Source of the DNA: Paenibacillus zeirhizosphaerae
GTDB lineage: Bacteria > Bacillota > Bacilli > Paenibacillales > Paenibacillaceae
Direction: 5' to 3'
Assembly: GCF_030705605.1 (NCBI RefSeq)
Contig: NZ_JAPCKK010000016.1
Coordinates: 1-64,000 of the forward strand
DNA: 64,000 nucleotides
Below the pieces are notes generated by a model. It ran no database searches. It saw only the letters and a list, made by a program, of their open reading frames with translations, and was not told the origin of the DNA. Position numbers and translations under genes: made by a program. Positions 1 through 64,000 of this stretch are shown piece by piece. Positions within the stretch are counted from its first letter, which is position 1, and each line of letters begins with the position of its first letter.

Positions 1-125
1 TATCAGACTGCCTCAACGTCGAGAACTTTTGCTTCCTTACTCAGACTGTCCCCCTCCGGGTTGAAAGGGAAAGGGGTAAAAAACGTGGGAGTCAAAGAGA
101 CGCTTTTGACAGTCTCGTTCATATC

Positions 126-164
126 AGCGATTGGAGGAATGCTTCGTTCTCGGAGCGTCTCCCC
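126..164. repeat. Partial copy of a dispersed REPIN-like palindrome
   Basis: This is one arm (AGCGATTGGAGGAATGCTTC followed by GTTCTCGGAGCGTCTC) of a repeat whose fuller copies lie at 11909-12044, 43752-43850 and 57368-57466. The opposite arm is not seen here. The rest of 1-241, downstream of leuA, holds no gene I can support. An open frame across it on the minus strand is partly made of the repeat and has no good ribosome site. Confidence 0.8.
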
Positions 165-241
165 ACGCACGAAAAGAGTGCCCCGCCCCAAGCCCTGAAT
201 TGTTTCAATTATGACATGATACACAGCGATTGAGGCTTCTT

Positions 242-1798
242 TTAATGGCTTTTTGCAGCTTCCTCTTCGGTACTGGCTGTGTCCAGTAATGCCGCGTTGA
301 TGCCGTTCAAGAAAGCTAACGCACTGGCTTTGATAATATCCATGTCCATGGCCCGCCCGGAATAGGTTTTGCCTTGATAATCGATTTGAATATTGACCCG
401 GCCGATGGCTTCTTTGCCGCCGGATATGCTGTTAATTTTGTAATGCTTTAATGTCACGTCCAACCCGGTCAATGTTTTGATGGCGCTATACAACGCATCA
501 ATCGGGCCATCCCCCACGGCGCTTCCCTTCAACGGCTGGCCGTTCCTGCTTAATTCGATTGTTGCGGTTGGATTCAGATTGTTGGTGATCACCTGGAATG
601 AATCCAATTCGTACAAGGAATGGCCACTGTGCGCTTGTTCACGAATGCTATTGACCAAGTAGAAGATATCGTGATCATATACTTCCTTCTTCATATCGGC
701 GAGAGCAATAAATTTCTGGAACAGCGCTTCGAACTCGGCCGCTTCGCCTGTTGCAAAGCCCATCTTCTCCACCGCATGCTTGAAGGCATGCCGTCCAGAG
801 CGCGCAGTCAAAATCAATTCCATGCTCTCTGCGCCGACTTCCTCAGGGGACATAATCTCATACACGTTCTTATCCTTAAGCAATCCGTCCTGATGTATGC
901 CGGAGGAATGAGCAAATGCGTTATCACCTGTGATGGCTTTGTTCACCTGAACATCGAGTCCTGTCAGATAGGTCAGCAACCTTGAAGTTCTGAGCAGCTC
1001 TGTCGTTTGAATACGCGTCGTGCACTGATAGCGGTTCTCTCTTACTTTCAGAGCCATGACCACTTCCTCCAAAGAAGTGTTGCCTGCTCTTTCGCCCAAT
1101 CCGTTGATCGTGCACTCGATTTTATCCGCTCCGTTCTTGATCGCGCTGAGCGTATTCGCAGTGGCCAGCCCGAGATCATTATGGCAATGGACGCTAAGAA
1201 TGGTTTTGTCGTTTATATTTTTCAAGCGTTCGTTGATTCTATGGATCAAGTCTCCGAATTCTTCCGGCTCCGCGTATCCGACCGTATCGGGAACATTGAT
1301 CATGGTTGCGCCTGCCTTCACAACAGCCTCGATGGTTTTCCACAAATATTCAAAATCCGCCCGGGACGCATCCTCCGTGGAATATTGCACCTGGGGCAGC
1401 AGTGTTTTGGCATATTTGACCGCATCCACCCCCATTTGCAGCACGGCATCCTTGGAACGGTTGAATTTTTTCTCCACATGAATGTTCGACGCACCCAGCA
1501 CAATATGAATGAGCGGGTCCTGCGCCAATTTCACGCTTTCATATACGGCATCAATATCGCTCTGCACTGCCCTGGCCAAGGCCGTGATCGATACGCTATC
1601 GCCCACACTGCGAGCAATCTCCTGTACGGCTTGAAAGTCTCCTGCTGAAGATGCCGGAAAACCTGCTTCGATGATATCTACCTGGAGCCGCTTCAGTTGC
1701 TGGGCAAACTCCACCTTTTGCTTCACATTCAATTTTGCGCCCGGAACCTGTTCTCCATCACGCAAAGTAGTATCCAGTACGATAACGCTGCGATTCAT
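242..1798 (-). CDS. leuA: 2-isopropylmalate synthase
   Basis: LeuA condenses acetyl-CoA with 2-oxoisovalerate, the first committed step of leucine synthesis in the cytoplasm. The N-terminal TIM barrel shows the family motif DTTLRDGEQ near residue 9 and the metal-binding HCHNDLG near residue 205. The C-terminal quarter matches the leucine-sensing LeuA dimer domain. I chose the ATG at 1798 because GGAGGAGG lies just upstream; the six in-frame codons further up would overlap that site. The resulting 518 aa is the usual LeuA length. The gene stands alone behind a leucine T-box (1878-2141), so it is controlled by charged tRNA-Leu. No other leu or ilv gene is adjacent, except an ilvN remnant 37 kb away. 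Confidence 0.96.
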   Translation of the reverse strand: MNRSVIVLDTTLRDGEQVPGAKLNVKQKVEFAQQLKRLQVDIIEAGFPASSAGDFQAVQEIARSVGDSVSITALARAVQSDIDAVYESVKLAQDPLIHIVLGASNIHVEKKFNRSKDAVLQMGVDAVKYAKTLLPQVQYSTEDASRADFEYLWKTIEAVVKAGATMINVPDTVGYAEPEEFGDLIHRINERLKNINDKTILSVHCHNDLGLATANTLSAIKNGADKIECTINGLGERAGNTSLEEVVMALKVRENRYQCTTRIQTTELLRTSRLLTYLTGLDVQVNKAITGDNAFAHSSGIHQDGLLKDKNVYEIMSPEEVGAESMELILTARSGRHAFKHAVEKMGFATGEAAEFEALFQKFIALADMKKEVYDHDIFYLVNSIREQAHSGHSLYELDSFQVITNNLNPTATIELSRNGQPLKGSAVGDGPIDALYSAIKTLTGLDVTLKHYKINSISGGKEAIGRVNIQIDYQGKTYSGRAMDMDIIKASALAFLNGINAALLDTASTEEEAAKSH

Positions 1799-1877
1799 CT
1801 GAAGTTCCTCCTCCATCCATTATAGAAGCATCTATAATCAAGCGGTGTTGGTCAAACCCGGACTTTCACCAACCAAA

Positions 1878-2141
1878 AAAACCCCGTCTCTATTATAGAG
1901 ACGAGGTTTAACCCGCGGTACCACTCTAATTCATATCCAATATGGAAAATGATCTCTTTCGATGGCTGTCACCATCTATCCTTGTAACGGCGGAATCCCG
2001 GCTAACCCTACATTGTCAGGCCAGCAGTTCATAGACGAGTTCAAGGTGCTCGACACTACCGCTTCTCACCACCCAGCGGCTCTCTGAAAGGTTGTGTCAC
2101 CTTTACTATTTCTAATCAGCACATTTTGGATATGGAATTTA
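1878..2141 (-). ncRNA. T-box leader of leuA (leucine specifier)
   Basis: The transcript strand carries the T-box consensus GTGGTACCGCG (complement of 1912-1924) in the antiterminator region. A terminator hairpin follows at 1882-1908, with complementary CCCCGTCTCTAT and ATAGAGACGAGG arms and a run of T. Upstream are the stem I parts (GAGAGCCGC, GGTGGTGAGAAGC) and the pattern GAACTCG. In it CTC (complement of 2037-2039) sits where the specifier codon is expected, matching leucine. Uncharged tRNA-Leu would favour antitermination and leuA expression. Confidence 0.93.
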
Positions 2142-2147
2142 CAGGTG

Positions 2148-2176
2148 ATTATAATGGGCTTAAGCGCACTTGTCAA
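2148..2176 (-). promoter_or_regulatory. Sigma-A-type promoter of leuA
   Basis: On the minus strand a perfect TTGACA (2171-2176) and a perfect TATAAT (2148-2153) are separated by 17 bp. This places the RNA start just before the T-box stem I. Confidence 0.9.
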
Positions 2177-2189
2177 TGGGATAGTAAAG

Positions 2190-2236
2190 TTGCTCTTGCA
2201 AGATTACAGTGCTATAATACTGAACGGACGTTCGGT
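2190..2236 (+). promoter_or_regulatory. Promoter and operator of the TetR gene
   Basis: TTGCTC (2190-2195) and TATAAT (2213-2218) are 17 bp apart. Right after them lies the near-palindrome TGAACGGACGTTCGGT (2221-2236). A related sequence, ACGAACGTTCAGT, precedes the MFS gene at 2908-2920. The position next to the start point fits repression by the TetR protein encoded just downstream. Confidence 0.75.
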
Positions 2237-2257
2237 GTATGAATTGAGGTGAGTACC

Positions 2258-2875
2258 ATGAACCAGAAACAGCTTCAAAGCGAACAAACGAAGAAAAAAA
2301 TAGCAGATGCGGCTCGGATGCTTTTTATACAAAAAGGCTATAAAGCGACTTCAATTGAAGATATTGTAGGAGCAACCGGCAGCAGTAAAGGAAATATCTA
2401 TTACCACTTCAAGAGTAAGGAAGGCTTGTTCCTTTATCTTATGGAGGAATGGGATCGCGAGTGGAGCCTCAATTGGAGCCAAAATGTGCACCTCTATAAA
2501 ACAACCGCTGATAAGCTCTACGGCATGGCCGAGCAGCTAGCATCTGACGATTTAAACCACCCGCTGACGAAGGCTGCGGATGAATTTTTCCACAATGAAG
2601 AAAAGACATCTGAGGTAGAGTCCAGAATGGCCAAGATGATGGCAGATCATTTGGAATTTAATCAGAAGCTGCTGCAGGAAGGAATCGACAGTGGTGAATT
2701 TTGCCCGAATCATGCGGAACGCCTTGCCGTTATACTGGAAGCACTCTTGTTCGGAGCCAGCCAATTATCGCGTAACCTTACTCCAGATAAAACGCGCATG
2801 CTCTATCAAGACGCCATCACTGTCTTTCTAAATGGCATGTCCCGGAATACGCTAAAGGGGACCGGTGACGAGTAA
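2258..2875 (+). CDS. TetR/AcrR family transcriptional regulator
   Basis: The 205-aa protein has an N-terminal TetR DNA-binding domain with the typical helix-turn-helix TSIEDIVGATGSSKGNIYYH near residues 30-50. An all-helical ligand domain follows. The ATG at 2258 is preferred over the GTG at 2251 because that GTG lies inside the ribosome site GAGGTGAG. It is followed 71 bp later by an MFS exporter gene in the same direction. Similar ACGTTC palindromes sit before both genes, so it probably represses itself and the pump. The inducing ligand is unknown. Confidence 0.9.
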   Translation: MNQKQLQSEQTKKKIADAARMLFIQKGYKATSIEDIVGATGSSKGNIYYHFKSKEGLFLYLMEEWDREWSLNWSQNVHLYKTTADKLYGMAEQLASDDLNHPLTKAADEFFHNEEKTSEVESRMAKMMADHLEFNQKLLQEGIDSGEFCPNHAERLAVILEALLFGASQLSRNLTPDKTRMLYQDAITVFLNGMSRNTLKGTGDE

Positions 2876-2907
2876 TCGTACTTTATTCTTCTGCGCATCA
2901 ATACAAA

Positions 2908-2920
2908 ACGAACGTTCAGT
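2908..2920 (+). promoter_or_regulatory. Probable TetR operator before the MFS gene
   Basis: ACGAACGTTCAGT contains the palindrome GAACGTTC and resembles the operator at 2221-2236 in front of the regulator gene. It lies 27 bp before the MFS start codon. Confidence 0.6.
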
Positions 2921-2946
2921 ATAGGAAAATATGGAGGACCCTTACG

Positions 2947-4146
2947 ATGTCATTGCTTCTTAGAAATAGGGGAGCGATTCTGCTCCTCATGCTTAATATT
3001 TTCATTATTTTCACAGGTATTGGCTTGATTGTTCCTATTATGCCTAGTTACATGAATATGCTGCATATTAATGGGAGCATGCTGGGCTTGCTGGTCGCTG
3101 CTTTCTCAATTACGCAGCTTATTTTCTCACCGCTGGCAGGCCGGCTGTCTGATACTATTGGCCGCAAGAAGGTTATTCTGGCCGGTATGCTGCTTTTTGC
3201 CGTCTCGGAGTGGATGTTTGGCGCTGTCAGCACGCTGCCCCTCCTCTTTCTTGCAAGAATGCTGGGCGGGATTAGTGCTGCCTTAGTTATGCCTGCCGTT
3301 ATGGCTTACACGGCGGATGTCACCACCGACGAAGAACGCGGTAAAGGGATGGGGTTTATTAACGCGGCCATCACAACAGGCTTTATCATCGGCCCCGGGA
3401 TTGGCGGATACATTGCGGAATTCGGGATTCGTATCCCCTTCTATGCTGCTGCAGTTGGCGGCTTGCTCGCCATGCTTCTTAGCGCTCTCTTTCTGCCTGA
3501 AGTTTCGAAGGACGCACACGCCCAAAATGCGGTTAAGCCAGTACAAATCGGTCTGCTGAGACAACTCATGAACTCCTATCGTGCGCCTTATTTTATCAGC
3601 CTGATCGTCGTGTTCGTCGCTTCCTTCGGACTGGCTAATTTTGAAACGGTGTTTGGACTGTTTGTCGATCATAAATTCGGCTTTACGCCAAAAGATATTG
3701 CCTTCATTATTACATTTGGTTCGGTCGCTGGAGCCGTCGTGCAGATTACCATCTTTGGTTGGATCATTAACCAGTTCGGGGAGAAAAAAGTGATCACCGT
3801 GAGCCTCTTCGTCTCTGCTCTCTTCACCGTCCTTGCGCTCTTGGTGCACAGTTTCTGGTTAATGGTTGCCGTTACCTTTGTTCTATTTCTTGCGATCGAT
3901 CTCTTGCGTCCCGCCATCGGCACGCAAATGTCCAAGTTCGCTGCTGAGCAGCAGGGTTACGTGGCAGGTCTAAATTCAGCCTTTACCAGCCTTGGCAATA
4001 TCATTGGTCCAATCGTGGCAGGCGCGCTATTTGACTTTAATATAGGCTATCCTTACTTGCTGGCTGGTGTTGTTTTATTTTTGGGCTTCATACTTTCCTT
4101 TAGGTCCAAAGAAACGCCACATAGTGCAGTGAAATCTGAGAACTAA
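2947..4146 (+). CDS. MFS drug-efflux transporter (DHA1-like)
   Basis: This is a 399-aa membrane protein with about twelve hydrophobic segments. Between segments 2 and 3 it carries the major-facilitator loop GRLSDTIGRKK. Segment 5 has the antiporter-type glycine-rich pattern TTGFIIGPGIGGYIAE. Length and motifs fit proton-coupled multidrug exporters such as NorA/Bmr relatives. ATGGAGGACCCTTACG ATG gives a good ribosome site. It follows a TetR gene and shares its operator-like sequence, so it is probably derepressed by a toxic ligand that it exports. The substrate cannot be read from the sequence. Confidence 0.88.
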   Translation: MSLLLRNRGAILLLMLNIFIIFTGIGLIVPIMPSYMNMLHINGSMLGLLVAAFSITQLIFSPLAGRLSDTIGRKKVILAGMLLFAVSEWMFGAVSTLPLLFLARMLGGISAALVMPAVMAYTADVTTDEERGKGMGFINAAITTGFIIGPGIGGYIAEFGIRIPFYAAAVGGLLAMLLSALFLPEVSKDAHAQNAVKPVQIGLLRQLMNSYRAPYFISLIVVFVASFGLANFETVFGLFVDHKFGFTPKDIAFIITFGSVAGAVVQITIFGWIINQFGEKKVITVSLFVSALFTVLALLVHSFWLMVAVTFVLFLAIDLLRPAIGTQMSKFAAEQQGYVAGLNSAFTSLGNIIGPIVAGALFDFNIGYPYLLAGVVLFLGFILSFRSKETPHSAVKSEN

Positions 4147-4166
4147 GATATAAGCATCCAGAGATA

Positions 4167-4205
4167 AAAGCCGGACTCCCCGATTTTGGAGGTCCGGCTT
4201 TTTAC
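4167..4205. terminator. Bidirectional terminator
   Basis: The arms AAAAGCCGGACTCC and GGAGGTCCGGCTTTTT form a strong stem flanked by A and T runs. It sits between the convergent MFS and sortase genes. Confidence 0.85.
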
Positions 4206-4278
4206 GGTCGCTTGAGGCTGCTTATTCTGGCTTCCATGATTCATTGTTCCGCTCAGAGAGAGTCGCCACGCAACCGTT

Positions 4279-4923
4279 CTACAGCTTAGCCTGAACGATC
4301 AGGCGCTGATCTCCTCCAGGAGTACAAGTGATCAATGTCAAAATGGCCTCCTGTCCCCTTTCGGAGAGTACGGAAAGGTCAGTCGGCTCAACCACCTTAA
4401 TCCGATCGACGGTGTAAATAAAGCTTCCTGAAGGGGTGGATACCGAAATGGTATCGCCCATCTTCACTTCATCTAGCCTGTTGAACAGCCGTCCTTCGGT
4501 TCTTGCCCGGTGAGCCGCTACTGCTGTATTCCCTACGGCCCCAAGCTCCGCAGTTCCGGTCATGTGCACAGCCGCATGGCGCATATTTTCCTCGGTTGCT
4601 CCTTCCAGAACTGGGAGTTTAACATCGATAACTGGAATCTCAATAACCGCAATGGGTGTCTTTCCATCCACACTCTGCAACAGCTCAGGCTGAACAATCG
4701 GCTCTGATTCAACGGCTTCCGTCTCCTCCAGGAGGCGGGATGCCCGTTGAAATTCAGATGCCAAAGACCGGGCCTGACTGTTGTTTTGCTGCTGTGCTTC
4801 CCACAGCTCCGTCTTCTGCATCAGCTCATTCTGCTTATGATCTTCAATCTGCTCGATCAGCTTGGGAGCGATGATGATCAGGACTCCGAGCAGAATCAGC
4901 AGGTATGGCAGCAGTTTACGCAT
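4279..4923 (-). CDS. Class D sortase
   Basis: The 214-aa protein is a membrane-anchored transpeptidase. Residues 5-20 form an N-terminal membrane helix, followed by a helical linker and the sortase beta barrel. The catalytic triad is visible: His138 in AVAAHRAR, Cys200 in TLITCTP and Arg207. Class D sortases of Firmicutes attach LPXTA-like proteins to peptidoglycan, in Bacillus often during sporulation. No obvious substrate gene lies beside it. AGAGGAGG precedes the start. It is transcribed alone. Confidence 0.9.
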   Translation of the reverse strand: MRKLLPYLLILLGVLIIIAPKLIEQIEDHKQNELMQKTELWEAQQQNNSQARSLASEFQRASRLLEETEAVESEPIVQPELLQSVDGKTPIAVIEIPVIDVKLPVLEGATEENMRHAAVHMTGTAELGAVGNTAVAAHRARTEGRLFNRLDEVKMGDTISVSTPSGSFIYTVDRIKVVEPTDLSVLSERGQEAILTLITCTPGGDQRLIVQAKL

Positions 4924-4996
4924 TTGTTTTCATCCTCCTCTTATTCAACAAGTATATAAAAAAAAGCACCTCATGTCCTCCTTTCCAAGCGACTTC

Positions 4997-5866
4997 TCAG
5001 ACAAAGCGGTCCGAGACGAGAAACTGCACCATTTCCGAATGCTCGCCACTCAGGCTGATGATATTCGTCTGCAGTGCAACACCCGCTACTTCAGATACAT
5101 CTATCGGAACAAGAAGCCGGTCGCGTACTTCATTACGTACGCATACTCCTGGCAGAAAGCAGACCCCGACTTTGTTCAAAACGAGCTTCTTGGCCATCTC
5201 TGCGTTATCGGTATGAATATGAATCGCAGGAGGCTTGTTCAGGCTTTGGAATACCCGGTGAACCCGCAGCCAATCCAGAGCCCCGCATTCAAAGAAGACG
5301 AACGGCTGATCAACGATCATGTCTGCCGATGCTTCTGTTATCCCTGCCAAAGGATGGTCTGCATACACGTATAGACGAATCGGGTCCTCGTAATACTTCA
5401 CGGATTGCAGGTACGGATGACTTACACTGCGGACGAAGCCGATATCGAGCTCCCTGTTCAGCACCTTGGCTACAATGTCATCGGTAGTGGATGTTGTCAC
5501 CTTGATTTGCAGCCCCGGATATTCCGCCTTTAGCTTGGGCAGCAGCTCTGGAATAATATAGTTGGAGACGGAGACGGTGCATCCAATCCGCAGCTCATTC
5601 GGGATCTTCCCCTGTCTTTGGATATGCTGCTTCCCCTTCTGGTAAATTTGCAGTAGTTGCTGAGCATAAGGCAGAAACTGCCTTCCTTTCTCGGTCAATT
5701 GCACCTGCTTGCCCAACCGATCAAACAGCCGGCAGTCCAGCTCACGCTCCAGCGTTTGAATTCTTGCGGTAACCGACGGCTGTGACAGAAATAATATTTC
5801 TGCGGCCTTATTAAAGCTTCCGTAATGAAATACATAGACAAAAGCCTCGATGTTTTCAATATTCAT
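4997..5866 (-). CDS. LysR-family transcriptional regulator
   Basis: The 289-aa protein has an N-terminal winged helix-turn-helix (FNKAAEILFLSQPSVTARIQTLE, residues about 18-40) and a periplasmic-binding-fold effector domain. The start at 5866 is backed by GGAGAAG; the open frame extends upstream to 5947 through a structured leader. In overall pattern it resembles the CysL/YtlI group that controls sulfur genes, but I cannot prove that. An interrupted palindrome CTATA...TATAG overlaps its promoter, and related CTAT...ATAG palindromes precede the two probable sulfur operons at 6.7 and 20 kb. It may therefore be their regulator. Confidence 0.88.
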   Translation of the reverse strand: MNIENIEAFVYVFHYGSFNKAAEILFLSQPSVTARIQTLERELDCRLFDRLGKQVQLTEKGRQFLPYAQQLLQIYQKGKQHIQRQGKIPNELRIGCTVSVSNYIIPELLPKLKAEYPGLQIKVTTSTTDDIVAKVLNRELDIGFVRSVSHPYLQSVKYYEDPIRLYVYADHPLAGITEASADMIVDQPFVFFECGALDWLRVHRVFQSLNKPPAIHIHTDNAEMAKKLVLNKVGVCFLPGVCVRNEVRDRLLVPIDVSEVAGVALQTNIISLSGEHSEMVQFLVSDRFV

Positions 5867-5904
5867 ACACACTTCTCCTGCTTGAATCAGAATAGGATTT
5901 ACCT

Positions 5905-5984
5905 CTCCAAAGCAAAAAGAGACCTCCAAAGCAAATAACCCGTGCATCTCTCTCAGGTTACATGCCTTGCAAGGTCTCCGGTTG
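5905..5984 (-). promoter_or_regulatory. Structured leader with terminator-like hairpin before the LysR gene
   Basis: On the minus strand GGAGACC pairs with GGTCTC about 55 nt later, followed directly by TTTTT. An inner pairing TAACC/GGTTA is possible. The leader also contains the start-stop pair ATGTAA (complement of 5958-5963) after a GGAG. The arrangement looks like an attenuator. I do not recognise it as a known riboswitch class. Confidence 0.55.
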
Positions 5985-5998
5985 ACCGGTTGATTATC

Positions 5999-6032
5999 CT
6001 ATACTTTACAGTTCTATAGCCAAGTATGTCAA
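5999..6032 (-). promoter_or_regulatory. Probable promoter of the LysR gene with overlapping palindrome
   Basis: TTGACA (complement of 6027-6032) and TAAAGT (complement of 6003-6008) are 18 bp apart. The palindrome halves CTATA (5999-6003) and TATAG (6015-6019) overlap the -10 and spacer, which suggests autoregulation. Confidence 0.55.
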
Positions 6033-6096
6033 TAAGATTTTAGATATTAAACTCCCGAATCGTGACGTAGGCCTCATAAATGATATACTGCAGCCT

Positions 6097-6561
6097 TTAA
6101 GCGTCGTACGCCTGTTTGATTCGCTCGATTTGCCCTAGATGATTGTGTACATGCTTCGTAAAACCGTTAACGACATCGGCGACCCGCACGGTTTCCCCTT
6201 TGGCGTTAACGGCGGCTTTCACCCAATCTTCGTCGCTCAAACGTTGAAATAGATGGCCGTTGTATTCGAGCAGGTGTCCGAATAGCGCCAAAATGTCGGC
6301 CTTTTCTCCCTCATTCGCTTTCTGCCCGCTCACCCACGCATCTTGATCGAAAGCCGGCAGCTTTACCGTCGTGCCTGCCAGAATGTCACGGATTCGGAAT
6401 GAGACGACGATATTATGATCGGCAAGATGAGCCAGCACCTCGGTCACGCTCCACGATTCCGGGTCTGCCTTCCAGGTTAATTGCTCTTTATTTAATTCTT
6501 CTGTAGCTTGAGCTAGCTGTCGGCGCGTATCAAGGTATGCCTGAATATCAACTTGACTCAT
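6097..6561 (-). CDS. DinB-superfamily protein
   Basis: This 154-aa helical protein has the metal-ligand pattern of the DinB/YfiT four-helix bundle: His in LAHLADHN near residue 46 and HVHNHLGQIERI near the C-terminus. Members include thiol transferases that use bacillithiol or mycothiol, and nickel- or zinc-binding proteins of unknown role. GGGAGG lies seven bases before the ATG. It is transcribed alone. The specific reaction is unknown. Confidence 0.82.
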   Translation of the reverse strand: MSQVDIQAYLDTRRQLAQATEELNKEQLTWKADPESWSVTEVLAHLADHNIVVSFRIRDILAGTTVKLPAFDQDAWVSGQKANEGEKADILALFGHLLEYNGHLFQRLSDEDWVKAAVNAKGETVRVADVVNGFTKHVHNHLGQIERIKQAYDA

Positions 6562-6679
6562 CTGATTTCCTCCCTTTCTATTCCCACCTTCTCACTTGGA
6601 TATAACCAAACTTTACCATCCTTGTTCTCATGTGACTAATAGAATCGATCTATGTTTGTATTGAAAAGATTAATTGGAC

Positions 6680-6742
6680 GCTATGGAATAGCAGTGTTAG
6701 GGTTGCAATATATTTGACTTTATCAATCGGAATAATTGTAAT
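6680..6742 (+). promoter_or_regulatory. Promoter and palindrome of the dehydrogenase-ABC-aminotransferase operon
   Basis: TTGACT (6714-6719) and TGTAAT (6737-6742) are 17 bp apart. About 20 bp further up is the palindrome GCTAT-GGA-ATAGC (6680-6692). It resembles the CTATGCGTATAG element before the acetyltransferase operon at 20023-20034. Confidence 0.6.
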
Positions 6743-6780
6743 TACACCCCGAACAACGATGACAAAGGAGTGAACGAAAC

Positions 6781-7893
6781 ATGATCAGTGTAAAAGCACC
6801 CGATCATTATTGGAATGAACCTGACATTTTGTTGAAAAGCGGTCCGCTGATCGCACCCTATGGCAAGAATGCTTTTGTTGTCACAGGGCAAAAAGCCCTG
6901 AACGCAGTAGGCCACGCATTCTTCGAAAGCTTGAAGCAGGCGGGAATCGCCCACACGATTGCCTCCTTCGGTGGAAAAGTCACGATAGCTGAAATCGAAG
7001 TGTATACCGCTCAAGCTTCCGCCCAGCAAGCGGATGTGATCATTGGGGTTGGTGGAGGCAAGGCTCTTGATCTTGCCAAAGCGGTCGGCGGCAAGCTCCG
7101 GCTGCCGGTCATTGCTGTCCCGACTATAGCAGCAACTTGCGCATCCTGGGCGGCTGTCTCCATACTCTACGACGATCTGGGCCGTTCCTCGGAATATTTG
7201 ATGAATGAACGTTCACCGGCATTGGTCCTTGTGGATACGAGGGTGATTGCTTCTGCCCCTAAACGTTATTTAGCTTCAGGCATTGGCGATACCATTGTGA
7301 AATGGTATGAAATCGCCGTGAATTTAAGCGAAGAGTCTGGCGAGCTCGATATTCAAATCGCAGGCCAGACCGCCAAGCTGGCGCTGGACAGATTGCGCAG
7401 CCACGCGTTGGCTGCTTATGAAACGGCTGGAAGCGGGAAAGTGACCCCTGCCCTTACAGAGACGATCAATGACATCATCGTCCTCGCGGGCCTAGCCGGA
7501 ACCGTTCAGGGTTCCAAGCCCCGTGCCGCGATTGCCCACGCTATTCACAACAGTTTAACCTTTGTCCATCAGACCAGTGATACCCTTCACGGCGAGAAGG
7601 TAGCTTTCGGACTGCTTGCTCAGACGGTGCTTGAAGGAAGAGCTGGGGACGAAATCGATGAGCTGGCGGTATGGCTGCATAGCTTCGGGCTTCCAATTAC
7701 ACTTCGTGGACTGGGGATCACCGGGGACTCGGCAAGTATCACGCTTGAAATCGCCAAAAGGGTTCAACTGCGGGAAGATGCGACGACAGGCTTAGCCTTC
7801 GCTGTAAATGAAGCAAGCCTTGCCGAAGCCATACAACAAGCGGATCAATGGGGGCAGCGCATTCAGCAGGAATCTGTTTACGCTAATTCATAA
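6781..7893 (+). CDS. Iron-type alcohol dehydrogenase, hydroxycarboxylate dehydrogenase (HcxA/YbdH)-like
   Basis: The 370-aa protein belongs to the GldA-like group of iron/zinc alcohol dehydrogenases. It shows the nucleotide-binding GVGGGKALDLAK (about residues 90-101), and metal ligands in GIGDTIVKWYE, AHAIHNSLT and LHGEKVAFG. E. coli HcxA (YbdH), a 2-oxo acid reductase of the same group, sits next to the methionine aminotransferase gene ybdL. The parallel with the aminotransferase at the end of this operon is suggestive. It is the first gene of a five-gene operon, with AAGGAGTG upstream. It most likely reduces a 2-oxo acid derived from an imported amino compound. Confidence 0.8.
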   Translation: MISVKAPDHYWNEPDILLKSGPLIAPYGKNAFVVTGQKALNAVGHAFFESLKQAGIAHTIASFGGKVTIAEIEVYTAQASAQQADVIIGVGGGKALDLAKAVGGKLRLPVIAVPTIAATCASWAAVSILYDDLGRSSEYLMNERSPALVLVDTRVIASAPKRYLASGIGDTIVKWYEIAVNLSEESGELDIQIAGQTAKLALDRLRSHALAAYETAGSGKVTPALTETINDIIVLAGLAGTVQGSKPRAAIAHAIHNSLTFVHQTSDTLHGEKVAFGLLAQTVLEGRAGDEIDELAVWLHSFGLPITLRGLGITGDSASITLEIAKRVQLREDATTGLAFAVNEASLAEAIQQADQWGQRIQQESVYANS

Positions 7894-7927
7894 AACGTTA
7901 TTTATAGAGGAAAGGTGGAATCCCGGT

Positions 7928-9007
7928 ATGCTTCAGATCAAAACATGGCCTACTCTTTTTACTGTTTCCTTAATGAGCCTTATATTGGTGGCCGGCTGTG
8001 GCAGCAATTCTGCCTCCTCAGGGGATTCGAAAGCATTGACGACGCCCTCTTCAACTCCGGCGGCAGGGTCCGGCGAGCCTTCTTCCGTTGACCTCAGTAA
8101 AGTTACGTTACGTGTCGGTCAGACGGGCTGGAGCAATTTGGAGCTGGGCTTTAAGGCCGCAGGACTGAGCGATACCCCGTATCAGGTTCAATACAGTGTA
8201 TTCCAGGGCGGTAATCTGCAGTTGGAGGCGATGGCGGCGAATAATCTGGATTTGAGCTCCACAAGTGAAATCCCCCCTCTTTTCGCTTCCCAGGCGGCAA
8301 ACGGAGGAAACTTCAAAATCATCGCCTCGTTCGAGTCCACAACGCTAAATCAAGAGCTTGTCGTTCCAAAGGGCTCTCCGATCAAAAGTGTAGCCGAGCT
8401 GAAAGGGAAAAAGGTAGCTTATGTGAATGCTACAACAGCCCATTACTTCCTGGTGAAAATGCTGGAATCGGCAGGCTTGTCCTGGGAGGATATCGAACCC
8501 GTGCCATTATCGACATCGGACGGTTTAAGCGCATTAATCAGCGGCAAAGTGGACGCACTCGCAAGCTATGGCAACGCGATTATTACCGCTCATCAGAATG
8601 GGGCGACGGTATTGGCCAGCGCCAAGGATATTCTATCCGGAAATTTCTTGTATGAGGCCAGTCCCCAAGCGATTAGTGATCCGGCCAAACACGCTGCGAT
8701 TGTTGATTTCTTGAGTCGTCTGAACAAATTTTACGCCTGGACCCGCAGCAACCAGCAGCAGTGGGCCGAAATTACGGCTGCTAACACCAAGCAGCCTGTC
8801 GAGCAAGCGCTCAATACACTGAAACAAGGGGAAGAACAGCAGCCATCCCGACTCTCCTCCAACTTCGAGAAGGCCATCGCTTCCCAACAGGAGGTTGCTG
8901 ATACGTTGGCCGGGCTAGGTCTTCTAGAGAGTGATATAGATGTTGGCTCTATTTGGAGCAGGAAGTTTGAAGAGGAGCTGAAACAAATAACGGCGCAATC
9001 CGAGTAG
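7928..9007 (+). CDS. ABC transporter substrate-binding lipoprotein, SsuA/TauA-like
   Basis: The 359-aa protein starts with a lipoprotein signal ending in the lipobox LVAGC (Cys about residue 22). A Ser/Thr/Pro-rich spacer and a type-2 periplasmic-binding fold follow. The pattern GNLQLEAMAANNLDLSST and the segment AYVNATTAHYFLVKMLESAG are typical of the aliphatic sulfonate/taurine/nitrate family. I chose the ATG at 7928, which has GGAAAGGTGG upstream and gives a proper signal peptide. Its permease and ATPase follow. The substrate may be a sulfonate or another small organic anion; no ssuD-type gene follows it. Confidence 0.85.
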   Translation: MLQIKTWPTLFTVSLMSLILVAGCGSNSASSGDSKALTTPSSTPAAGSGEPSSVDLSKVTLRVGQTGWSNLELGFKAAGLSDTPYQVQYSVFQGGNLQLEAMAANNLDLSSTSEIPPLFASQAANGGNFKIIASFESTTLNQELVVPKGSPIKSVAELKGKKVAYVNATTAHYFLVKMLESAGLSWEDIEPVPLSTSDGLSALISGKVDALASYGNAIITAHQNGATVLASAKDILSGNFLYEASPQAISDPAKHAAIVDFLSRLNKFYAWTRSNQQQWAEITAANTKQPVEQALNTLKQGEEQQPSRLSSNFEKAIASQQEVADTLAGLGLLESDIDVGSIWSRKFEEELKQITAQSE

Positions 9008-9034
9008 AAATGATGACTTTAAGGAAGGAGAGTA

Positions 9035-9823
9035 GTGCCATTGAAATCACCTAAATCAAAACGGCTCTTCCAGCAAGCGGCCCCCTGGATTATTCCCCTA
9101 CTGATTCTTCTCGCCTGGCAGACGCTCACCGGCACTGGCATGATTGCCAATAACGTGCTGCCGCAGCCGCTTCAAGTATTGAACGCTCTTATCAGCATGC
9201 TGAAATCCGGCGAGCTATTGACTCATATCGGAATTAGTGCCAAACGTGCGTTTAGCGGTTTTCTAATCGGTGGCGGCCTCGGATTTCTATTTGGTTTAAT
9301 CAACGGCTTTTGGCGCACAGCCGAAAGACTGACCGACTCGTCCATCCAGATGATCCGCACGATCCCCCATCTTTCTCTGATTCCGCTGGTCATTATCTGG
9401 TTCGGGATTGAGGAGCCTGCCAAACTGGTGCTGGTCTCACTTGGCGTCTTTTTCCCGATTTATTTGAACACGTTCCATGGCATCCGGTCGATTGATCCGG
9501 GTTTGGTTGAGATGGGGCAAGTATATGGTTTAAAACGCTTCAGACTCTATCTGCATATCTTTTTGCCGGGAGCGCTGCCTTCCATTCTGGTCGGCGTTCG
9601 TTACGCTCTTGGCATCATGTGGCTGACGTTGATCGTCGCCGAGACGGTAGCGGCTAATTCCGGATTGGGGTATATGGCCATGAATGCGCGGGAATTTTTT
9701 CAGATGGATGTCATCGTCCTGAGTATCTTGATCTATGCGCTGTTAGGCAAGCTATCTGACAGCGCAGCAAAGCTGCTGGAGAAGTGGTGGCTGCAGTGGA
9801 ACCCAAACTATTCGGCACGATAA
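9035..9823 (+). CDS. ABC transporter permease, SsuC/TauC-like
   Basis: This 262-aa inner-membrane protein has about six hydrophobic segments. The EAA-type loop (MGQVYGLKRFRLYLHIFLPGALPS) is the site that contacts the ATPase. The GTG at 9035 is chosen because GGAAGGAG precedes it; a TTG two codons later is an alternative. It lies between the matching binding protein and ATPase genes, so the three make a complete importer. Confidence 0.87.
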   Translation: MPLKSPKSKRLFQQAAPWIIPLLILLAWQTLTGTGMIANNVLPQPLQVLNALISMLKSGELLTHIGISAKRAFSGFLIGGGLGFLFGLINGFWRTAERLTDSSIQMIRTIPHLSLIPLVIIWFGIEEPAKLVLVSLGVFFPIYLNTFHGIRSIDPGLVEMGQVYGLKRFRLYLHIFLPGALPSILVGVRYALGIMWLTLIVAETVAANSGLGYMAMNAREFFQMDVIVLSILIYALLGKLSDSAAKLLEKWWLQWNPNYSAR

Positions 9824-9846
9824 ATCAATGAAGGGAGACACAAAGC

Positions 9847-10623
9847 ATGCCGCAGAAAACAGAGGGGTCCCATATTCATATTCATCAGATTTCGAAGCGA
9901 TTTGACGAGCATCCGGTATTAACGGACGTAAATGTTACGATTGAGCAAGGGGAATTTATCGCGATTGTAGGACGGAGCGGATGCGGAAAAAGCACGTTAC
10001 TCCGGTTAATCGCGGGCCTGGATCAGCCTTCCGAGGGCTCTATCTATCTTGACGGCCAAGGTGTCGACACAGGGCATGAGGATACACGAGTTCTGTTTCA
10101 GGAGGCGCGTCTTCTTCCCTGGAAACGCGTGCTTGATAACGTGCGTATCGCCGCCGTCAATCAAGATAAAGCAAGCGCTGCGGAGGCATTGGCATTGGTT
10201 GGGCTGGATGAGCGCGGAGGTGATTGGCCGAGGGTGCTTTCCGGAGGACAAAAACAAAGGGTCGCTTTGGCACGGGCGCTGGTAAGCCGGCCCCGTCTCC
10301 TGCTGCTGGATGAGCCGCTTGGCGCATTGGATGCTCTAACCCGAATTGAAATGCAGCAATTGATTGAACGGCTGTGGCTGGAACAAGGATTCACCGTCAT
10401 ATTGGTTACACATGATGTCAGTGAAGCCGTTGCTCTGGCGGATCGTGTGCTTCTGATCGAGCATGGGAAAATCGCGATGGACGTCACGGTAAGTATGGCG
10501 CGTCCGCGAGAACGGGATAACACCTTCGTTCACTATGAGAACCGCATTCTGAACCGGGTCTTAAACAAGGATACTCGGGACACAGAGCTCATGCAGTCCA
10601 GAAAGCTTACGTACTCCATTTGA
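9847..10623 (+). CDS. ABC transporter ATP-binding protein, SsuB/TauB-like
   Basis: The 258-aa ATPase has the Walker A motif GRSGCGKST near residue 39, the signature [15 protein letters not shown] near residue 130, and Walker [13 protein letters not shown] with the D-loop. Length and order fit the nitrate/sulfonate/taurine transporter group. It follows its permease by 23 bp and precedes the aminotransferase. It could also be shared with the binding protein/permease sets in this window that lack an ATPase, but those belong to other ABC families, so this is unlikely. Confidence 0.9.
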
Positions 10624-10650
10624 AAGATAACTTTCGCGAAAGCGGGTGAA

Positions 10651-11883
10651 ATGATGACCACGCCATTCGAAGCCTTTTCATTTGCCAAACGAATCCCTTC
10701 CACGCCGTCCATCGGCAGCACCACCGTCACAAAGCCGGATCATATCCATCTCTCCTTCGGTTTCGCCGCGCCACATTTATTCCCCATTGAAGAGCTATCC
10801 CAGGCGGCTTATGAAGCAGTATCACTGCATGGAAGAACAGCGCTGCAGTATTCTGGCTCAGGCGGCCCACGTAAAATCCTTGAATGGATTCAGAATCGCT
10901 CACTCGTTCATGGAATCCAGGCGGAATTACCGCAAATTCTGGTGACTTATGGCTCAACCCAAGGCATTGATATAGCGGCGAGGATTTTACTCGATCCGGG
11001 GGATCATGTATGGGTGGAATCCCCCTCCTTCTTCAGTGCGCTGCAGGCTTTCCGCGCTGCGGAGGCGGTGATCACCTCCTTCCCTATCGATGAGGATGGA
11101 CTGCGTGTCGATTTGGTGGAGAATGCTCTTCTCGAAGCTAGGCGACAAAACAAGCCCATACCCAAATTCGTTTATACGATGCCTACCTATCATAATCCTG
11201 GCGGCGTCACCTTAACGACCGAACGGCGAGCACGCTTGGCGGAATTGGCCGAGACCTATAATTTTTTTATCGTTGAAGATGATGCCTACTCGGAACTGAA
11301 CTTTACCGGCAACAAGTATCCTCCCCTCTATACGCTGCTGCCGGGGAGAGTTATCTATCTGAATACCTTCTCCAAAATTATTGGCCCCGGTCTGCGACTG
11401 GGATGGATGATCGCTGACAGACGGGTTATCGATAAGGCAAGACTGCTGAATCTTGGCGGCAGCATTGGCGTGTTTACACAGGAAATTTTGGCGCAATTGC
11501 TCGATCGTCTTGCCTTTCAGGAGCATGTGGATCAGTTAAGTCAGCATTACCACAAGCAAAGAGATATCATGGCGGAGGCTATCAAATCCAGCTTTGGAGA
11601 TCATGTGACATTTCATTTGCCTGAAGGCGGCTTTTATATATGGCTAAGATTCGGCGAGGCTGTAAATACGAGCGACTTTCTGCGGGAAGCGGCAGAGCGA
11701 GGCGTCAGCTTCGTGGATGGAAAAAGCTTTTTTGCAAAGCCGGAAGGGTATCATTATGCAAGGCTATGCTTCAGCTATGTGAGCGAGGAGCAAATCTTGC
11801 GGGGTGTGAATATTTTGGCGGATGCTTATTTTGCTTATGAGGAGCAGCGACTCTTTGGAGTGACAAAGCAGCGGCATCTGTAG
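10651..11883 (+). CDS. PLP-dependent class I aminotransferase (LysN/MocR-like domain)
   Basis: The 410-aa fold-type I aminotransferase has the PLP lysine in NTFSKIIGPGLRLGW and the substrate/PLP pattern PTYHNPGG near residue 180. It matches the aminotransferase half of MocR regulators and LysN-like 2-aminoadipate or aromatic/methionine aminotransferases, without a DNA-binding domain. It ends the operon that begins with the hydroxycarboxylate-type dehydrogenase. A plausible joint role is import of an amino or oxo acid, transamination and reduction. The exact substrate is not evident. Confidence 0.83.
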   Translation: MMTTPFEAFSFAKRIPSTPSIGSTTVTKPDHIHLSFGFAAPHLFPIEELSQAAYEAVSLHGRTALQYSGSGGPRKILEWIQNRSLVHGIQAELPQILVTYGSTQGIDIAARILLDPGDHVWVESPSFFSALQAFRAAEAVITSFPIDEDGLRVDLVENALLEARRQNKPIPKFVYTMPTYHNPGGVTLTTERRARLAELAETYNFFIVEDDAYSELNFTGNKYPPLYTLLPGRVIYLNTFSKIIGPGLRLGWMIADRRVIDKARLLNLGGSIGVFTQEILAQLLDRLAFQEHVDQLSQHYHKQRDIMAEAIKSSFGDHVTFHLPEGGFYIWLRFGEAVNTSDFLREAAERGVSFVDGKSFFAKPEGYHYARLCFSYVSEEQILRGVNILADAYFAYEEQRLFGVTKQRHL

Positions 11884-11908
11884 TGTTTGCGTTCTTTCGC
11901 AGGTTGTA

Positions 11909-12044
11909 AGGCGCTCCGAGAACGAAGCATTCCTCCAATCGCTGTTACCCCCGAATTTCAATGATTATACTTTTTAGCTGTAGAAATTCGGGGGTAAAGG
12001 CGAACGCTACCGCTTTTCCGGAATCGCTTCGTCCTCTCCGCTGC
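11909..12044. repeat. REPIN-like palindrome, long-loop copy
   Basis: This copy has the same outer arms as the repeats at 43752 and 57368 (GAGAACGAAGCATTCC and GGAATCGCTTCGTCCTC). The short centre seen there is replaced by a longer stem, TTACCCCCGAATTTC pairing with GAAATTCGGGGGTAA. It lies between the aminotransferase stop and a terminator. Confidence 0.85.
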
Positions 12045-12123
12045 ATCGTGCATATCCATACCTAAAACCAAAAAAAGATAGGGGTAGCGTCAGGAAAATG
12101 CGGACTTACAACGTTAAGCATAT

Positions 12124-12168
12124 AAAAATCCCAATTCCCCTTTATGTATTACGGGAAATCGGGATTTC
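12124..12168. terminator. Terminator-like hairpin
   Basis: AAATCCC (in AAAAATCCCAATTCCCC) pairs with GGGATTT (in GGGAAATCGGGATTTCGTT). It lies between the convergent aminotransferase operon and the ArsR gene and could serve either. Confidence 0.7.
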
Positions 12169-12242
12169 GTTATTCAACAAAAGCACCCGTTTCTGGAACA
12201 AGCATAACAGTATTTAAAATACTTACTGTCAATAAAGTGAAG

Positions 12243-12569
12243 TTATTCCCTGTTGGGGTAGTTCCCTTTTTCCAATTCCTTAAACGGTTCCGGCCGCAGC
12301 CTGTAGATTCGCGAATTGGCAACTGCCTGCACTTTGACAACCCCCGCCTTGCTTAATACATGAAGATGTTTTGATACCTGGGGCTGGCGAAGTTCAAGCC
12401 GATCAGTAATTTCTCTTACGGTGAAAGGGCCTTCGCGTAAAAGTTCAACAATGTGCAAACGATTGGGTTTGGCAAGAGCACTCCATTCTGTCGTATACAT
12501 TGTTTTTTCTACAATCTGTCCATTCGAATTTTCATAAATCTTGGAGATCTTTTTCAAGTGGACCATCAT
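12243..12569 (-). CDS. ArsR-family transcriptional regulator
   Basis: The 108-aa winged-helix protein has the ArsR core WSALAKPNRLHIVELL followed by the recognition region LELRQPQVSKHLHVLSKAG. No metal-binding cysteine pair is present, so it is not a classic metal sensor. Small ArsR proteins of this kind often control an adjacent SRPBCC (AHSA1-like) gene, and a broken SRPBCC end lies 13 bp upstream. The start is uncertain: two ATG codons at 12564-12569 lack a strong ribosome site. Confidence 0.78.
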   Translation of the reverse strand: MMVHLKKISKIYENSNGQIVEKTMYTTEWSALAKPNRLHIVELLREGPFTVREITDRLELRQPQVSKHLHVLSKAGVVKVQAVANSRIYRLRPEPFKELEKGNYPNRE

Positions 12570-12582
12570 TTCTTTGAATTTT

Positions 12583-12756
12583 TCATGCCGTCTGAAGTTC
12601 TTCCAAAAGCTCAGCCAATTTACCGTTAATGGTCATTGAAAGTCCTTCCTTCATGCCCATTTTCAACGTTGTCTCGAGTTCTTCGGCTGAATCAAACTCG
12701 ATCCGAACCGTAAGATTGGTGCCTGAAGGAGCCAACGCAGCTTGCTCGAAGCCTCC
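12583..12756 (-). pseudogene. C-terminal remnant of an SRPBCC (AHSA1-type) protein
   Basis: On the minus strand an open frame of about 57 codons ends at a TGA at 12583. Its deduced end (TLKMGMKEGLSMTINGKLA, then ELLEELQTA) matches the last helix of AHSA1-domain START-fold proteins, where GM-EG and LAELL are typical. The conserved N-terminal two thirds are missing, and unrelated sequence begins near 12757. It is probably a decayed partner of the ArsR gene. Confidence 0.65.
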
Positions 12757-12856
12757 CTAAGCTTTGTAAGACTATCTCTGCTTAAGCTAAAGCATAGCAG
12801 TTAAATACGAGTTATTTATGCGATGTACTAAGGGACGGTTGAAGCTGGTATCTCCT

Positions 12857-13414
12857 TTAATGCGTTAACGTCGACCTCGGGGCATATCCGCCCAGTTCGG
12901 CCACCAGTTCAGCCAATGCGTCATCCAGACGCTCTTTTAGTTTCTCCGTTAGCTTGAACCCACCGTCTTCCAAGCGGCCCACCCATTGATCCACGGAAAA
13001 TACACCGCCGAGAATGCGGGTTCCGCCCAAGGCGGCAACCACTGACTTCAGCGCGTAATCAACAGCAAGCAGATGCATGACCGATTGTCCGATGAACAGA
13101 GGGAGCACGGGTTTGTCCGCAAATCCTTTTTGCGGGATCAGATCCAATATTGTTTTCAGTGCCCCCGAATAAGCGGCCTTATAGAGCGGACTCGCGATAA
13201 CAATGGCATCAGCCTCCTCAATCACGGAAACAGCATTCTGGATGACCGGATGGCTGAAGTCGGCTCTAAGCAATTCCTCTGCAGGCAGCTCTGTTGCTGA
13301 CACGACAGCAACACTGTAGCCGGCAAGCGTAAGCTGCTCTTCCAAATAGTCTGTCAGTCCGAACAAACGGGAGCCCTCCTTCGGGCTCCCAATAATAAAA
13401 ACGATCCTGCTCAT
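12857..13414 (-). CDS. NADPH-dependent FMN reductase (SsuE-like)
   Basis: The 185-aa flavodoxin-fold protein has the phosphate loop [10 protein letters not shown] at residues 7-16, the family segment [18 protein letters not shown] near residue 75 and a glycine-rich [10 protein letters not shown]. SsuE/MsuE-type enzymes deliver reduced FMN to flavin monooxygenases. The start overlaps the end of the monooxygenase gene by 4 bp, so the two are translationally coupled. This strongly suggests it feeds that enzyme and the second LLM oxidase of the operon. It is the last gene of the eight-gene minus-strand operon. Confidence 0.9.
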
Positions 13415-14757
13415 TTTGCTCCTCCTTGCCCTGCAGTTGCCTTCTTTCTGGCATAGCGGTTTTCTGGCACAGACAGCCCCAGATTGCCGCGCAGGGTGTC
13501 GCTTTCATATTCGGTTCTGTAAATGCCTCTCTCCTGCAAAATCGGCACGACCAGGTCCACAAATTCCTCAAGACCTTTTGGGACAGCAGCTGTAATCATA
13601 AACCCGTCAGCAGCCTCCGCTTCAAACCATGCCTGAATTTGATCCGCTACCTGCTCAGGGGTTCCAATGAAGCCGCTGCGCGGCGTCGCCGATTGAAGCG
13701 CCACCTGCCTAAGCGTCAGTCCTTTCTCTCTAGCATTCTTTTTAATTTTGTCCGTACCGCTTTGGAAGCTGTTTTTACCGAGATCCCCTACATCCGGGAA
13801 CGGTTCATCCAGCGAATACTGGGAGAAATCATGGTGCTCAAAAAATCTGCCTAGATAATTCAGCGCATTCTCAATGGTCACCAGCCCGGCAACCTCCTGA
13901 TATTTGCGTTCAGCCTCCTCCGGTGTGCTGCCGATTATCGGCGCAATGCCCGGAAAGATCAGCACCTCCCCCGGATTTCGCCCAAAGGCGGCCACACGAT
14001 CTTTGACGTCCCGATAAAACTCCGCCGCCTCCGCCAGCGTCTCATGACCGGTAAATACCGCATCAGCTTCCCTTGAGGCGTAATTTTTACCAACCTCGGA
14101 TGATCCCGCCTGGAAGATGACGGGCTGACCCTGCTTGGAGCGGGCGATGTTCAGCGGTCCTTTAACCGAGAAGTACTTGCCTTCGTGATTTAAGGGATGC
14201 ATTTTTTGCGGATCAAAAAACACACCCGTTTCCTTATCCCGCACAAATGCATCATCCTCCCAGGAATCCCACAGACCGCGGGTGACTTCAAGGTATTCGG
14301 CTGCGATGTCATACCGCTTGTCGTGCTCGGGATGCTCTTTCCCGCCATAGTTCAGGGCCGAGCCCTCTAGCGGGGATGTTACGACATTCCACCCGGCGCG
14401 TCCACCACTGATCATGTCCAGCGAGGCAAATTGACGGGCTACTGTAAAAGGCTCGCTATAGGTGGTCGACAATGTGCCGACAAGCCCGATATGCTTACTC
14501 ACGGCGGCTAATGTGCTCAGAATCGTGATCGGCTCAAACCGGTTCAGAAAGTGGGGAATCGACTTCTCGTTAATGTACAAACCATCTGCAATAAAAATCA
14601 GGTCAAACTTGCCCGCCTCAGCCTTTTGAATCCAACGTTTGTACAACTCAAAATCTACGCTTGCGTCAGGCAACGCGTCCGGATGACGCCACATCGACGT
14701 TCCTCCACCTACACCGTGCAGAAGCGCCCCCAGTTTTAGCTGTTTATGTTTGACCAT
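13411..14757 (-). CDS. FMNH2-dependent monooxygenase, NtaA/SnaA/DszA family (CmoJ/YxeK-like)
   Basis: The 448-aa bacterial-luciferase-like protein has the N-terminal [18 protein letters not shown] and the long insert [12 protein letters not shown] (about residues 118-129) typical of the NtaA/SnaA/DszA(SoxA) group. Bacillus YtnJ (CmoJ) and YxeK, of the same size, open C-S bonds of N-acetylated S-alkylcysteines such as N-acetyl-S-(2-succino)cysteine. The surrounding acetyltransferase, deacylase, transporter and FMN reductase reproduce that gene set. GAGGGG precedes the ATG. The S-substituent accepted here cannot be read from sequence. Confidence 0.9.
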
Positions 14758-14781
14758 ATTTCATCCCCTCATTTCTGCGTA

Positions 14782-15960
14782 CTAGTTCTCTTCCGGTGCC
14801 TTGGCATACTCCGCAAGCGTTCGTATTGCTGCACCGGCTAAATAATCCGCTGCAATCGGCAGTGCCCGTTCGTCCAGATCAAATGCCGGATGATGCCACT
14901 CCCGTTTGCCCGACGTGCCCAGAAAAACAAATAAACCCGGAACATGCTTCTGATATACGGCAAAGTCTTCACCCGCAGGTGATGGGGCAGGAATAACCGG
15001 CTGCAGCCCCAAACGCTCTGTCTCCTCCCAGGCCAGCTTCGCCAAGGTCTCATCATTGAGAACCGGAGGAGGCCCCTCGATCCAGCGAATGGATGCGCTA
15101 GTTCCATAAGCGGCTGCGACTCCTTCAACCACTTGAGTGAATCGTGTAAGCACCCGATTGCGAACCTCCTCATCAAACGTGCGGATCGTTCCCTCCAGCA
15201 CTGCTTGCTCGGCAATCACATTCCAGGCCGTGCCGCTGTGAAGCTTGGTTACACTGATGATGGCACTATCAAGGGCACTAACATTGCGGCTGACAATGGA
15301 TTGCAGCGCTGTAACCATATATGATGCCGTTACAATTGGATCATTACCTGCTTCAGGCACCGCCGCATGGGAGCCGATTCCCTTGACTTCAATTACAAAT
15401 CCGTCTCCGCCAGCCATAAGCGGACCGTGCTTAATGCCGATTGTGCCTACCGGCAGATCAGGCTTGTTGTGCAGGCCGAATATGGCCCGGACGTTTTCAA
15501 GAGCGCCGCTTTCAATCACCAGGCGAGCGCCAGAGGCTTTTTCCTCAGCAGGCTGGAATAGCAAGCGAACGGTACCCTCAAGCTCTTCCTCGCGCTCTTT
15601 GAGCAGCCAGGCTGCTCCAATAAGCGAAGCGGTATGGAAATCGTGGCCGCAAGCATGCATTTTGCCCGGAACAACAGAGGCGAACGGCAGCTCTGTTTCC
15701 TCTTGTACAGGCAGCGCGTCGATATCCGCCCGAAGCGCGATGACGGGTCCTCCGTGCTTGCCGCCCACTTCTGCTATTACACCCGTCCGAAGCGGGTATT
15801 CCAGAATGCGTATGCCTAATGCTTCAAGCCAGCGCCTGATTCTTGCCGTCGTCTCGAACTCTTCATTCGACAGCTCTGGATATTGATGCAGTTCTCTCCG
15901 AATTTCCGTCAAGCGGCCAGCCAGTGATGCAGCGCTCAATAGCTTTGTCTCCTTGCTCAC
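14782..15960 (-). CDS. M20-family amidohydrolase / N-acyl deacylase (SndB/YxeP-like)
   Basis: The protein of about 392 aa is a metal-dependent peptidase-fold hydrolase. It shows RRELHQYPELSNEEFET near the N-terminus, ALRADIDALPVQE, the metal ligands HACGHDFHT, and the catalytic Glu in FQPAEE. Members remove acyl groups from amino acids. In the Bacillus cysteine-salvage operons the homologue releases cysteine from N-acetylcysteine after C-S cleavage. I prefer the GTG at 15960, 7 nt after GGAAGGGG, over the TTG two codons upstream. Confidence 0.9.
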   Translation of the reverse strand: MSKETKLLSAASLAGRLTEIRRELHQYPELSNEEFETTARIRRWLEALGIRILEYPLRTGVIAEVGGKHGGPVIALRADIDALPVQEETELPFASVVPGKMHACGHDFHTASLIGAAWLLKEREEELEGTVRLLFQPAEEKASGARLVIESGALENVRAIFGLHNKPDLPVGTIGIKHGPLMAGGDGFVIEVKGIGSHAAVPEAGNDPIVTASYMVTALQSIVSRNVSALDSAIISVTKLHSGTAWNVIAEQAVLEGTIRTFDEEVRNRVLTRFTQVVEGVAAAYGTSASIRWIEGPPPVLNDETLAKLAWEETERLGLQPVIPAPSPAGEDFAVYQKHVPGLFVFLGTSGKREWHHPAFDLDERALPIAADYLAGAAIRTLAEYAKAPEEN

Positions 15961-15979
15961 ACACAACTACCCCTTCCGT

Positions 15980-16993
15980 TTATAAAGTCTTAACCTCTGC
16001 GAACGCTTCGCTGAGTAGCTCGTATGAGCGCAGCCGTTTTTCGAACGGTGTTATGTTGGTGGTGACAATGAACTCGTTAACGCCGGTTGCTTCCTGCAGC
16101 GCAAGCAATTTATCACGGACGGTCTCCTTAGAGCCTGCGGTGATCAAGGGCACCTTTTCCTCAATCGTGTACGGCTCATTGGCCTGGCGACCGAACTCTT
16201 CAGCTTGTTCCAGCGTGCTGAGCGTAACCGTGCGACCGCCGGCCAAATATACCTTCACCAGCTTTTGGGATGGAATCAGGCTTTGCGCTTCTTCATCGGT
16301 ATCCGCCACGATTGCTGACAGCGCCATAATAATTTGCGGCTTCGTCCCCGCCCCGCTATTAAAATTGGCCCGATATCGATACACTGCTTCAACAGCGGCT
16401 TGCTCATCACCGCCAATAAATAATGAGAATACGTAGGGAAGTCCCAAGCTTGCGGCAAGCTCGCTGCTGCTGCTGGTCGCTCCCAGCAGATGAAGCACGG
16501 GGGCAATCGGTGGAATCGGAGTTGCCTTCAATCCGGCGAGCGGACCGCCTTCGTCCAGATCAACTGCCAAATACTTGCGCAGCTCAATAATTTTGTCTGT
16601 CAAGGATAACGGATTTACAATATTTGTTTGCAGCGCCTGTGTACTGCGAGGCAGTCCGCCAGGCGCACGGCCAATGCCAAGATCGATCCGGTCAGGGGCA
16701 AGCGAGGCAAGCACATGGAAATTCTCTGCAACCTTATATGGACTGTAATGCTGCAGCATAATACCTCCCGAGCCGATGCGGATGCGAGACGTCTTCGCCA
16801 ATAGATACGACATCAATACTTCCGGCGACGATCCTGCCAGTTGCTCCGAATCGTGATGCTCCGATACCCAGAAGCGCTTGAAGCCAAGTTTTTCCGCTTT
16901 TTGTGCCAATATAACCGTATTCCTGAGAGCCTCCACAACTGTTTCACCCGGGGAAATCGGGCTTTGATCCAAAACGCTTATTGTAATCGTCAT
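15980..16993 (-). CDS. LLM-class flavin-dependent oxidoreductase (CmoO/YtmO-like)
   Basis: This 337-aa luciferase-like monooxygenase starts with ISVLDQSPISPGETVVEAL, the family start of the YtmO/MsnO group, and contains FWVSEHHD near residue 42 and DRIDLGIGRAPG. In Bacillus the ytmO gene sits with the same transporter and monooxygenase genes as here, in an operon induced by methionine-type sulfur sources. It should use reduced FMN from the SsuE-like reductase of the operon. The substrate is unknown. Confidence 0.88.
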   Translation of the reverse strand: MTITISVLDQSPISPGETVVEALRNTVILAQKAEKLGFKRFWVSEHHDSEQLAGSSPEVLMSYLLAKTSRIRIGSGGIMLQHYSPYKVAENFHVLASLAPDRIDLGIGRAPGGLPRSTQALQTNIVNPLSLTDKIIELRKYLAVDLDEGGPLAGLKATPIPPIAPVLHLLGATSSSSELAASLGLPYVFSLFIGGDEQAAVEAVYRYRANFNSGAGTKPQIIMALSAIVADTDEEAQSLIPSQKLVKVYLAGGRTVTLSTLEQAEEFGRQANEPYTIEEKVPLITAGSKETVRDKLLALQEATGVNEFIVTTNITPFEKRLRSYELLSEAFAEVKTL

Positions 16994-17078
16994 TGCTTTC
17001 TGCCTCCTAGATGGAATAGCTTGGCTCTTCCTTCGGTCTGCCGATGTGCATGACTCCGTCGCTCGGCCTTTAACTTGA

Positions 17079-17789
17079 TCAAGCCACGCCTCCCTTTCTG
17101 TAAATGTTAATTCTACGTTCGATCATCCCGGTAATCCGCTCGATCAGAATCGTCAATGCCCAGAAAATGATCGCTGCGGCGAGGTATGCCTCAAAAAACC
17201 TCCAGTTGGTTGAAGCGACGATCTGGGCTTTTGCGTTCAAATCAACCACCGACACCGTAAATGCCAGCGTTGAACCGTGAAGCATACCGATGACCGAGTT
17301 GGATAAATTCGGCAAGCTAGCCGCCAATGCTTGAGGAAATACGATGCGGCGCAGCGCCTGAGACGTGGTCATGCCAACAGACCAGGCCGCTTCCACCTGC
17401 CCCCGGTCCACAGCCTGCAGTCCGGAACGGACTACCTCGGACATATAAGCGCCGGCTGTGATCGAGAAGGAGATGAAGGCAAAAGCGATCATGGGGATTT
17501 TTGCCGAGCTCCATCCTAGCCCCAGCAGAGCCGACAGTCCATCAACGATCATCGGCAAGCCGAAATAGATTAACAGCAAATGAGTCAGCATCGGTGTTCC
17601 GCGAATGAAGGTCACATAGGCTGTGGAAAACTGGGAAAGCACCGGGGTGCGCCGCATTCGAAAAAGTGCCGTGGCGGTGCCGATCACAAAACCGCAAGAA
17701 ACAGAGACGACTGTAATGTACAGTGTAGTCGGGATCGCGGATAACAACTGGACGAACGCCGTCCAAATGAAGGAGGGATCCAGATTCAT
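17079..17789 (-). CDS. Polar amino acid ABC transporter permease (TcyM-like)
   Basis: The 236-aa membrane protein of the HisM/GlnP type has several hydrophobic segments, the PRGTPMLTHLLLIYFGLP-like region (RGTP near residue 65) and the EAA loop GQVEAAWSVGMTTSQALRRI. It overlaps the preceding permease gene by 4 bp. With the binding protein at 18614 it forms a cystine-type importer. No cognate ATPase gene is present in the operon. Confidence 0.9.
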   Translation of the reverse strand: MNLDPSFIWTAFVQLLSAIPTTLYITVVSVSCGFVIGTATALFRMRRTPVLSQFSTAYVTFIRGTPMLTHLLLIYFGLPMIVDGLSALLGLGWSSAKIPMIAFAFISFSITAGAYMSEVVRSGLQAVDRGQVEAAWSVGMTTSQALRRIVFPQALAASLPNLSNSVIGMLHGSTLAFTVSVVDLNAKAQIVASTNWRFFEAYLAAAIIFWALTILIERITGMIERRINIYRKGGVA

Positions 17790-18574
17790 AACCGTACCCC
17801 CCCTTCTTGCCCAGGTTGGGCTTTCGTGGACAATCGTCCCGGTAAAAAGCGTCTGCGGGTGGCAAACGGGCTGCTGCTTCCCTCATCCCGTCGCAAATGC
17901 CGCTGCAGTCTCCGTTCCGCAATGAGCAGAATCCGCTCCAGTGTCATACTGATCACTAGGTAAATGAGGGCAAGCGAAAGATAGGTTTCAATGAAATGCT
18001 GGGTTAACGATCCAAGCGTTTGCGCCTTGCCGGTCAGCTCCATTACGCCCAGTGTAAAGGCAAGGGAAGTATCCTTAAGCATGGCAAGCACCAAATTGGA
18101 GAAGACGGGTATGGCAATGGCCAGCGCCTGCGGCAGCACGATCCGGATTAAGGCTTGATATCCCGTCATTCCGATCGCATAAGCCGCCTCCACTTGCCCG
18201 CGGTTTACAGCCAGGACCGCAGCCCGTATGTTTTCAGAAATGTAGGCCGCGGCATGAAGCCCAAACGTTAAGACAACAAAATACAGAACAGGCAGCTTCG
18301 TGATATTAACCGAGAGGAGCTTTAAAAACTCCGGAAGCCCGTAGTAGAACAAGAAAAGCAGAATTAGAATCGGCGTTCCGCGAAAAAAGGAAACGTAAAC
18401 CGCCGATAAATGCCGCAGAATAGGAATTTTGTACAGGCGAGGCAGAGCCACCAACAGCCCCGCCACCATGCCCAGCACAATTCCTCCCGCTACGATGAGC
18501 AATGTAACGCCCAACGTGTCCAGCAGCTTGGGGATAAATTGAAATACATAGGTGATATCGAAGCCGTATTCCAT
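17786..18574 (-). CDS. Polar amino acid ABC transporter permease (TcyL-like)
   Basis: The 262-aa membrane protein is paralogous to the next one. It shows FFRGTPILILLFLFYYGLPE near residue 64 and the EAA loop GQVEAAYAIGMTGYQALIRI. The two permeases would form a heterodimer as in TcyLM. The C-terminal 35 residues are polar and basic. It lies between the binding-protein gene and the second permease in the S-compound salvage operon. Confidence 0.9.
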   Translation of the reverse strand: MEYGFDITYVFQFIPKLLDTLGVTLLIVAGGIVLGMVAGLLVALPRLYKIPILRHLSAVYVSFFRGTPILILLFLFYYGLPEFLKLLSVNITKLPVLYFVVLTFGLHAAAYISENIRAAVLAVNRGQVEAAYAIGMTGYQALIRIVLPQALAIAIPVFSNLVLAMLKDTSLAFTLGVMELTGKAQTLGSLTQHFIETYLSLALIYLVISMTLERILLIAERRLQRHLRRDEGSSSPFATRRRFLPGRLSTKAQPGQEGGVRL

Positions 18575-18613
18575 CTTACGGTCTCACCTTTCCGTTAAAA
18601 TGCTTATATCGTG

Positions 18614-19456
18614 TCACGAAGCGTTTTCTGTAAAGTCGTCGCCCAGCCACTCCGTGCTCAGCTTGCCCAGCGTCCCGTCGGCTTTGATCTCCTTCAGCGC
18701 GGCATCGATTTCATCCGCCAGCTTCTGCGCCTCGGGATCATTTTTGCGGAAGACAAACAGAATATCCGCTTCAGACAAGCTGTCGCCTACGATTTTCAGT
18801 TTGGCTTGAGGATCGATCAAAGATAGCGTAAAATCCGCGCTTACGGTGGCCACGACCCGCCCGCTCGTGATTTGGCTGACCGTATCGTTCGCACTGCCGT
18901 TTTGGTATACAATCTCGATTTTCCGCTCATGCTCCTTATTGTAATTTTCTAGAATTTGCGCGGCGGCGCTTGTCGCGCTTGTCAGCACCTTCTTGCCGGC
19001 CAAATCGTCCAGAGTCTGGATGGAGTTGTTATCCTTGGCGACGACAATTTTGTTTTGCCAGTGCGCATAGGCCTCTTTGTTGAACAGATATTTCTGCTCA
19101 CGCTCCGGGTTCTCCTCCATCTCATGGGCCACGAAATCGATTTTGTTCGTTTCAAGGCTTAGCAGCAGGTTGGAAAACTCCATCGTTTGAAACTCGAATT
19201 CATAATCGGGCAGACGGTTATCAATTTCTTTTACCAGCTCGACGTCAAATCCGGTCAGTTTGCCATTCTCATCAATAAAGCATACCTGGGGGAAGCCTGT
19301 TCCCGTACCGACGATAATCCTTTTTACCTCAGCGCCTCCTGAACTTCCTGAGGCCGCATTTTCCCCGTTTCCGTTATTGCTGCCAGCCGTTGAGCCGCAA
19401 CCCGCGGTCACGATTGCAAGCACCAGTGCTGCTGACAACAGCCGCAATTTCTTCAT
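18614..19456 (-). CDS. Amino acid ABC transporter substrate-binding lipoprotein (TcyJ/K, YxeM-like)
   Basis: The 280-aa protein has a lipoprotein signal with lipobox VTAGC (Cys about 20), a Gly/Ser/Asn-rich linker, and the SBP family 3 fold with GKLTGFDVELVKEI and DFVAHEM. This fold binds polar amino acids. In the ytm and yxe operons the equivalents bring in cystine or S-substituted cysteines. It overlaps the acetyltransferase gene by 4 bp. Only one binding protein is encoded, whereas Bacillus ytm has two. Confidence 0.9.
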   Translation of the reverse strand: MKKLRLLSAALVLAIVTAGCGSTAGSNNGNGENAASGSSGGAEVKRIIVGTGTGFPQVCFIDENGKLTGFDVELVKEIDNRLPDYEFEFQTMEFSNLLLSLETNKIDFVAHEMEENPEREQKYLFNKEAYAHWQNKIVVAKDNNSIQTLDDLAGKKVLTSATSAAAQILENYNKEHERKIEIVYQNGSANDTVSQITSGRVVATVSADFTLSLIDPQAKLKIVGDSLSEADILFVFRKNDPEAQKLADEIDAALKEIKADGTLGKLSTEWLGDDFTENAS

Positions 19457-19989
19457 CCTGTTGACCCCCGCCTTTTGCTTTTGATCATGGATTGTTCATA
19501 AGGGTTCACAACTTTGCGCAGCAGATGACCGACGCCGTCACCGTTGCCGGGATCAAAGGAATAGATGCTTTCATACCCTCTTCGCTCGTACATGGAGAGC
19601 AGCCATGGATGCTTTTCAGCGGTCCCCAGTGTTACCGCAGACGCGCCGAGCTTGTCACGTATGATACGAGTTTCCACCCAGTCGAGAAGCCTGCCGCCAT
19701 ATCCTTTGCCCTGATCGGCTGGGTCAACGGCAAACCATTTGATGAAAGGTAAATCTGTAATATGCTTTACATCGTCTCCTTTCGAAAGGGTAATGGTTGC
19801 AACGATCGTGCCATCTGCCTCCAGCACATAACATTCATTTTGCACAATATTCCCCTGGATCTGCTCCAGACTGGCGTTTGCAGCCGGCCAATGCAGCTCC
19901 AACTCACGGATCGGAGAATAAGCAGCAAATATTAAAGCACGCAGCCGTTCTGCATCAGGCAATCCTGCTAAACGAAACTGTTCGCCCAT
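19453..19989 (-). CDS. GNAT N-acetyltransferase (SnaA/YxeL-like)
   Basis: The 178-aa GNAT protein has the acetyl-CoA loop VDPADQGKGYGGRLLDW (Q/R-x-x-G-x-G/A type) near residue 98. As first gene of the operon it matches SnaA (YtmI) or YxeL, which acetylate the amino group of S-alkylcysteines before C-S cleavage. A GGGGG ribosome site precedes the ATG, and a CTATGCGTATAG palindrome lies 34 bp upstream. The role is inferred mainly from the gene neighbourhood, since GNAT specificity cannot be read directly. Confidence 0.85.
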   Translation of the reverse strand: MGEQFRLAGLPDAERLRALIFAAYSPIRELELHWPAANASLEQIQGNIVQNECYVLEADGTIVATITLSKGDDVKHITDLPFIKWFAVDPADQGKGYGGRLLDWVETRIIRDKLGASAVTLGTAEKHPWLLSMYERRGYESIYSFDPGNGDGVGHLLRKVVNPYEQSMIKSKRRGSTG

Positions 19990-20017
19990 GGATGAACCCC
20001 CTTGCTTTTAAATTAAT

Positions 20018-20044
20018 AATTCCTATGCGTATAGTAAGAATTAA
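20018..20044 (-). promoter_or_regulatory. Palindromic regulatory region of the S-compound salvage operon
   Basis: CTATGCGTATAG at 20023-20034 (10 of 12 positions symmetric) is flanked by TAATTC and GAATTA. It resembles CTATGGAATAG at 6681-6691 before the Ssu-like operon and CTATA...TATAG at 5999-6019 before the LysR gene. A common sulfur regulator (LysR type, or CymR-like) is possible. Confidence 0.55.
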
Positions 20045-20125
20045 TGTGTTATTAATGTACCACCGACACCTGATCAGCGCTAATAGACTTTCTCTATCGT
20101 TCGATTGAAAAATGTGAAAAGCATA

Positions 20126-20177
20126 CAAAAAAGACCAGGTCTCGTCATCTCAATGGAGATGGAAAGTACCTGGTCTC
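20126..20177 (-). terminator. Terminator of the btuC-btuF operon
   Basis: On the minus strand AGACCAGGT pairs with ACCTGGTCT, with an inner CATCTC/GAGATG stem, followed by a T run. It closes the cobalamin transport operon just before the salvage operon promoter. Confidence 0.88.
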
Positions 20178-20188
20178 ACCTGTTAGGG

Positions 20189-21205
20189 CTATTTAATCTC
20201 TTTTGTTTTATCAGGGTAAAACCCGCTGGCAAGAGTGCTTAAAGCCATGGGAGCACGTATCCCTTCTGCCGCTGCTGAAAGAGGCAGCACAACAAAGTGT
20301 TTGTTCTTGATTGCGGTAACATCTGCTAATGCAGCTTTGCCGAGAAGCAGAGCTTTCTTCTCTTCTACGCTTGTACTGCCATAATCGACGATGACGATGA
20401 CATCCGGGTTGCGATTTACAATCTCCTCCCAACTGACCGTTGCCCAGCTTTTTTCGATATCATCAAAAATATTTTTTCCGCCTGCCACGTTGATCAGGCT
20501 CGTCAGGTAGGTGTTGGCGGCAGTAAATGCGGTATCTTCTCCACTGTCATAGACAAACACCTTGATGGGTTCACTGACCGTACCGATGCTGTCCTGAATT
20601 TGCTCAACTTCCCGTTGCATCTCATCTACAAGAGCTTGCGATCTCTCTTCGACACGAAAGATGCGGCCGATATTCAGGATATCCTGATACACATTCTCCA
20701 AAGACGGACTGGGCTTGTTGGAAGATTCCTGAACATAGGTGTACACGCCTTGCTCGGCGAGCTCAGCCCTGGAACCAAGCGTCTTTTCGGTAAAAGCGCT
20801 TGTCCAGCCGGCATACGCAAAATCCGGATTCGCCGAATAAAAAACTTCCTGCGATGGATATTCTTCTGAAAGCACCGGGATGCTGTCGTATTGTTTTTTG
20901 TATTCCGGAAGGATTTGGTCATCCAGATAAGCAGTCCCTACCATGTATTGTTCCAAGCCAAGCGCCAGCATGACCTCTGTGGCGTGCTGATTCAACGTGA
21001 CCGCTCGCTTCGGCGGCTCGGTAAACATAAGCTTTTCGCCCATATTTTCTATTATAACCTGCTCTTCCCCTGTGCTCTCCTGGCTGGATGGCGATATAGC
21101 AGCCGTTTCTCCGGGATTGCCTGCACACGCAGACATCAGAAATATGAGCGCTGCTCCAACGATCCCCAGGATCAATGATGTTCTAAGCTTAAGCGAGACA
21201 TTCAT
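20189..21205 (-). CDS. btuF: Cobalamin/iron-type ABC substrate-binding lipoprotein (BtuF-like)
   Basis: The 338-aa lipoprotein has its lipobox at LMSAC (Cys about 27), a Ser/Glu/Thr linker, and the class III periplasmic-binding fold. The entry segment RAVTLNQHATEVMLALGLE is the family hallmark. It would bind corrinoids outside the membrane and hand them to the permease. Its start ATGA overlaps the btuC stop. B12 is inferred from the cobalamin riboswitch upstream, since sequence alone also allows siderophores. No ATPase gene follows; a terminator does. Confidence 0.82.
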   Translation of the reverse strand: MNVSLKLRTSLILGIVGAALIFLMSACAGNPGETAAISPSSQESTGEEQVIIENMGEKLMFTEPPKRAVTLNQHATEVMLALGLEQYMVGTAYLDDQILPEYKKQYDSIPVLSEEYPSQEVFYSANPDFAYAGWTSAFTEKTLGSRAELAEQGVYTYVQESSNKPSPSLENVYQDILNIGRIFRVEERSQALVDEMQREVEQIQDSIGTVSEPIKVFVYDSGEDTAFTAANTYLTSLINVAGGKNIFDDIEKSWATVSWEEIVNRNPDVIVIVDYGSTSVEEKKALLLGKAALADVTAIKNKHFVVLPLSAAAEGIRAPMALSTLASGFYPDKTKEIK

Positions 21206-22284
21206 TTACCGTTCCCCCCAAATGAGTATGTACTTCTGCGCAACAGCCAAATGAAGAACGGTCCCCCGCATAAGGCTGTAACAATACCAATCGGCAGCTC
21301 CTCCGGTGCCAGAACGAGCCGTGCAGCCACATCAGCCCAAATCATAAATATCGCGCCGAGCAGCATGCTTAATGGCAGTACCCGGCGATGATCGGGGCCC
21401 GTCATCATTCTGGCAATATGTGGAATCATCAACCCGACGAATCCAATCGAACCACTTACAGAGACAATCGCTCCCGTCATCAGTGCGGTAATGACCACGA
21501 GAAGGATACGGAAAGCAGCAATGTTAACCCCCAGCGTCACGGCGGCCTCCTCCCCCATGAGCAAGGAGTTTAGCGAGCGATGCAGGAACAGCAGCACCGT
21601 GGTTCCCGAAGCAACGATAAGGGCCGGGACGGTTAAATGCTCCCACTTCGAGCCGGTTAAACTTCCCATCATCCAGTACATTGCAGAGCGAATGCCATCC
21701 GCATTGGGAGCCAACGTGACGATAAAGTTGGTGGCGGCAGACAGCATCATGGAAGTGACAATACCTGAAAGCAGCAATCTTGAGGTTGAAATTTCTCCCC
21801 CTACCTTGGCCAGAATGAAAACCAGAATCATAGCGAGCAGTGAGCCGATAAATGCTGAGAGGGATAGCGTATGCGTACCCAAAAAACGGAAGGCACCGAA
21901 AATAATAACGAGCGTCGCCGCTACGGATGCTCCTGAGGAAACGCCCAGGATGTAAGGATCGGCCAGCGAGTTGCGGGTAAGGGCTTGAATAGCCGCTCCT
22001 GTAACAGCCAGTCCGGCGCCAATGATGCCTCCCAGCAGGACTCTGGGGAAGCGGATATTCCACACAATATGTTCCTGGGCTTTCGTCCCTGCACCTTCAA
22101 TCCAGCCATTCAGGAAAGGGATATGGGAAAAGGCGATATTCCACACCTGCTCAGGATGAATCCGCACTGGCCCAAGCATGATAGCGATGGTCATTGAAGC
22201 GATCAGGACAGCCGTCCATACGAATAGCTGAACCACAAACCACCCACGTTTAGCTTGGTGCCTTCCATTCATTACCTTGTTCAT
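21202..22284 (-). CDS. btuC: Cobalamin ABC transporter permease (BtuC/FecCD family)
   Basis: The 360-aa FecCD-type permease has about ten hydrophobic segments. Landmarks are RFPRVLLGGIIGAGLAVTGA, NSLADPYILGVSSGA and GSIGFVGLMIPHIAR, plus the C-terminal GGPFFIWLLRR. It is the first gene after the cobalamin riboswitch and is translationally coupled to btuF. The ATPase (btuD) is not encoded in this transcription unit. Confidence 0.88.
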   Translation of the reverse strand: MNKVMNGRHQAKRGWFVVQLFVWTAVLIASMTIAIMLGPVRIHPEQVWNIAFSHIPFLNGWIEGAGTKAQEHIVWNIRFPRVLLGGIIGAGLAVTGAAIQALTRNSLADPYILGVSSGASVAATLVIIFGAFRFLGTHTLSLSAFIGSLLAMILVFILAKVGGEISTSRLLLSGIVTSMMLSAATNFIVTLAPNADGIRSAMYWMMGSLTGSKWEHLTVPALIVASGTTVLLFLHRSLNSLLMGEEAAVTLGVNIAAFRILLVVITALMTGAIVSVSGSIGFVGLMIPHIARMMTGPDHRRVLPLSMLLGAIFMIWADVAARLVLAPEELPIGIVTALCGGPFFIWLLRRSTYSFGGNGK

Positions 22285-22334
22285 TTGACTCCTTTCCTTT
22301 CTCGTGCTTCAGGACGATCTTAAATTACACAGCA

Positions 22335-22364
22335 AAAAAGCACCCTCAATGGTATGAGAGTGCC
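22335..22364 (-). terminator. Riboswitch expression-platform terminator
   Basis: On the minus strand GCACTCTCA pairs with TGAGGGTGC and is followed by TTTTTTG. It lies between the cobalamin aptamer and the btuC start, as expected for B12-dependent premature termination. Confidence 0.82.
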
Positions 22365-22509
22365 TGTACTGGATCAAGGAAAAGCGCAGGGCCGTATCCA
22401 ATCTGCATTTTCATCACCCCAACAGGAAATGAAAGCAACTGAAAGAAAAGCCCGACGACATGATCGTGAACCGTGCCGGCCACTCCCTATCCGCGTAGGT
22501 TTGTGACAA

Positions 22510-22700
22510 TCAAAGAAACAGGCAGGTCTCCTGACTTGCGGATCTTCGCCGTCTGTGGCCTTCCCATCGAATAACGACAGTGACACGAACTTCCAGACTG
22601 GCTCCTCGCTTACAGTGGCGGGACCGTGCCGGATTTGCACCGGCTTCCCTTTTAAGACGAGGTTGCGCATTGCACACAACTCGTCACCTGATCTTTTAAA
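22510..22700 (-). ncRNA. Cobalamin riboswitch
   Basis: The minus strand contains the conserved B12-aptamer parts in order: GGGAAGCCGGTGCAAATCC, GGCACGGTCCCGCCACTGTA with the B12 box GCCACTG, and the closing GTCAGGAGACCTGCCTGTTTC. Binding of adenosylcobalamin should shut off btuC-btuF through the terminator at 22335. Several open frames crossing the region are therefore not genes. Confidence 0.96.
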
Positions 22701-22761
22701 ATATAAGATAATAAACAATTCATATGGTAGCATGAATAGAAGTGACTGTCCATTTCTGGGA

Positions 22762-24117
22762 TTAAGCCTTGGCGTACATTTCCGCAAGCGACTCATTCAT
22801 AATGTCAAGGCCTTCCTCCAACTGTTCATTAGTTATGACCAACGGAGTCAGGAAGCGGACCACGTTGCCGTGAATACCCGCAGTAAGCACAATGACGCCT
22901 TTATTATAACAGGCACGGACAAGGCTGGCTGCAACCGCTGATGCAGGCTTGCCAGACAACGGATCGGTAAATTCAACCGCACACATCGCTCCAAGGCCGC
23001 GGACATCACCAATGACGGGGAACTGCTGCTGCAGCTTTTCAAAATGGGACCTGATCCGCTGGCCGATTTGCTCTGCTCGTTCACTAAGGTTTTCCCGCTC
23101 TATCTGATCAATGACGGCCAGCGCGGCCACGCAGCCCAGCGGACTGCCGCCATAGGTTCCCCCGATCTCCCCCGGATGGGGCGCATCCATCAATTCCGCT
23201 CTTCCGACGACCGCGCTGATCGGCAGGCCCGCGGCAAGCGATTTGGATAGGGTTATCAGATCAGGCTCTATGCCAAAATGCGTGCTCGCAAACATCGTGC
23301 CCGTGCGTCCGAAGCCCGTCTGGATTTCATCCGCGATAAATAATATGCCGTGCTGTCTGCACAACTCGTATACGCCCTGGACGAAAAGCTTCGGCGGCAC
23401 AATAAAGCCGCCTTCTCCCTGCACCGGTTCCATAATGACAGCCGCCAGTTCTTCAGGTGCCGCCTCGGTCAGCAGGAAATCCGCGAACTGGTCGAGACAG
23501 AAACGCGCATAATCTTCCTCGCTCATGGTAGCCGGACGATGATACGGATAAGGGTACACCGCTTTGTATGTAGCCGGAGCGAATGGACCCATTTGAAATT
23601 TATACGGCTTGACCTTGCTGGTTAAGCTCATGCCAAGCAGCGTGCGTCCGTGAAAGCCGCGTGTAAAGGAGACGATGCCGGGCTTGCCTGTATATTTGCG
23701 GGCGATTTTCACCGCATTCTCCACCGCTTCGGCCCCGCTGTTCAGGAGCACCGCTTTTTTGGCAAAAGAACCTGGAGCAAGCGCTGCCAGCTTCTCAGCC
23801 AACTCAATGTAGGGCTCATACATGCCGACATGAAAGCAAGTGTGCAGGAAACGCTCTGCCTGCTGCTGTACGGCCTGAACGACTCTCGGTGGGCAATGGC
23901 CGGCATTCATCGTGCCGATCGCGCCAGCGAAATCGAGAAACACGTTTCCGTCCACATCCGTCAGCAGCACGCCGCTGGCGCTGTCCACGAACAGCGGAAA
24001 GTTATTGCCGACGCCACCAGCTACGGCCGCTTCCCTTCTGCGGAGCAGCTCATCCGTCTTCGGCCCGGGAAGCGGGCTCTGAATCTTAGCATACTTGCGC
24101 TCTTTCGCTATCATCAT
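22762..24117 (-). CDS. gabT: 4-aminobutyrate aminotransferase
   Basis: The 451-aa class III aminotransferase shows NSGAEAVENAVKIARKYTGK, the FHGRT motif, [20 protein letters not shown] and the PLP lysine in TLSKSLAAGLP. All match GabT, which converts GABA and 2-oxoglutarate to succinate semialdehyde and glutamate. It is the last gene of the polyamine operon, just after the aldehyde dehydrogenase that would make GABA. AAGGAG lies 4 or 7 nt before the two ATG codons; the second (24114) may be the true start. No gabD follows. Confidence 0.88.
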   Translation of the reverse strand: MMIAKERKYAKIQSPLPGPKTDELLRRREAAVAGGVGNNFPLFVDSASGVLLTDVDGNVFLDFAGAIGTMNAGHCPPRVVQAVQQQAERFLHTCFHVGMYEPYIELAEKLAALAPGSFAKKAVLLNSGAEAVENAVKIARKYTGKPGIVSFTRGFHGRTLLGMSLTSKVKPYKFQMGPFAPATYKAVYPYPYHRPATMSEEDYARFCLDQFADFLLTEAAPEELAAVIMEPVQGEGGFIVPPKLFVQGVYELCRQHGILFIADEIQTGFGRTGTMFASTHFGIEPDLITLSKSLAAGLPISAVVGRAELMDAPHPGEIGGTYGGSPLGCVAALAVIDQIERENLSERAEQIGQRIRSHFEKLQQQFPVIGDVRGLGAMCAVEFTDPLSGKPASAVAASLVRACYNKGVIVLTAGIHGNVVRFLTPLVITNEQLEEGLDIMNESLAEMYAKA

Positions 24118-24125
24118 CGGTCTCC

Positions 24126-25592
24126 TTAATTGCGGTACCAGCCGAGCGGCTCAACCTGCAGACTTGTATTGATTTGTTTGACTTCTGTATAGGCTTCGTA
24201 GCCGAACGTCCCCAGCTCCCTGCCGATGCCGCTCTGCTTGTATCCACCCCAAGGAGCCTCATTATAGGTCGGATGATACGTATTAATCCAGGTAATGCCT
24301 GCCCGCAGCTTCCGGGCAACACGCTGTGCCCGAGCCCCGTTATTCGTAAATACTGCACCGGCAAGTCCGTAAATTGTATCGTTCGCCAGACGAATCGCTT
24401 CCGCTTCGTCCTGGAACGTCTGCACGACCAGGACCGGGCCAAAGATCTCTTCCTGGACAATGCGCATATCCGGCTTCGTATCTGTAAAAATGGTCGGCTG
24501 CAGGAAATAGCCCTTGCCGTACTCGCCATGGATCAGCCTTTCCCCGCCGCACACAAGCGTTGCTCCCTCTTCCTTGCCTAGCTCGATATAGCTCAGCACC
24601 TTTTGCAAATGCGCTTCCGATACAAGCGGCCCCATCTCGGTGCCTTCGTCGAGTCCGCTCCCGATAATGATGCGCTTCGTCCGCTCTACAAGCCGGACCA
24701 TGAAGCGCTCATAAATGCTTTCTTCAAGCAGGAGACGCGAACCGGCGGCGCAAATCTGCCCTTGCCCAGCAAAGATGGCAAACATGGCATATTCCACCGC
24801 GGTCTCAAAATCGGCATCGGCAAATACGATATTCGGGGATTTACCGCCAAGCTCCAGCGATATTTTCTTCATATTGCCAGAAGCAGCCTGCATAATGCTG
24901 CGGCCAGTAACGGTTCCACCGGTAAAGGCGATTTTGTCTACGTCCGCGCTTGCCGCGAGCTCATGACCGACCGTAGCACCTGCTCCGAGCACCAGATTAG
25001 CGACCCCGTGCGGAAAACCGGTACGCTCGATGAGCTCGAACAGCTTGACAGTGGTCATCGGTGTGATCTCCGAAGGCTTGAACACGACCGTATTACCTGC
25101 GGCGAGTGCGGGCGCAAGCTTCCAGGCGGCCATCAGCAGCGGATAATTCCAAGGCACAATCTGGCCGCATACGCCGATTGGCTCACGAATAACGACGGCC
25201 TGCATCGGGTCTGCGACTTCATAGGTTTGACCGTGCGGCTTGGTCGCCAGCCCCGCATAATAGCGGAAACAAGCGATGGCGTCGTTCACATCTCCTTCTG
25301 CTTCCCGCAGCGGCTTTCCGCTGTCCAGTGTCTCAAGCCTCGCGAATTCCTCCTTCTCCGCTTCCAGCGAATCCGCCAGCTTGAACAGCAGCCGTGCCCG
25401 CTCTGCTGCAGGCGTCTCCGGCCAGCCTCCTTCGTCAAACGCTCTGCGCGCCTCAGCAATGGCAACCCGCGCGTCTAACACACCACCCTCTGCCGCCTGT
25501 GCAATGATTTCCCCATTCGCCGGATTTACAATCTCCCTCGTTTCGCCTGATGCGGCTTCCACCCAACTTCCGCCAATATACATCCGTAACAT
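24126..25592 (-). CDS. Aldehyde dehydrogenase (aminobutyraldehyde/betaine aldehyde type)
   Basis: The protein of about 488 aa has the family features in order: PWNYPLLMAAWKLAPALAAG, the catalytic Glu in LELGGKSPN, the catalytic Cys in GQGQICAAGSR, and the C-terminal WINTYHPTYNEAPWGGYKQSG. The PWGG-KQSG ending and length fit the BADH/PuuC/aminobutyraldehyde group. Placed between putrescine aminotransferase and GABA aminotransferase genes, it should oxidise 4-aminobutanal to GABA with NAD. The ATG at 25592 is preferred since AGGAGG lies 7 nt upstream. Confidence 0.88.
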   Translation of the reverse strand: MLRMYIGGSWVEAASGETREIVNPANGEIIAQAAEGGVLDARVAIAEARRAFDEGGWPETPAAERARLLFKLADSLEAEKEEFARLETLDSGKPLREAEGDVNDAIACFRYYAGLATKPHGQTYEVADPMQAVVIREPIGVCGQIVPWNYPLLMAAWKLAPALAAGNTVVFKPSEITPMTTVKLFELIERTGFPHGVANLVLGAGATVGHELAASADVDKIAFTGGTVTGRSIMQAASGNMKKISLELGGKSPNIVFADADFETAVEYAMFAIFAGQGQICAAGSRLLLEESIYERFMVRLVERTKRIIIGSGLDEGTEMGPLVSEAHLQKVLSYIELGKEEGATLVCGGERLIHGEYGKGYFLQPTIFTDTKPDMRIVQEEIFGPVLVVQTFQDEAEAIRLANDTIYGLAGAVFTNNGARAQRVARKLRAGITWINTYHPTYNEAPWGGYKQSGIGRELGTFGYEAYTEVKQINTSLQVEPLGWYRN

Positions 25593-25631
25593 CGCCATTC
25601 CTCCTGCTCCCTGGAAATGTGAAACGGTCTT

Positions 25632-26735
25632 TCATAACCCGCTGGCAGGCTGCTGCTGTGTAATGCAATGGATATTGCCGCCGCCAAGCGCAATTTCCCT
25701 CGTGTTCACCTGGACAACCTTTCTGTCCGGAAATAATGCTTGAAGCTGGGCGAGCGCATCCTGGTCGCGCGGGTCACCGAAGGCCGGGATTACAACGCCG
25801 CCGTTGCAAATATAAAAGTTCACATAGGTGGCGGCAAAGCATGTGCCCGTCGCCCGGCTGTAGCTGCGGCGCGCCCTATCGATACGCTGCGCCTCCTCGT
25901 CCGTAATCGTAAGCGGCGCCGGAATCGGAATGCGATGAATCTCCAGCTTCCGACCACGCGCATCAACGGCCGCGCTCAGCGTTTGGTATGCTCTTTGAAG
26001 AACATCATACTGCGGATCATCAGGATCATCCGTCCAGCTCATCGCCACAACGCCAGGGCGTACAAATGCGGCGACTTCATCAATATGACCGTCCGTTTCG
26101 TCAAAGCGCATACCTTCCTCGATCCAGATCATCGTATCGACGTTCAAGTATTCTTTCAGCAGCTCTTCGATGTCATGCTTGGACAAGCCCGGATTCCGGT
26201 TGGGGTGCAGCAGGCACTGCTCGGTCGTCAGCAGCGTTCCTTCCCCATCGACATGAATGGAGCCTCCTTCGAGAATGAAGTGCTGGGCGTCATAGCGGTC
26301 CTTATACTCCATCTCCAACACTTTCTGCTTGACCAGCAAATCTTGATCCCACGGAAAATACAGCCCTCCCTGCAGGCCTCCCCAAGCGTTAAAGCCCCAG
26401 TCGACACCCCGAACCTCGCCCTTGTCATTCTTAACGAAGGTCGGGCCGATATCCCGCATCCAGGCATCGTTGGAAGACAGCTCAACGACCCGGATCGGAG
26501 ATGGAATGATGGCACGAACATGCTCATATTGTGCTGACCCGACTCCAATCGTCACCGGTTCAAACTGGGAGATGGCCAGCGCTACATCCACGAAGGCGTC
26601 CTGCGCAGGCTTGGCTCCTAATCTCCACGTATCGGTCCGGGTGGGCCACAGCATCCACGTACCACGATGCGGCTCGTATTCGGCGGGCATGCGAAACCCG
26701 TCGGAGCGCGGCGTGCTGTTTATCGTTCTTGGCAT
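25632..26735 (-). CDS. aguA: Agmatine deiminase
   Basis: The 367-aa protein of the guanidino-group hydrolase fold carries MPAEYEPHRGTWMLWP at the start, NDAWMRDIGPTFV, EGGSIHVDGEGTLLTTEQCLL, DETDGHIDEVAAF, and the catalytic Cys in ALGGGNIHCITQQQP. These are the AguA hallmarks: it converts agmatine to N-carbamoylputrescine and ammonia. The start at 26735 follows AAGAGGTGG. The next enzyme of the route, AguB, is not encoded nearby, though downstream putrescine-degrading genes are. Confidence 0.95.
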   Translation of the reverse strand: MPRTINSTPRSDGFRMPAEYEPHRGTWMLWPTRTDTWRLGAKPAQDAFVDVALAISQFEPVTIGVGSAQYEHVRAIIPSPIRVVELSSNDAWMRDIGPTFVKNDKGEVRGVDWGFNAWGGLQGGLYFPWDQDLLVKQKVLEMEYKDRYDAQHFILEGGSIHVDGEGTLLTTEQCLLHPNRNPGLSKHDIEELLKEYLNVDTMIWIEEGMRFDETDGHIDEVAAFVRPGVVAMSWTDDPDDPQYDVLQRAYQTLSAAVDARGRKLEIHRIPIPAPLTITDEEAQRIDRARRSYSRATGTCFAATYVNFYICNGGVVIPAFGDPRDQDALAQLQALFPDRKVVQVNTREIALGGGNIHCITQQQPASGL

Positions 26736-26751
26736 CCCAACCACCTCTTGC

Positions 26752-28131
<1,380 letters not shown>

Positions 28132-28139
28132 TTATATAG

Positions 28140-28192
28140 GAAAATGAATGAACATCAGTCATTTTAGTGAGAATGAAGGCCTGTCAGCCATT
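28140..28192. promoter_or_regulatory. Operator region of the polyamine operon
   Basis: AATGAATGAACATCAGTCATT is an inverted repeat (AATGAnTGA/TCAnTCATT). A second, looser one is GAATGAAGGCCTGTCAGCCATTC. Both lie between the patA start and the end of the TetR gene. Such TGA...TCA palindromes are usual TetR-family sites. Confidence 0.6.
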
Positions 28193-28212
28193 CATTAGCG
28201 GTGGAGCGGGGA

Positions 28213-28836
28213 TTATTTGTCGTGCAGCATGGATCTTTTCAGAAATTGAAACACTTCAGTTTGCGATTGTTCGCGTGTAATGTCCTGGTCGCGTCCGATG
28301 AAAAAGCGCTCGGCTGCGTTTTCCACCAGATTGATCACCAATTTACTCGTCCAGGCAATGTTCAGATCTGCAATGACCTCCTTGTTGTCCATGGCCTGCA
28401 GCATTTCATCCTCGAACCACTCGTAATAAGGCTTGTAGATCGTTTCCCAGATTTCCATCGAATGATCGATAGCCAACCCGGAATAGACGAGTACAATGAC
28501 ATCCTTATATTCATCTGTGATGTTGTATATTTCCTCGATAAAAATCCGTAGAAACTCCGAAAAATCCTTGCGGCTCTTGGTTTTGTCCTTGACCTTCTCC
28601 ATCGTAATGGAAATCAGGTTCTGTGCGATTGCCGGAATTAAGGCATTTTTCGAACGGAAATACAAATAAAACGTTCCCTGCGCAACCCCCGCTCGCTTGA
28701 CGATATCCGAGATGGACGTGCTGTGCAGTCCTTTTTCCGAGATGATCTCAATGGCAGCCTGCAGAATCGCATTGTATTTATCATGTACTATTGTAGTTGA
28801 CAACGACTTGCCCTCCAATGACTGAATATCATTCAT
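28213..28836 (-). CDS. TetR/AcrR family regulator
   Basis: The 207-aa protein has the TetR DNA-binding helix-turn-helix TSISDIVKRAGVAQGTFYLYF (about residues 36-56) and a helical ligand domain with DEYKDVIVLVYSGLAIDHS. The chosen ATG at 28836 follows AGGAAATGG. It is transcribed in the same direction as the polyamine operon and ends about 120 bp before patA, with palindromes between. It is therefore the likely regulator of that operon, possibly sensing a polyamine. Confidence 0.85.
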   Translation of the reverse strand: MNDIQSLEGKSLSTTIVHDKYNAILQAAIEIISEKGLHSTSISDIVKRAGVAQGTFYLYFRSKNALIPAIAQNLISITMEKVKDKTKSRKDFSEFLRIFIEEIYNITDEYKDVIVLVYSGLAIDHSMEIWETIYKPYYEWFEDEMLQAMDNKEVIADLNIAWTSKLVINLVENAAERFFIGRDQDITREQSQTEVFQFLKRSMLHDK

Positions 28837-29364
28837 TTTCCATTTCCTGTGCTCTACTTTATCGTATCTGCTGGGGCAAAGCAACCTCATACTGTGGTTT
28901 GTCAATGTTAAATTTCAATGCCGGCTAGTGAATATAACTCAACTTTCGCAGAGCCCAAATCCAATTAAACCTTTGTAGCTACTTGGTTCGGAGGAATTCG
29001 AATCCCCTTCTTGCAAGTTTGCCGATTTCATGCTGCAAAAGTTAAGGCTTGACAGTCAAGCCACCCGTCGATCGTGGCAAGGCATGTGAACTCGCTGTCC
29101 GGGGGCTTTGCACAATTATCCCGTTGGATCAGGTAAATCAGGTAAAGAGAAACAGAAAACCGGGAACCGAACATATACTTTAGGCACGTTAAAGAAAATA
29201 ACGGATCCAATGAGGCACGAAAATGTCTGTGGTTACGCGATTCAGGGCCATTGAATGGGTCTATTATTTTTGGATGTGCCTTATGGAGAAGCAGATCGGT
29301 TCGAAATCATGAGGCGATCTTAGGAGAAAGCAGAGCGTTTAGGTGATGTGAAACTAACCGAGAG

Positions 29365-30592
29365 AGGAGGAGGAGGAGCAAGGCACCGAAAAAATAAAAG
29401 ACCCGTGTCGTTGCCGCTTGAACCCGAATGCTTCCGCTTTCCTCGTTCATGCTAACCCACACCGTTCAAGCAACGCACCTCATGCTCACCTTTCCTCGTT
29501 CAAGCACTGCGATCAGGCCACAGCCGCAAGAGGCTGATCCGTTTGGCGTGCGATCATCCGACGGTAGGTAATCGCCGGAATCGCCACACCGATGTACAGT
29601 AACTTCTGCTGCATCGTTCCTTCTGCTCCGGACAGGTGCAGTCGGCGGCGTCCAGTATACTCGTTGAGGTACGCCTGCAGATGCTTTGGTCCCAAAGCTA
29701 CATACGTACTCTTCAGCGATTCCCACGCCTCTCTCACCACTTTCCGCAAGGGCGTATACAGCCGATAGGCTTGAGGGAACGATTGTACCGCCGATGTACG
29801 AATATCTACCTGTTCATGGATGAACGCAGCGAGTTCGTGACGATTCGCTCCGTTCCCCTCTCCCCTCATCTGGGGGACCAGGCGGATTTTGACCTGCTCC
29901 AGCTCGCCCGACTCCGTGACCGTGCACCCGGCTACGACCGCCGAAGCATGCGGATGAGGAAACTGTGGCCGGGACAGATTACGCCCATACAGGTCGCTGT
30001 TCACCTTCACGTCTCCGCAGAGCAGCTCCCGGGCATCGAACTCCCCGATGGCATGGCGTATTTTGTGCAGCATCAACCAGGCGGTCTTGTAGGTGACCTG
30101 GATCACCTGGCTCAGCCGCATCGCCGAGATGCCGTCGGGCAGCAGGAACAATTCCAGCGCCTGGAACCACTTGGTCAGAGGGAGATGGGTTCGTTCAAAA
30201 ATCGTGCCGACCAAAGCCGACGTTTGATGCGCACAACTGGCGCATTCGAACATGGGGATGCGCCGGGAAGTCAGACGACTGCAGCGGGTATGAGCGCAAC
30301 GCGGGCAGACGAAGCCGTTCGGCCACTTCATCGCGATCAATGCCTCCATGCAGGCCTGCTCGTTGGGGTAACGACTGCTAAAGGATTGAAGTTCTGTTTC
30401 CACTTGGACTTCCATGTCTGCTCGCCCCCGAATCAACAAAATAAGAACATAAGTTCTTTTTCTCATTATACCAAACGTATGTTCCTGTTTCAAGCCGAAC
30501 TTCCCACTTGAGCCACCTTTTTTCGTATCACGTTTCTCTTTCCTCTTTCCTTCCCCCAGGCCCCCTCAAGCCCCAACCCTCGACCCCCGCAT
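29365..30592. mobile_element. Transposase-bearing segment absent from the sister element
   Basis: Comparison with 56679-57340 shows this segment between GAGAG (29360-29364) and TCTGATCAAAAGGG (from 30593). It begins with repeated AGG units (29365-29376). I found no clear terminal inverted repeats or target duplication at its own ends. It is either a nested insertion or the core of the parental element that the shorter copy lost. Confidence 0.65.
29513..30415 (-). CDS. IS1595-family-like transposase, catalytic residues doubtful
   Basis: The 300-aa protein starts with a zinc ribbon (Cys37, Cys40, Cys58, Cys61) as in IS1595/ISXO2-type transposases. It then has the helical DNA-binding-like region LPLTKWFQALELFLLPDGISAMRLSQ and YKTAWLMLHKIRHAIGEF. 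The usual DDE region is altered: I see GDVKVNSDLYG where VDETYVGG is expected, and TSAVQSFPQAY where TDGWxAY is expected. The start at 30415 follows GGGGGCGAG. It occupies the middle of the larger transposon copy. It may be inactive, a divergent subgroup, or the source of the transposon. Confidence 0.75.
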   Translation of the reverse strand: MEVQVETELQSFSSRYPNEQACMEALIAMKWPNGFVCPRCAHTRCSRLTSRRIPMFECASCAHQTSALVGTIFERTHLPLTKWFQALELFLLPDGISAMRLSQVIQVTYKTAWLMLHKIRHAIGEFDARELLCGDVKVNSDLYGRNLSRPQFPHPHASAVVAGCTVTESGELEQVKIRLVPQMRGEGNGANRHELAAFIHEQVDIRTSAVQSFPQAYRLYTPLRKVVREAWESLKSTYVALGPKHLQAYLNEYTGRRRLHLSGAEGTMQQKLLYIGVAIPAITYRRMIARQTDQPLAAVA

Positions 30593-30874
30593 TCTGATCA
30601 AAAGGGATAATCATGCAAAGCTGTATGGGAAGGCAGCAAGCAGCAGGCATTAGGCATTAGGAATTAGGCAACGGACACCAGACACCACTCCCTATAGACA
30701 CCTATCTCACTCTGGTTACTAGACTTTGAGGGGGGCGAATCCCCTTCTTGCAAGAAAGCTAGCAAAAAAACTGTCTGCTTTGATTCAGCGTCAACCCAGC
30801 AGTAGATCTCCGTTTTACACCGTTATATCAGGGCCTGTTTGCCGATTTCATGCTGCGAAAGTTGAGAATATAAG

Positions 30875-31108
30875 TCATGATCTCGGTTGTTTTTTTTCGA
30901 CTTCCGGGGCTTGTATATTCGATGTCCCTGCACTCTCTTGTTTTTTGGCTGCTTCAGTAAAGTCAGGCAAATAATAAAGAAAAAAATCAATAACCGGCGC
31001 TACCTGTCTCTGTGCCTTTATCTCAGTAAGCTCAGGCAAATATTGAATAAACTCATCAAAAAATTGATCATTAAAAAGTAACGGTTGCTCTTTTTTATCC
31101 AAATTCAT
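30875..31108 (-). CDS. Small hypothetical protein
   Basis: This is a 77-aa protein with a very good ribosome site (GGGAGGAG) before ATG 31108. It has no recognised domain. It contains FFDEFIQYLPELTEIKA and then VIDFFLYYLPDFTEAAKK, two similar acidic/aromatic motifs of the form F-x-x-YLP-[ED]-[LF]-TE, so it looks like an internal duplication. The C-terminus is Lys/Gln/Glu-rich. The transposon at 28938-30866 ends 9 bp beyond the stop, so the natural downstream region may have been changed. Confidence 0.6.
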   Translation of the reverse strand: MNLDKKEQPLLFNDQFFDEFIQYLPELTEIKAQRQVAPVIDFFLYYLPDFTEAAKKQESAGTSNIQAPEVEKKQPRS

Positions 31109-31167
31109 CCGTCTCCTCCCGTCGAGGTTAGACCCTCTCCTTTTAGAGGATATAACAGAAGCCCAAT

Positions 31168-31205
31168 AAAAAAATCGTACAAAAGGGCAACCCCTGATGT
31201 ACGAT
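31168..31205 (-). terminator. Terminator of the two-component operon
   Basis: On the minus strand ATCGTAC...AGGGG pairs with CCCTTTTGTACGAT, followed by seven T. It lies just past the response regulator stop. Confidence 0.85.
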
Positions 31206-31226
31206 CGGGCAATATATATCAGCTTG

Positions 31227-31877
31227 TTACAGGTGTAAAATTCCCCGTTCCAAAGAAACTGCCACCGCTTCCGAGCGAGAGTCAACACCCAATTTGTTAT
31301 AGATATTGGTGAGATGAGCCTTGACGGTCCTTTCCGAGATCCCCAGATCAAAGGCGATTTCCTTGCTTCGGCAGCCACGGGCAATCGATTGCAGAACCAA
31401 CATTTCTTTATCCGTAATAAAGGTTTGTTCTCGAACCGGAGCAGAGGGCGTCTCCTTTGTGGCCCTGACCACAAACACTTTTGCCGTAATTTCCGGCTGA
31501 AGCAGTGTTTCCCCGCGCAGTGCGGATTCAAGCGTCCGAAACAGATTTTCCCGGCTTGTATCCTTGAGCAAATATCCTTTCGCCCCCAGTGACAAGCCTT
31601 TTATCATTAAATCATCTTCGTTATAGGTCGTCAGAATAATGACAGGCGTCTCGTTATTTCTTTCTTTCAGCGCCTCCATAGTTTCAAGCCCGCTCATTCC
31701 GGGCATGTTCAAATCCATTAATATGACATTTGGAGCCAGCTCCTCGACTAAACTGAGAGCTGCACGGCCCTCTTCTGCTTCACCGACCACTTCGTATTGG
31801 CTGTCCGTTTCGAGGATTAGCTTTAACCCTTCCCTGACGACCCAGTGGTCATCCACTATTAAAACTTTACATTTCAT
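31227..31877 (-). CDS. NarL/LuxR-type response regulator
   Basis: The 216-aa protein has a receiver domain with the acidic pair VDDH near residue 9, the phospho-acceptor Asp in ILMDLNMPGMSG (about residue 55) and Lys in GYLLKD. A LuxR-type helix-turn-helix ends it (KEIAFDLGISERTVKAHLTNIYNKLGV). It is encoded after the sensor kinase, with an 11-bp overlap. Targets are unknown; no obvious neighbour is controlled by it. Confidence 0.93.
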   Translation of the reverse strand: MKCKVLIVDDHWVVREGLKLILETDSQYEVVGEAEEGRAALSLVEELAPNVILMDLNMPGMSGLETMEALKERNNETPVIILTTYNEDDLMIKGLSLGAKGYLLKDTSRENLFRTLESALRGETLLQPEITAKVFVVRATKETPSAPVREQTFITDKEMLVLQSIARGCRSKEIAFDLGISERTVKAHLTNIYNKLGVDSRSEAVAVSLERGILHL

Positions 31878-33078
31878 AACGAGTCTCCTTCGAAAATGGC
31901 ATTTCTATTTTGAGCGATGTTCCTTCCTGTGCTGAGCTGTGAATGCTAATACTTCCAGCAAGCAACCGCACACGTTCATGTATACCGATCAAGCCATAAT
32001 GGCCTGCTTTTTTGCCGATGGTTTGGATGTTAAATCCTTTTCCGTCATCTCTTATTTCCATGAGCAGCATCTGTTCAACAGTGAGAATACCAATGAATAC
32101 ATTTTTGCTATGAGCATGCTTGGCCACGTTGGTTAAACACTCTCTTACGATGTGCAGTGCATGCTCTGTAACCAGCGTAGATAGTGGTGTTTTTACATCA
32201 AGCTCCAGTTTGACGTGAATGCCTGTAGCCAGGGTAAAACGCTGCGCTTCTTCCCGAACAGCTTCTGTAAAATCGACTTCGGCGGCGGATTTGGATCTGA
32301 GGTCATCAATGGCCCGCCTCGCTTCAGAAAGAGCCCACCTCGACTGGAACATGGACTGTCGCACAATTTCGTGCGCTCTTCTCGTCCCCCCCTTGGTCAA
32401 GTGTGCATCGATGGCTTCCAACTGCATAATAATACCCGCCAGACCCTGAGCAAGCGTATCATGCAGGTCACGAGCCATGCGCTGCCGCTCATTGGCCAGA
32501 GTAAGCTCTTCGACTTTCTGATGTGCCATCTCCAGCTCACGCAGAAAGGTCTGGCTCCGAACCCTTGCATGAACCTGCCTGAAGAAAAGCATTGCATAGG
32601 CAATGACCACAACAACTAACATAATAAAGACTGGCATAAGCAGCCCGATTTTTTCCTCGGTGTGAAACCAGATCAGTGCAGCACAGAACAGGAGATAGAG
32701 AGCCAAGAACAGCACCGTTACTTTAAGTGGCTGATAATAAATACCCACGCTTTGACCAATCAGAACGGGGATCAGGCACACCAGCACTAAAACAAAGCCG
32801 GTAGGCAGAAGAAATGCACTCAAAAAAATGGAAGCCCCTTGCAGTACAAAATATAACCAGGGCTTGAAGCCCACAACCCTATGTGCAAACCAATATAAAC
32901 AGGAATGTGCTGTCATTGTCCCGGTGAATAAAATGCTGTTCAGAAGCATGGGTTCACTCAAGAACTGAAATATCATAACCTCCATATAAATGATGACCAC
33001 CCAAATCAGAATCGGAACCCTGGAAATCGTGATTCTCTCCGATTCATCCAGAATGGCTGTTGTGGTTTTATTACTCAT
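31867..33078 (-). CDS. Sensor histidine kinase (NarX/DesK-like, HisKA_3)
   Basis: The 403-aa membrane kinase has an N-terminal half with about six hydrophobic segments. The dimerisation helix holds the phospho-acceptor His in MARDLHDTLAQGLAG (about residue 207). The HATPase domain shows the N box ECLTNVAKHA and the G box DDGKGF. It partners the response regulator encoded downstream. AGAGGTGAAGG precedes the ATG. The stimulus is probably membrane-related but unknown. Confidence 0.92.
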   Translation of the reverse strand: MSNKTTTAILDESERITISRVPILIWVVIIYMEVMIFQFLSEPMLLNSILFTGTMTAHSCLYWFAHRVVGFKPWLYFVLQGASIFLSAFLLPTGFVLVLVCLIPVLIGQSVGIYYQPLKVTVLFLALYLLFCAALIWFHTEEKIGLLMPVFIMLVVVVIAYAMLFFRQVHARVRSQTFLRELEMAHQKVEELTLANERQRMARDLHDTLAQGLAGIIMQLEAIDAHLTKGGTRRAHEIVRQSMFQSRWALSEARRAIDDLRSKSAAEVDFTEAVREEAQRFTLATGIHVKLELDVKTPLSTLVTEHALHIVRECLTNVAKHAHSKNVFIGILTVEQMLLMEIRDDGKGFNIQTIGKKAGHYGLIGIHERVRLLAGSISIHSSAQEGTSLKIEMPFSKETRYEM

Positions 33079-33157
33079 CCTTCACCTCTATATATCTATA
33101 CCAAAACGAATGGTCATTTCTATACAAACATTATTATATAATACGGGATAACGCCAA

Positions 33158-33196
33158 CAAAAAAAACGTACACAAGGGCAGTTCTTGTGCACGTTC
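33158..33196 (-). terminator. Terminator after the DinB-like gene
   Basis: On the minus strand AACGTGCACAAG pairs with CTTGTGTACGTT, followed by eight T. It separates the DinB-like gene from the two-component operon. Confidence 0.85.
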
Positions 33197-33211
33197 GGGC
33201 ATAGCGGGTTA

Positions 33212-33679
33212 TTAGTCCTTCTCCAACAATGACGGCAAGATTTGTGTTAAATGATGCTTCATATGCTCCAAATAATCCTCAATTAGCCACTCCAATGTTT
33301 TTATCTCCCCGTTTGGCAGCTCCACGGCCTGGGACGAGGCTGTTTCCCTTGGCAGACTCGCAATGACCCGAACAATGGAACGATTTAGGCTGACCCACAG
33401 GGTGATGACCTCATCGATGGAGGCTTGCTGGTAGTTTTGCTTTGCCACCCACTGCTCCTGGTCATAAGGGGTGACGGCGAACGTCCCGCCCACGTACTGG
33501 GCCTGAATAAAACGTGTGACGTTGTTGATGGCCGAATCACAAAGATGGCCGAGAATTTGCAGGTTTGACCATTTTCCTGCTGATCGGGGGGGGATCATGT
33601 CCTCGGCGGGTATTTCCTTAAGTATTTCAGGTACTCTTCCTATAAGCGCTTCTATCTGGGCAATTGTGTTCAAAGTCAT
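33212..33679 (-). CDS. DinB-superfamily protein
   Basis: The 155-aa helical protein is related to the one at 6097. It has a His in ILGHLCDSAINN (about residue 45) and a C-terminal HMKHHLTQI, the usual metal-ligand spacing of the DinB fold. The ATG at 33679 follows AAGGAGCGAT; the long upstream open frame is not supported. The function is unknown, though thiol transferase activity is the best guess from the family. Confidence 0.83.
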   Translation of the reverse strand: MTLNTIAQIEALIGRVPEILKEIPAEDMIPPRSAGKWSNLQILGHLCDSAINNVTRFIQAQYVGGTFAVTPYDQEQWVAKQNYQQASIDEVITLWVSLNRSIVRVIASLPRETASSQAVELPNGEIKTLEWLIEDYLEHMKHHLTQILPSLLEKD

Positions 33680-33942
33680 CTTATCGCTCCTTTTTGTTAG
33701 AAACACTTCTAAGAATAACATGAAGCCTGAAGTTAAGAAATAGCCCGTTTTAACCGTCCCCCGAAAGAAAATCTCCACTTCTATCTCCTTTCTAAGTAAG
33801 CTACTTGCTGGCAGAACAAGCTTCTTGCCATCTCCACATTGCCGGGTCACAAAAATTGGCATACACGCACAAGCCCTGACCAAACCTCTTCTCCACTCAT
33901 ACCATGTACAAGACATCATACTTCGTACAGGGAGTTGAGAAA

Positions 33943-34770
33943 ATGCCAGTTATTCGCGGGATCCGATTAAACAATGCGCCCGAGATTGATGTTCTTATAC
34001 CCGCCATTGAAAAAGATTTGGCCACCCTTCCCTTCGTCATCGATCATCTACGCCGTTATGTACAGCATCCTATCGGTCGCATTTATATTGTTTCGCCTCC
34101 TAGCAGCAAAATTAGAAACCTTTGTTCCAACAAAAATTGCACTTTTGTAGATGAGAAAACAGTCCTTCCAATTACCAAAAAAGATATAAACTATCAATCA
34201 GCCCGCTGGGATCGGTCAGGCTGGTTGTATCAGCAGCTTCTTAAAATGAACGGAGATCATATCGTGAACGCAAAGCATTTTTTGGTGATTGATGCGGACA
34301 CGATACTGATCAGACCCCATTCTTTTGTGAAGGAAGGGAAAACGATATTTTACTGTCGTGACTGGAGCCAGCCGGAATATTTCAACACCTACCGTAAGCT
34401 GCTGGGGATGAAACCGCCGCGGCCCCGCTCTTTTGTTACCCACTATATGCTGCTCGAAAAGACGAAGCTCGCTGCTTTGAGAAAGAAAATTGAGGCCATC
34501 CATCAGCTGACATGGTACAAAGCAATTATCCGCAGCATCGATAAAAAGAAGCAATTTGGTTTTTCCGAGTATGAAACCTACGCCAATTATTTGTACACAA
34601 CGAATCCGGATCGGATGATCCTTAGAAGCTCCAAGAATAAAGGCCTGAATATGGATGCCTCTTCTTTAAAAGAGGAGGAAATCGTTAATCTGGCACGTCA
34701 GTACCGCTCTCTATCCTTCCACAAACGTAAAATTTACAGCAAAGCTCCCCGGGCTAAGGTAAGGAAATAA
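33943..34770 (+). CDS. DUF6492-like glycosyltransferase-fold protein
   Basis: The 275-aa protein begins with IDVLIPAIEKDLATLPFVIDHLR and holds a D-x-D-type motif, FLVIDADTILI near residue 113, of GT-A glycosyltransferases. WDRSGWLYQQLLKM and the C-terminal FSEYETYANYL resemble proteins annotated as DUF6492. Start ATG 33943 follows GGGAGTTGAG. The basic C-terminus (RSLSFHKRKIYSKAPRAKVRK) recalls the tail of the GT8 protein at 35864. Acceptor and sugar donor are unknown. A spore-surface role is speculative. Confidence 0.7.
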   Translation: MPVIRGIRLNNAPEIDVLIPAIEKDLATLPFVIDHLRRYVQHPIGRIYIVSPPSSKIRNLCSNKNCTFVDEKTVLPITKKDINYQSARWDRSGWLYQQLLKMNGDHIVNAKHFLVIDADTILIRPHSFVKEGKTIFYCRDWSQPEYFNTYRKLLGMKPPRPRSFVTHYMLLEKTKLAALRKKIEAIHQLTWYKAIIRSIDKKKQFGFSEYETYANYLYTTNPDRMILRSSKNKGLNMDASSLKEEEIVNLARQYRSLSFHKRKIYSKAPRAKVRK

Positions 34771-34802
34771 CAAATAAGTTTCTTTATCCACTTTCCGGTA
34801 TG

Positions 34803-34832
34803 AAAAAAAGCGGACTTGACATCCGCTTTTTT
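34803..34832. terminator. Bidirectional terminator
   Basis: AAAAAAAGCGGA pairs with TCCGCTTTTTT around CTTGACA. It lies between the convergent glycosyltransferase and YjcZ-type genes. Confidence 0.88.
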
Positions 34833-34876
34833 CCATACTGACGCTCCGATAATTCGCCAAAGGGTAGCTGGTTTGC

Positions 34877-34984
34877 TTAAATCCAGAAGGATTTACTGAT
34901 AATAACCAAAAGGATAAACAAAACTAATATAGCACCTGTAGAGGTCCAAAGTCCTCCTCCGTATCCACATCCACATGCGCTCAT
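34877..34984 (-). CDS. YjcZ-family small sporulation protein
   Basis: This is a 35-aa protein: a Cys/Gly/Tyr-rich start (MSACGCGYGGG) and one C-terminal membrane helix (GAILVLFILLVIISKSF). This is the layout of the tiny YjcZ/CoxA-like sporulation proteins of Bacillales. AAGGAGGAG before ATG 34984 decides the start; the longer frame upstream is not real. It is probably made in the sporangium and is of unknown role. Confidence 0.87.
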   Translation of the reverse strand: MSACGCGYGGGLWTSTGAILVLFILLVIISKSFWI

Positions 34985-35057
34985 TCTAATCTCCTCCTTG
35001 TTTGAGATATAGTTTAGTGTATGTGGTGAAATGTCCTTAGAGCGGGCTTTTTGGCAA

Positions 35058-35094
35058 TAAAAAACTCCTTTAGGCACCTGTCCCCTAAAGGAGA
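35058..35094 (-). terminator. Terminator after the alpha-CTD-like gene
   Basis: On the minus strand CTCCTTTAGG pairs with CCTAAAGGAG, followed by TTTTTTATTG. Confidence 0.85.
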
Positions 35095-35102
35095 GTAGAA
35101 TT

Positions 35103-35114
35103 CCCCCCCCCCCC
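35103..35114. repeat. Homopolymeric C tract (12 C)
   Basis: Twelve C in a row lie between a small gene and its terminator. The tract is outside any coding sequence. Such tracts are prone to slippage and to sequencing error. Confidence 0.9.
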
Positions 35115-35147
35115 GACTCGTTCTTGTTGGCTATTTCCTGTTCATTG

Positions 35148-35438
35148 CTATAGATGCCCAGGTTCCCCTCGCTTGGAAAGTGCTTTTAACAAATCAAGGA
35201 GCAGCTTAAATGTTTGCTCCCCTATCTGTTTGGTAAGCCTTATTTGCCTCTCGCTTACACTGACTACATCTTCAATGGTATCGTACCCATGCCTGCGCAA
35301 GATACTGATTAGCCTGTTAATCAATATTTCATTGCCGGCATACATTTTGGATATCTCTAAAAAACAGGTAATATCTCTGGCAAGAATTCTGTCGTCTAGC
35401 GGTAATCTGTCTTTTAGTACGTACTCCTCAATCATCAT
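35148..35438 (-). CDS. Small helical protein resembling the RNA polymerase alpha C-terminal domain
   Basis: The 96-aa protein has an excellent ribosome site (AGGAGG) before ATG-ATG. Residues about 40-88 (INRLISILRRHGYDTIEDVV, then SERQIRLTKQIGEQTFKLLLDLL) follow the alpha-CTD pattern S-x-R-x-x-N-x-LKRAGI-x-T...LGRKSL-x-E. There is a hydrophobic turn before an IGEQTF segment that parallels LGRKSL. It also resembles helix-hairpin-helix DNA-binding modules. The N-terminal 38 residues are not recognised. The role is unknown, possibly DNA or polymerase contact. Confidence 0.55.
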   Translation of the reverse strand: MMIEEYVLKDRLPLDDRILARDITCFLEISKMYAGNEILINRLISILRRHGYDTIEDVVSVSERQIRLTKQIGEQTFKLLLDLLKALSKRGEPGHL

Positions 35439-35803
35439 GGATATGTTTCCTCCTGGCGACTTAGATGCTGTATGTTTGATATGAAATGGTACAGAATGGA
35501 CCGCTTATTTATGTAGGAATGCATAATTATACGATCTAAACTTGAATTTAGCTTAAAATTAAGATATCATCCTTTCCTCTCCTCCTCCTCACTTAATAAC
35601 CTGCTCACATCAAGGTACAATGAAAGATCACTGTTAGACGAAAGACTGGGGCTATCTAGTTTATCCAAAAACAGATACTTCCTCGTTATTTTTCGTCATA
35701 ACTTTGTAATTATTTCATAGTTCTAATGGCACATTTATACACAGTGTATCATAGGTCTATTATCATATCATACGAAATATTTCCGCAATTCATCGGGGTT
35801 AAT
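35439..35803. other. Intergenic region without a recognisable gene
   Basis: This is an AT-rich stretch between the alpha-CTD-like gene and the GT8 terminator. I see no open frame with a ribosome site, no structured RNA and no repeat shared with the rest of the window. It presumably contains the promoter of the leftward small gene. Confidence 0.6.
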
Positions 35804-35853
35804 GCGAAAAAAAGCAAAAAAACGATCCACCCGTTTGATCAGGCGGATCGCTT
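35804..35853 (-). terminator. Terminator of the GT8 gene
   Basis: On the minus strand GATCCGCC pairs with GGTGGATC, followed by a T-rich run. Confidence 0.85.
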
Positions 35854-35863
35854 CCTGCGAGTA

Positions 35864-37021
35864 TTATAAGCGCTGTATACGGTGTGAGCTTTTTTTCGCA
35901 GGAGCCTTTCTCATAGCATGAACGCTTTTTCTACTGAAGATCGCCAGTTTCCTAGCCGATGTTTTTCTCTTCAAGAGACGTCGACGCCTTATTCGGTTAA
36001 TCCTTCTAATAGAACGGTATTTACCACGCGTTATTCTTTTCCTCCGCAATCTGGATATTAACCGTAATCGTAGTGATCTGCGGCGCTTCCGTTTGGAAGG
36101 AGTTGCAGGGGCTGCAGAAGGTACGGGAGTGTTCACCAAGACCGGCGCTGCCGTCTCACCAGCCGGTTCGGGAACCTGAATGACTTGAGCTGGCGGAGCC
36201 ACCGATGACTCATGAGATGGTTTGGAAACAGGCTCCAATGTAAATTCCCCGGCCCAAGGGGTCATGGCAAGAAATGAGCTATAGAGCGGCGCAGCAGGTG
36301 AATTGGCACCCCACCACTTGTTCTCTTCTCCGGCGAAATGAATAATTTTATTCTCCGGATCAAGCTCGGCGTGAGCGAATGTATTAAACCGCTGATCCAA
36401 TTGTATATATTTGGAGCAGTACAAGGCATTCAAAGCATCCTGATCGGGCATCGTTGTCGTCGAGTAATTACGCAAGAAATGGAGCAATTCTTCATACCAA
36501 GTCTTTTTATTACGGATATTTTCCAAATGAAACAGAATAACACCTGAGTTAAAATAAGTTGCGCCGTTCAACCCCATTGAAGTAAAGTACTCATCTAAAT
36601 TTAATCCCTGGTCCAGCACAGCGCCCAAATAATTTTCTCCCAGATCAACACTCCATAATTCATTAATATCCATATTGACCCAAATGTCGCAGTCCAGATA
36701 AATAATTCTGTCAACCGGAACAATTTGCGGCAGCAGCAAGCGATACATACTAGCGATCGTCCAATGGTCAATCCTATGAACCTGAGTTGAAATTTCGAGC
36801 AAATCTTCAGGAAGTGAAACATGATAAAAATTGATGTTTTGATGAAATGACTCTGTCAACTGTGTAAGCTTTAACTTATTTTCTTCAGTTAAGGTCTCAT
36901 CATGCACAATGTGCACATTGATTGGCTGCTGCGTATTGGAAAAAATGGAGGAAAGAACAACACCCGCATGCGCAGGATATTTTCCGTCTCTATCATTGAT
37001 CGTCAAGGCCAGCTCAATCAT
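35864..37021 (-). CDS. Family 8 glycosyltransferase with a highly basic C-terminal tail
   Basis: The 385-aa protein has a GT8 domain (residues 1 to about 262): the D-x-D in IIYLDCDIWVN (Asp110, Asp112), YFNSGVILFH and the C-terminal IIHFAG. A Pro/Ala/Val-rich linker follows (about 265-308). The last 76 residues (310-385) are roughly half Lys/Arg, beginning SKRKRRRS. GT8 enzymes move glucose or galactose from UDP-sugars. The tail is not part of the family. It may bind DNA, teichoic acid or the spore coat, as in basic coat proteins. ATG 37021 follows AGGTGATCC. Confidence 0.85.
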   Translation of the reverse strand: MIELALTINDRDGKYPAHAGVVLSSIFSNTQQPINVHIVHDETLTEENKLKLTQLTESFHQNINFYHVSLPEDLLEISTQVHRIDHWTIASMYRLLLPQIVPVDRIIYLDCDIWVNMDINELWSVDLGENYLGAVLDQGLNLDEYFTSMGLNGATYFNSGVILFHLENIRNKKTWYEELLHFLRNYSTTTMPDQDALNALYCSKYIQLDQRFNTFAHAELDPENKIIHFAGEENKWWGANSPAAPLYSSFLAMTPWAGEFTLEPVSKPSHESSVAPPAQVIQVPEPAGETAAPVLVNTPVPSAAPATPSKRKRRRSLRLRLISRLRRKRITRGKYRSIRRINRIRRRRLLKRKTSARKLAIFSRKSVHAMRKAPAKKSSHRIQRL

Positions 37022-37139
37022 CCGCAAGGATCACCTACCCCTTAAAGTATTGTTAGGCATAACGCCTGTTACATTGGACTACTTTAAGTGTATGTTTACC
37101 CTGGTAGGTGGATTGGACTTTTCCCTAATCACATACGAT

Positions 37140-38180
37140 TTATTTTGAATCCTTGTGCACGCCGGGAGTGCTTCTCATAACGGATGCATGGTCCCCCAGA
37201 ATGTGTCGGGCCGGCTGCTCCTGAATTTCTTGTTCTTCCATACGGACAGCAGATCCAAATACGCTTCCCTCCGCATGAATATGAAACAAATGCACCTGAT
37301 CCGTCAAAATACTATTGGTCAGGATACAGTCTTCGACGATACTGTTTGGACCGATATACACATGGGGCCCAATAACGCTGCTCGTTATACGGGCGGTTGG
37401 ATGAACTCTGACCGGCGGAATCCATTTCACGGAAGCATCCATACCCGGTGGTATCTTAAAGTTCTCGGGGTCATGGTCCATTTTATAGCGGTTGGCCTGA
37501 AGCCAGCGCTCATGGGTTCCGATATCAAAGAAAGGCGCAGTCGTTACATTGTACGCAACATGTCCACCTTCTGAAATGATCATTTGAATAGCATCCGTTA
37601 ACTCATATTCCCCACGACGGGAGGGCGTGAGTCTCTCTATGGCCGACCAGATGGATCCGGTAAAAACATACACACCCACTATCGCCAAATTGGATTTGGG
37701 CTTCAGCGGTTTCTCTTCCAAGCTGACGATCTGCTCATTCTCAATGACCGCAACTCCAAATTGACTAGGGTCCTTGACTGGCTGAAGCAGTATGGAAGCC
37801 GCCGATTCATTGCTTTCCAATGATCGAATGAGTGGTTCGACTTCTCCCTCGTATAAATTATCACCAAGCATCAATAAAAACGGGGAATCCTCTATAAAAG
37901 ACCGTGCGCTATTAACCGCATCCGCTAGCCCTTTGGCTTCTTCCTGAAGCAGATAAGTCAAAGAAGCATTCCACCGCTCCCCGTCCCCGATTGATTTTCG
38001 AATCTCTCCTTGAGAAGAATTTACTACAATTCCAATGTCGTTAATTCCAGCCGCAACAAGTTTATCGATGATAGAGACGAGAATGTATTCACCATTAACT
38101 GGTAACATGCACTTTGGTTTGGTATAAGTCGAGGGCTGAAGTCTTGTTCCTTTACCGGCGCATAAGATTAATCCTTTCAC
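37140..38180 (-). CDS. Sugar-1-phosphate nucleotidyltransferase (long RmlA type)
   Basis: The 346-aa protein has the nucleotidyltransferase motif LILCAGKGTRLQPST at its start, KPKCMLPVNGEYIL, and LLMLGDNLYEG, as in glucose-1-phosphate thymidylyl- or uridylyltransferases. A C-terminal left-handed beta-helix shows repeated V-x-P-x-A-R-I-x-x-S-V-I-G hexads. GTG 38180 lies 6 nt after GGGGG and gives the usual start VKGLIL; the ATG two codons up is too close. It presumably supplies activated sugar to the glycosyltransferases nearby. Confidence 0.85.
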   Translation of the reverse strand: MKGLILCAGKGTRLQPSTYTKPKCMLPVNGEYILVSIIDKLVAAGINDIGIVVNSSQGEIRKSIGDGERWNASLTYLLQEEAKGLADAVNSARSFIEDSPFLLMLGDNLYEGEVEPLIRSLESNESAASILLQPVKDPSQFGVAVIENEQIVSLEEKPLKPKSNLAIVGVYVFTGSIWSAIERLTPSRRGEYELTDAIQMIISEGGHVAYNVTTAPFFDIGTHERWLQANRYKMDHDPENFKIPPGMDASVKWIPPVRVHPTARITSSVIGPHVYIGPNSIVEDCILTNSILTDQVHLFHIHAEGSVFGSAVRMEEQEIQEQPARHILGDHASVMRSTPGVHKDSK

Positions 38181-38342
38181 AAACATCCCCCTAACCCAAA
38201 ATTCTGTTATTATGTTATATTTTATGCACAAACTATTAAGAGGACTGGGTATATGTAAAGCAGCTAATACCCTATTAATCTATGAACCGGTGATGCTATT
38301 CCATTTACTGAACTGTTAGCACTCTCTGCGCAAGATCCTGCG

Positions 38343-39284
38343 TTAAAATATTGGATACGCCTCGGATTGACTATACCATGCAGGAGTGATCCGCGAGAAG
38401 TTCTCATGATCCTCCATGACCCTGTAGATTTTGGCCAGCATAAGCTCCAGCTCCTCCGGCTTTACTTTCAGAATCCATACAATTGATGAGATCAATGTCA
38501 TAGCCAAATATAACGAGTATAACTGCCAGAAATATTCACCAGGCTCTTTGCGGTCATGATATCCAAAAATCTGTCCAACCGAGAAAGGCACGCTAACCTC
38601 AGAGCTAAACATACCAACCTTCACAAACTCATGGATAGGATCTCCCCAGTCAAACCTGTCGAAATCAATGACGCCTGAAAGCTTGCCGTTGTTGACGATC
38701 AGATTTCCGACATGGAAATCATCATGCTGGAACAGGTTCGGCCTGTCCTGCATGATGTGCAGATGTTCATCAATAAAGGCAAGCAGCCTCTTCTCCCCCT
38801 TGATCATGGTTCCGCATTTGGCATATTCTATCCTGTATCGGTGATGCTTTGCAGCCATTCTTTCATACCATGGCGTCATGTTCTCGGGGCAACGAAGCTG
38901 ATGGATTTTTCGCAGCTGCAAACCAGCCTCAATTCCAATGTTAAACTGTTCTTCTGCAGTTAAAAGCGGAAGCTCCTCGGCTGCTTCATTACCCTCAATG
39001 AACGAGACGATCATATAGCCAAGTCCCTGGTCAGGCAGAACGCCTATTTCAATAGGCCTGGAGCATTTTACGCCCTGCTGCTCCATCCAATTAAGACATC
39101 TGAACTCCAGCCTTTTGTTATGTTTTTGATCGATACTGAAGGCTCGTAATATGTACAACGCGCGCTCGTCGCTATCATAAACAATATATTTATCATCACC
39201 GGAGTATCCCTTATGGATCTTTTCGAGTCTTGTGCTGCTTTGAAGCAGTGGAATCCGATCCCGTAACTGGTAAGCTTCCTTCAC
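38343..39284 (-). CDS. Aminoglycoside phosphotransferase (APH)-fold kinase
   Basis: The 313-aa protein has the catalytic loop QHDDFHVGNLIV (about residue 189) and the magnesium-binding GVIDFDRFDWGDP, both typical of the APH/choline kinase superfamily. The GTG start follows AAGGAGTGAGCAT. The family includes antibiotic kinases, sugar and amino-alcohol kinases and spore CotS-type proteins. The position next to nucleotidyltransferase and glycosyltransferase genes hints at sugar phosphorylation rather than resistance. The substrate is unknown. Confidence 0.82.
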   Translation of the reverse strand: MKEAYQLRDRIPLLQSSTRLEKIHKGYSGDDKYIVYDSDERALYILRAFSIDQKHNKRLEFRCLNWMEQQGVKCSRPIEIGVLPDQGLGYMIVSFIEGNEAAEELPLLTAEEQFNIGIEAGLQLRKIHQLRCPENMTPWYERMAAKHHRYRIEYAKCGTMIKGEKRLLAFIDEHLHIMQDRPNLFQHDDFHVGNLIVNNGKLSGVIDFDRFDWGDPIHEFVKVGMFSSEVSVPFSVGQIFGYHDRKEPGEYFWQLYSLYLAMTLISSIVWILKVKPEELELMLAKIYRVMEDHENFSRITPAWYSQSEAYPIF

Positions 39285-39317
39285 ATGCTCACTCCTTACT
39301 GTTTAAATGAACACAAT

Positions 39318-39398
39318 AACGCATTGCTGCATCTGTTGAAACCATATGGCTTACTTGAACTGACGCGCACGGGTGAAACGGCAATGAGTCGTCCATAA
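39318..39398 (+). pseudogene. ilvN: C-terminal remnant of acetolactate synthase small subunit
   Basis: The plus-strand frame encodes NALLHLLKPYGLLELTRTGE and ends TAMSRP-stop. This matches the conserved end of IlvN/IlvH (LLKPYGI-E-RTG-AMSRG). No upstream part of the gene is present. It is followed by a strong terminator, as expected at the end of a former transcription unit. Confidence 0.78.
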
Positions 39399-39510
39399 AG
39401 CCTTTCGGGCGGATTGCTTTAGCTCTCCCTGTTAAAGTACTGCGTGCAGGTCTTCGGGCTTAAATTTAGCATGAGGTTTCTGCTGTGTCATTTGCGGAAT
39501 CCAAAATCGA

Positions 39511-39560
39511 AAACTGGACGAGGCAAGGGTTTTATCCTTGCCTCGTCCGGTTGTTTTTCG
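39511..39560. terminator. Strong terminator
   Basis: ACTGGACGAGGCAAGG pairs with CCTTGCCTCGTCCGGT, with A-rich and T-rich flanks. It serves the CoA-disulfide reductase gene on the minus strand and probably the lost ilvN unit on the plus strand. Confidence 0.9.
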
Positions 39561-39586
39561 TTCCCTTTACCATCATCAATTAAAAA

Positions 39587-42073
39587 TCAGATAAATAAAT
39601 TATGGCCGCTTTGCTCAGCTTTGCCAAGGTAAGCCCCTACTCCTCCGATCCCTACCCCATCAATCAACTCCTGGCGGTCTATACCCATTAGATCCATGGA
39701 CATCTGACAGGCAATAATCTCCACTCCCTGATCCATGGCTGTCCGGATCAGCTCCTCTAACGAGGGCACATTTTTGCTTTTCATCAGCGAACGGATCATC
39801 CGGGAGCCCATGCCCAGCATATTCATTCTGGACAAAGCCAGCTTACGACTGCCGCGTGGCATTAACGTTCCGAAGACTTTGCCTATCATGCTTTTCGAAA
39901 CAGACACCTTATGATGCTTGCGGATGATATTCAGACCCCAGAAAGTAAAGAACATGGTTACTTTCTTGCCGCTTGCCGCTGCTCCGTTAGCAATGATAAA
40001 AGAAGCAATTGCTTTATCAAGATCACCGCTAAATACAACCATTGTGCTTGCTTGACCGGAAATCACCGACGCTTGGCCGACAGCGGGCTCCGAGCTTTTG
40101 TTCCCTTTGCTAAGGTAAGCCTCAATCATGCCATCCGGCCGCTTGCTCAGTTGGAGGAGTTCATTGCGCGACATCTGTGCCCATGCCTTAATATCCTCTT
40201 GGAAGCCCGGATCCGACGCAGTAACTTTGAGGACTTGCCCTTTCTGCATCGTGTCGATGGTTTTCTTGACCTGGATCAGAGGTCCCGGGCAACTGAGTCC
40301 GCAAGCATCCAGCACGGTATCGGGAGCCATAGGCATAATGACTGCCGGCGCAGCCGCAGCGATTTCATTTTTGGCGGCTGCATGATTGGAGACTGCATGT
40401 TCAACCGCTTTGACTGCAACCTTTTTCGGTGTATATCTGCTCATTTGGTACGTTTTGTAGCCGCCGGTCAGATTTTTTACGCGAAGCCCTTTTTGTGCAA
40501 GAATCCGGGATGCTGTATAACCTCTCAAACCAACTTGACAGTACACCCATATTTCCTTAGATGCATCCAATTCGCTTACACGGGAGCGAAGATCATCTAC
40601 CGGAATATTTACGGCTCCCTCAATGTGGCCGTTCATATACTCTATCTCTGTCCGGACATCCACCAGCGTAACCTTCTCATGGTCACGTTCAGCCAACGCT
40701 GCCGGAACAAACACCTCCGTCATGCCATGCAAAACATTTTCCGCTGCATAACCCGCCATGTTCACCGGGTCCTTCGCCGAGGAATATGGCGGGGCATACG
40801 ACAGCTCCAGCTCAGCCAAATCCGTGACGTTGCCTCTAAACCGGATCACCGTAGCAATATCATCGATTCGCTTGTCCACCCCGTCATAACCGACAGCTTG
40901 TGCTCCGAGCACCGTACCCTGCTGATCGAACAGAAGCTTCAATGAGATGGGTGTGGCACCTGGATAATAAGAAGCGTGTGAGTTTGGGTGCACATACACA
41001 ACGTGATAAGGAATGTTGAGACGCTGCAATGTTTTTTCGTTATTGCCGGTAGCTGCGCCGCTCAGACCAAAGACTTTAATAATAGATGTTCCTTGGGAGC
41101 CTTTGTAGGTTGTGCCAAGAGCGCAAATATTGTCAGCCGCTATTCTTCCCTGTTTATTGGCCGGTCCTGCGAGCGGAATTGCAGTTTTCTGGCCATTCAC
41201 GAAATCAACAACCTCCACGGCGTCACCGACTGCATACACATCTTGCAGGTTGGTCTCCATCCGTTCATTAACCAGAATATGCCCCCGCGGGCCGAACTCC
41301 AATCCGCTGTCCTTCAGAAATGCGGTGTCCGGCGCAACACCGACAGCCAAAAGCACAATCTCGCTCTGAAGCATCGTACCGCTCGACAACCGGGTTATCA
41401 TCTGCTCGCCGTTTTCCTCGAACCCCTGAACCATGTCAGAGAATATCAGTTGCACACCTTGATCCTCCAACTCTTTGGCCAGCACGGAGGCCATTTCGGA
41501 ATCAAATGCAGTCAGCAACTGCTGTCCTGCCTGAATTAAAGTTACCTCCAATCCGGCCTCTCTAAGGTTCTCCGCCATTTCCACTCCAATAAAGCCGCCG
41601 CCAATGACAACCGCAGAGCGGGTTCCTTCTTCTTCAACTTTACTCTTGATTTTATCAGTGTCCGGGATGTTTCGCAGCGTGTGAATCCTGGAACTTTGTA
41701 TGCCCGGCAGCTCCGGACGAAGCGGTTTAGCCCCCGGGGACAGAATCAGCGCATCATAGCTTTCTTCATAGCTGCCAAGCTCCTGATTTTTTACATAAAC
41801 CTTTTTATTGATCGGATCAACGGAAACAACCTCGCTCTGTGTCCGGACATCGATATTGAAACGCTTATGCATGGCTTCAGGTGTTTGAATCAGCAGCTTG
41901 GAACGGTCCTGAATGGAGCCGCCAATATAATAGGGCAATCCGCAGTTGGCAAAAGAAATATACGGATCCCGCTCAAACATGATGATTTCAGCTTCTTCAT
42001 CCAGTCTGCGGAGACGCGCCGCGGCCGAGGCTCCCCCTGCCACTCCGCCGACGATTAGTACTTTTTTACTCAT
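39587..42073 (-). CDS. Four-domain CoA-disulfide reductase / rhodanese / TusA / DsrE-like protein
   Basis: This 828-aa cytoplasmic protein begins with a flavin disulfide reductase (residues 1 to about 445): GGVAGGASAAARLR, redox Cys44 in FANCGLPYY, and AVGDAVEVVDF. A rhodanese domain follows (about 455-545, Cys in WVYCQVGLRG). Next is a TusA domain (about 590-660, Cys in LDACGLSCPGPLIQVKKT), and last a DsrE/DsrF-like domain (about 675-828). CoADR-rhodanese proteins reduce CoA disulfide or persulfide and handle sulfane sulfur. Two added sulfur-relay domains make one polypeptide able to pass persulfide along. Its start overlaps the ArsR gene by 8 bp. Confidence 0.92.
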   Translation of the reverse strand: MSKKVLIVGGVAGGASAAARLRRLDEEAEIIMFERDPYISFANCGLPYYIGGSIQDRSKLLIQTPEAMHKRFNIDVRTQSEVVSVDPINKKVYVKNQELGSYEESYDALILSPGAKPLRPELPGIQSSRIHTLRNIPDTDKIKSKVEEEGTRSAVVIGGGFIGVEMAENLREAGLEVTLIQAGQQLLTAFDSEMASVLAKELEDQGVQLIFSDMVQGFEENGEQMITRLSSGTMLQSEIVLLAVGVAPDTAFLKDSGLEFGPRGHILVNERMETNLQDVYAVGDAVEVVDFVNGQKTAIPLAGPANKQGRIAADNICALGTTYKGSQGTSIIKVFGLSGAATGNNEKTLQRLNIPYHVVYVHPNSHASYYPGATPISLKLLFDQQGTVLGAQAVGYDGVDKRIDDIATVIRFRGNVTDLAELELSYAPPYSSAKDPVNMAGYAAENVLHGMTEVFVPAALAERDHEKVTLVDVRTEIEYMNGHIEGAVNIPVDDLRSRVSELDASKEIWVYCQVGLRGYTASRILAQKGLRVKNLTGGYKTYQMSRYTPKKVAVKAVEHAVSNHAAAKNEIAAAAPAVIMPMAPDTVLDACGLSCPGPLIQVKKTIDTMQKGQVLKVTASDPGFQEDIKAWAQMSRNELLQLSKRPDGMIEAYLSKGNKSSEPAVGQASVISGQASTMVVFSGDLDKAIASFIIANGAAASGKKVTMFFTFWGLNIIRKHHKVSVSKSMIGKVFGTLMPRGSRKLALSRMNMLGMGSRMIRSLMKSKNVPSLEELIRTAMDQGVEIIACQMSMDLMGIDRQELIDGVGIGGVGAYLGKAEQSGHNLFI

Positions 42074-42359
42074 GATTGTCATCTCCTAAAAATAATGTGA
42101 TTAGCTGTTTGATTTTGTCATCCTTTACGGAGTAATTGATCTCAAGGCCGTTGCGTTCAGTCTCCACGATGCCCAGGGAACGAAGCTTCTGCAGATGCTG
42201 GGATACGGTAGATTGTGGAAGCTCCAGGCACTCCTGCATATAAGAGACATTGCAGCTTCCTTTCTCAAGCAAGCCTTTGAGGATGCAAAGTCTGACCGGA
42301 TGGGCGATTGCCTTTAGGGTTTCTGCTGTCTGGCTGTATGCCTTGAAATTTTTATGCAT
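42066..42359 (-). CDS. ArsR-family regulator, probable sulfide/persulfide sensor
   Basis: The 97-aa winged-helix protein has the ArsR core AETLKAIAHPVRLCILKGLL and the recognition helix LPQSTVSQHLQKLRSLG. Cysteines at about 26, 37 and 45 could form a thiol sensor as in SqrR/BigR-type proteins, though the spacing differs. It is translationally coupled to the sulfur-relay enzyme gene, which it most likely controls. A palindrome (ATATTCGAATAT, 42390-42401) lies 30 bp upstream. Confidence 0.85.
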   Translation of the reverse strand: MHKNFKAYSQTAETLKAIAHPVRLCILKGLLEKGSCNVSYMQECLELPQSTVSQHLQKLRSLGIVETERNGLEINYSVKDDKIKQLITLFLGDDNHE

Positions 42360-42389
42360 AAGGGCCCGCCTTTACATCTTTGAATTTGT

Positions 42390-42401
42390 ATATTCGAATA
42401 T
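42390..42401. promoter_or_regulatory. Palindromic operator of the ArsR-sulfur relay operon
   Basis: ATATTCGAATAT is a perfect 12-bp palindrome just upstream of the ArsR start, in an AT-rich promoter region. Sites of this kind are bound by ArsR proteins. The rest of 42402-42651 shows nothing else I can support. Confidence 0.65.
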
Positions 42402-42651
42402 TACGATATATAATGCTGAAAATCAAGCTCTCTCAAAAAATCGACAAAGCCCAATGTTTTCATCATAATGCTGCGTGCAGCTCTGAGGGTATAATCTTAT
42501 ACCTGACTTTGTAGCTTAAATACGATAAAATGATAATTAAACGATTAGGGGGGGCGTTACCATGGTAACCAATCATAAGCGGACAGACTTTGGAAGGATA
42601 TCGCCTGCTCGTCCATAAACTGCGTGTTTCCTTCCTAAATGAGGGTATATT

Positions 42652-43524
42652 TTGAACGATTATAAGGCAATTAAAATGATTGACTTCTCGGCTGATCAGA
42701 TTGATCAAATCCGAATACTGGAGCAACTGTGCAAAAATTTTGATAGATCGAGCTTAAGGGTCGGCGTAGAAAGTCTGAAGGCAGACGGAGGAGACCATGC
42801 TTTCTTATGCCTTAATGGCAATCAGATTATCGGCTTTGTGAGCTGGTATACATCGGATGAAATTGAAGCCAATATCAATGGTATGGTTCATCCGGATTAC
42901 CGGGGTCAAGGCATTTTTCGCAAATTAATGAAAAGTGTTGCCGCTGAGCTAAAAGAACAGGGAATTGGAACCTGCCGGCTCAGAGTCCCTGCAAATTCCC
43001 GACCCGGCATTGCTTGCATTCAGCACTTGGGTGCTGATTTTTCAACATCTGAGTTCACCATGAATCTGACCCGTTCTCCGGCTGATACACCGCATCCTTT
43101 CCGCTTGGTTGTGCGGCCAGCGGAGGCCCGGGATTTCGAGTTTCTGGTGCAGTGCTCAGCACAAGCCTTTGGCGACTCCGAGTCCTGGACACGGAATTAT
43201 TTTTTGCATACAAATAAGCCTGAACGTGTTACTTACATCGCATGGGACGGTCCGGCACCGGTCGGAATCATTAGGGTCAATCATCTGGACACGGCTACTG
43301 CTGTTATCCATGACTTTTGTGTGCTTACCTCTTGCCAGGGAAGAGGTTACGGGCGCGAAATTCTTACTCGTGCAGTCAACATACTGCTCACCAAGCGTTA
43401 CTCCTCCATTCGACTTGGTGTAGTCACCGATAACAGGCGTGCTTTAAACCTGTATCAGTCTGTGGGATTTGAGGTGACTGCCGAGTCACATTATTATGTA
43501 ACCCCTGTCGCTAATTTAAGCTAA
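42652..43524 (+). CDS. Tandem GNAT acetyltransferase
   Basis: The 290-aa protein has two GNAT domains. The first holds VHPDYRGQGIFRKLMK near residue 82, the second VLTSCQGRGYGREILT near residue 223. Both keep the Q/R-x-x-G-x-G/A acetyl-CoA loop. Start is TTG at 42652 after GAGGG. It is transcribed alone. The substrate is unknown; tandem GNATs often act on antibiotics or small amines. Confidence 0.85.
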   Translation: MNDYKAIKMIDFSADQIDQIRILEQLCKNFDRSSLRVGVESLKADGGDHAFLCLNGNQIIGFVSWYTSDEIEANINGMVHPDYRGQGIFRKLMKSVAAELKEQGIGTCRLRVPANSRPGIACIQHLGADFSTSEFTMNLTRSPADTPHPFRLVVRPAEARDFEFLVQCSAQAFGDSESWTRNYFLHTNKPERVTYIAWDGPAPVGIIRVNHLDTATAVIHDFCVLTSCQGRGYGREILTRAVNILLTKRYSSIRLGVVTDNRRALNLYQSVGFEVTAESHYYVTPVANLS

Positions 43525-43572
43525 AAACGAACAACCAGCCTCGAATTACGAAAATCACCATTTTTCATTTAA

Positions 43573-43616
43573 AAGAGCAAGTATCGGTGGCCTGATCTCC
43601 ACTAATACTTGCTCTT
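43573..43616. terminator. Terminator-like hairpin
   Basis: AAGAGCAAGTAT pairs with ATACTTGCTCTT around a 20-base loop. It lies between the GNAT gene and the oppositely oriented aminotransferase gene and has a T-rich end on the minus strand. Confidence 0.75.
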
Positions 43617-43751
43617 CCCTTTCACTTTGCCCCATTTGAACTGTCGTCTCATACATAGTTACTCGTGGTCGACGACTGTTCTTGACCTCTTTCCAAATCA
43701 GAAATCGAGATTCGTTTTCAGGTTTGGATTAAGTAAGATCATGCACGCAGT

Positions 43752-43850
43752 AGCGGAGAGAACGAAGCAATTCCGGAAAAGCGAAGCGGTCGCCTTTGGC
43801 CCGAAGGGTCAACAGCGATTGCAGGAATGCTTCGTTCTCGGAGCGCCTCC
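43752..43850. repeat. REPIN-like palindrome
   Basis: GAGAACGAAGCAATTCC on the left and GGAATGCTTCGTTCTC on the right form inverted arms. In between, TTGGCCCGAAGGGTCAA makes a second stem-loop. The copy at 57368-57466 is nearly identical. It lies downstream of the aminotransferase gene at 43875. Confidence 0.88.
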
Positions 43851-43874
43851 CAACATACAAAAGTAATACCTAAA

Positions 43875-45047
43875 TCAAACCATGCTCAGAATTTCGATCC
43901 CCTTCACAATCTGCTCATCCGATGGCGTCGAGAAGTTGATGCGGAACGCATTGCACGGCTCATTTTCCTGTACGAGGAAGGCTGTGCCCGGAACCACCGC
44001 CACTCCTTTGGCCGCCGCTTTTTTACAGTACTCCAGCATCGGTACCGATTCAGGCAAACTGCACCACAGGAACAGGCCGCCGTCCGGATTTGTATACGTG
44101 ATGCGGCTGCCCATCAGCTTTTCCAGGTTCTCCGTCATGAGCTCACATTTGCGCCGGTAAATTTCCCGAATGCTCTTGATATGACCTTGATAATCGTATT
44201 CCGTCATGAATTTATAAGCCAGAATTTGCGGCAGCATGGCCGTATGAACATCTTCTCCCTGCTTGGCTACGACCATTTTCTGCATAACCTCCGAAGGAGC
44301 TTGTACAAAACCGACACGCAAGCCGGGGGAAAGAATCTTGGAGAAAGAGCCGACATAGATCACAAGACCCTCGTCATCCATAGACTTGATGGTTGGCACA
44401 TCTGTCCCTTTGAACCGCAGCTCTCCATAAGGATTATCTTCCAGAATCATGACTCCATACTTCTTAGCAAGTTCATAGATGGCCTGTCGCTTTTCCAAAC
44501 TTGTCGTGATGCCGGTCGGATTTTGAAAGCTCGGAATCAGGTAAATGAGCTTTACGTTTTTCTCCGTTTTAAGCGCATGCTCCAGCATCTCTATATGTAT
44601 CCCGTCACTCTCCATCGGAACCCCGACAAGTCTTGCTCCCGCAGCCCGGAATGAGTTCAGTGAACCGATAAAGCTTGGACTTTCACAAATAATCGTGTCG
44701 CCTTCGTTGCACAGCACCTTGCAGGCCAACTCAATTCCCTGCTGCGCGCCGGATACCATAAAAAGATCATCGTACTGCTGTCCCATAGCCAAGCGGCTTT
44801 TTAACTGTTCCTTAAGCGTCTCACGCAGCGGCCCATAACCTTCGGTCACTCCATACTGCAGAGCAGCCACAGGGTCTTGTTCTAGAATAGCTTGTGTAAA
44901 GGAACTGATTACCTGTACCGGAAAGGTTTCGACAGCCGGGTTGCCTGCGGAAAACGGAATGACATCCTTACCCGAGCTTGCTTTTAAAATTTCACGGATA
45001 ATCGAGGGTTGAAGTGCGGCGATGCGGTCTGAAAATATATAGTCCAT
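43875..45047 (-). CDS. PLP-dependent aminotransferase (LysN/ARO8-like)
   Basis: The 390-aa class I aminotransferase shows IPFSAGNPAVETFP at the start, YLIPSFQNPTG near residue 165 and the PLP lysine in GSFSKILSPGLRVGF. It matches 2-aminoadipate/aromatic aminotransferases and the second half of MocR proteins. The only strong ribosome site is AGGAGG 11 nt before ATG 45047. It is transcribed alone. Its product and amino donor are not evident from context. Confidence 0.83.
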   Translation of the reverse strand: MDYIFSDRIAALQPSIIREILKASSGKDVIPFSAGNPAVETFPVQVISSFTQAILEQDPVAALQYGVTEGYGPLRETLKEQLKSRLAMGQQYDDLFMVSGAQQGIELACKVLCNEGDTIICESPSFIGSLNSFRAAGARLVGVPMESDGIHIEMLEHALKTEKNVKLIYLIPSFQNPTGITTSLEKRQAIYELAKKYGVMILEDNPYGELRFKGTDVPTIKSMDDEGLVIYVGSFSKILSPGLRVGFVQAPSEVMQKMVVAKQGEDVHTAMLPQILAYKFMTEYDYQGHIKSIREIYRRKCELMTENLEKLMGSRITYTNPDGGLFLWCSLPESVPMLEYCKKAAAKGVAVVPGTAFLVQENEPCNAFRINFSTPSDEQIVKGIEILSMV

Positions 45048-45149
45048 TTTACTTTTTACCTCCTGGAATGACTTAGAGCACTCGGGCATCTATATTGATT
45101 ATAGAGCAAGGGAAAAAGCCCGGCAATGCCAGGCTAGTGAGCAAACTCC

Positions 45150-45929
45150 CTACATCTTCTTAAGTGGATAACCCGGCATCGGCTCCAGTGGAGGCACCTC
45201 CCCATATACAGGCTGTACCCCGTGGGGTGAAGCGGCCCAGTAAATGGCATTGGCGATCACCTGCAGCACCTTCGGATGATAGTAAGTGGGATACGTTTCA
45301 TGGCCGGGACGAAAATAGAAAATTTTACCAAGACCACGCTGGTACGCACATCCGCTCCGGAACAGCTCCCCTCCCTGAAACCAGCTAATGAATACGAGCT
45401 GATCGGGAGCCGGAATGTCGAAGAACTCGCCGTACATCTCTTCCGGCTCGATCTCGAAATATTCGCCAATTCCATAGGTTATCGGATGAGACGGATCCAC
45501 AACCCAGATCCGCTCCCTTTCAGCGTCCTCCCGCCATTTCAAATCACAGGTCGTTCCCATGAGCCGCTGAAAAATTTTCGACCGATGTCCGGCATGCAGC
45601 ACAATCAGCCCCATCCCTTGAAGCACCCTCATCTGAATCCGGGTTACAATCTCATCGGACACTTGATCATGGGCCAGGTGCCCCCACCAGATGAGCACAT
45701 CCGTCTGGTTGAGCACTTCATGGCTGAGTCCATGCTCCGGCTGCTCCAGCGTGGCCATCCGCGGCCTAAATCCGTAAGGTCCGATTCCGGCTGCAAGCGC
45801 TTCATGTATACCTTTTGGATAATTGCGTGCTACTAACGGATTTATTCGTTCATGAACGTACTCGTTCCAGATGGTGACACGTATAGGTACGATCCGTTCA
45901 GGCGTTCCATGCTGTGCATTCATTTTCAT
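45150..45929 (-). CDS. ThuA-like (trehalose utilisation) protein
   Basis: The 259-aa protein of the class I glutamine amidotransferase-like fold has [11 protein letters not shown] at the start, [27 protein letters not shown] and [13 protein letters not shown]. These are features of ThuA, which acts on keto-sugars (trehalose/sucrose breakdown) in Rhizobium. ATG 45929 follows AAGGAGAG. It is divergent from the LysM-GMC oxidoreductase gene. The pairing of a ThuA protein with a sugar-type oxidoreductase supports a sugar-oxidation role. Confidence 0.88.
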
Positions 45930-46059
45930 AGATGATTCTCTCCTTCCTGCTGCGCACAGGGCACAATTGTGGCTGCTACTCATGGTATTAAGCAGGGCAG
46001 AGAATCATACGTATAAAAAATGGCGATTATTTATTTTACTACAAGGAGTTGCAGCCGGC

Positions 46060-47718
46060 GTGAAAATCCATGTAGCAGACGCAGGAGATACATTGTATCG
46101 ATTAGCGATGCGTTACCAAATCGGCGTCGATCAATTGATGTCAAGCAATCCGCATATTGACCGGCCTGATCGTATTATATCCGGGAAGCAGGTTCGGATC
46201 CCCTCTCCCATTATCCCCTCCGCCCCCGGGGTGTCCGCTCCTTTTTGTCCACCTCCGCCAGAGGAAGCAATTATTCACAATTGGATCCCTCTTTCATCCG
46301 CGGAAGAAATGGCCGCGACCGAATACGATGTTCTTATCGTGGGCTCCGGGCTAGGGGGCGGCGCAGCTTTGTGGCGGTTATGCGAGCAATGGGGCGAAAA
46401 CGGCAAACGGATCGGGATGGTGGAGCGGGGACCGCAGTTTCTAGCGACCCACATCATGAACGTGCCAACGATGGACGGAATCAATTTCCGATTATTCCGC
46501 CCCTCGCAAGTTACGGATCTGATTGGCAACCAGCTTCCGCAATTTAGCGGACTTAAGCTAATTTACGCATTAGGCGGCAGAGGCACTTTATGGGGGTGCG
46601 TCACTCCCCGGGTTCCTGATTTTGATATTGTAAAGAACTGGCCAGTCTCCCCTTACGAAATGAATTTGTATTACAACATTGCCGAAGAGGTTATGAGTGT
46701 CACACGGGACTATACAAGAAATTCTTTGATCACACAAATTTTGCTGGAGCGACTTCGCAGACAAGGCTTTGCCAATGCAGATGATATCCCCCTTGCGGCT
46801 GATCTGGCTCCAACTATACTGGGCAAGGTCAATTCCAATGTTTTTTCCAGTACCATTAACCTACTGGCGAAAGCCTTGAACCACCGTGCCTTTGATCTGG
46901 CGGTCGATACTTACTGTGCCGAAGTCCTGACTGAAGGAGGAAGAGCGGCAGGCATTCGTGTGATCACCCCGGACAAAAGGTCTCATGTTATTAAAGCAAA
47001 AACGGTGATCCTTTCCGCCAGCGCCCTGCAGACACCGCGTATCTTGCTCAATTCCGGCATCCAGGGGAGCGCCATTGGCAGGTATCTGCTCAACCATTCT
47101 TATCTGGTTGCAGCGGCCAATCTTAATACCACCAGCTTTCCTGATCCACTGGGAACGCTAGGCATTGTGATTCCCGAGCTTGAGGATCGTCCTTACCGGA
47201 TTCAAGTTCAAGGACCGGAGCAATATTTTGACTATCATTATCTTACCAGACCGGATAAAGATGTCTGGAGAATCACCGATTACTATATATCCGGTGTCGT
47301 GGAGGCAAGGTATGAAAACCGGGTCTTCATTGATCCAAGCCGGACGGATGCTTACGGGATGCCGGAGCTGCAGGTCAACTTCTCTTACAGTGCAAAGGAT
47401 GAGGCTATTATTGAGCAGATGTATGACGCTGCTATTCAATCGGCTGGAGCGATGCAAATGCAACTGGAGACAATAGACGGTGTTCCGGCCATCTGCTTGA
47501 TGCCGCCGGGAGCCGATAACCATGATGCCGGCACCTGCCGAATGGGCGAGGACCCAAACACCTCGGCGACGAACCCGTTCGGGCAAATCCACGGCGTTCC
47601 GGGTTTGTATGTTGCGGATGCAAGTGTACTGCCTTCGATGGGAGCCACTAACCCGGCACTGTCTATCATCGCGTTGGCTATACGCACTGCGGATCAAATT
47701 GTGAAAGAAAATCCGTAG
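46060..47718 (+). CDS. LysM-GMC oxidoreductase fusion
   Basis: The protein of about 552 aa has an N-terminal LysM domain (residues 2-48, DAGDTLYRLAMRYQIGVDQL) and a Pro-rich spacer. A GMC flavin oxidoreductase follows, with the FAD motif VLIVGSGLGGGAA (residues 91-103), ALGGRGTLWG and the C-terminal NHDAGTCRMGED and ATNPALSIIALA. GMC enzymes oxidise sugars and alcohols with FAD. LysM binds peptidoglycan or chitin and is unusual in this family. I chose GTG 46060 after AAGGAG. An in-frame upstream extension holds a short hydrophobic stretch, so an export signal cannot be excluded. Confidence 0.85.
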   Translation: MKIHVADAGDTLYRLAMRYQIGVDQLMSSNPHIDRPDRIISGKQVRIPSPIIPSAPGVSAPFCPPPPEEAIIHNWIPLSSAEEMAATEYDVLIVGSGLGGGAALWRLCEQWGENGKRIGMVERGPQFLATHIMNVPTMDGINFRLFRPSQVTDLIGNQLPQFSGLKLIYALGGRGTLWGCVTPRVPDFDIVKNWPVSPYEMNLYYNIAEEVMSVTRDYTRNSLITQILLERLRRQGFANADDIPLAADLAPTILGKVNSNVFSSTINLLAKALNHRAFDLAVDTYCAEVLTEGGRAAGIRVITPDKRSHVIKAKTVILSASALQTPRILLNSGIQGSAIGRYLLNHSYLVAAANLNTTSFPDPLGTLGIVIPELEDRPYRIQVQGPEQYFDYHYLTRPDKDVWRITDYYISGVVEARYENRVFIDPSRTDAYGMPELQVNFSYSAKDEAIIEQMYDAAIQSAGAMQMQLETIDGVPAICLMPPGADNHDAGTCRMGEDPNTSATNPFGQIHGVPGLYVADASVLPSMGATNPALSIIALAIRTADQIVKENP

Positions 47719-47739
47719 CTTCCAGGGTATAGCTACAGC

Positions 47740-48831
47740 CTATTTCCGCTTTCGAATAACCGCAGTTAAGGTAAGAATCAGGAGAGGAAGCGTTAAGGAA
47801 AAAAAGTTCCATACCGGATGTATCACAGATACAAAATTGAACCATTCAGTCGTGCCGTTAAAGGTGACCAGCGTATTAAGAAAACCGATCAAGGCTAAGG
47901 GCAGGATCAATATTGTCCTGTCCTTGATACGGAACAGCTCGCACAGTATGGCATTCAATACGTAAAGAGCAATGGCAACTTTCATATAAGAGTCAGCAAT
48001 AAGTGACATCCCTATCACCGATTCGATCCGCTGGATAATCTCCTGGAACTCGATAAGCCGGGCGAGCGCAAATAAACTATACATGGTGTCCCCTGTCAGC
48101 GGGCCCAAGGTCATGATGGCACACACCGTTGAAATGCACAGAATAATTATATTTAGCCCCAGAGAAAGAAACATATATCTTCCTGTCTTCCCCCGCTGAT
48201 CGGCGCGTACACATGGAAGCAGCATAGCGAATACAATCACCTCCATATAAGGAAAACCTGACGCAGTGTATACCCCGTGCATCACCGGTATTATCCCTTT
48301 GGGTAGTATCGGGAGCAAATAGTCCACATGATAGAGAGGAATTGCCAACAGCAAGACTGCGACCGTACAAAAAATCACTATCCCGATAATTAATGTAAAC
48401 ATCCTTGCCATCACTTCAATACCTGCACGAGCAGTCAATGCAGCCACCATAAAAAGCAGGAGGTTAAATACATACAATGGTGTTTCCCTTAGCATGGAGG
48501 TGACCATAAACAACCCGGCATCCAATACAATGGCCGATTGCATGTAGTGCAGAAAGAAAATGGCCATAAAACCGAATACGTAGGTAAAAAACGGGCCCAC
48601 CAGCTTCCTGCTGTAAGCCATGTAATTCAATCCGGGATACTTTCGGTGAAGATACAGCATGCAGGTCAGTACTCCGGCTCCGACTATACCCGCAATCATG
48701 AGGGACAGCCAGGCCCCATTACCCGCCCGCAAAACAAGCGGACCCGGAACATTAATAATGGCAGATCCCGTCATAAAAACAAAAAACAGAATGCTTAACT
48801 GGCCGGAACTTATTGTCTGTTCCTTATCCAT
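47740..48831 (-). CDS. Spore germination permease, GerAB family
   Basis: The 363-aa membrane protein has about ten hydrophobic segments of the amino acid/polyamine permease fold (GerAB/GerKB type) and starts MDKEQTISSGQLSILFFVFMTGSAI. GerAB subunits bind the germinant in the spore inner membrane. It is the last gene of a ger operon in the order A, C, small protein, B. GGGGAGG precedes the ATG. Confidence 0.92.
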   Translation of the reverse strand: MDKEQTISSGQLSILFFVFMTGSAIINVPGPLVLRAGNGAWLSLMIAGIVGAGVLTCMLYLHRKYPGLNYMAYSRKLVGPFFTYVFGFMAIFFLHYMQSAIVLDAGLFMVTSMLRETPLYVFNLLLFMVAALTARAGIEVMARMFTLIIGIVIFCTVAVLLLAIPLYHVDYLLPILPKGIIPVMHGVYTASGFPYMEVIVFAMLLPCVRADQRGKTGRYMFLSLGLNIIILCISTVCAIMTLGPLTGDTMYSLFALARLIEFQEIIQRIESVIGMSLIADSYMKVAIALYVLNAILCELFRIKDRTILILPLALIGFLNTLVTFNGTTEWFNFVSVIHPVWNFFSLTLPLLILTLTAVIRKRK

Positions 48832-48862
48832 AATTCCTCCCCTTTCGCCGAGTGGGTATATC

Positions 48863-49108
48863 TCACATTTTTACATCCAGAAAAGAATCTATTTTCTTTG
48901 CCAGCTCCTTGATGAAGCCCGGTACGAAATCATACGTATCCGGCCAGTCCTGATTCACGATAAAATCGAGCGATAGATATAATGATCCGACTAGAAGGAT
49001 CACGTACACCAACCGATCTCTTGGAGCTGCCGCCTTGTTCCGTCGAAGCAGCCCATACACCAAAACTGCAGTGTAAACCAAAACCATAAGAAATATCCGT
49101 TCTCTCAT
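48863..49108 (-). CDS. Small membrane protein within the ger operon
   Basis: This is an 81-aa protein with two hydrophobic segments (residues about 5-20 and 33-50) and a polar C-terminus ending DSFLDVKM. It lies between the gerAC- and gerAB-like genes with short gaps and its own GGGG ribosome site. Several ger operons carry such an extra small subunit (GerD/GerXD type) that tunes germination. Homology beyond that is not seen. Confidence 0.7.
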   Translation of the reverse strand: MRERIFLMVLVYTAVLVYGLLRRNKAAAPRDRLVYVILLVGSLYLSLDFIVNQDWPDTYDFVPGFIKELAKKIDSFLDVKM

Positions 49109-49138
49109 ATGAAAGCCCCTTTATTTCTGCCCGGTATG

Positions 49139-50287
49139 CTACAAAAGCGGTATTGTATTGCTTGCCCCTGGGGTAGTCAGCTTCATCTTAACGTTCACAT
49201 GAAGCGGTAGCTTGGTGAATTGGTAATCCCAATCATCCTTTATGACTGCCCAAGCTCGCGGATATTTACGATAAATCAGGTTACTAATGCCAACCGCCTC
49301 AATTTTCTGCTTCTGCAGTTCATGGTAGCTTGCCTGCATAATTTGCTTAAGCTGGCTTTCAGCAGCTTTCAGCAGCTTCTTCTCTTCTTCCGGTGTACGC
49401 ACATAACTGCACTTTAATTCTGAGATCGCGGCTTCTACATCGGTATGAGCCGTTACAGAGGATGGCTTACCCGCCGTCCATTCAACTGTCAGTTTTGTCT
49501 TCTGTTTTAACACTTCTAACGATTCCGTCCGCTGCTTCTTACCCGGACAAGGGAAACCAATAATGCCCGACTTAAATTCATCCCGAAGCATCGCAAGCCC
49601 TTGAGTCTTCCCCGCTGAAAGCACACCCACCATTTTACCATTTTTAGTAAGTGCAATACCGGCATTCGAGAATACTTCCTGCTTGGGCTTCACCTTATAC
49701 AAATAGGAAATATAGCCGTCCACATGTGCATTTCGTGCTTGAATCCCTAATTGCAGCAGCGTAGTGACTAATGTTTTACCTGATACGCTTTGGGAAATTC
49801 GGTTTGCCCGCAGCAGCTCCTGGCTTGTAGACTTTTCGATCCTTGGCCGCAGCATGAGCGCGGCGTCCGCCCGGCCGCCTGTAATCAGCACCTGCACGTC
49901 ACCTCGAGCCTCATGATCGCGATAGAAGAAATCGAGCAGCTTGCCAATATCCTGTGACCGGGCCAGCTTTTCACTTACAAGAATAACTTGCATGTGACTC
50001 CACTGTGACTTCCTTCCCAGGTGCATCGGAATATCGCGAACCGCTGCCATAATGTTTTTGTTTTTGGCCTTGACATTAACGGTCGACGGGACTGAAGAGA
50101 GTTTCTCTCCCCTGCTCCCTGAACCAGGACGATAGATCTGGGCAGTCATTTCAATCTGGTTATCTTTAGCGGCATCGAGAGCAACACCAAGGACAAATCC
50201 CAGCTCTACCAGTTCATGCTTGCTCCAGCAGCCGGAAGTAAGCAGCAATGCCCCTATCAGTAGAAAAAAAATCCCATATCTGTACAT
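49139..50287 (-). CDS. Spore germination lipoprotein, GerAC family
   Basis: The 382-aa Ger(x)C lipoprotein has the lipobox in LLLTSGCWSKHEL (Cys about 20), ELGFVLGVALD, GRKSQWSHMQVILVSEKLA and the C-terminal YRKYPRAWAVIKDDWDYQF. It anchors on the outer face of the spore inner membrane. It follows gerAA and completes the receptor. Confidence 0.93.
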   Translation of the reverse strand: MYRYGIFFLLIGALLLTSGCWSKHELVELGFVLGVALDAAKDNQIEMTAQIYRPGSGSRGEKLSSVPSTVNVKAKNKNIMAAVRDIPMHLGRKSQWSHMQVILVSEKLARSQDIGKLLDFFYRDHEARGDVQVLITGGRADAALMLRPRIEKSTSQELLRANRISQSVSGKTLVTTLLQLGIQARNAHVDGYISYLYKVKPKQEVFSNAGIALTKNGKMVGVLSAGKTQGLAMLRDEFKSGIIGFPCPGKKQRTESLEVLKQKTKLTVEWTAGKPSSVTAHTDVEAAISELKCSYVRTPEEEKKLLKAAESQLKQIMQASYHELQKQKIEAVGISNLIYRKYPRAWAVIKDDWDYQFTKLPLHVNVKMKLTTPGASNTIPLL

Positions 50288-50323
50288 ACTCTCACCCCAT
50301 CTCTTGCTTAATTTTTCTCCTAC

Positions 50324-51835
50324 TTACCTCCCCTGCCGGTTAAATTGCCGGTCTCTCAGACCTCGCTGCAGTATCCGGATCGGCGCGCGGATAAACACAT
50401 CCTTCAAGGGCGAAAACCTCAGAGGAGCTAATGGCGAAAGATAAGGCTGACCAAGTGATCGCAGCTTGGTCAGATGAAGCAGAAACAGAATCAGCATAAT
50501 CATCACGCCGAATCCGCCAAGCAATGATGCGGAGATCATCAGAGGAAACTGTAGAATCCGCAATGAGATGGCGATACCATACTGAGGAATGGCGAAGGAG
50601 GCAATACCTGTAAGGGCCACTATAATGACCATGATCGGTGATGCAATACCCGCGCTGATCGCAGCATCTCCTATAATTAGAGCTCCAACAATACTGACCG
50701 CAGAGCCAACGGGTCTGGGGAGTCGAACCCCCGCTTCGCGCAGCAGCTCGAAGAAAAACTCCATCAGTAATGCTTCAAAGAAAGCAGGGAGAGGAATCCC
50801 TTCCCGCGAATCGATGACAGCAAGGAGCAATACCGTAGGCACCAGCTCCGTATGATACGTTGTCAAGGCAATATAAATGCTCGGCAGCGTTAATGCGATA
50901 ATAAAAGCAAACACCCTCAGGAAACGAATCAAAGACGAAATGAGTGTCCGCTGGTAGTAATCCTCGCTGGATTGGAAGAAATCCGTAAACAAGCCTGGAC
51001 ACAACAGAACACCGCTGCTCCCCTGAACCAGCACTGCAATTTTGCCCCTTAGCAGCGCGGCAGTCACCACATCGGGTCGTTCTGTATATTGGTGCTGCGG
51101 GAAAGGGGAATAGGTCGAGTCTTCCAAAATCTGCTCAATATAGGATGTCTCAAGCACCTCCATTTGCTTGACCGCTTCAAACCTTCTCTCGAATTCATTC
51201 AGCAGTTCGCTGTCCACGACGTCGCTGAGGTAGGCATAGACAATATCGGTGTTCGTCTTGCCTCCGCCGTTAGCTTTAACCATCCTGAAGCTCGGTGTTT
51301 TAAGGCGGATCCGCAAAAGGCCCATGTTTTTCTCCAGACTCTCTACGGTACTCTCGCGTGGCCCCTGCACAACGGATTCGTTGACAGGTTCTGTTACCTG
51401 CCTCGTTTCTACCGAAAATGCCTTATAGCTTAACGCTTTATCCCACTGATCGAGGAAGATGACTAAGTGTCCGTCGAGGATATCCTTCACAATCTGATCT
51501 ACTCGGTCAAGCAGAACCGCCGACTTTTGCGAGACGCCATCGTGCTCGAAAAACATCACCAGATCCTCAAGTGTGCTTTCCATCCCCGGACCGACCTCGT
51601 GATCGACGAGATCCTGAAGCGTATATTTCATATAGTTTTTTGTCTTTTGCATTAGTGTTTCATAGTAGAAGGTTACAGCTTTATAGCGAAACTCCGGACC
51701 GTAGGACCACTCCTTCATGATCAGATCAACACTCGAACCAAAAATAGACTGGATCTGTCTCACATTTTCATCAAGATGCTTTGAAATGGGCGCCTCAGGC
51801 CCAAAGGGATTTTCAGTCTTCAATTTCGTTTCCAT
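50324..51835 (-). CDS. Spore germination protein, GerAA family
   Basis: The 503-aa protein has an N-terminal soluble domain (residues about 1-240), a region with GKIAVLVQGSSGVLLCPGLF, and a C-terminal membrane domain (ALMEFFFELLREAGVRLPRPVG, then SIVGALIIGDAAISAGIASP). It forms the oligomeric channel part of the receptor. As first gene of the operon, with AGGTGAT upstream, it is presumably expressed in the forespore. Confidence 0.94.
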   Translation of the reverse strand: METKLKTENPFGPEAPISKHLDENVRQIQSIFGSSVDLIMKEWSYGPEFRYKAVTFYYETLMQKTKNYMKYTLQDLVDHEVGPGMESTLEDLVMFFEHDGVSQKSAVLLDRVDQIVKDILDGHLVIFLDQWDKALSYKAFSVETRQVTEPVNESVVQGPRESTVESLEKNMGLLRIRLKTPSFRMVKANGGGKTNTDIVYAYLSDVVDSELLNEFERRFEAVKQMEVLETSYIEQILEDSTYSPFPQHQYTERPDVVTAALLRGKIAVLVQGSSGVLLCPGLFTDFFQSSEDYYQRTLISSLIRFLRVFAFIIALTLPSIYIALTTYHTELVPTVLLLAVIDSREGIPLPAFFEALLMEFFFELLREAGVRLPRPVGSAVSIVGALIIGDAAISAGIASPIMVIIVALTGIASFAIPQYGIAISLRILQFPLMISASLLGGFGVMIMLILFLLHLTKLRSLGQPYLSPLAPLRFSPLKDVFIRAPIRILQRGLRDRQFNRQGR

Positions 51836-51933
51836 TCATATCACCTGTTGTCATTTTTACCTAGTTTGCTTGGTTGGGCTGATATTATGCATTCATGGAA
51901 AATGAACCCACATTGGGACCAGCCTAAGAAGCG

Positions 51934-51985
51934 AAAAAAAGATCGCTTTCCCCGGCCAATATAGCCAGCAGTCTGCGATCTTTCT
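51934..51985 (-). terminator. Terminator
   Basis: On the minus strand AAAGATCGC pairs with GCGATCTTT, followed by a T run. It lies after the remnant at 52018. Confidence 0.8.
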
Positions 51986-52017
51986 TAGTTTTCTTACCAT
52001 TACATAATGTTCATGGG

Positions 52018-52190
52018 TCAGGATAAATTAAGGCTCTGCCTTAAAGCTTGTAAATCCAGACCGTCTACGGCAAAGGCCTCACGAACCAGCTCCGGTGCGA
52101 CAAACTCATCATATTTGCCAAGATAAGGCGCCTCATCCGGCTTGAGCAATTCCAACAAATTCACGGTCGTATAGGTTAGGAAAACAGAAA
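52018..52190 (-). pseudogene. C-terminal remnant of an unidentified gene
   Basis: A minus-strand frame ends at TGA 52018-52020 and encodes a sensible C-terminus (NLLELLKPDEAPYLGKYDEF, then VAPELVREAFAVDGLDLQAL) of about 57 residues. It has no start codon with a ribosome site and follows directly on the terminator of the ABC gene. It is followed by its own terminator. I do not recognise the family. It looks like the tail of a deleted gene. Confidence 0.5.
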
Positions 52191-52244
52191 TAAGCCCATT
52201 ATCTGCCTGGAAAGGTGCACTGCTTTCCAGACAGATGATGGGCT
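52190..52244 (-). terminator. Terminator of the ABC ATPase gene
   Basis: On the minus strand GCCCATCATCTGTCTGGAAAG pairs almost fully with CTTTCCAGGCAGATAATGGGC and is followed by a T-rich stretch. Confidence 0.85.
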
Positions 52245-52265
52245 GTATACTGTTGTAGTTTTAGC

Positions 52266-53045
52266 TTAAGGAATAGAGATCCAAGCTCTGTTATTAAGTT
52301 GCTGTACCTGGATTTCCGTCTCGAAAAAAGAAGACAGCGTGTCATTCGTAAGAACTTGTGTGCTCGGTCCCTGCCGGAATACTTCCCCTCTGCGGATCAT
52401 CATAGTTTGATTAAAGACAGGCATGATTTCCTCAATATGGTGGGTCACATACAGTATCGTGGGTGCTTCCGGCTGCTCGGCGATTTGCTGAATACTGGCC
52501 AAAAGAGACTCTCTGGACAGGAAATCCAAACCATTGGTAGCTTCATCTAAGATAAGTATTCTGGGCTCTGCCATCAAGGCCCGTGCAATTAACAGCTTTT
52601 GCTTTTCCCCCTGTGAACAGGATTGATAGGAACGGTCAAACAAATGACCGCAGCCCAGCTGTGTCATCAGGGAGAAGGCCTGTTCTACCTCCTGATCTGT
52701 TGTTTGTTCATATAAACCAATCGAGGCGTGCTTCCCGCTGATTATGATATTTTGCGTTTTATCATTGCTGTGCAGCTTCTCCTGCAGCGAAGAGCTGACC
52801 CAGCCGATCCGTTTGCGCATTTCCCTGACATCGACCGTTCCGTACAATTCCCCAAGTACAGACACCTTCCCCAGTGTTGACCAAATATAACCGTTGATCA
52901 GATTAAGAATCGTAGTTTTTCCGGAGCCATTCAACCCCAGCAGCGCCCAATGCTCGCCTTTTTTTACTGTCCAATTCATATTTTTCAGGATTTCGCTCTG
53001 TTCTCTGCGATAAGAAACTTGCTCAAGCTGGATAACTATTTCCAT
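52266..53045 (-). CDS. ABC transporter ATP-binding protein (YlmA/ModF-like)
   Basis: The 259-aa ATPase has Walker A GLNGSGKTT (about residue 37), the signature CSQGEKQKLLIARAL, Walker B LILDEATNGLD, and VTHHIEEIM with the switch His. The signature CSQGE and overall order match YlmA/ModF-type stand-alone ATPases of unknown partners. No membrane subunit is encoded beside it. It could serve one of the permease sets lacking an ATPase, but the family fit is poor. Confidence 0.88.
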   Translation of the reverse strand: MEIVIQLEQVSYRREQSEILKNMNWTVKKGEHWALLGLNGSGKTTILNLINGYIWSTLGKVSVLGELYGTVDVREMRKRIGWVSSSLQEKLHSNDKTQNIIISGKHASIGLYEQTTDQEVEQAFSLMTQLGCGHLFDRSYQSCSQGEKQKLLIARALMAEPRILILDEATNGLDFLSRESLLASIQQIAEQPEAPTILYVTHHIEEIMPVFNQTMMIRRGEVFRQGPSTQVLTNDTLSSFFETEIQVQQLNNRAWISIP

Positions 53046-53158
53046 AATATATGTACCCTCTTTCTTATTAACATGGTATCATCTGACGTTTATAAATCAT
53101 CCAGCTACCTTTCAACCTCAATAGTTCCGTTGTGGGAGGTATCTTACGCGATACCCCG

Positions 53159-53746
53159 TCAATGTTCCGTTTTTGCCGATGACACGTGGGAACGCCGATA
53201 TTCGTTCGGTGTCTGCTCCATCATTTTCTTGAATAATGTGATGAAATAGGGCGTATTGGAAAAGCCGACTAAGCTCGCTATTTCGGTGACTGATTTATTG
53301 GTGTTTATCAAAATGTCTATCGCCTCGTTAATTCTCTTCGTCTGGATGTATTCAACAGGCGTTACCCCTGTTATCCGCTTGAACGTCCGCTGTAAGTGAT
53401 AAGGACTGCCATGACAAATATCGGCCAATGTATCTAGTGTAATCGTTTCACGATAATTTTGATCAATATATTGTATCATTTGGTCCACCCACTCCTGGTC
53501 GGGCAACCGATCGCCGGTTGGTCTGCAACGCTTGCATGGTCTGAAGCTTTCAGCCAGAGCCTGCCCTGCATCTGTAAAAATCCGGACATGCTCCTTCCTG
53601 GGAGCCCTTGATCTGCAGGATGGTCTGCAAAAGATGCCTGTTGTCCTGACTCCGTAAAAAAACTGTTGGTCGTAAGCCGCATTGTTTTGAATAATGGCTT
53701 GCCAGCGTTCATCCGTCAGCGGATGATCATCAATTGAATGGATCAT
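53159..53746 (-). CDS. adaA: AdaA-type methylphosphotriester repair protein/transcription activator
   Basis: The 195-aa protein has an N-terminal Ada zinc domain with four cysteines (GIFCRPSCRSR and RPCKRCRP), one of which takes a methyl group from DNA phosphotriesters. An AraC-type helix-turn-helix domain follows (TLDTLADICHGSPYHLQRTF and IASLVGFSNTPYF). In Bacillus, AdaA activates adaB and alkA. Neither is adjacent. ATG 53746 follows GAGGGGTGAT. Confidence 0.92.
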   Translation of the reverse strand: MIHSIDDHPLTDERWQAIIQNNAAYDQQFFYGVRTTGIFCRPSCRSRAPRKEHVRIFTDAGQALAESFRPCKRCRPTGDRLPDQEWVDQMIQYIDQNYRETITLDTLADICHGSPYHLQRTFKRITGVTPVEYIQTKRINEAIDILINTNKSVTEIASLVGFSNTPYFITLFKKMMEQTPNEYRRSHVSSAKTEH

Positions 53747-53944
53747 TGCATCACCCCTCAACCTCAGTATAACCTCATAACGTCGATCATGCATGCACTT
53801 CACAATAGAAAAGCAAGATTACGAAATCAGTGCATTGCCGCCACGGCTGTCTGTCAATTAGAGAGCAACATCCCGTAATTCGATATGTGATAAAACTGGA
53901 TTGCAAGAAAATTGCAAGAAAAAACTTCACCAGGAGATGATGAA

Positions 53945-54709
53945 ATGGAAAAACTGACTAACAAAGTTGCATTAGTAACTGGAGGAAGCCGTGGCATCGG
54001 CAGAGCTATTGCCCTCAGGCTTGCGAAGGAAGGAGCGACCGTTGCCGTACACTACTTGTCCAATCAAGCTGCCGCGGAAGAAACGGTCACTGAAATTGAG
54101 CGCAACGGCGGTTCCGGATTCATGGTAAGAGCGGATCTTGGCACAACCGAAGGAATACGCTTGCTGTACTCCGAACTGGACCGGGAGCTTTCGGAGCGAT
54201 TCGGCAAAACCAGCATGGATATCCTTGTAAATAATGCAGGGATGGGTCTTGTTGATGCTATTGAGGATACAAAGGAGCATCCATTTGATCATCTGATAGC
54301 ATTAAATGTAAAAGCACCGTTTTTCATCATTCAGGAGGCCCTGTCCCGTCTCCGGAATGAAGGACGCATCATCCAGCTTTCCTCGGCGGTTGCGCGAATA
54401 TCCTTGCCTATGGTTCCTGCGTACAGCATGACCAAGGGGGCGATCAATGCCCTGACGCTTTCGCTTGCCAATCAGCTCGGTCCGCGCGGCATAACCATCA
54501 ATGCCATTGCACCCGGATACGTAGCCACCGACATGAATGCAGGTATGCTCGATGACCCGGCAAGCCGAAAGCTTGGGGCAGATTTTTCAATTTTCGGACG
54601 CTGGGGTGAACCGGAGGATATTGCAGATATTGCTGCTTTTCTTGCGTCCTCGGACAGCCGCTGGATTACCGGACAGATCATCGACGCAAGCGGAGGATCA
54701 CATCTTTAA
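53945..54709 (+). CDS. Short-chain dehydrogenase/reductase (FabG-like)
   Basis: The 254-aa SDR has the NAD(P) motif TGGSRGIGRA at residues 11-20, NNAGMG near residue 90, and the catalytic Ser...Tyr-x-x-x-Lys (SSAVARI and YSMTK). It ends with GQIIDASGGSHL, as in 3-oxoacyl-ACP reductase-like enzymes. It is adjacent to adaA on the opposite strand and stands alone. AGGAG is 8 nt before ATG 53945. The substrate is unknown. Confidence 0.88.
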   Translation: MEKLTNKVALVTGGSRGIGRAIALRLAKEGATVAVHYLSNQAAAEETVTEIERNGGSGFMVRADLGTTEGIRLLYSELDRELSERFGKTSMDILVNNAGMGLVDAIEDTKEHPFDHLIALNVKAPFFIIQEALSRLRNEGRIIQLSSAVARISLPMVPAYSMTKGAINALTLSLANQLGPRGITINAIAPGYVATDMNAGMLDDPASRKLGADFSIFGRWGEPEDIADIAAFLASSDSRWITGQIIDASGGSHL

Positions 54710-54734
54710 CCGCTTGCAAGCATAGACTTTCAGC

Positions 54735-54764
54735 AAAAAACCAACCTGGGTGCCCAAGTTGGTT
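54735..54764 (-). terminator. Terminator
   Basis: ACCAACCTGGGTGCCCAAGTTGGT is a hairpin with a T run on the minus strand. It lies between the SDR and YheC/D genes. Confidence 0.82.
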
Positions 54765-54769
54765 CATGC

Positions 54770-55585
54770 TTACCGCCTTCTGACTGTCTTTTTCTGCTTT
54801 ATTCTTTGACTGCTTAGCAAGCCGTTGAATCTTTTAAGTAACATGACCCGCTGAAACATGGTTTTATCCTTCAACTGATCGAAAATATAAGCATCCGGGC
54901 GTGTGTTCACTTCAATAATCCAGGGCTTCAAGGACGAATCCAGTCCGAAATCTATGCCGATCTCCATAAACTTCGGGTAGCTTTTATGAAATTCGGTTGC
55001 AATCCGGTAACCAAGGTCTTTTAAAGATTCGATATAATTAGCGTTCTTATCGTCGCTTAAAAAAGGACGAAGCAGGGCTTCAAGCCGCATCGGTGTCCCG
55101 CCGTTATGGAAATTGGTCACAGCTTTCTGGGGATGAGCGAGCCTGCCGATGTAAGCGGTGACCTCCCATTGCTTTTTTTCATTTTTTTGCACCATAATGC
55201 GGAGATCGAAGATAAGTCCTTTATAAGTAAGCAGGTCAATGCCTTTTTGCACAATATGCTCTCTTCTGTACTTCGTTTGCTGTAGAGATGTGAACATATC
55301 TTTATAAGCTGCAAAGCTGCGAGTGCTGGTTCCGACATGATAAGTGAATTTGGAGTTATGGTGTTTGACGACCTTAATGACTCCATTTCCACTTGTGCCT
55401 TTAACCGGCTTTACGTAGGCCACCTTGTGCTTGCTTAACATGTCCAACAATGACTCATAAGAATACAGACTCGTATCTGGAACGTATTTGCGGAGTGCAG
55501 GGTGTTTGAGCAGAAACTTTGTCTTGGACCATTTGCTGCTTAGAGTAGTAAGCTGCTGTCTTGCATTGTCTGCTTGACCAGGCAT
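54770..55585 (-). CDS. YheC/YheD-family ATP-grasp protein (spore coat associated)
   Basis: The 271-aa protein shows the YheC/D features VAYVKPVKGTSGNGVIKV, HIVQKGIDLLTYKGLIFDLR, and MEIGIDFGLDS with the ATP-grasp end WIIEVNTRPDA. In Bacillus, YheC and YheD sit around the developing spore. The ATP-grasp fold implies a ligase that joins a carboxylate to an amine. The basic end KQKKTVRRR is notable. ATG 55585 follows GAGGTGAT. It is co-transcribed with the M14-like gene upstream, 40 bp away. Confidence 0.88.
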   Translation of the reverse strand: MPGQADNARQQLTTLSSKWSKTKFLLKHPALRKYVPDTSLYSYESLLDMLSKHKVAYVKPVKGTSGNGVIKVVKHHNSKFTYHVGTSTRSFAAYKDMFTSLQQTKYRREHIVQKGIDLLTYKGLIFDLRIMVQKNEKKQWEVTAYIGRLAHPQKAVTNFHNGGTPMRLEALLRPFLSDDKNANYIESLKDLGYRIATEFHKSYPKFMEIGIDFGLDSSLKPWIIEVNTRPDAYIFDQLKDKTMFQRVMLLKRFNGLLSSQRIKQKKTVRRR

Positions 55586-55625
55586 GCTTCCTATCACCTC
55601 TTCTTCATCGTTGTAAGTCCCAAGA

Positions 55626-56309
55626 TCAACTGTCTATTAAATGAGCTTCTTCAAGAAGATACTGAACAATCCGGCTTTGATAATGAATTCTTTTCGTTAA
55701 CGGCAAGCTCCAGCAGGTCTCTACAGTAATGGCCTTGGCGTGAAGCAATCGGCTTGCTGCCGTGCGTCCCGAGCCTTCTTTATGTTTAAGACGGACTGTA
55801 AAATGCTTTGTTGAATCTATAATGCTGCTGTTCAATTTGCTTACGATTCTTCTCGCCGCAGGTATGGCTTTGCTGCCGGGATTGATAATGAGCGTCTGAC
55901 CCAATCGTTTTGGATTTATACTGGAAAGACCATTAGCTTCATGAAGATCAATGTACCAATCAGGCTGCAATTTTACCGCCAGTTCAAACAGCTCTCCGGA
56001 TAATGGATGCACCGCTTTTGCTTCGGAGCTCTTGGGAAAGGTTCTATTTAAATCAGGCCTGCCGCGGATACGCTTGTGGTATGCTGCCTGATTGAATATA
56101 GGGACAAGGATCAATTTGCCTCTGGTTATAAGAAACTCTCTTTGCCGCAATTTTGACAGCAGCTGGTCAGCGGCACGGATGCTGGCAATCTCATTGCCGT
56201 GTACCCCTGCGGTCAGGATCACGGTTGGACCTGGTTTTTTGCCTTTGACCATGTAATATGGAGTTTTATACCTGGTATGTGAAGCGAGCAAATGTTCACT
56301 GATTTTCAT
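55626..56309 (-). CDS. Succinylglutamate desuccinylase/aspartoacylase (M14)-like amidohydrolase
   Basis: The 227-aa zinc enzyme has the ligands H-x-x-E in AGVHGNEIAS and the third His in YIDLHEANG, plus DLNRTFP. These are the signature of the AstE/ASPA branch of carboxypeptidases. Catalytic Glu is not clearly placed near the C-terminus (VETCWSLPL is the candidate). GGGAGGTGAT precedes the ATG. Pairing with an ATP-grasp protein suggests that one adds and the other removes an amide-linked group. Confidence 0.85.
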   Translation of the reverse strand: MKISEHLLASHTRYKTPYYMVKGKKPGPTVILTAGVHGNEIASIRAADQLLSKLRQREFLITRGKLILVPIFNQAAYHKRIRGRPDLNRTFPKSSEAKAVHPLSGELFELAVKLQPDWYIDLHEANGLSSINPKRLGQTLIINPGSKAIPAARRIVSKLNSSIIDSTKHFTVRLKHKEGSGRTAASRLLHAKAITVETCWSLPLTKRIHYQSRIVQYLLEEAHLIDS

Positions 56310-56400
56310 AGGATATCACCTCCCGCACCGGATAAAGTATCATACGGGTCAGCTTGTTTAAGAGACACGGACAAACCGTCTGAGAAATTTGCGGAATTGG

Positions 56401-56585
56401 ATGAACTGCACCCCGTCAAGTAGACAGCACAAAAAGTAAAAGATAGTTAAGCGGCCTTGGTCCTGAATTCATTGGGACTGAGGCCGTTTAGTTTTGCCTG
56501 CGCAAATGCAGCGTCAACTGGCGATATCCAAGGGTTCGCTCCACCTTTTCATATAGGAGGAGCGTAAACCTCCTTTGTTCCATAA
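56401..56585 (-). mobile_element. Relic of an IS3-family insertion sequence
   Basis: The minus strand encodes MEQRRFTLLLYEKVERTLGY followed by RQLTLHLRRQ, as at the start of an IS3 OrfB-type integrase. After a frame change it gives AKLNGLSPNEFRTKAA-stop, the typical OrfB C-terminus. The intervening catalytic core is deleted. Past the stop lies TGTCTACTTGACGGGGTGCA, resembling an IS3 terminal repeat. Confidence 0.75.
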
Positions 56586-56587
56586 CA

Positions 56588-56645
56588 ATGCTCCCCATAC
56601 AGTAACAGGTTTTTGTTTTTCACCTGTCTACTATATGGGGAGCAT
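56588..56645. repeat. Long hairpin at the IS3 relic
   Basis: ATGCTCCCCATA...ACAGGT pairs with ACCTGT...TATGGGGAGCAT around a T-rich loop. It lies upstream of the relic reading frame and was probably part of the element. Confidence 0.75.
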
Positions 56646-56671
56646 ATCAAATTTGCGGTTTCCGATTGTTC

Positions 56672-57347
56672 TTTTTAACTCAACTTTCGCAGAGCACAAA
56701 TCCAATTAAACCTTTGTAGCTGCTGGGTTCTGAGGAATTCGAATTCTCTCCTTGCCAGTTTGCCAATTTCATGCTGCGAAAGTTGAGTTAAGTGCTTGAC
56801 AGTCAAGCCGCCCGTTGACTGTGGCGAGGCATGTGAACTCGCTGCCCGGGAGCTTTGCATGATTATCCCGTTGGATCAGGTACATAAAAATAGAAAACCG
56901 GGAACCGAAAATATACGAAGTGAGGCACGAAAATGCCTGTTGTTACGCTATTCGGGATCATCAAATGGGTCTATTATTTTTTTGATCGTACCTTATGGAG
57001 CAACAGATCGGTTCGAGATGAGGCGATCTTAGAAGAAAGCAGAGCGTTTAGGTGATGTGAAACTGATCTGAGAGTCTGAGCAAAAGGGATAATCATGCAA
57101 AGCTGTATGGAGAGACAACAGGCATCAGGTAAAGGACACCAAACGCCATACACCATAACACCATACCCTATAGACACCCGTCTCACTCTGGATGCCAGAC
57201 TCTGAGCGGGACGAATCCCCTTCTTCCAAGAAAGCTAGAAAAAAGCTGTCTGCTGATTCAGAGGCAACTCCAGCAGTGAATCTCCGTTTTGCCCAGTTAC
57301 ATCAAGGCCTGTTTGCTGATTTCATGCTGCGAAAGTTGAGTTTTTAA
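56672..57347. mobile_element. 662-bp transposon-like element, transposase-free copy
   Basis: CTCAACTTTCGCAG starts at 56679 and its complement CTGCGAAAGTTGAG ends at 57340. TTTTTAA flanks both sides (56672-56678, 57341-57347). The interior is colinear with the ends of the element at 28938-30866. A third copy of the right end, CTGCGAAAGTTGAG, lies internally at 56774-56787. It therefore also delimits a 109-bp mini-element (56679-56787) with perfect 14-bp ends. No gene is seen inside. Confidence 0.9.
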
Positions 57348-57367
57348 GTTGGGGGATGCACAAAAGC

Positions 57368-57466
57368 AGCGGAGAGGACGAAGCAATTCCGGAAAAGCGG
57401 CAGCGTTCGCCTTTGGCCCGAAGGGTCAACAGCGATTGTAGGAATGCTTCGTTCTCGGAGCGTCTC
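57368..57466. repeat. REPIN-like palindrome
   Basis: Arms GAGGACGAAGCAATTCC and GGAATGCTTCGTTCTC surround the stem-loop TTGGCCCGAAGGGTCAA. It is close to identical with 43752-43850. It lies 20 bp after the transposon duplication and just downstream of the Dabb gene. Confidence 0.88.
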
Positions 57467-57486
57467 ACCCACCAGAGGCACAGCTT

Positions 57487-57795
57487 TTAAACGGCATTAA
57501 ACGGATAATCCGCTACCACGACTCCATCTACAAATGGTCCAATGCCTTGCAAAAACTGCTGGTGCAAAGGATGCTCTATGTAGCTGCGGCACGCCTGCTG
57601 GTCCTCGAAGGTAATGCGAATGGCTAACGAATAACCGTGCCGATTCTCCGTCTCCTCCGTAACATTGATACCTGCGCTTAGACCCACAATTCCTGCAATA
57701 GCATCCTTGAACGAATGGGCCTGTTTTACGGCCTCTTCCTGCTTGTCCAGCGTAAAGCTATCCTTGAATTTAATTAAAACGATATGTTCATACAT
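57487..57795 (-). CDS. Dabb-domain (stress-responsive A/B barrel) protein
   Basis: The 102-aa protein starts MYEHIVLIKFKDSF and has the typical HPLHQQFLQGIGPFVDGVVVADY end of the dimeric alpha/beta barrel family. Members include stress proteins and small enzymes; a specific reaction cannot be assigned. AAGGAGTGAG is upstream. It is divergent from the regulator gene at 57943, which may control it. Confidence 0.88.
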   Translation of the reverse strand: MYEHIVLIKFKDSFTLDKQEEAVKQAHSFKDAIAGIVGLSAGINVTEETENRHGYSLAIRITFEDQQACRSYIEHPLHQQFLQGIGPFVDGVVVADYPFNAV

Positions 57796-57942
57796 GCCTG
57801 GTGCTCACTCCTTATTCTGATGATTGATTTTTTATCATGGTATACCATAAGCTATTTTATACAAAGAATAAAAAGCCAGGAAGAGATCTGAGTATCCTGG
57901 GATTGACAATCCCACTCTTCCTCTGCAATAGGAGACTTAAAA

Positions 57943-58803
57943 ATGTCAATGACCCAATTAGACCGATACCAGGAATTAGCCCGTTTTTTACGAATACGCA
58001 GAGAAAGAATCACCCCACAACAGGCTGGGCTGCCTAACAGTGGGCGCAGACGCACTCCAGGCCTTCGCCGGGGGGAAGTTGCCATGCTGGCCGATGTAGG
58101 GCTGGACTGGTATACCTACCTGGAGCAGGGGAGGCATATTAATATGTCCGCAGAGATTCTTGACCGATTAGCTAACGTCTTAATGCTCGATTCTGCTGAA
58201 CGAAAGCATCTGTTCTTTCTTGCACGAAAGGAGCTCCCCTTGGAACAGGCTCTACAGCCATCCAGGGTTAACCCAGCACTGCAAAGCTTTCTGAATAGTC
58301 TCGGCACCTCGCCCGCCAATGTGATGGATTCGAGAATGAACATAGTAGCCTGGAACTCTGCTTACTGTGCTTTAAATGGGGATATGTCCCTCAAAACCGA
58401 GCAGGAACGTAATTTTGTCTGGATGACGTTTACTTCGCCACGCTTTCGTTACATTAAAGGTGACCAGTGGGAGCAGCACGCTCGGCGAATCGTAGCCCAA
58501 TTTCATGCGGGCTATGCCCGTTACGCTGATGATTCATGGTGGTCTGAGCAATTTAAGGCCTTATCTAAGATAAGCGTCGAATTTCGGGAATATTGGGAAG
58601 CCCATGATATCATGGATGCGATTGATGCCCCGAAAGCATTGCGGTGTCCGAATCTTGGTATATTGAATTTTGATTTCGTATCCTTTCAGTACTTGGGAGA
58701 CCCTAATTTAACCGTCTCGGTTCACGTTCCCCACCATGACGGAACTGTCGAAAAAATGCAGCAGCTTTTGAGCCAGGATGCTACTAATGCATTAGACACT
58801 TGA
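57943..58803 (+). CDS. XRE-type regulator with MmyB-like ligand domain
   Basis: The 286-aa protein has an N-terminal helix-turn-helix with the family pattern RRTPGLRRGEVAMLADVGLDWYTYLEQGR (about residues 35-63). The C-terminal domain is of the MmyB type, with MNIVAWNSAYCALNG near residue 130 and a fatty-acid-binding PAS-like fold. AGGAG precedes ATG 57943. Such regulators usually control a divergent dehydrogenase or small gene; here that is the Dabb gene. Its 3' end overlaps the LacI gene by 12 bp. Confidence 0.87.
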   Translation: MSMTQLDRYQELARFLRIRRERITPQQAGLPNSGRRRTPGLRRGEVAMLADVGLDWYTYLEQGRHINMSAEILDRLANVLMLDSAERKHLFFLARKELPLEQALQPSRVNPALQSFLNSLGTSPANVMDSRMNIVAWNSAYCALNGDMSLKTEQERNFVWMTFTSPRFRYIKGDQWEQHARRIVAQFHAGYARYADDSWWSEQFKALSKISVEFREYWEAHDIMDAIDAPKALRCPNLGILNFDFVSFQYLGDPNLTVSVHVPHHDGTVEKMQQLLSQDATNALDT

Positions 58804-59769
58804 TCTTTCCACCAACTCATAAGGAATCTCCATCTTACGCGAAACGGCTTCCGGATCAACCATATCATTGTAAAAGGCCTGAAAGGCCTGCACGCCAATT
58901 TCATGCAGATGCTGGTCGATGGTCGTCAGCCGCAGCGCTTCAGAGATTGGCTGATTGTCGAATCCGACAATGGCCAACTGCTCAGGAATCGAAATCCCCA
59001 ACTGTCTGGCACGGGTCAAGACACCGGCGGCGGCCTCATCACCGGTTACGAGCAGAGCGGTGGGCCGATCCGCCATAGCAGCAACGCTGTCCAGCACACG
59101 TATACCGTCACTTAAATGTACACAGCCTTCGAATATCCAAGTCGGCTGCAATGGTTGATTGATTTCACGGAGAGCGTCGGCATACGCGGCATACCTCTGG
59201 CGGCTGCTCTCGCTGTTTCGCCTGCCGATACAGTAGCCTATCTTTCGATGACCGCGCCCGATTAAATAACGCATCCCTCTTAGAAACGCATCATAATGGT
59301 TGGTATACACCGAGCTGATTTGCTCATGCTGAACCGACTCACAGGCAACGATCGGGCCACTTGCCGCATAAAGAGCTATGTCTGACCAGGGAAGCTCATG
59401 AGAACATAGAATCAAGCCATCCACTTGCTTCGTACGCAGCATATGCAGATAGCGCCGCTCTTCCCTGGGATCATAATTCGTCTGGCACAGAAGCGCCGTA
59501 TATTGATGCTTGAGCGCTTCCTCCATCAGGCCACCCAGGAGCGCATGGAAATAGGGGTGGTGATTAAACGGAAGTACAACTCCGATCATGCCTGTCCTTC
59601 CTGTGGCCAGATGAACGGCGTTTGAATTCGGGCTGTAGCCCGCCAGCTTCATAGCCTCTTCTACTCTTCTGCGTTTCTCCTCGCTGACATAGGGGTGTCC
59701 GTTGAGCACTCGTGATACCGTTGTGACAGAGACCTGCGCAGCCTCGGCGATTTCTCGTATATTAGCCAT
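58792..59769 (-). CDS. LacI-family transcriptional regulator
   Basis: The 325-aa protein starts with the LacI helix-turn-helix NIREIAEAAQVSVTTVSRVL and hinge VHLATGRTGMIGVVLPF, followed by a sugar-binding domain (ALLVTGDEAAAGVL, LAIVGFDNQPISE). It is encoded downstream of the GH1 beta-glucosidase gene in the same orientation. The intergenic palindrome TGCAATC-A-GATTGCA (59878-59892) is a likely operator. It probably represses beta-glucoside use. Confidence 0.92.
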   Translation of the reverse strand: MANIREIAEAAQVSVTTVSRVLNGHPYVSEEKRRRVEEAMKLAGYSPNSNAVHLATGRTGMIGVVLPFNHHPYFHALLGGLMEEALKHQYTALLCQTNYDPREERRYLHMLRTKQVDGLILCSHELPWSDIALYAASGPIVACESVQHEQISSVYTNHYDAFLRGMRYLIGRGHRKIGYCIGRRNSESSRQRYAAYADALREINQPLQPTWIFEGCVHLSDGIRVLDSVAAMADRPTALLVTGDEAAAGVLTRARQLGISIPEQLAIVGFDNQPISEALRLTTIDQHLHEIGVQAFQAFYNDMVDPEAVSRKMEIPYELVERSSV

Positions 59770-59877
59770 GTCTTGTATTCCCTCATTCCCTACTCCAAAC
59801 TTGCTGCTCCTTTAATTTTCCCTTCAAGATACACTATATAATGATGTAAAGTTGCATATACCTCATTAAATCATGAT

Positions 59878-59892
59878 GCAATCAGATTGCAA
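59878..59892. promoter_or_regulatory. LacI-type operator
   Basis: TGCAATC-A-GATTGCA is a perfect 7+1+7 palindrome in front of the LacI gene, close to ACACTATATAAT (59829-59840), which may hold the -10. Confidence 0.75.
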
Positions 59893-59967
59893 GTATGTAA
59901 ATCAAGCCGTCATCGTCCTGCTTGCTCTGAAAATGTTCCTAGGCGCGTAAGCGATTAGCTGCACATA

Positions 59968-60022
59968 AAGATCCCCTCTGGCCCAGTGATAACACACGCT
60001 CTGGCCATGAGGGGATCATTTT
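59968..60022 (-). terminator. Terminator of the GH1 gene
   Basis: On the minus strand GATCCCCTC...GGCC pairs with GGCC...GAGGGGATC, followed by TTTATG. Confidence 0.8.
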
Positions 60023-61467
60023 TAAGGTTTTAACAGATGACCGCCATTGGTGCGGATGACCTCCTGATACCAGTAGAAGCTGTCCTTTTTGATCCGGCGC
60101 AGCGTTTTTGCATCGGCTTCATCCCGATCAATATAGACAAATCCGTAGCGCTTTTGGTACCCGTTTAACCAGCTAAGCACGTCCGTAAACGACCAACTGC
60201 AGTAGCCGATTAAATCTACCCCGTCATTGATCGCCTGTTGACATTGCTGCAGATGGGATTTCAGGTACGCAACCCGATACTCGTCATGGATTGTATCATC
60301 TGCTTCCAGCTTATCGAATTCTCCCAGACCATTCTCTGTAATAAATACCGGAAGTCCATAACGGCTCGCAATGCGGCGCAGGCCTATACGCAGACCGATC
60401 GGATCGATGGCCCAGTCCCAGTTGGACGTCTCAAGGTTGGGATTTGATGCCGTTTTGTATAGTCCGGGGATTCCGGTGGACTGATTGCTGCCCTTTTGTC
60501 CTGTTGTATTCATTTTGCCTTCCGAGACGCCGTCCAGTGGGTTGTGATCATAGGTGATCGTCTGATAATAATTGACTCCGACAAAATCCGGCTTGCCCTT
60601 GCGCAGCAGCTCCAGATCCCCCTCCTCAAAGCTCGGAGCAAGTCCCTGCTCTTCCAAATAACGCAGCGGAATCTGCGGATACTGTCCCAGGCAGTATACA
60701 TCCAGCCACCAGTTGTTGGTGAACTCCTCCGCATTCTCAAATGCCAGCATATCCTCAGGCTTGCTCGACGCAGGATAGGCTGGCGAGTAAGCAAAGCTTG
60801 GCCCGATCTTGCCGTCCGGCACATATTTGCGGAAGGAGTCAATGACCTTGGCATTGGCCAGGAACGCATGATGGTTCGCCTGATAGAACCGTTTACGGTC
60901 CTTGGCACCCGGCGGATGCATCGCAGTAATAAAACCATGGTTCGTATTGTAATTTTGCTCGTTCAAGGAAACCCAATATTTTACCCGGTCGCCATAACGT
61001 TTAAACAAGGTGGTGCAGTATTGGTCGAAATCTTTAATAATTCGTCGCGACTCCCACGCACCATATTCATCCATAAGCGCTTGGGGCACATCCCAATGAT
61101 ACAGCGTAAGCACTGGCTCAATGCCGTGGGCGAGCAGTTCATTGATAAGGTTATCATAAAATTGCAGGCCCGCTTCATTCACTTCTCCGTAGCCCGACGG
61201 ATAAATCCGCGGCCAGCTTACGGAGAAACGGTAGGCTTTTAACCCCATCTCCGCCATAAGAGCGATATCTTCTTGATAACGATGATAGTGATCCATGGCT
61301 ACATCCCCATTGCTGCCTTTAAAGGTTTTGCCTTCGATTTTCGTAAACACGTCCCAGACAGACGGACCCTTGCCATCCTCGTTCCAGGCCCCTTCAATCT
61401 GATATGCGGCAGATGCTGATCCCCAAAGAAAGTCCGGTTGGAATGGGCGTAAATGACGGTGTATCAT
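60022..61467 (-). CDS. Family GH1 6-phospho-beta-glucosidase
   Basis: The 481-aa TIM-barrel glycosidase has the start FLWGSASAAYQIEGAWNEDG, the acid/base Glu in WVSLNEQN and the nucleophile Glu in VFITENGLG. The C-terminal S-x6-K-x-Y pattern (SWLNGYQKRY) binds the 6-phosphate in phospho-glycosidases. This favours phosphorylated beta-glucosides delivered by a PTS, though no PTS gene is in the window. ATG 61467 follows AAGGAGGAG. The open frame extends 83 codons upstream without support. The LacI gene lies downstream. Confidence 0.93.
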   Translation of the reverse strand: MIHRHLRPFQPDFLWGSASAAYQIEGAWNEDGKGPSVWDVFTKIEGKTFKGSNGDVAMDHYHRYQEDIALMAEMGLKAYRFSVSWPRIYPSGYGEVNEAGLQFYDNLINELLAHGIEPVLTLYHWDVPQALMDEYGAWESRRIIKDFDQYCTTLFKRYGDRVKYWVSLNEQNYNTNHGFITAMHPPGAKDRKRFYQANHHAFLANAKVIDSFRKYVPDGKIGPSFAYSPAYPASSKPEDMLAFENAEEFTNNWWLDVYCLGQYPQIPLRYLEEQGLAPSFEEGDLELLRKGKPDFVGVNYYQTITYDHNPLDGVSEGKMNTTGQKGSNQSTGIPGLYKTASNPNLETSNWDWAIDPIGLRIGLRRIASRYGLPVFITENGLGEFDKLEADDTIHDEYRVAYLKSHLQQCQQAINDGVDLIGYCSWSFTDVLSWLNGYQKRYGFVYIDRDEADAKTLRRIKKDSFYWYQEVIRTNGGHLLKP

Positions 61468-61564
61468 ATGACTTCTCCTCCTTGATTCGCTAGTACATAT
61501 AACTTGTGCAGGAAAAGTATAGAGTATGAAACGCATTTCATAGCAAGCCTTACGGCTACGAATC

Positions 61565-62542
61565 TCATTGATAAACAGGCGCGATTCGATCAATCCGGTT
61601 TGTCCATATACCGCCACTGTAATCGGAGGGCAAACGTTTAAGATCCTCGGCCGAGTCGAAACCGCTCGAAAATTCGCTGCCGTTCCCGGCCACCACGATG
61701 ACACGGGTATCGGCATTTTTCATTCGATTGACAAATTTCTGCGGCCATCCCCACAGCCAGGGGGCGATTTTTTCGGGAATATGGAGCTGGGAATCTTTGC
61801 ATGAGTTAGGCATATATCCTGTCCAGCCCACAGCCACATAAGGGAGCAGACATTGCTTGATGCTCGCTTTCGACATGACCCTCATATCCGGCATCTCCTT
61901 CTTCAAAGCGTCAATCGGCTCGTCTCCCCCATAAACAGCCAATTGGCTTTGCTGTTTCTTCGTCAGCCGGGACAAAAAGGACGCGAGCAGCCTGCCTTCC
62001 TCGGAATCACTGCTTTTGACATTAATCAGAAATGAAGAATTGGGGAAATGATCCAATACCTCCGTCAAGGAAGGCATCATGCCGACACCTTTACCACGAA
62101 AAGGATAGGTCTGGCCTTGATCCGCTGTGTAGCCATAACCAATGTCCACTTTTTTCAGTTCGGCCATCGTATAGTCTTTGGTCGTTCCATTCACATTGGT
62201 ACGACATCCTAAGGTCCAATCATGAAACACGGCAAATTGTCCGTCTTTGGTCAGATGCACATCAAACTCTACGATGTCCGCCCCAGCCTTAAAGGCCGCC
62301 TTCATGGAGGAGATCGTGTTTTCCAGGTATGGATATTCAGGCGGGTAGATTCGTTCCGCCGTACATGTATCATTCGTTATATTGTCCATCGTAAACGTCT
62401 GCGCAAGCCCACGATGTGCAAGAAGGAGTGGCGCTTCACCACTCGGCTGGACAAACAGATTGCTGTTGTTTACCGCTATAAAAAGGATAAGGATGGCCAG
62501 AACAGCCGCAACTTTTCTTCGGTATTTCTTTTTCCTATTCAT
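61565..62542 (-). CDS. Glycerophosphodiester phosphodiesterase
   Basis: The 325-aa protein has an N-terminal membrane segment (residues about 10-27), then the GDPD barrel: LLLAHRGLAQT, ENTISSMKAAFKAGADIVEFDVHLTKDGQFAVFHDWTL. These contain the catalytic His pair and metal-binding Glu/Asp. It hydrolyses glycerophosphodiesters, probably at the outer surface. It starts within the end of the TetR gene (8-bp overlap), so the regulator and enzyme are co-expressed. GGGAGGG is upstream. Confidence 0.9.
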   Translation of the reverse strand: MNRKKKYRRKVAAVLAILILFIAVNNSNLFVQPSGEAPLLLAHRGLAQTFTMDNITNDTCTAERIYPPEYPYLENTISSMKAAFKAGADIVEFDVHLTKDGQFAVFHDWTLGCRTNVNGTTKDYTMAELKKVDIGYGYTADQGQTYPFRGKGVGMMPSLTEVLDHFPNSSFLINVKSSDSEEGRLLASFLSRLTKKQQSQLAVYGGDEPIDALKKEMPDMRVMSKASIKQCLLPYVAVGWTGYMPNSCKDSQLHIPEKIAPWLWGWPQKFVNRMKNADTRVIVVAGNGSEFSSGFDSAEDLKRLPSDYSGGIWTNRIDRIAPVYQ

Positions 62543-63119
62543 TTGCAATTCCCTCCCATACTGCGTCCATCCCTCGCTTGAATGACTCAATGATGGTCTG
62601 TTTGTCTATTTCCCCCGAATACATCATCAGCGTATGGAGCAGGATCGCGACTAAAATCGAAGCTGCGGTATCCGAATCTGTGCGGGGTCGGAAGGAACCG
62701 TCTCTAACCGCCTCCTCTATAACCCCACGAATTCTCTCCTGCAGAATTATTAAATTTGCTGCTTGCTCCTTGCCCTCGATTGCTACTTTAACCGTTTCAG
62801 CCAGTGCAAGGCGCAGTAAACCGGAATGATCTGAATAAATGGTGAGCAGTTCGCCGAATATACTAAGTAATCTGGGCTTAAGTTTACCCTCCTGATGTCT
62901 TTCCGTAATTTTCCCCAGTAATGTGGAATAGGAATCAGCAACGTGAAGAAGAACATGCTCTTTTTTGGCAAAATAATTAAAGAAGGTTCCTTTTGCAATT
63001 CCGCACGCCTGGGTAATTTCCTCAACGGTCACGTTCTCAAAACCTTTCTGCTTGAACAGTTCAACAGCATGATAAACGATAGTATCCTTCGTTTTCTTTT
63101 TCTTTACTTCTCTTAGCAC
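62535..63119 (-). CDS. TetR/AcrR family regulator
   Basis: The 194-aa protein has the TetR motif VTVEEITQACGIAKGTFFNYFA (about residues 31-52). I chose GTG 63119, since GGAGTGAT lies 7 nt before it. The ATG further up (63149) lies inside the operator palindromes and would be an unusual start. It overlaps the glycerophosphodiesterase gene, so it probably regulates its own two-gene operon. Confidence 0.87.
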   Translation of the reverse strand: MLREVKKKKTKDTIVYHAVELFKQKGFENVTVEEITQACGIAKGTFFNYFAKKEHVLLHVADSYSTLLGKITERHQEGKLKPRLLSIFGELLTIYSDHSGLLRLALAETVKVAIEGKEQAANLIILQERIRGVIEEAVRDGSFRPRTDSDTAASILVAILLHTLMMYSGEIDKQTIIESFKRGMDAVWEGIANE

Positions 63120-63134
63120 ATGATCACTCCCGAA

Positions 63135-63167
63135 AATGACCTTGGTCATTTATGACTAAGGTCATTA
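63135..63167. promoter_or_regulatory. Tandem TetR-type operators
   Basis: AATGACC-TT-GGTCATT (63135-63150) and ATGAC-TAAG-GTCAT (63153-63166) lie side by side just upstream of the TetR gene. They have the usual GAC...GTC arms of TetR sites. Confidence 0.8.
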
Positions 63168-63316
63168 TATTTCACCTTTTATCTGTTTACAATAAAAAAA
63201 ACCAAAAATTAGGATAGATACGTACAGAGCTTCCCATAGAGAATATCCTATAGCGCACAGGGAAATCCCTTATTCTGCAAATGCACAGCCTCGGCAGCAC
63301 ATTCACATTGTTGAAC

Positions 63317-63350
63317 GAAAAAAAGAACCGCAGAAATATCCTGCAGTTCT
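63317..63350 (-). terminator. Terminator of the DHA2 transporter unit
   Basis: On the minus strand AGAACTGCAG pairs with CTGCGGTTCT, followed by a run of T. Confidence 0.85.
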
Positions 63351-63365
63351 TATGGAACCCATTGC

Positions 63366-63596
63366 TTATGGATTTGCCACAGCAAATGCCTCCGCAGCCG
63401 CGTACAGATAATAAGCTAATCCAGTTTGCTGGCCTTCCAGCATACGAAGATGAAACTCATCGCTGAGGAAAAATCGTGTTTGCGCTGCAAAATCATCAGC
63501 CGAAACCTTATGTCCATGCTTGTTCAAGAATTCCAGATGATTGCGAATCAAACCTCTTGTTTGTTCATCATCATGCCTTAATGATCTTTTTTGTAA
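63366..63596 (-). CDS. Small downstream reading frame of unknown function
   Basis: A minus-strand frame continues directly from the MFS stop codon, in the same frame, and encodes up to about 76 codons ending at 63366. The clearest part is LEFLNKHGHKVSADDFAAQT and FHLRMLEGQQTGLAYYLYAA. Without the MFS stop it would be a C-terminal extension. ATG at 63551 (MIRNHLEFL) is listed as a start but has no good ribosome site. I do not recognise a family. It may be a separate gene, a readthrough extension or the end of a truncated gene. Confidence 0.4.
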   Translation of the reverse strand, partial: LQKRSLRHDDEQTRGLIRNHLEFLNKHGHKVSADDFAAQTRFFLSDEFHLRMLEGQQTGLAYYLYAAAEAFAVANP

Positions 63597-64000
63597 TTAA
63601 GCCTCTTTTGGAATAGCTCTTTTGGTTTTTTCGGAAGATGGTTCCTCGACGGCTTGTTTTACACGTTTGATAAAGAACGAGAGCAACAAACCAAGAACAC
63701 CGATGCCAACAATAACAAGGTAGGCGTCGTTTATCCCCTGTATCGTTGCTTCCGTAACCATTTGAGCTTGCGTCATCCCTTCAGTTCCGCCGGAAGCCAT
63801 CATATCTTTCATATGTGTTTTTGTCCGGTCGGACATGACGGTTACGAGCAACGAGGTACCAATAGCACCTGCAACTTGACGAACAGTGTTGGAAATTGCC
63901 GTACCATGTGGATTCAATCGATTTGGCAATTGATTCAAGCCTGCGGTTTGGATTGGCATCAGAAGCAAAGCCATCCCAATACGGCGCGCAGTAGACATAA
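63597..64000 (-). CDS. DHA2-type MFS efflux transporter, C-terminal part
   Basis: Only the last 134 codons are inside the window; the gene continues past the right edge. RIGMALLLMPIQTAGLNQLP and HGTAISNTVRQVAGAIGTSL are typical of the EmrB/QacA 14-segment exporters. The last hydrophobic helix is followed by a Lys/Glu-rich tail (EEPSSEKTKRAIPKEA). Confidence 0.88.
   Translation of the reverse strand, partial: MSTARRIGMALLLMPIQTAGLNQLPNRLNPHGTAISNTVRQVAGAIGTSLLVTVMSDRTKTHMKDMMASGGTEGMTQAQMVTEATIQGINDAYLVIVGIGVLGLLLSFFIKRVKQAVEEPSSEKTKRAIPKEA

Follow-up and report, generated by a model that had tools for sequence, protein, structure and literature searches.

The element at 28938-30866 of the 64 000-nt stretch of Paenibacillus zeirhizosphaerae DNA analyzed here (the window, taken at its full length) is most probably a composite. 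Its ends and 7-bp target duplications are those of the ISPepr1 type within the IS4 family, it has no intact ISPepr1 gene and has likely been moved in trans, and nested within it is a cargo of IS1595 type. We assign this reading a probability of about 0.83. The features of the element, together with those of a second member in the window, are as follows.

28931-28937, no strand: left target duplication AATATAA (sequence)
28938-28951, plus strand: left terminal inverted repeat CTCAACTTTCGCAG, which fits the ISPepr1 end consensus (sequence; consensus as tabulated in PMC2266710)
28938-29046, plus strand: left block, an ISPepr1-type miniature element (alignment to L196)
29033-29046, minus strand: internal inverted copy of the end, two mismatches (sequence)
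29047-29062, no strand: GCTTGACAGTCAAGCC, subterminal remnant of the nested IS1595-type element, the outermost bases gone
29105-29132, plus strand: inner inverted motif, left copy GCTTTGCACAATTATCCCGTTGGATCAG
29513-30415, minus strand: cargo gene, encoding a 300-aa zinc-ribbon protein of IS1595 type (PF12760), in which no DDE triad is visible
30445-30456, minus strand: GAACTTATGTTC, predicted LexA-type box 2 (consensus as given in PMC4551915)
30465-30470, minus strand: predicted -10 element TATAAT
30473-30484, minus strand: GAACATACGTTT, predicted LexA-type box 1, between -35 and -10
30488-30493, minus strand: predicted -35 element TTGAAA
30594-30622, minus strand: inner inverted motif, right copy (CTGATCAAAAGGGATAATCATGCAAAGCT on the plus strand)
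30724-30866, plus strand: right block, a truncated ISPepr1-type miniature element (alignment to L196)
30853-30866, minus strand: right terminal inverted repeat, exact complement of the left (sequence)
30867-30873, no strand: right target duplication AATATAA (sequence)
56679-57340, plus strand: second member, ORF-less, with TTTTTAA at 56672-56678 and 57341-57347

The neighbors of the element are a TetR-type regulator gene (28213-28905) and a response regulator/histidine kinase pair (31227-33078), the families being assigned by eye.

The outer ends and the target duplication

The initial annotation had described perfect 14-bp ends flanked on both sides by AATATAA, and both are present exactly as claimed. 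We scanned the whole window for 14-bp inverted pairs separated by 100-4000 bp and bordered on the outside by an exact 7-bp repeat. With both components exact there are two such places, 28938-30866 and 56679-57340, while the same scan of 100 order-1 Markov sequences of window length returned no inverted pair with a 7-bp repeat. The arrangement at 28931-30873 is above chance. Taken alone the window copy permits a shifted 8-bp reading because the end bases coincide. An 8-bp duplication is ruled out by the copy at 56679, which has CTTTTTAA on the left and TTTTTAAG on the right, and the target duplication is therefore 7 bp. The second copy also contains an internal inverted copy of the end, at 56774-56787, and there it is exact. 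Neither the second copy nor these internal ends figured in the initial annotation.

The ends had been proposed as a query for related genomes, and the exact 14-mer does occur in 19 of 75 Paenibacillus genomes, the own one included. A query with the left flank, directed at an empty site, matched the own genome and four others among the 75. The best of these four is 67% identical over 485 bp and stops short of the insertion point; the other three matches span 43-53 bp.

The ends and flanking blocks are of the ISPepr1 type

According to De Palmenaer et al. 2008 (PMC2266710, Table 1), elements of the ISPepr1 subgroup of the IS4 family measure 1500-1600 bp and have ends YT-AA-YTT---A, the YREK signature and direct repeats of 7-8 bp. 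The window end CTCAACTTTCGCA matches every stated base of that consensus. We compared ten elements with window-type ends from other Paenibacillus genomes, distinct by end sequence, each having both ends with up to two mismatches and a length of 403-1505 bp. Six are flanked by an exact 7-bp duplication, one has a single mismatch in it, and the other three have two or three. An intact end-sharing element of 1502 bp is present in four copies in genome G059, and encodes a protein of 454 aa (L185) that carries YGMRWSIETFFKVTK, an exact Y-2-R-3-E-6-K (YREK), and scores 552.6 bits against the NCBIfam IS4 model NF049925 (cut-off 250). The end-sharing elements besides this one have shorter frames. Since size, ends, YREK and direct repeats all agree with the subgroup as tabulated, we assign the ends to ISPepr1. 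Judged by sequence, the ends and the 7-bp duplication are not new; they belong to the known ISPepr1 type. The initial annotation had recognized no standard named family and had suggested a new or poorly described element. That this is a transposed unit and no standard autonomous insertion sequence holds good; the novelty does not, as the ends and 7-bp duplication are of a described type.

The blocks adjoining the ends have the same origin. We aligned them with L196, an ISPepr1-type element of 1380 bp whose gene is interrupted. The left block comprises 79 bp of one end (86% identity) and the last 30 bp of the other (93%). It is a complete miniature element, and this accounts for the internal inverted end at 29033-29046. 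The right block comprises 30 bp of one end (80%) and the last 115 bp (88%), and its last codons read ISCCES*, like those of L196. By this alignment a second miniature element, without an outer end, makes up the right block. Two ISPepr1-type miniature elements would thus have come to flank an IS1595-type element, the right one having lost its outer end.

No intact YREK transposase gene is present in the window element, where the sole gene-like ORF is of IS1595 type. In the own genome the ISPepr1 gene is represented by two fragments only, of 42 and 34 residues when searched with the family model and 49 and 37 with the L185 protein. Since the assembly holds only these scraps, movement would likely have occurred in trans; an ISPepr1-type transposase, not seen in the own assembly, would cut and paste the element. 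Nor does any ISPepr1-type gene match exceed the model cut-off in P. oralis and P. macerans. Several short pieces of the ISPepr1 gene in these two species lie within ~400 bp of a cargo gene, and in both there are further IS4-like genes, with frames of 411-412 aa and scores of 43-46 bits.

Copies in the own genome

The 14-mer occurs 18 times with up to one mismatch in the 4.8-Mb assembly, compared with 0 for the reversed control. Copies were found by searching with the cargo protein and with each end, and then fetching the stretches. Three have the full structure: the window copy, C31:89122-91136, and one running from C11:822279 onward whose right end is lost. Another, from C29:247912 onward, has a damaged left part and has lost its right end. 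There are two core copies without outer ends (C11:280157-281750 and C11:730.8-732.2 kb), a fragment at the edge of contig C16, and four ORF-less copies (C11:56679, C11:698501, C30:316237 and C33:87455), none of which has a stretch matching window positions 29365-30592.

Five own copies have both outer ends with 0-1 mismatch, and three of these are flanked by an exact 7-bp duplication (AATATAA, TTTTTAA and TTTCTAA). The two without one are those at C31 and C11:698501. Two of the three duplicated copies are ORF-less. Thus the cargo ORF is dispensable in cis, because ORF-less copies moved too.

The cargo is a second element with ends of its own in relatives

In P. oralis and P. macerans the cargo ends in GGCTCAACCTAATAATCAGTGCTTGACAGTCAAGCC on one side and in GGCTCAA-ACCAAAATCAGTGCTTGA on the other. 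The clearest view is given by locus L102 of P. oralis, an ORF-carrying copy of 1618 bp that starts GGCTCAA and has ATTTTTTT on both sides. In a set of 11 cargo-element end pairs from relatives, picked by eye, six have an exact 8-bp duplication, two have one mismatch and three have no match. A positional scan for inner duplications at fixed offsets found nothing consistent, because the flanks carry indels. At C31, C11:822279 and C29 a degraded version of the first cargo end is kept, while the window copy retains only GCTTGACAGTCAAGCC; there the cargo element's own ends are lost.

Of the 57 loci in P. oralis and P. macerans, 14 are composites in which both outer ends are present with up to one mismatch. 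Two of the 14 have an exact 7-bp duplication, six have TTATAA on both sides, and six have neither, so these composites support the duplication more weakly than the own genome does. At all 23 loci examined in more distant species an IS4 end within two mismatches is absent.

The cargo protein

Encoding stretches for relatives of the cargo protein number 186 in Paenibacillus, of which we examined the best 80. The nearest named relatives of the gene, among the matches listed, are all from Paenibacillus. The protein scores 45.6 bits against the IS1595-type zinc ribbon PF12760 (cut-off 25.4). Against the NCBIfam IS1595 model NF033547 it scores 62.1 bits, under the cut-off of 75, and the match covers positions 1-65 of 215. 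We aligned the window protein with 67 relatives drawn from listings of 120 of 901 and 120 of 989 proteins. None of the 68 has an acid at the first catalytic position, where 55 have N, six have H, three have S and four have other non-acids. Neither of the two other catalytic regions has a conserved acid, with at most 24 and 19 of the 68 proteins acidic. By alignment, then, the cargo protein has no recognizable DDE-type triad, and it is predicted to have lost or replaced the classical DDE chemistry. A Foldseek search of the PDB gave no match at E up to 0.001. A longer form of 326 aa beginning at a TTG at 30493 was considered and set aside. It is unlikely because it overlaps the predicted promoter, and most close relatives among those listed are ~300 aa.

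The promoter is predicted to be under SOS control

The cargo gene is preceded by GAAC-N4-GTTC, exact in 44 of 80 upstream regions (the window plus 79 loci, L152 being left out) and within one mismatch in all 80; simple letter shuffles, which ignore kinship, give an expectation of 0.3 and 4.7, respectively. A GAAC-type box lies between -35 and -10 in 79 of the 80 upstream regions, the spacer being 17 in 70, and a second box follows the -10 in 77; as the -35/-10 scan searched for the box itself it shows presence and spacing and is not a discovery of the box. In nearly all the upstream regions box 1 ends GTTT instead of GTTC. The B. subtilis LexA consensus is CGAAC(n)4GTTCG in PMC4551915, and on this resemblance we predict that the cargo promoter is under LexA/SOS control, with DNA damage as the trigger. 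The protein would be made upon LexA cleavage after DNA damage.

Paired inner motifs accompany the cargo gene

The cargo gene lies between two inverted copies of a short motif. With up to one mismatch, GGGATAATSRTGCAAAG has 149 copies in P. oralis and 161 in P. macerans. Three further species have 38, 52 and 87, the own genome has 22, and two other Paenibacillus genomes have 1 and 0; none of the eight genomes contains the reversed control. Many of the places listed are inverted pairs, either ~1.3-1.5 kb apart with the gene or 50-600 bp apart without it, and several doublets sit inside larger units that have their own ends and 8-bp duplications. Both inner motifs are present at 76 of the 80 loci. 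At these 76 the left and right copies differ by 53 mismatches, compared with a mean of 73.5 when shuffled, a value reached in none of 2000 shuffles; at 19 distant loci the corresponding figures are 24 and 38.5 (1 of 2000), kinship being ignored in both comparisons. The cargo protein would bind DNA via its zinc ribbon, probably at or near this paired motif.

Other repeats occur in the same regions. In L142 and L146 the inner motif, or a sequence very like it, recurs downstream of the gene with unchanged orientation and within ~50 bp. Short 7-bp tandem arrays with units near GGCATTA or GACACCA are found at 30640-30695 and at the same place in L067 and L068, with unit number differing between copies, and in many copies from P. 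oralis and P. macerans that position is occupied by 8-bp units, for example GTGTCTTG.

What the cargo gene might be doing

We tentatively propose that the cargo encodes a domesticated, DDE-less protein descended from an IS1595 transposase, SOS-controlled and present at many sites, that acts on paired 17-bp motifs. It would constitute a system of REP/RAYT type that evolved independently, out of another transposase family, and was spread in part by ISPepr1-type carriers.

A rather unlikely alternative would make the short motif pairs plain miniature versions of an IS1595-type element, and the protein an active transposase whose active site is non-standard. P. oralis and P. macerans do contain short units that have GGTTCAACC/GGCTCAA ends and are flanked by exact 8-bp duplications (L223, L224, L228, L235 and L238). 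A search of six genomes with NF033547 returned a single match above the cut-off, G093:C12:36635-37270, in P. rubinfantis, and so in neither P. oralis nor P. macerans. This could be read as favoring activity of the cargo protein itself. Yet conserved acidic residues are missing where the fold needs them, and a lost or unsequenced helper accounts for the duplications equally well. The P. rubinfantis match is itself a possible helper.

Could the cargo instead be functionless debris within a plain ISPepr1-type miniature element, intact only since the copies are young? The ORF-less versions, and the decay of the flank parts between cargo and ends, would fit such a view. We consider it improbable in light of the conservation of the gene. 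At 78 of 80 loci an open frame spans >85% of the matched gene; these are the best 80 of 186, a choice of sample that favors intact frames. A few Paenibacillus species supply all 80, which are not independent of one another. In pairwise comparison, 28 P. oralis copies have a median dN/dS of 0.295 and 27 P. macerans copies one of 0.247, and the pooled pN/pS for nearest neighbors is 0.34 and 0.25, respectively. Five groups of loci occupy the same chromosomal place in more distant species. Four of these have flanks on both sides, with 80-91% identity, and L137/L152 has one side only. In three of the four two-flank groups the gene is 73-84% identical, and short islands of 88-94% cover the inner motif in an otherwise unaligned spacer; the fourth (L142/L146/L153) has a longer aligned stretch. 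Between species, then, gene and motif have kept their place, with most of the spacer lost. For 11 same-site pairs dN/dS is about 0.09 to 0.20. The cargo gene is under constraint and has been kept at the same sites between species. The conserved promoter boxes also argue against debris.

Very improbable is a single autonomous IS1595-family element with unusual ends, whose 300-aa protein would be the transposase recognizing CTCAACTTTCGCAG: the IS1595-type gene is indeed the largest between the ends, and copies with both parts are common in P. oralis and P. macerans, two species without any ISPepr1-type gene above the cut-off, but we rejected it because the ends belong to another family and are flanked by that family's remnants, a like gene in L102 lies inside GGCTCAA ends with an 8-bp duplication, the 23 distant loci have no IS4 end, and ORF-less copies also moved.

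Relationship to known systems

The composite shares with the ISPepr1 subgroup, as outlined in PMC2266710, its end consensus, an AT-rich 7-bp duplication and blocks derived from such an element. It differs in having no intact transposase gene, and in containing an internal third end and a foreign cargo. ISCR elements, according to PMC13393415, have a transposase promoter under LexA control; the cargo gene is similar in this respect, for which the control is only predicted, and differs in enzyme family and host group. Within the IS1595 family, PMC12561309 describes ISApl4 (IS1016 group), an element of 712 bp with A/T-rich 8-bp duplications and ends starting with GG. The A/T-rich 8-bp duplications and GG-starting ends recur in the cargo's relatives, and the PF12760 zinc ribbon is also shared with the IS1595 family. 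In contrast, the cargo has none of the catalytic motifs DES, VYTD and HINGIEN and falls below the NF033547 cut-off, and the cargo element of L102 is longer than ISApl4.

The closest parallel for the cargo gene and its motifs is with RAYTs and REPINs. PMC2817692 and PMC3116915 describe genes between inverted REPs, co-evolution of the two, fast evolution of the gene and high-copy REP doublets. Here too a gene lies between two inverted short motifs whose copies co-vary, the gene evolves faster than its neighbors, and the motifs exceed 100 copies in two genomes and also occur as inverted doublets. RAYTs are tyrosine enzymes of IS200/IS605 type, whereas the cargo protein resembles IS1595 transposases and has a zinc ribbon. 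A further difference is that several motif doublets lie within larger units that have their own ends and 8-bp duplications. Because of the other protein family and the doublets inside larger units, we say that the cargo system works like RAYT/REP, not that it is one. By analogy it looks like a RAYT/REP system derived from a different family of transposases. A literature search covering titles and the openings of abstracts, with most subscription journals outside its scope, found no description of this system.

A mobile insertion cassette of IS231 type, MIC231, reportedly has IS4-family ends around a cargo that is not a transposase, and is said to need a helper. The window element is similar in all three respects: IS4-family ends, a non-transposase cargo and a likely dependence on a helper. 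It differs in that its ends are of the ISPepr1 type and its cargo is another mobile element.

The outer element is an ordinary type of carrier, with IS4 ends and no enzyme of its own, and the correct name removes a false 'new family'. The unusual part is the cargo gene, whose active site has gone and which is yet found in dozens of conserved copies. If the protein acts on the motifs, then RAYT/REP-like systems would have more than one origin, in enzymes that are unrelated, and the role of domesticated transposases in their hosts would become testable in a Gram-positive genus.
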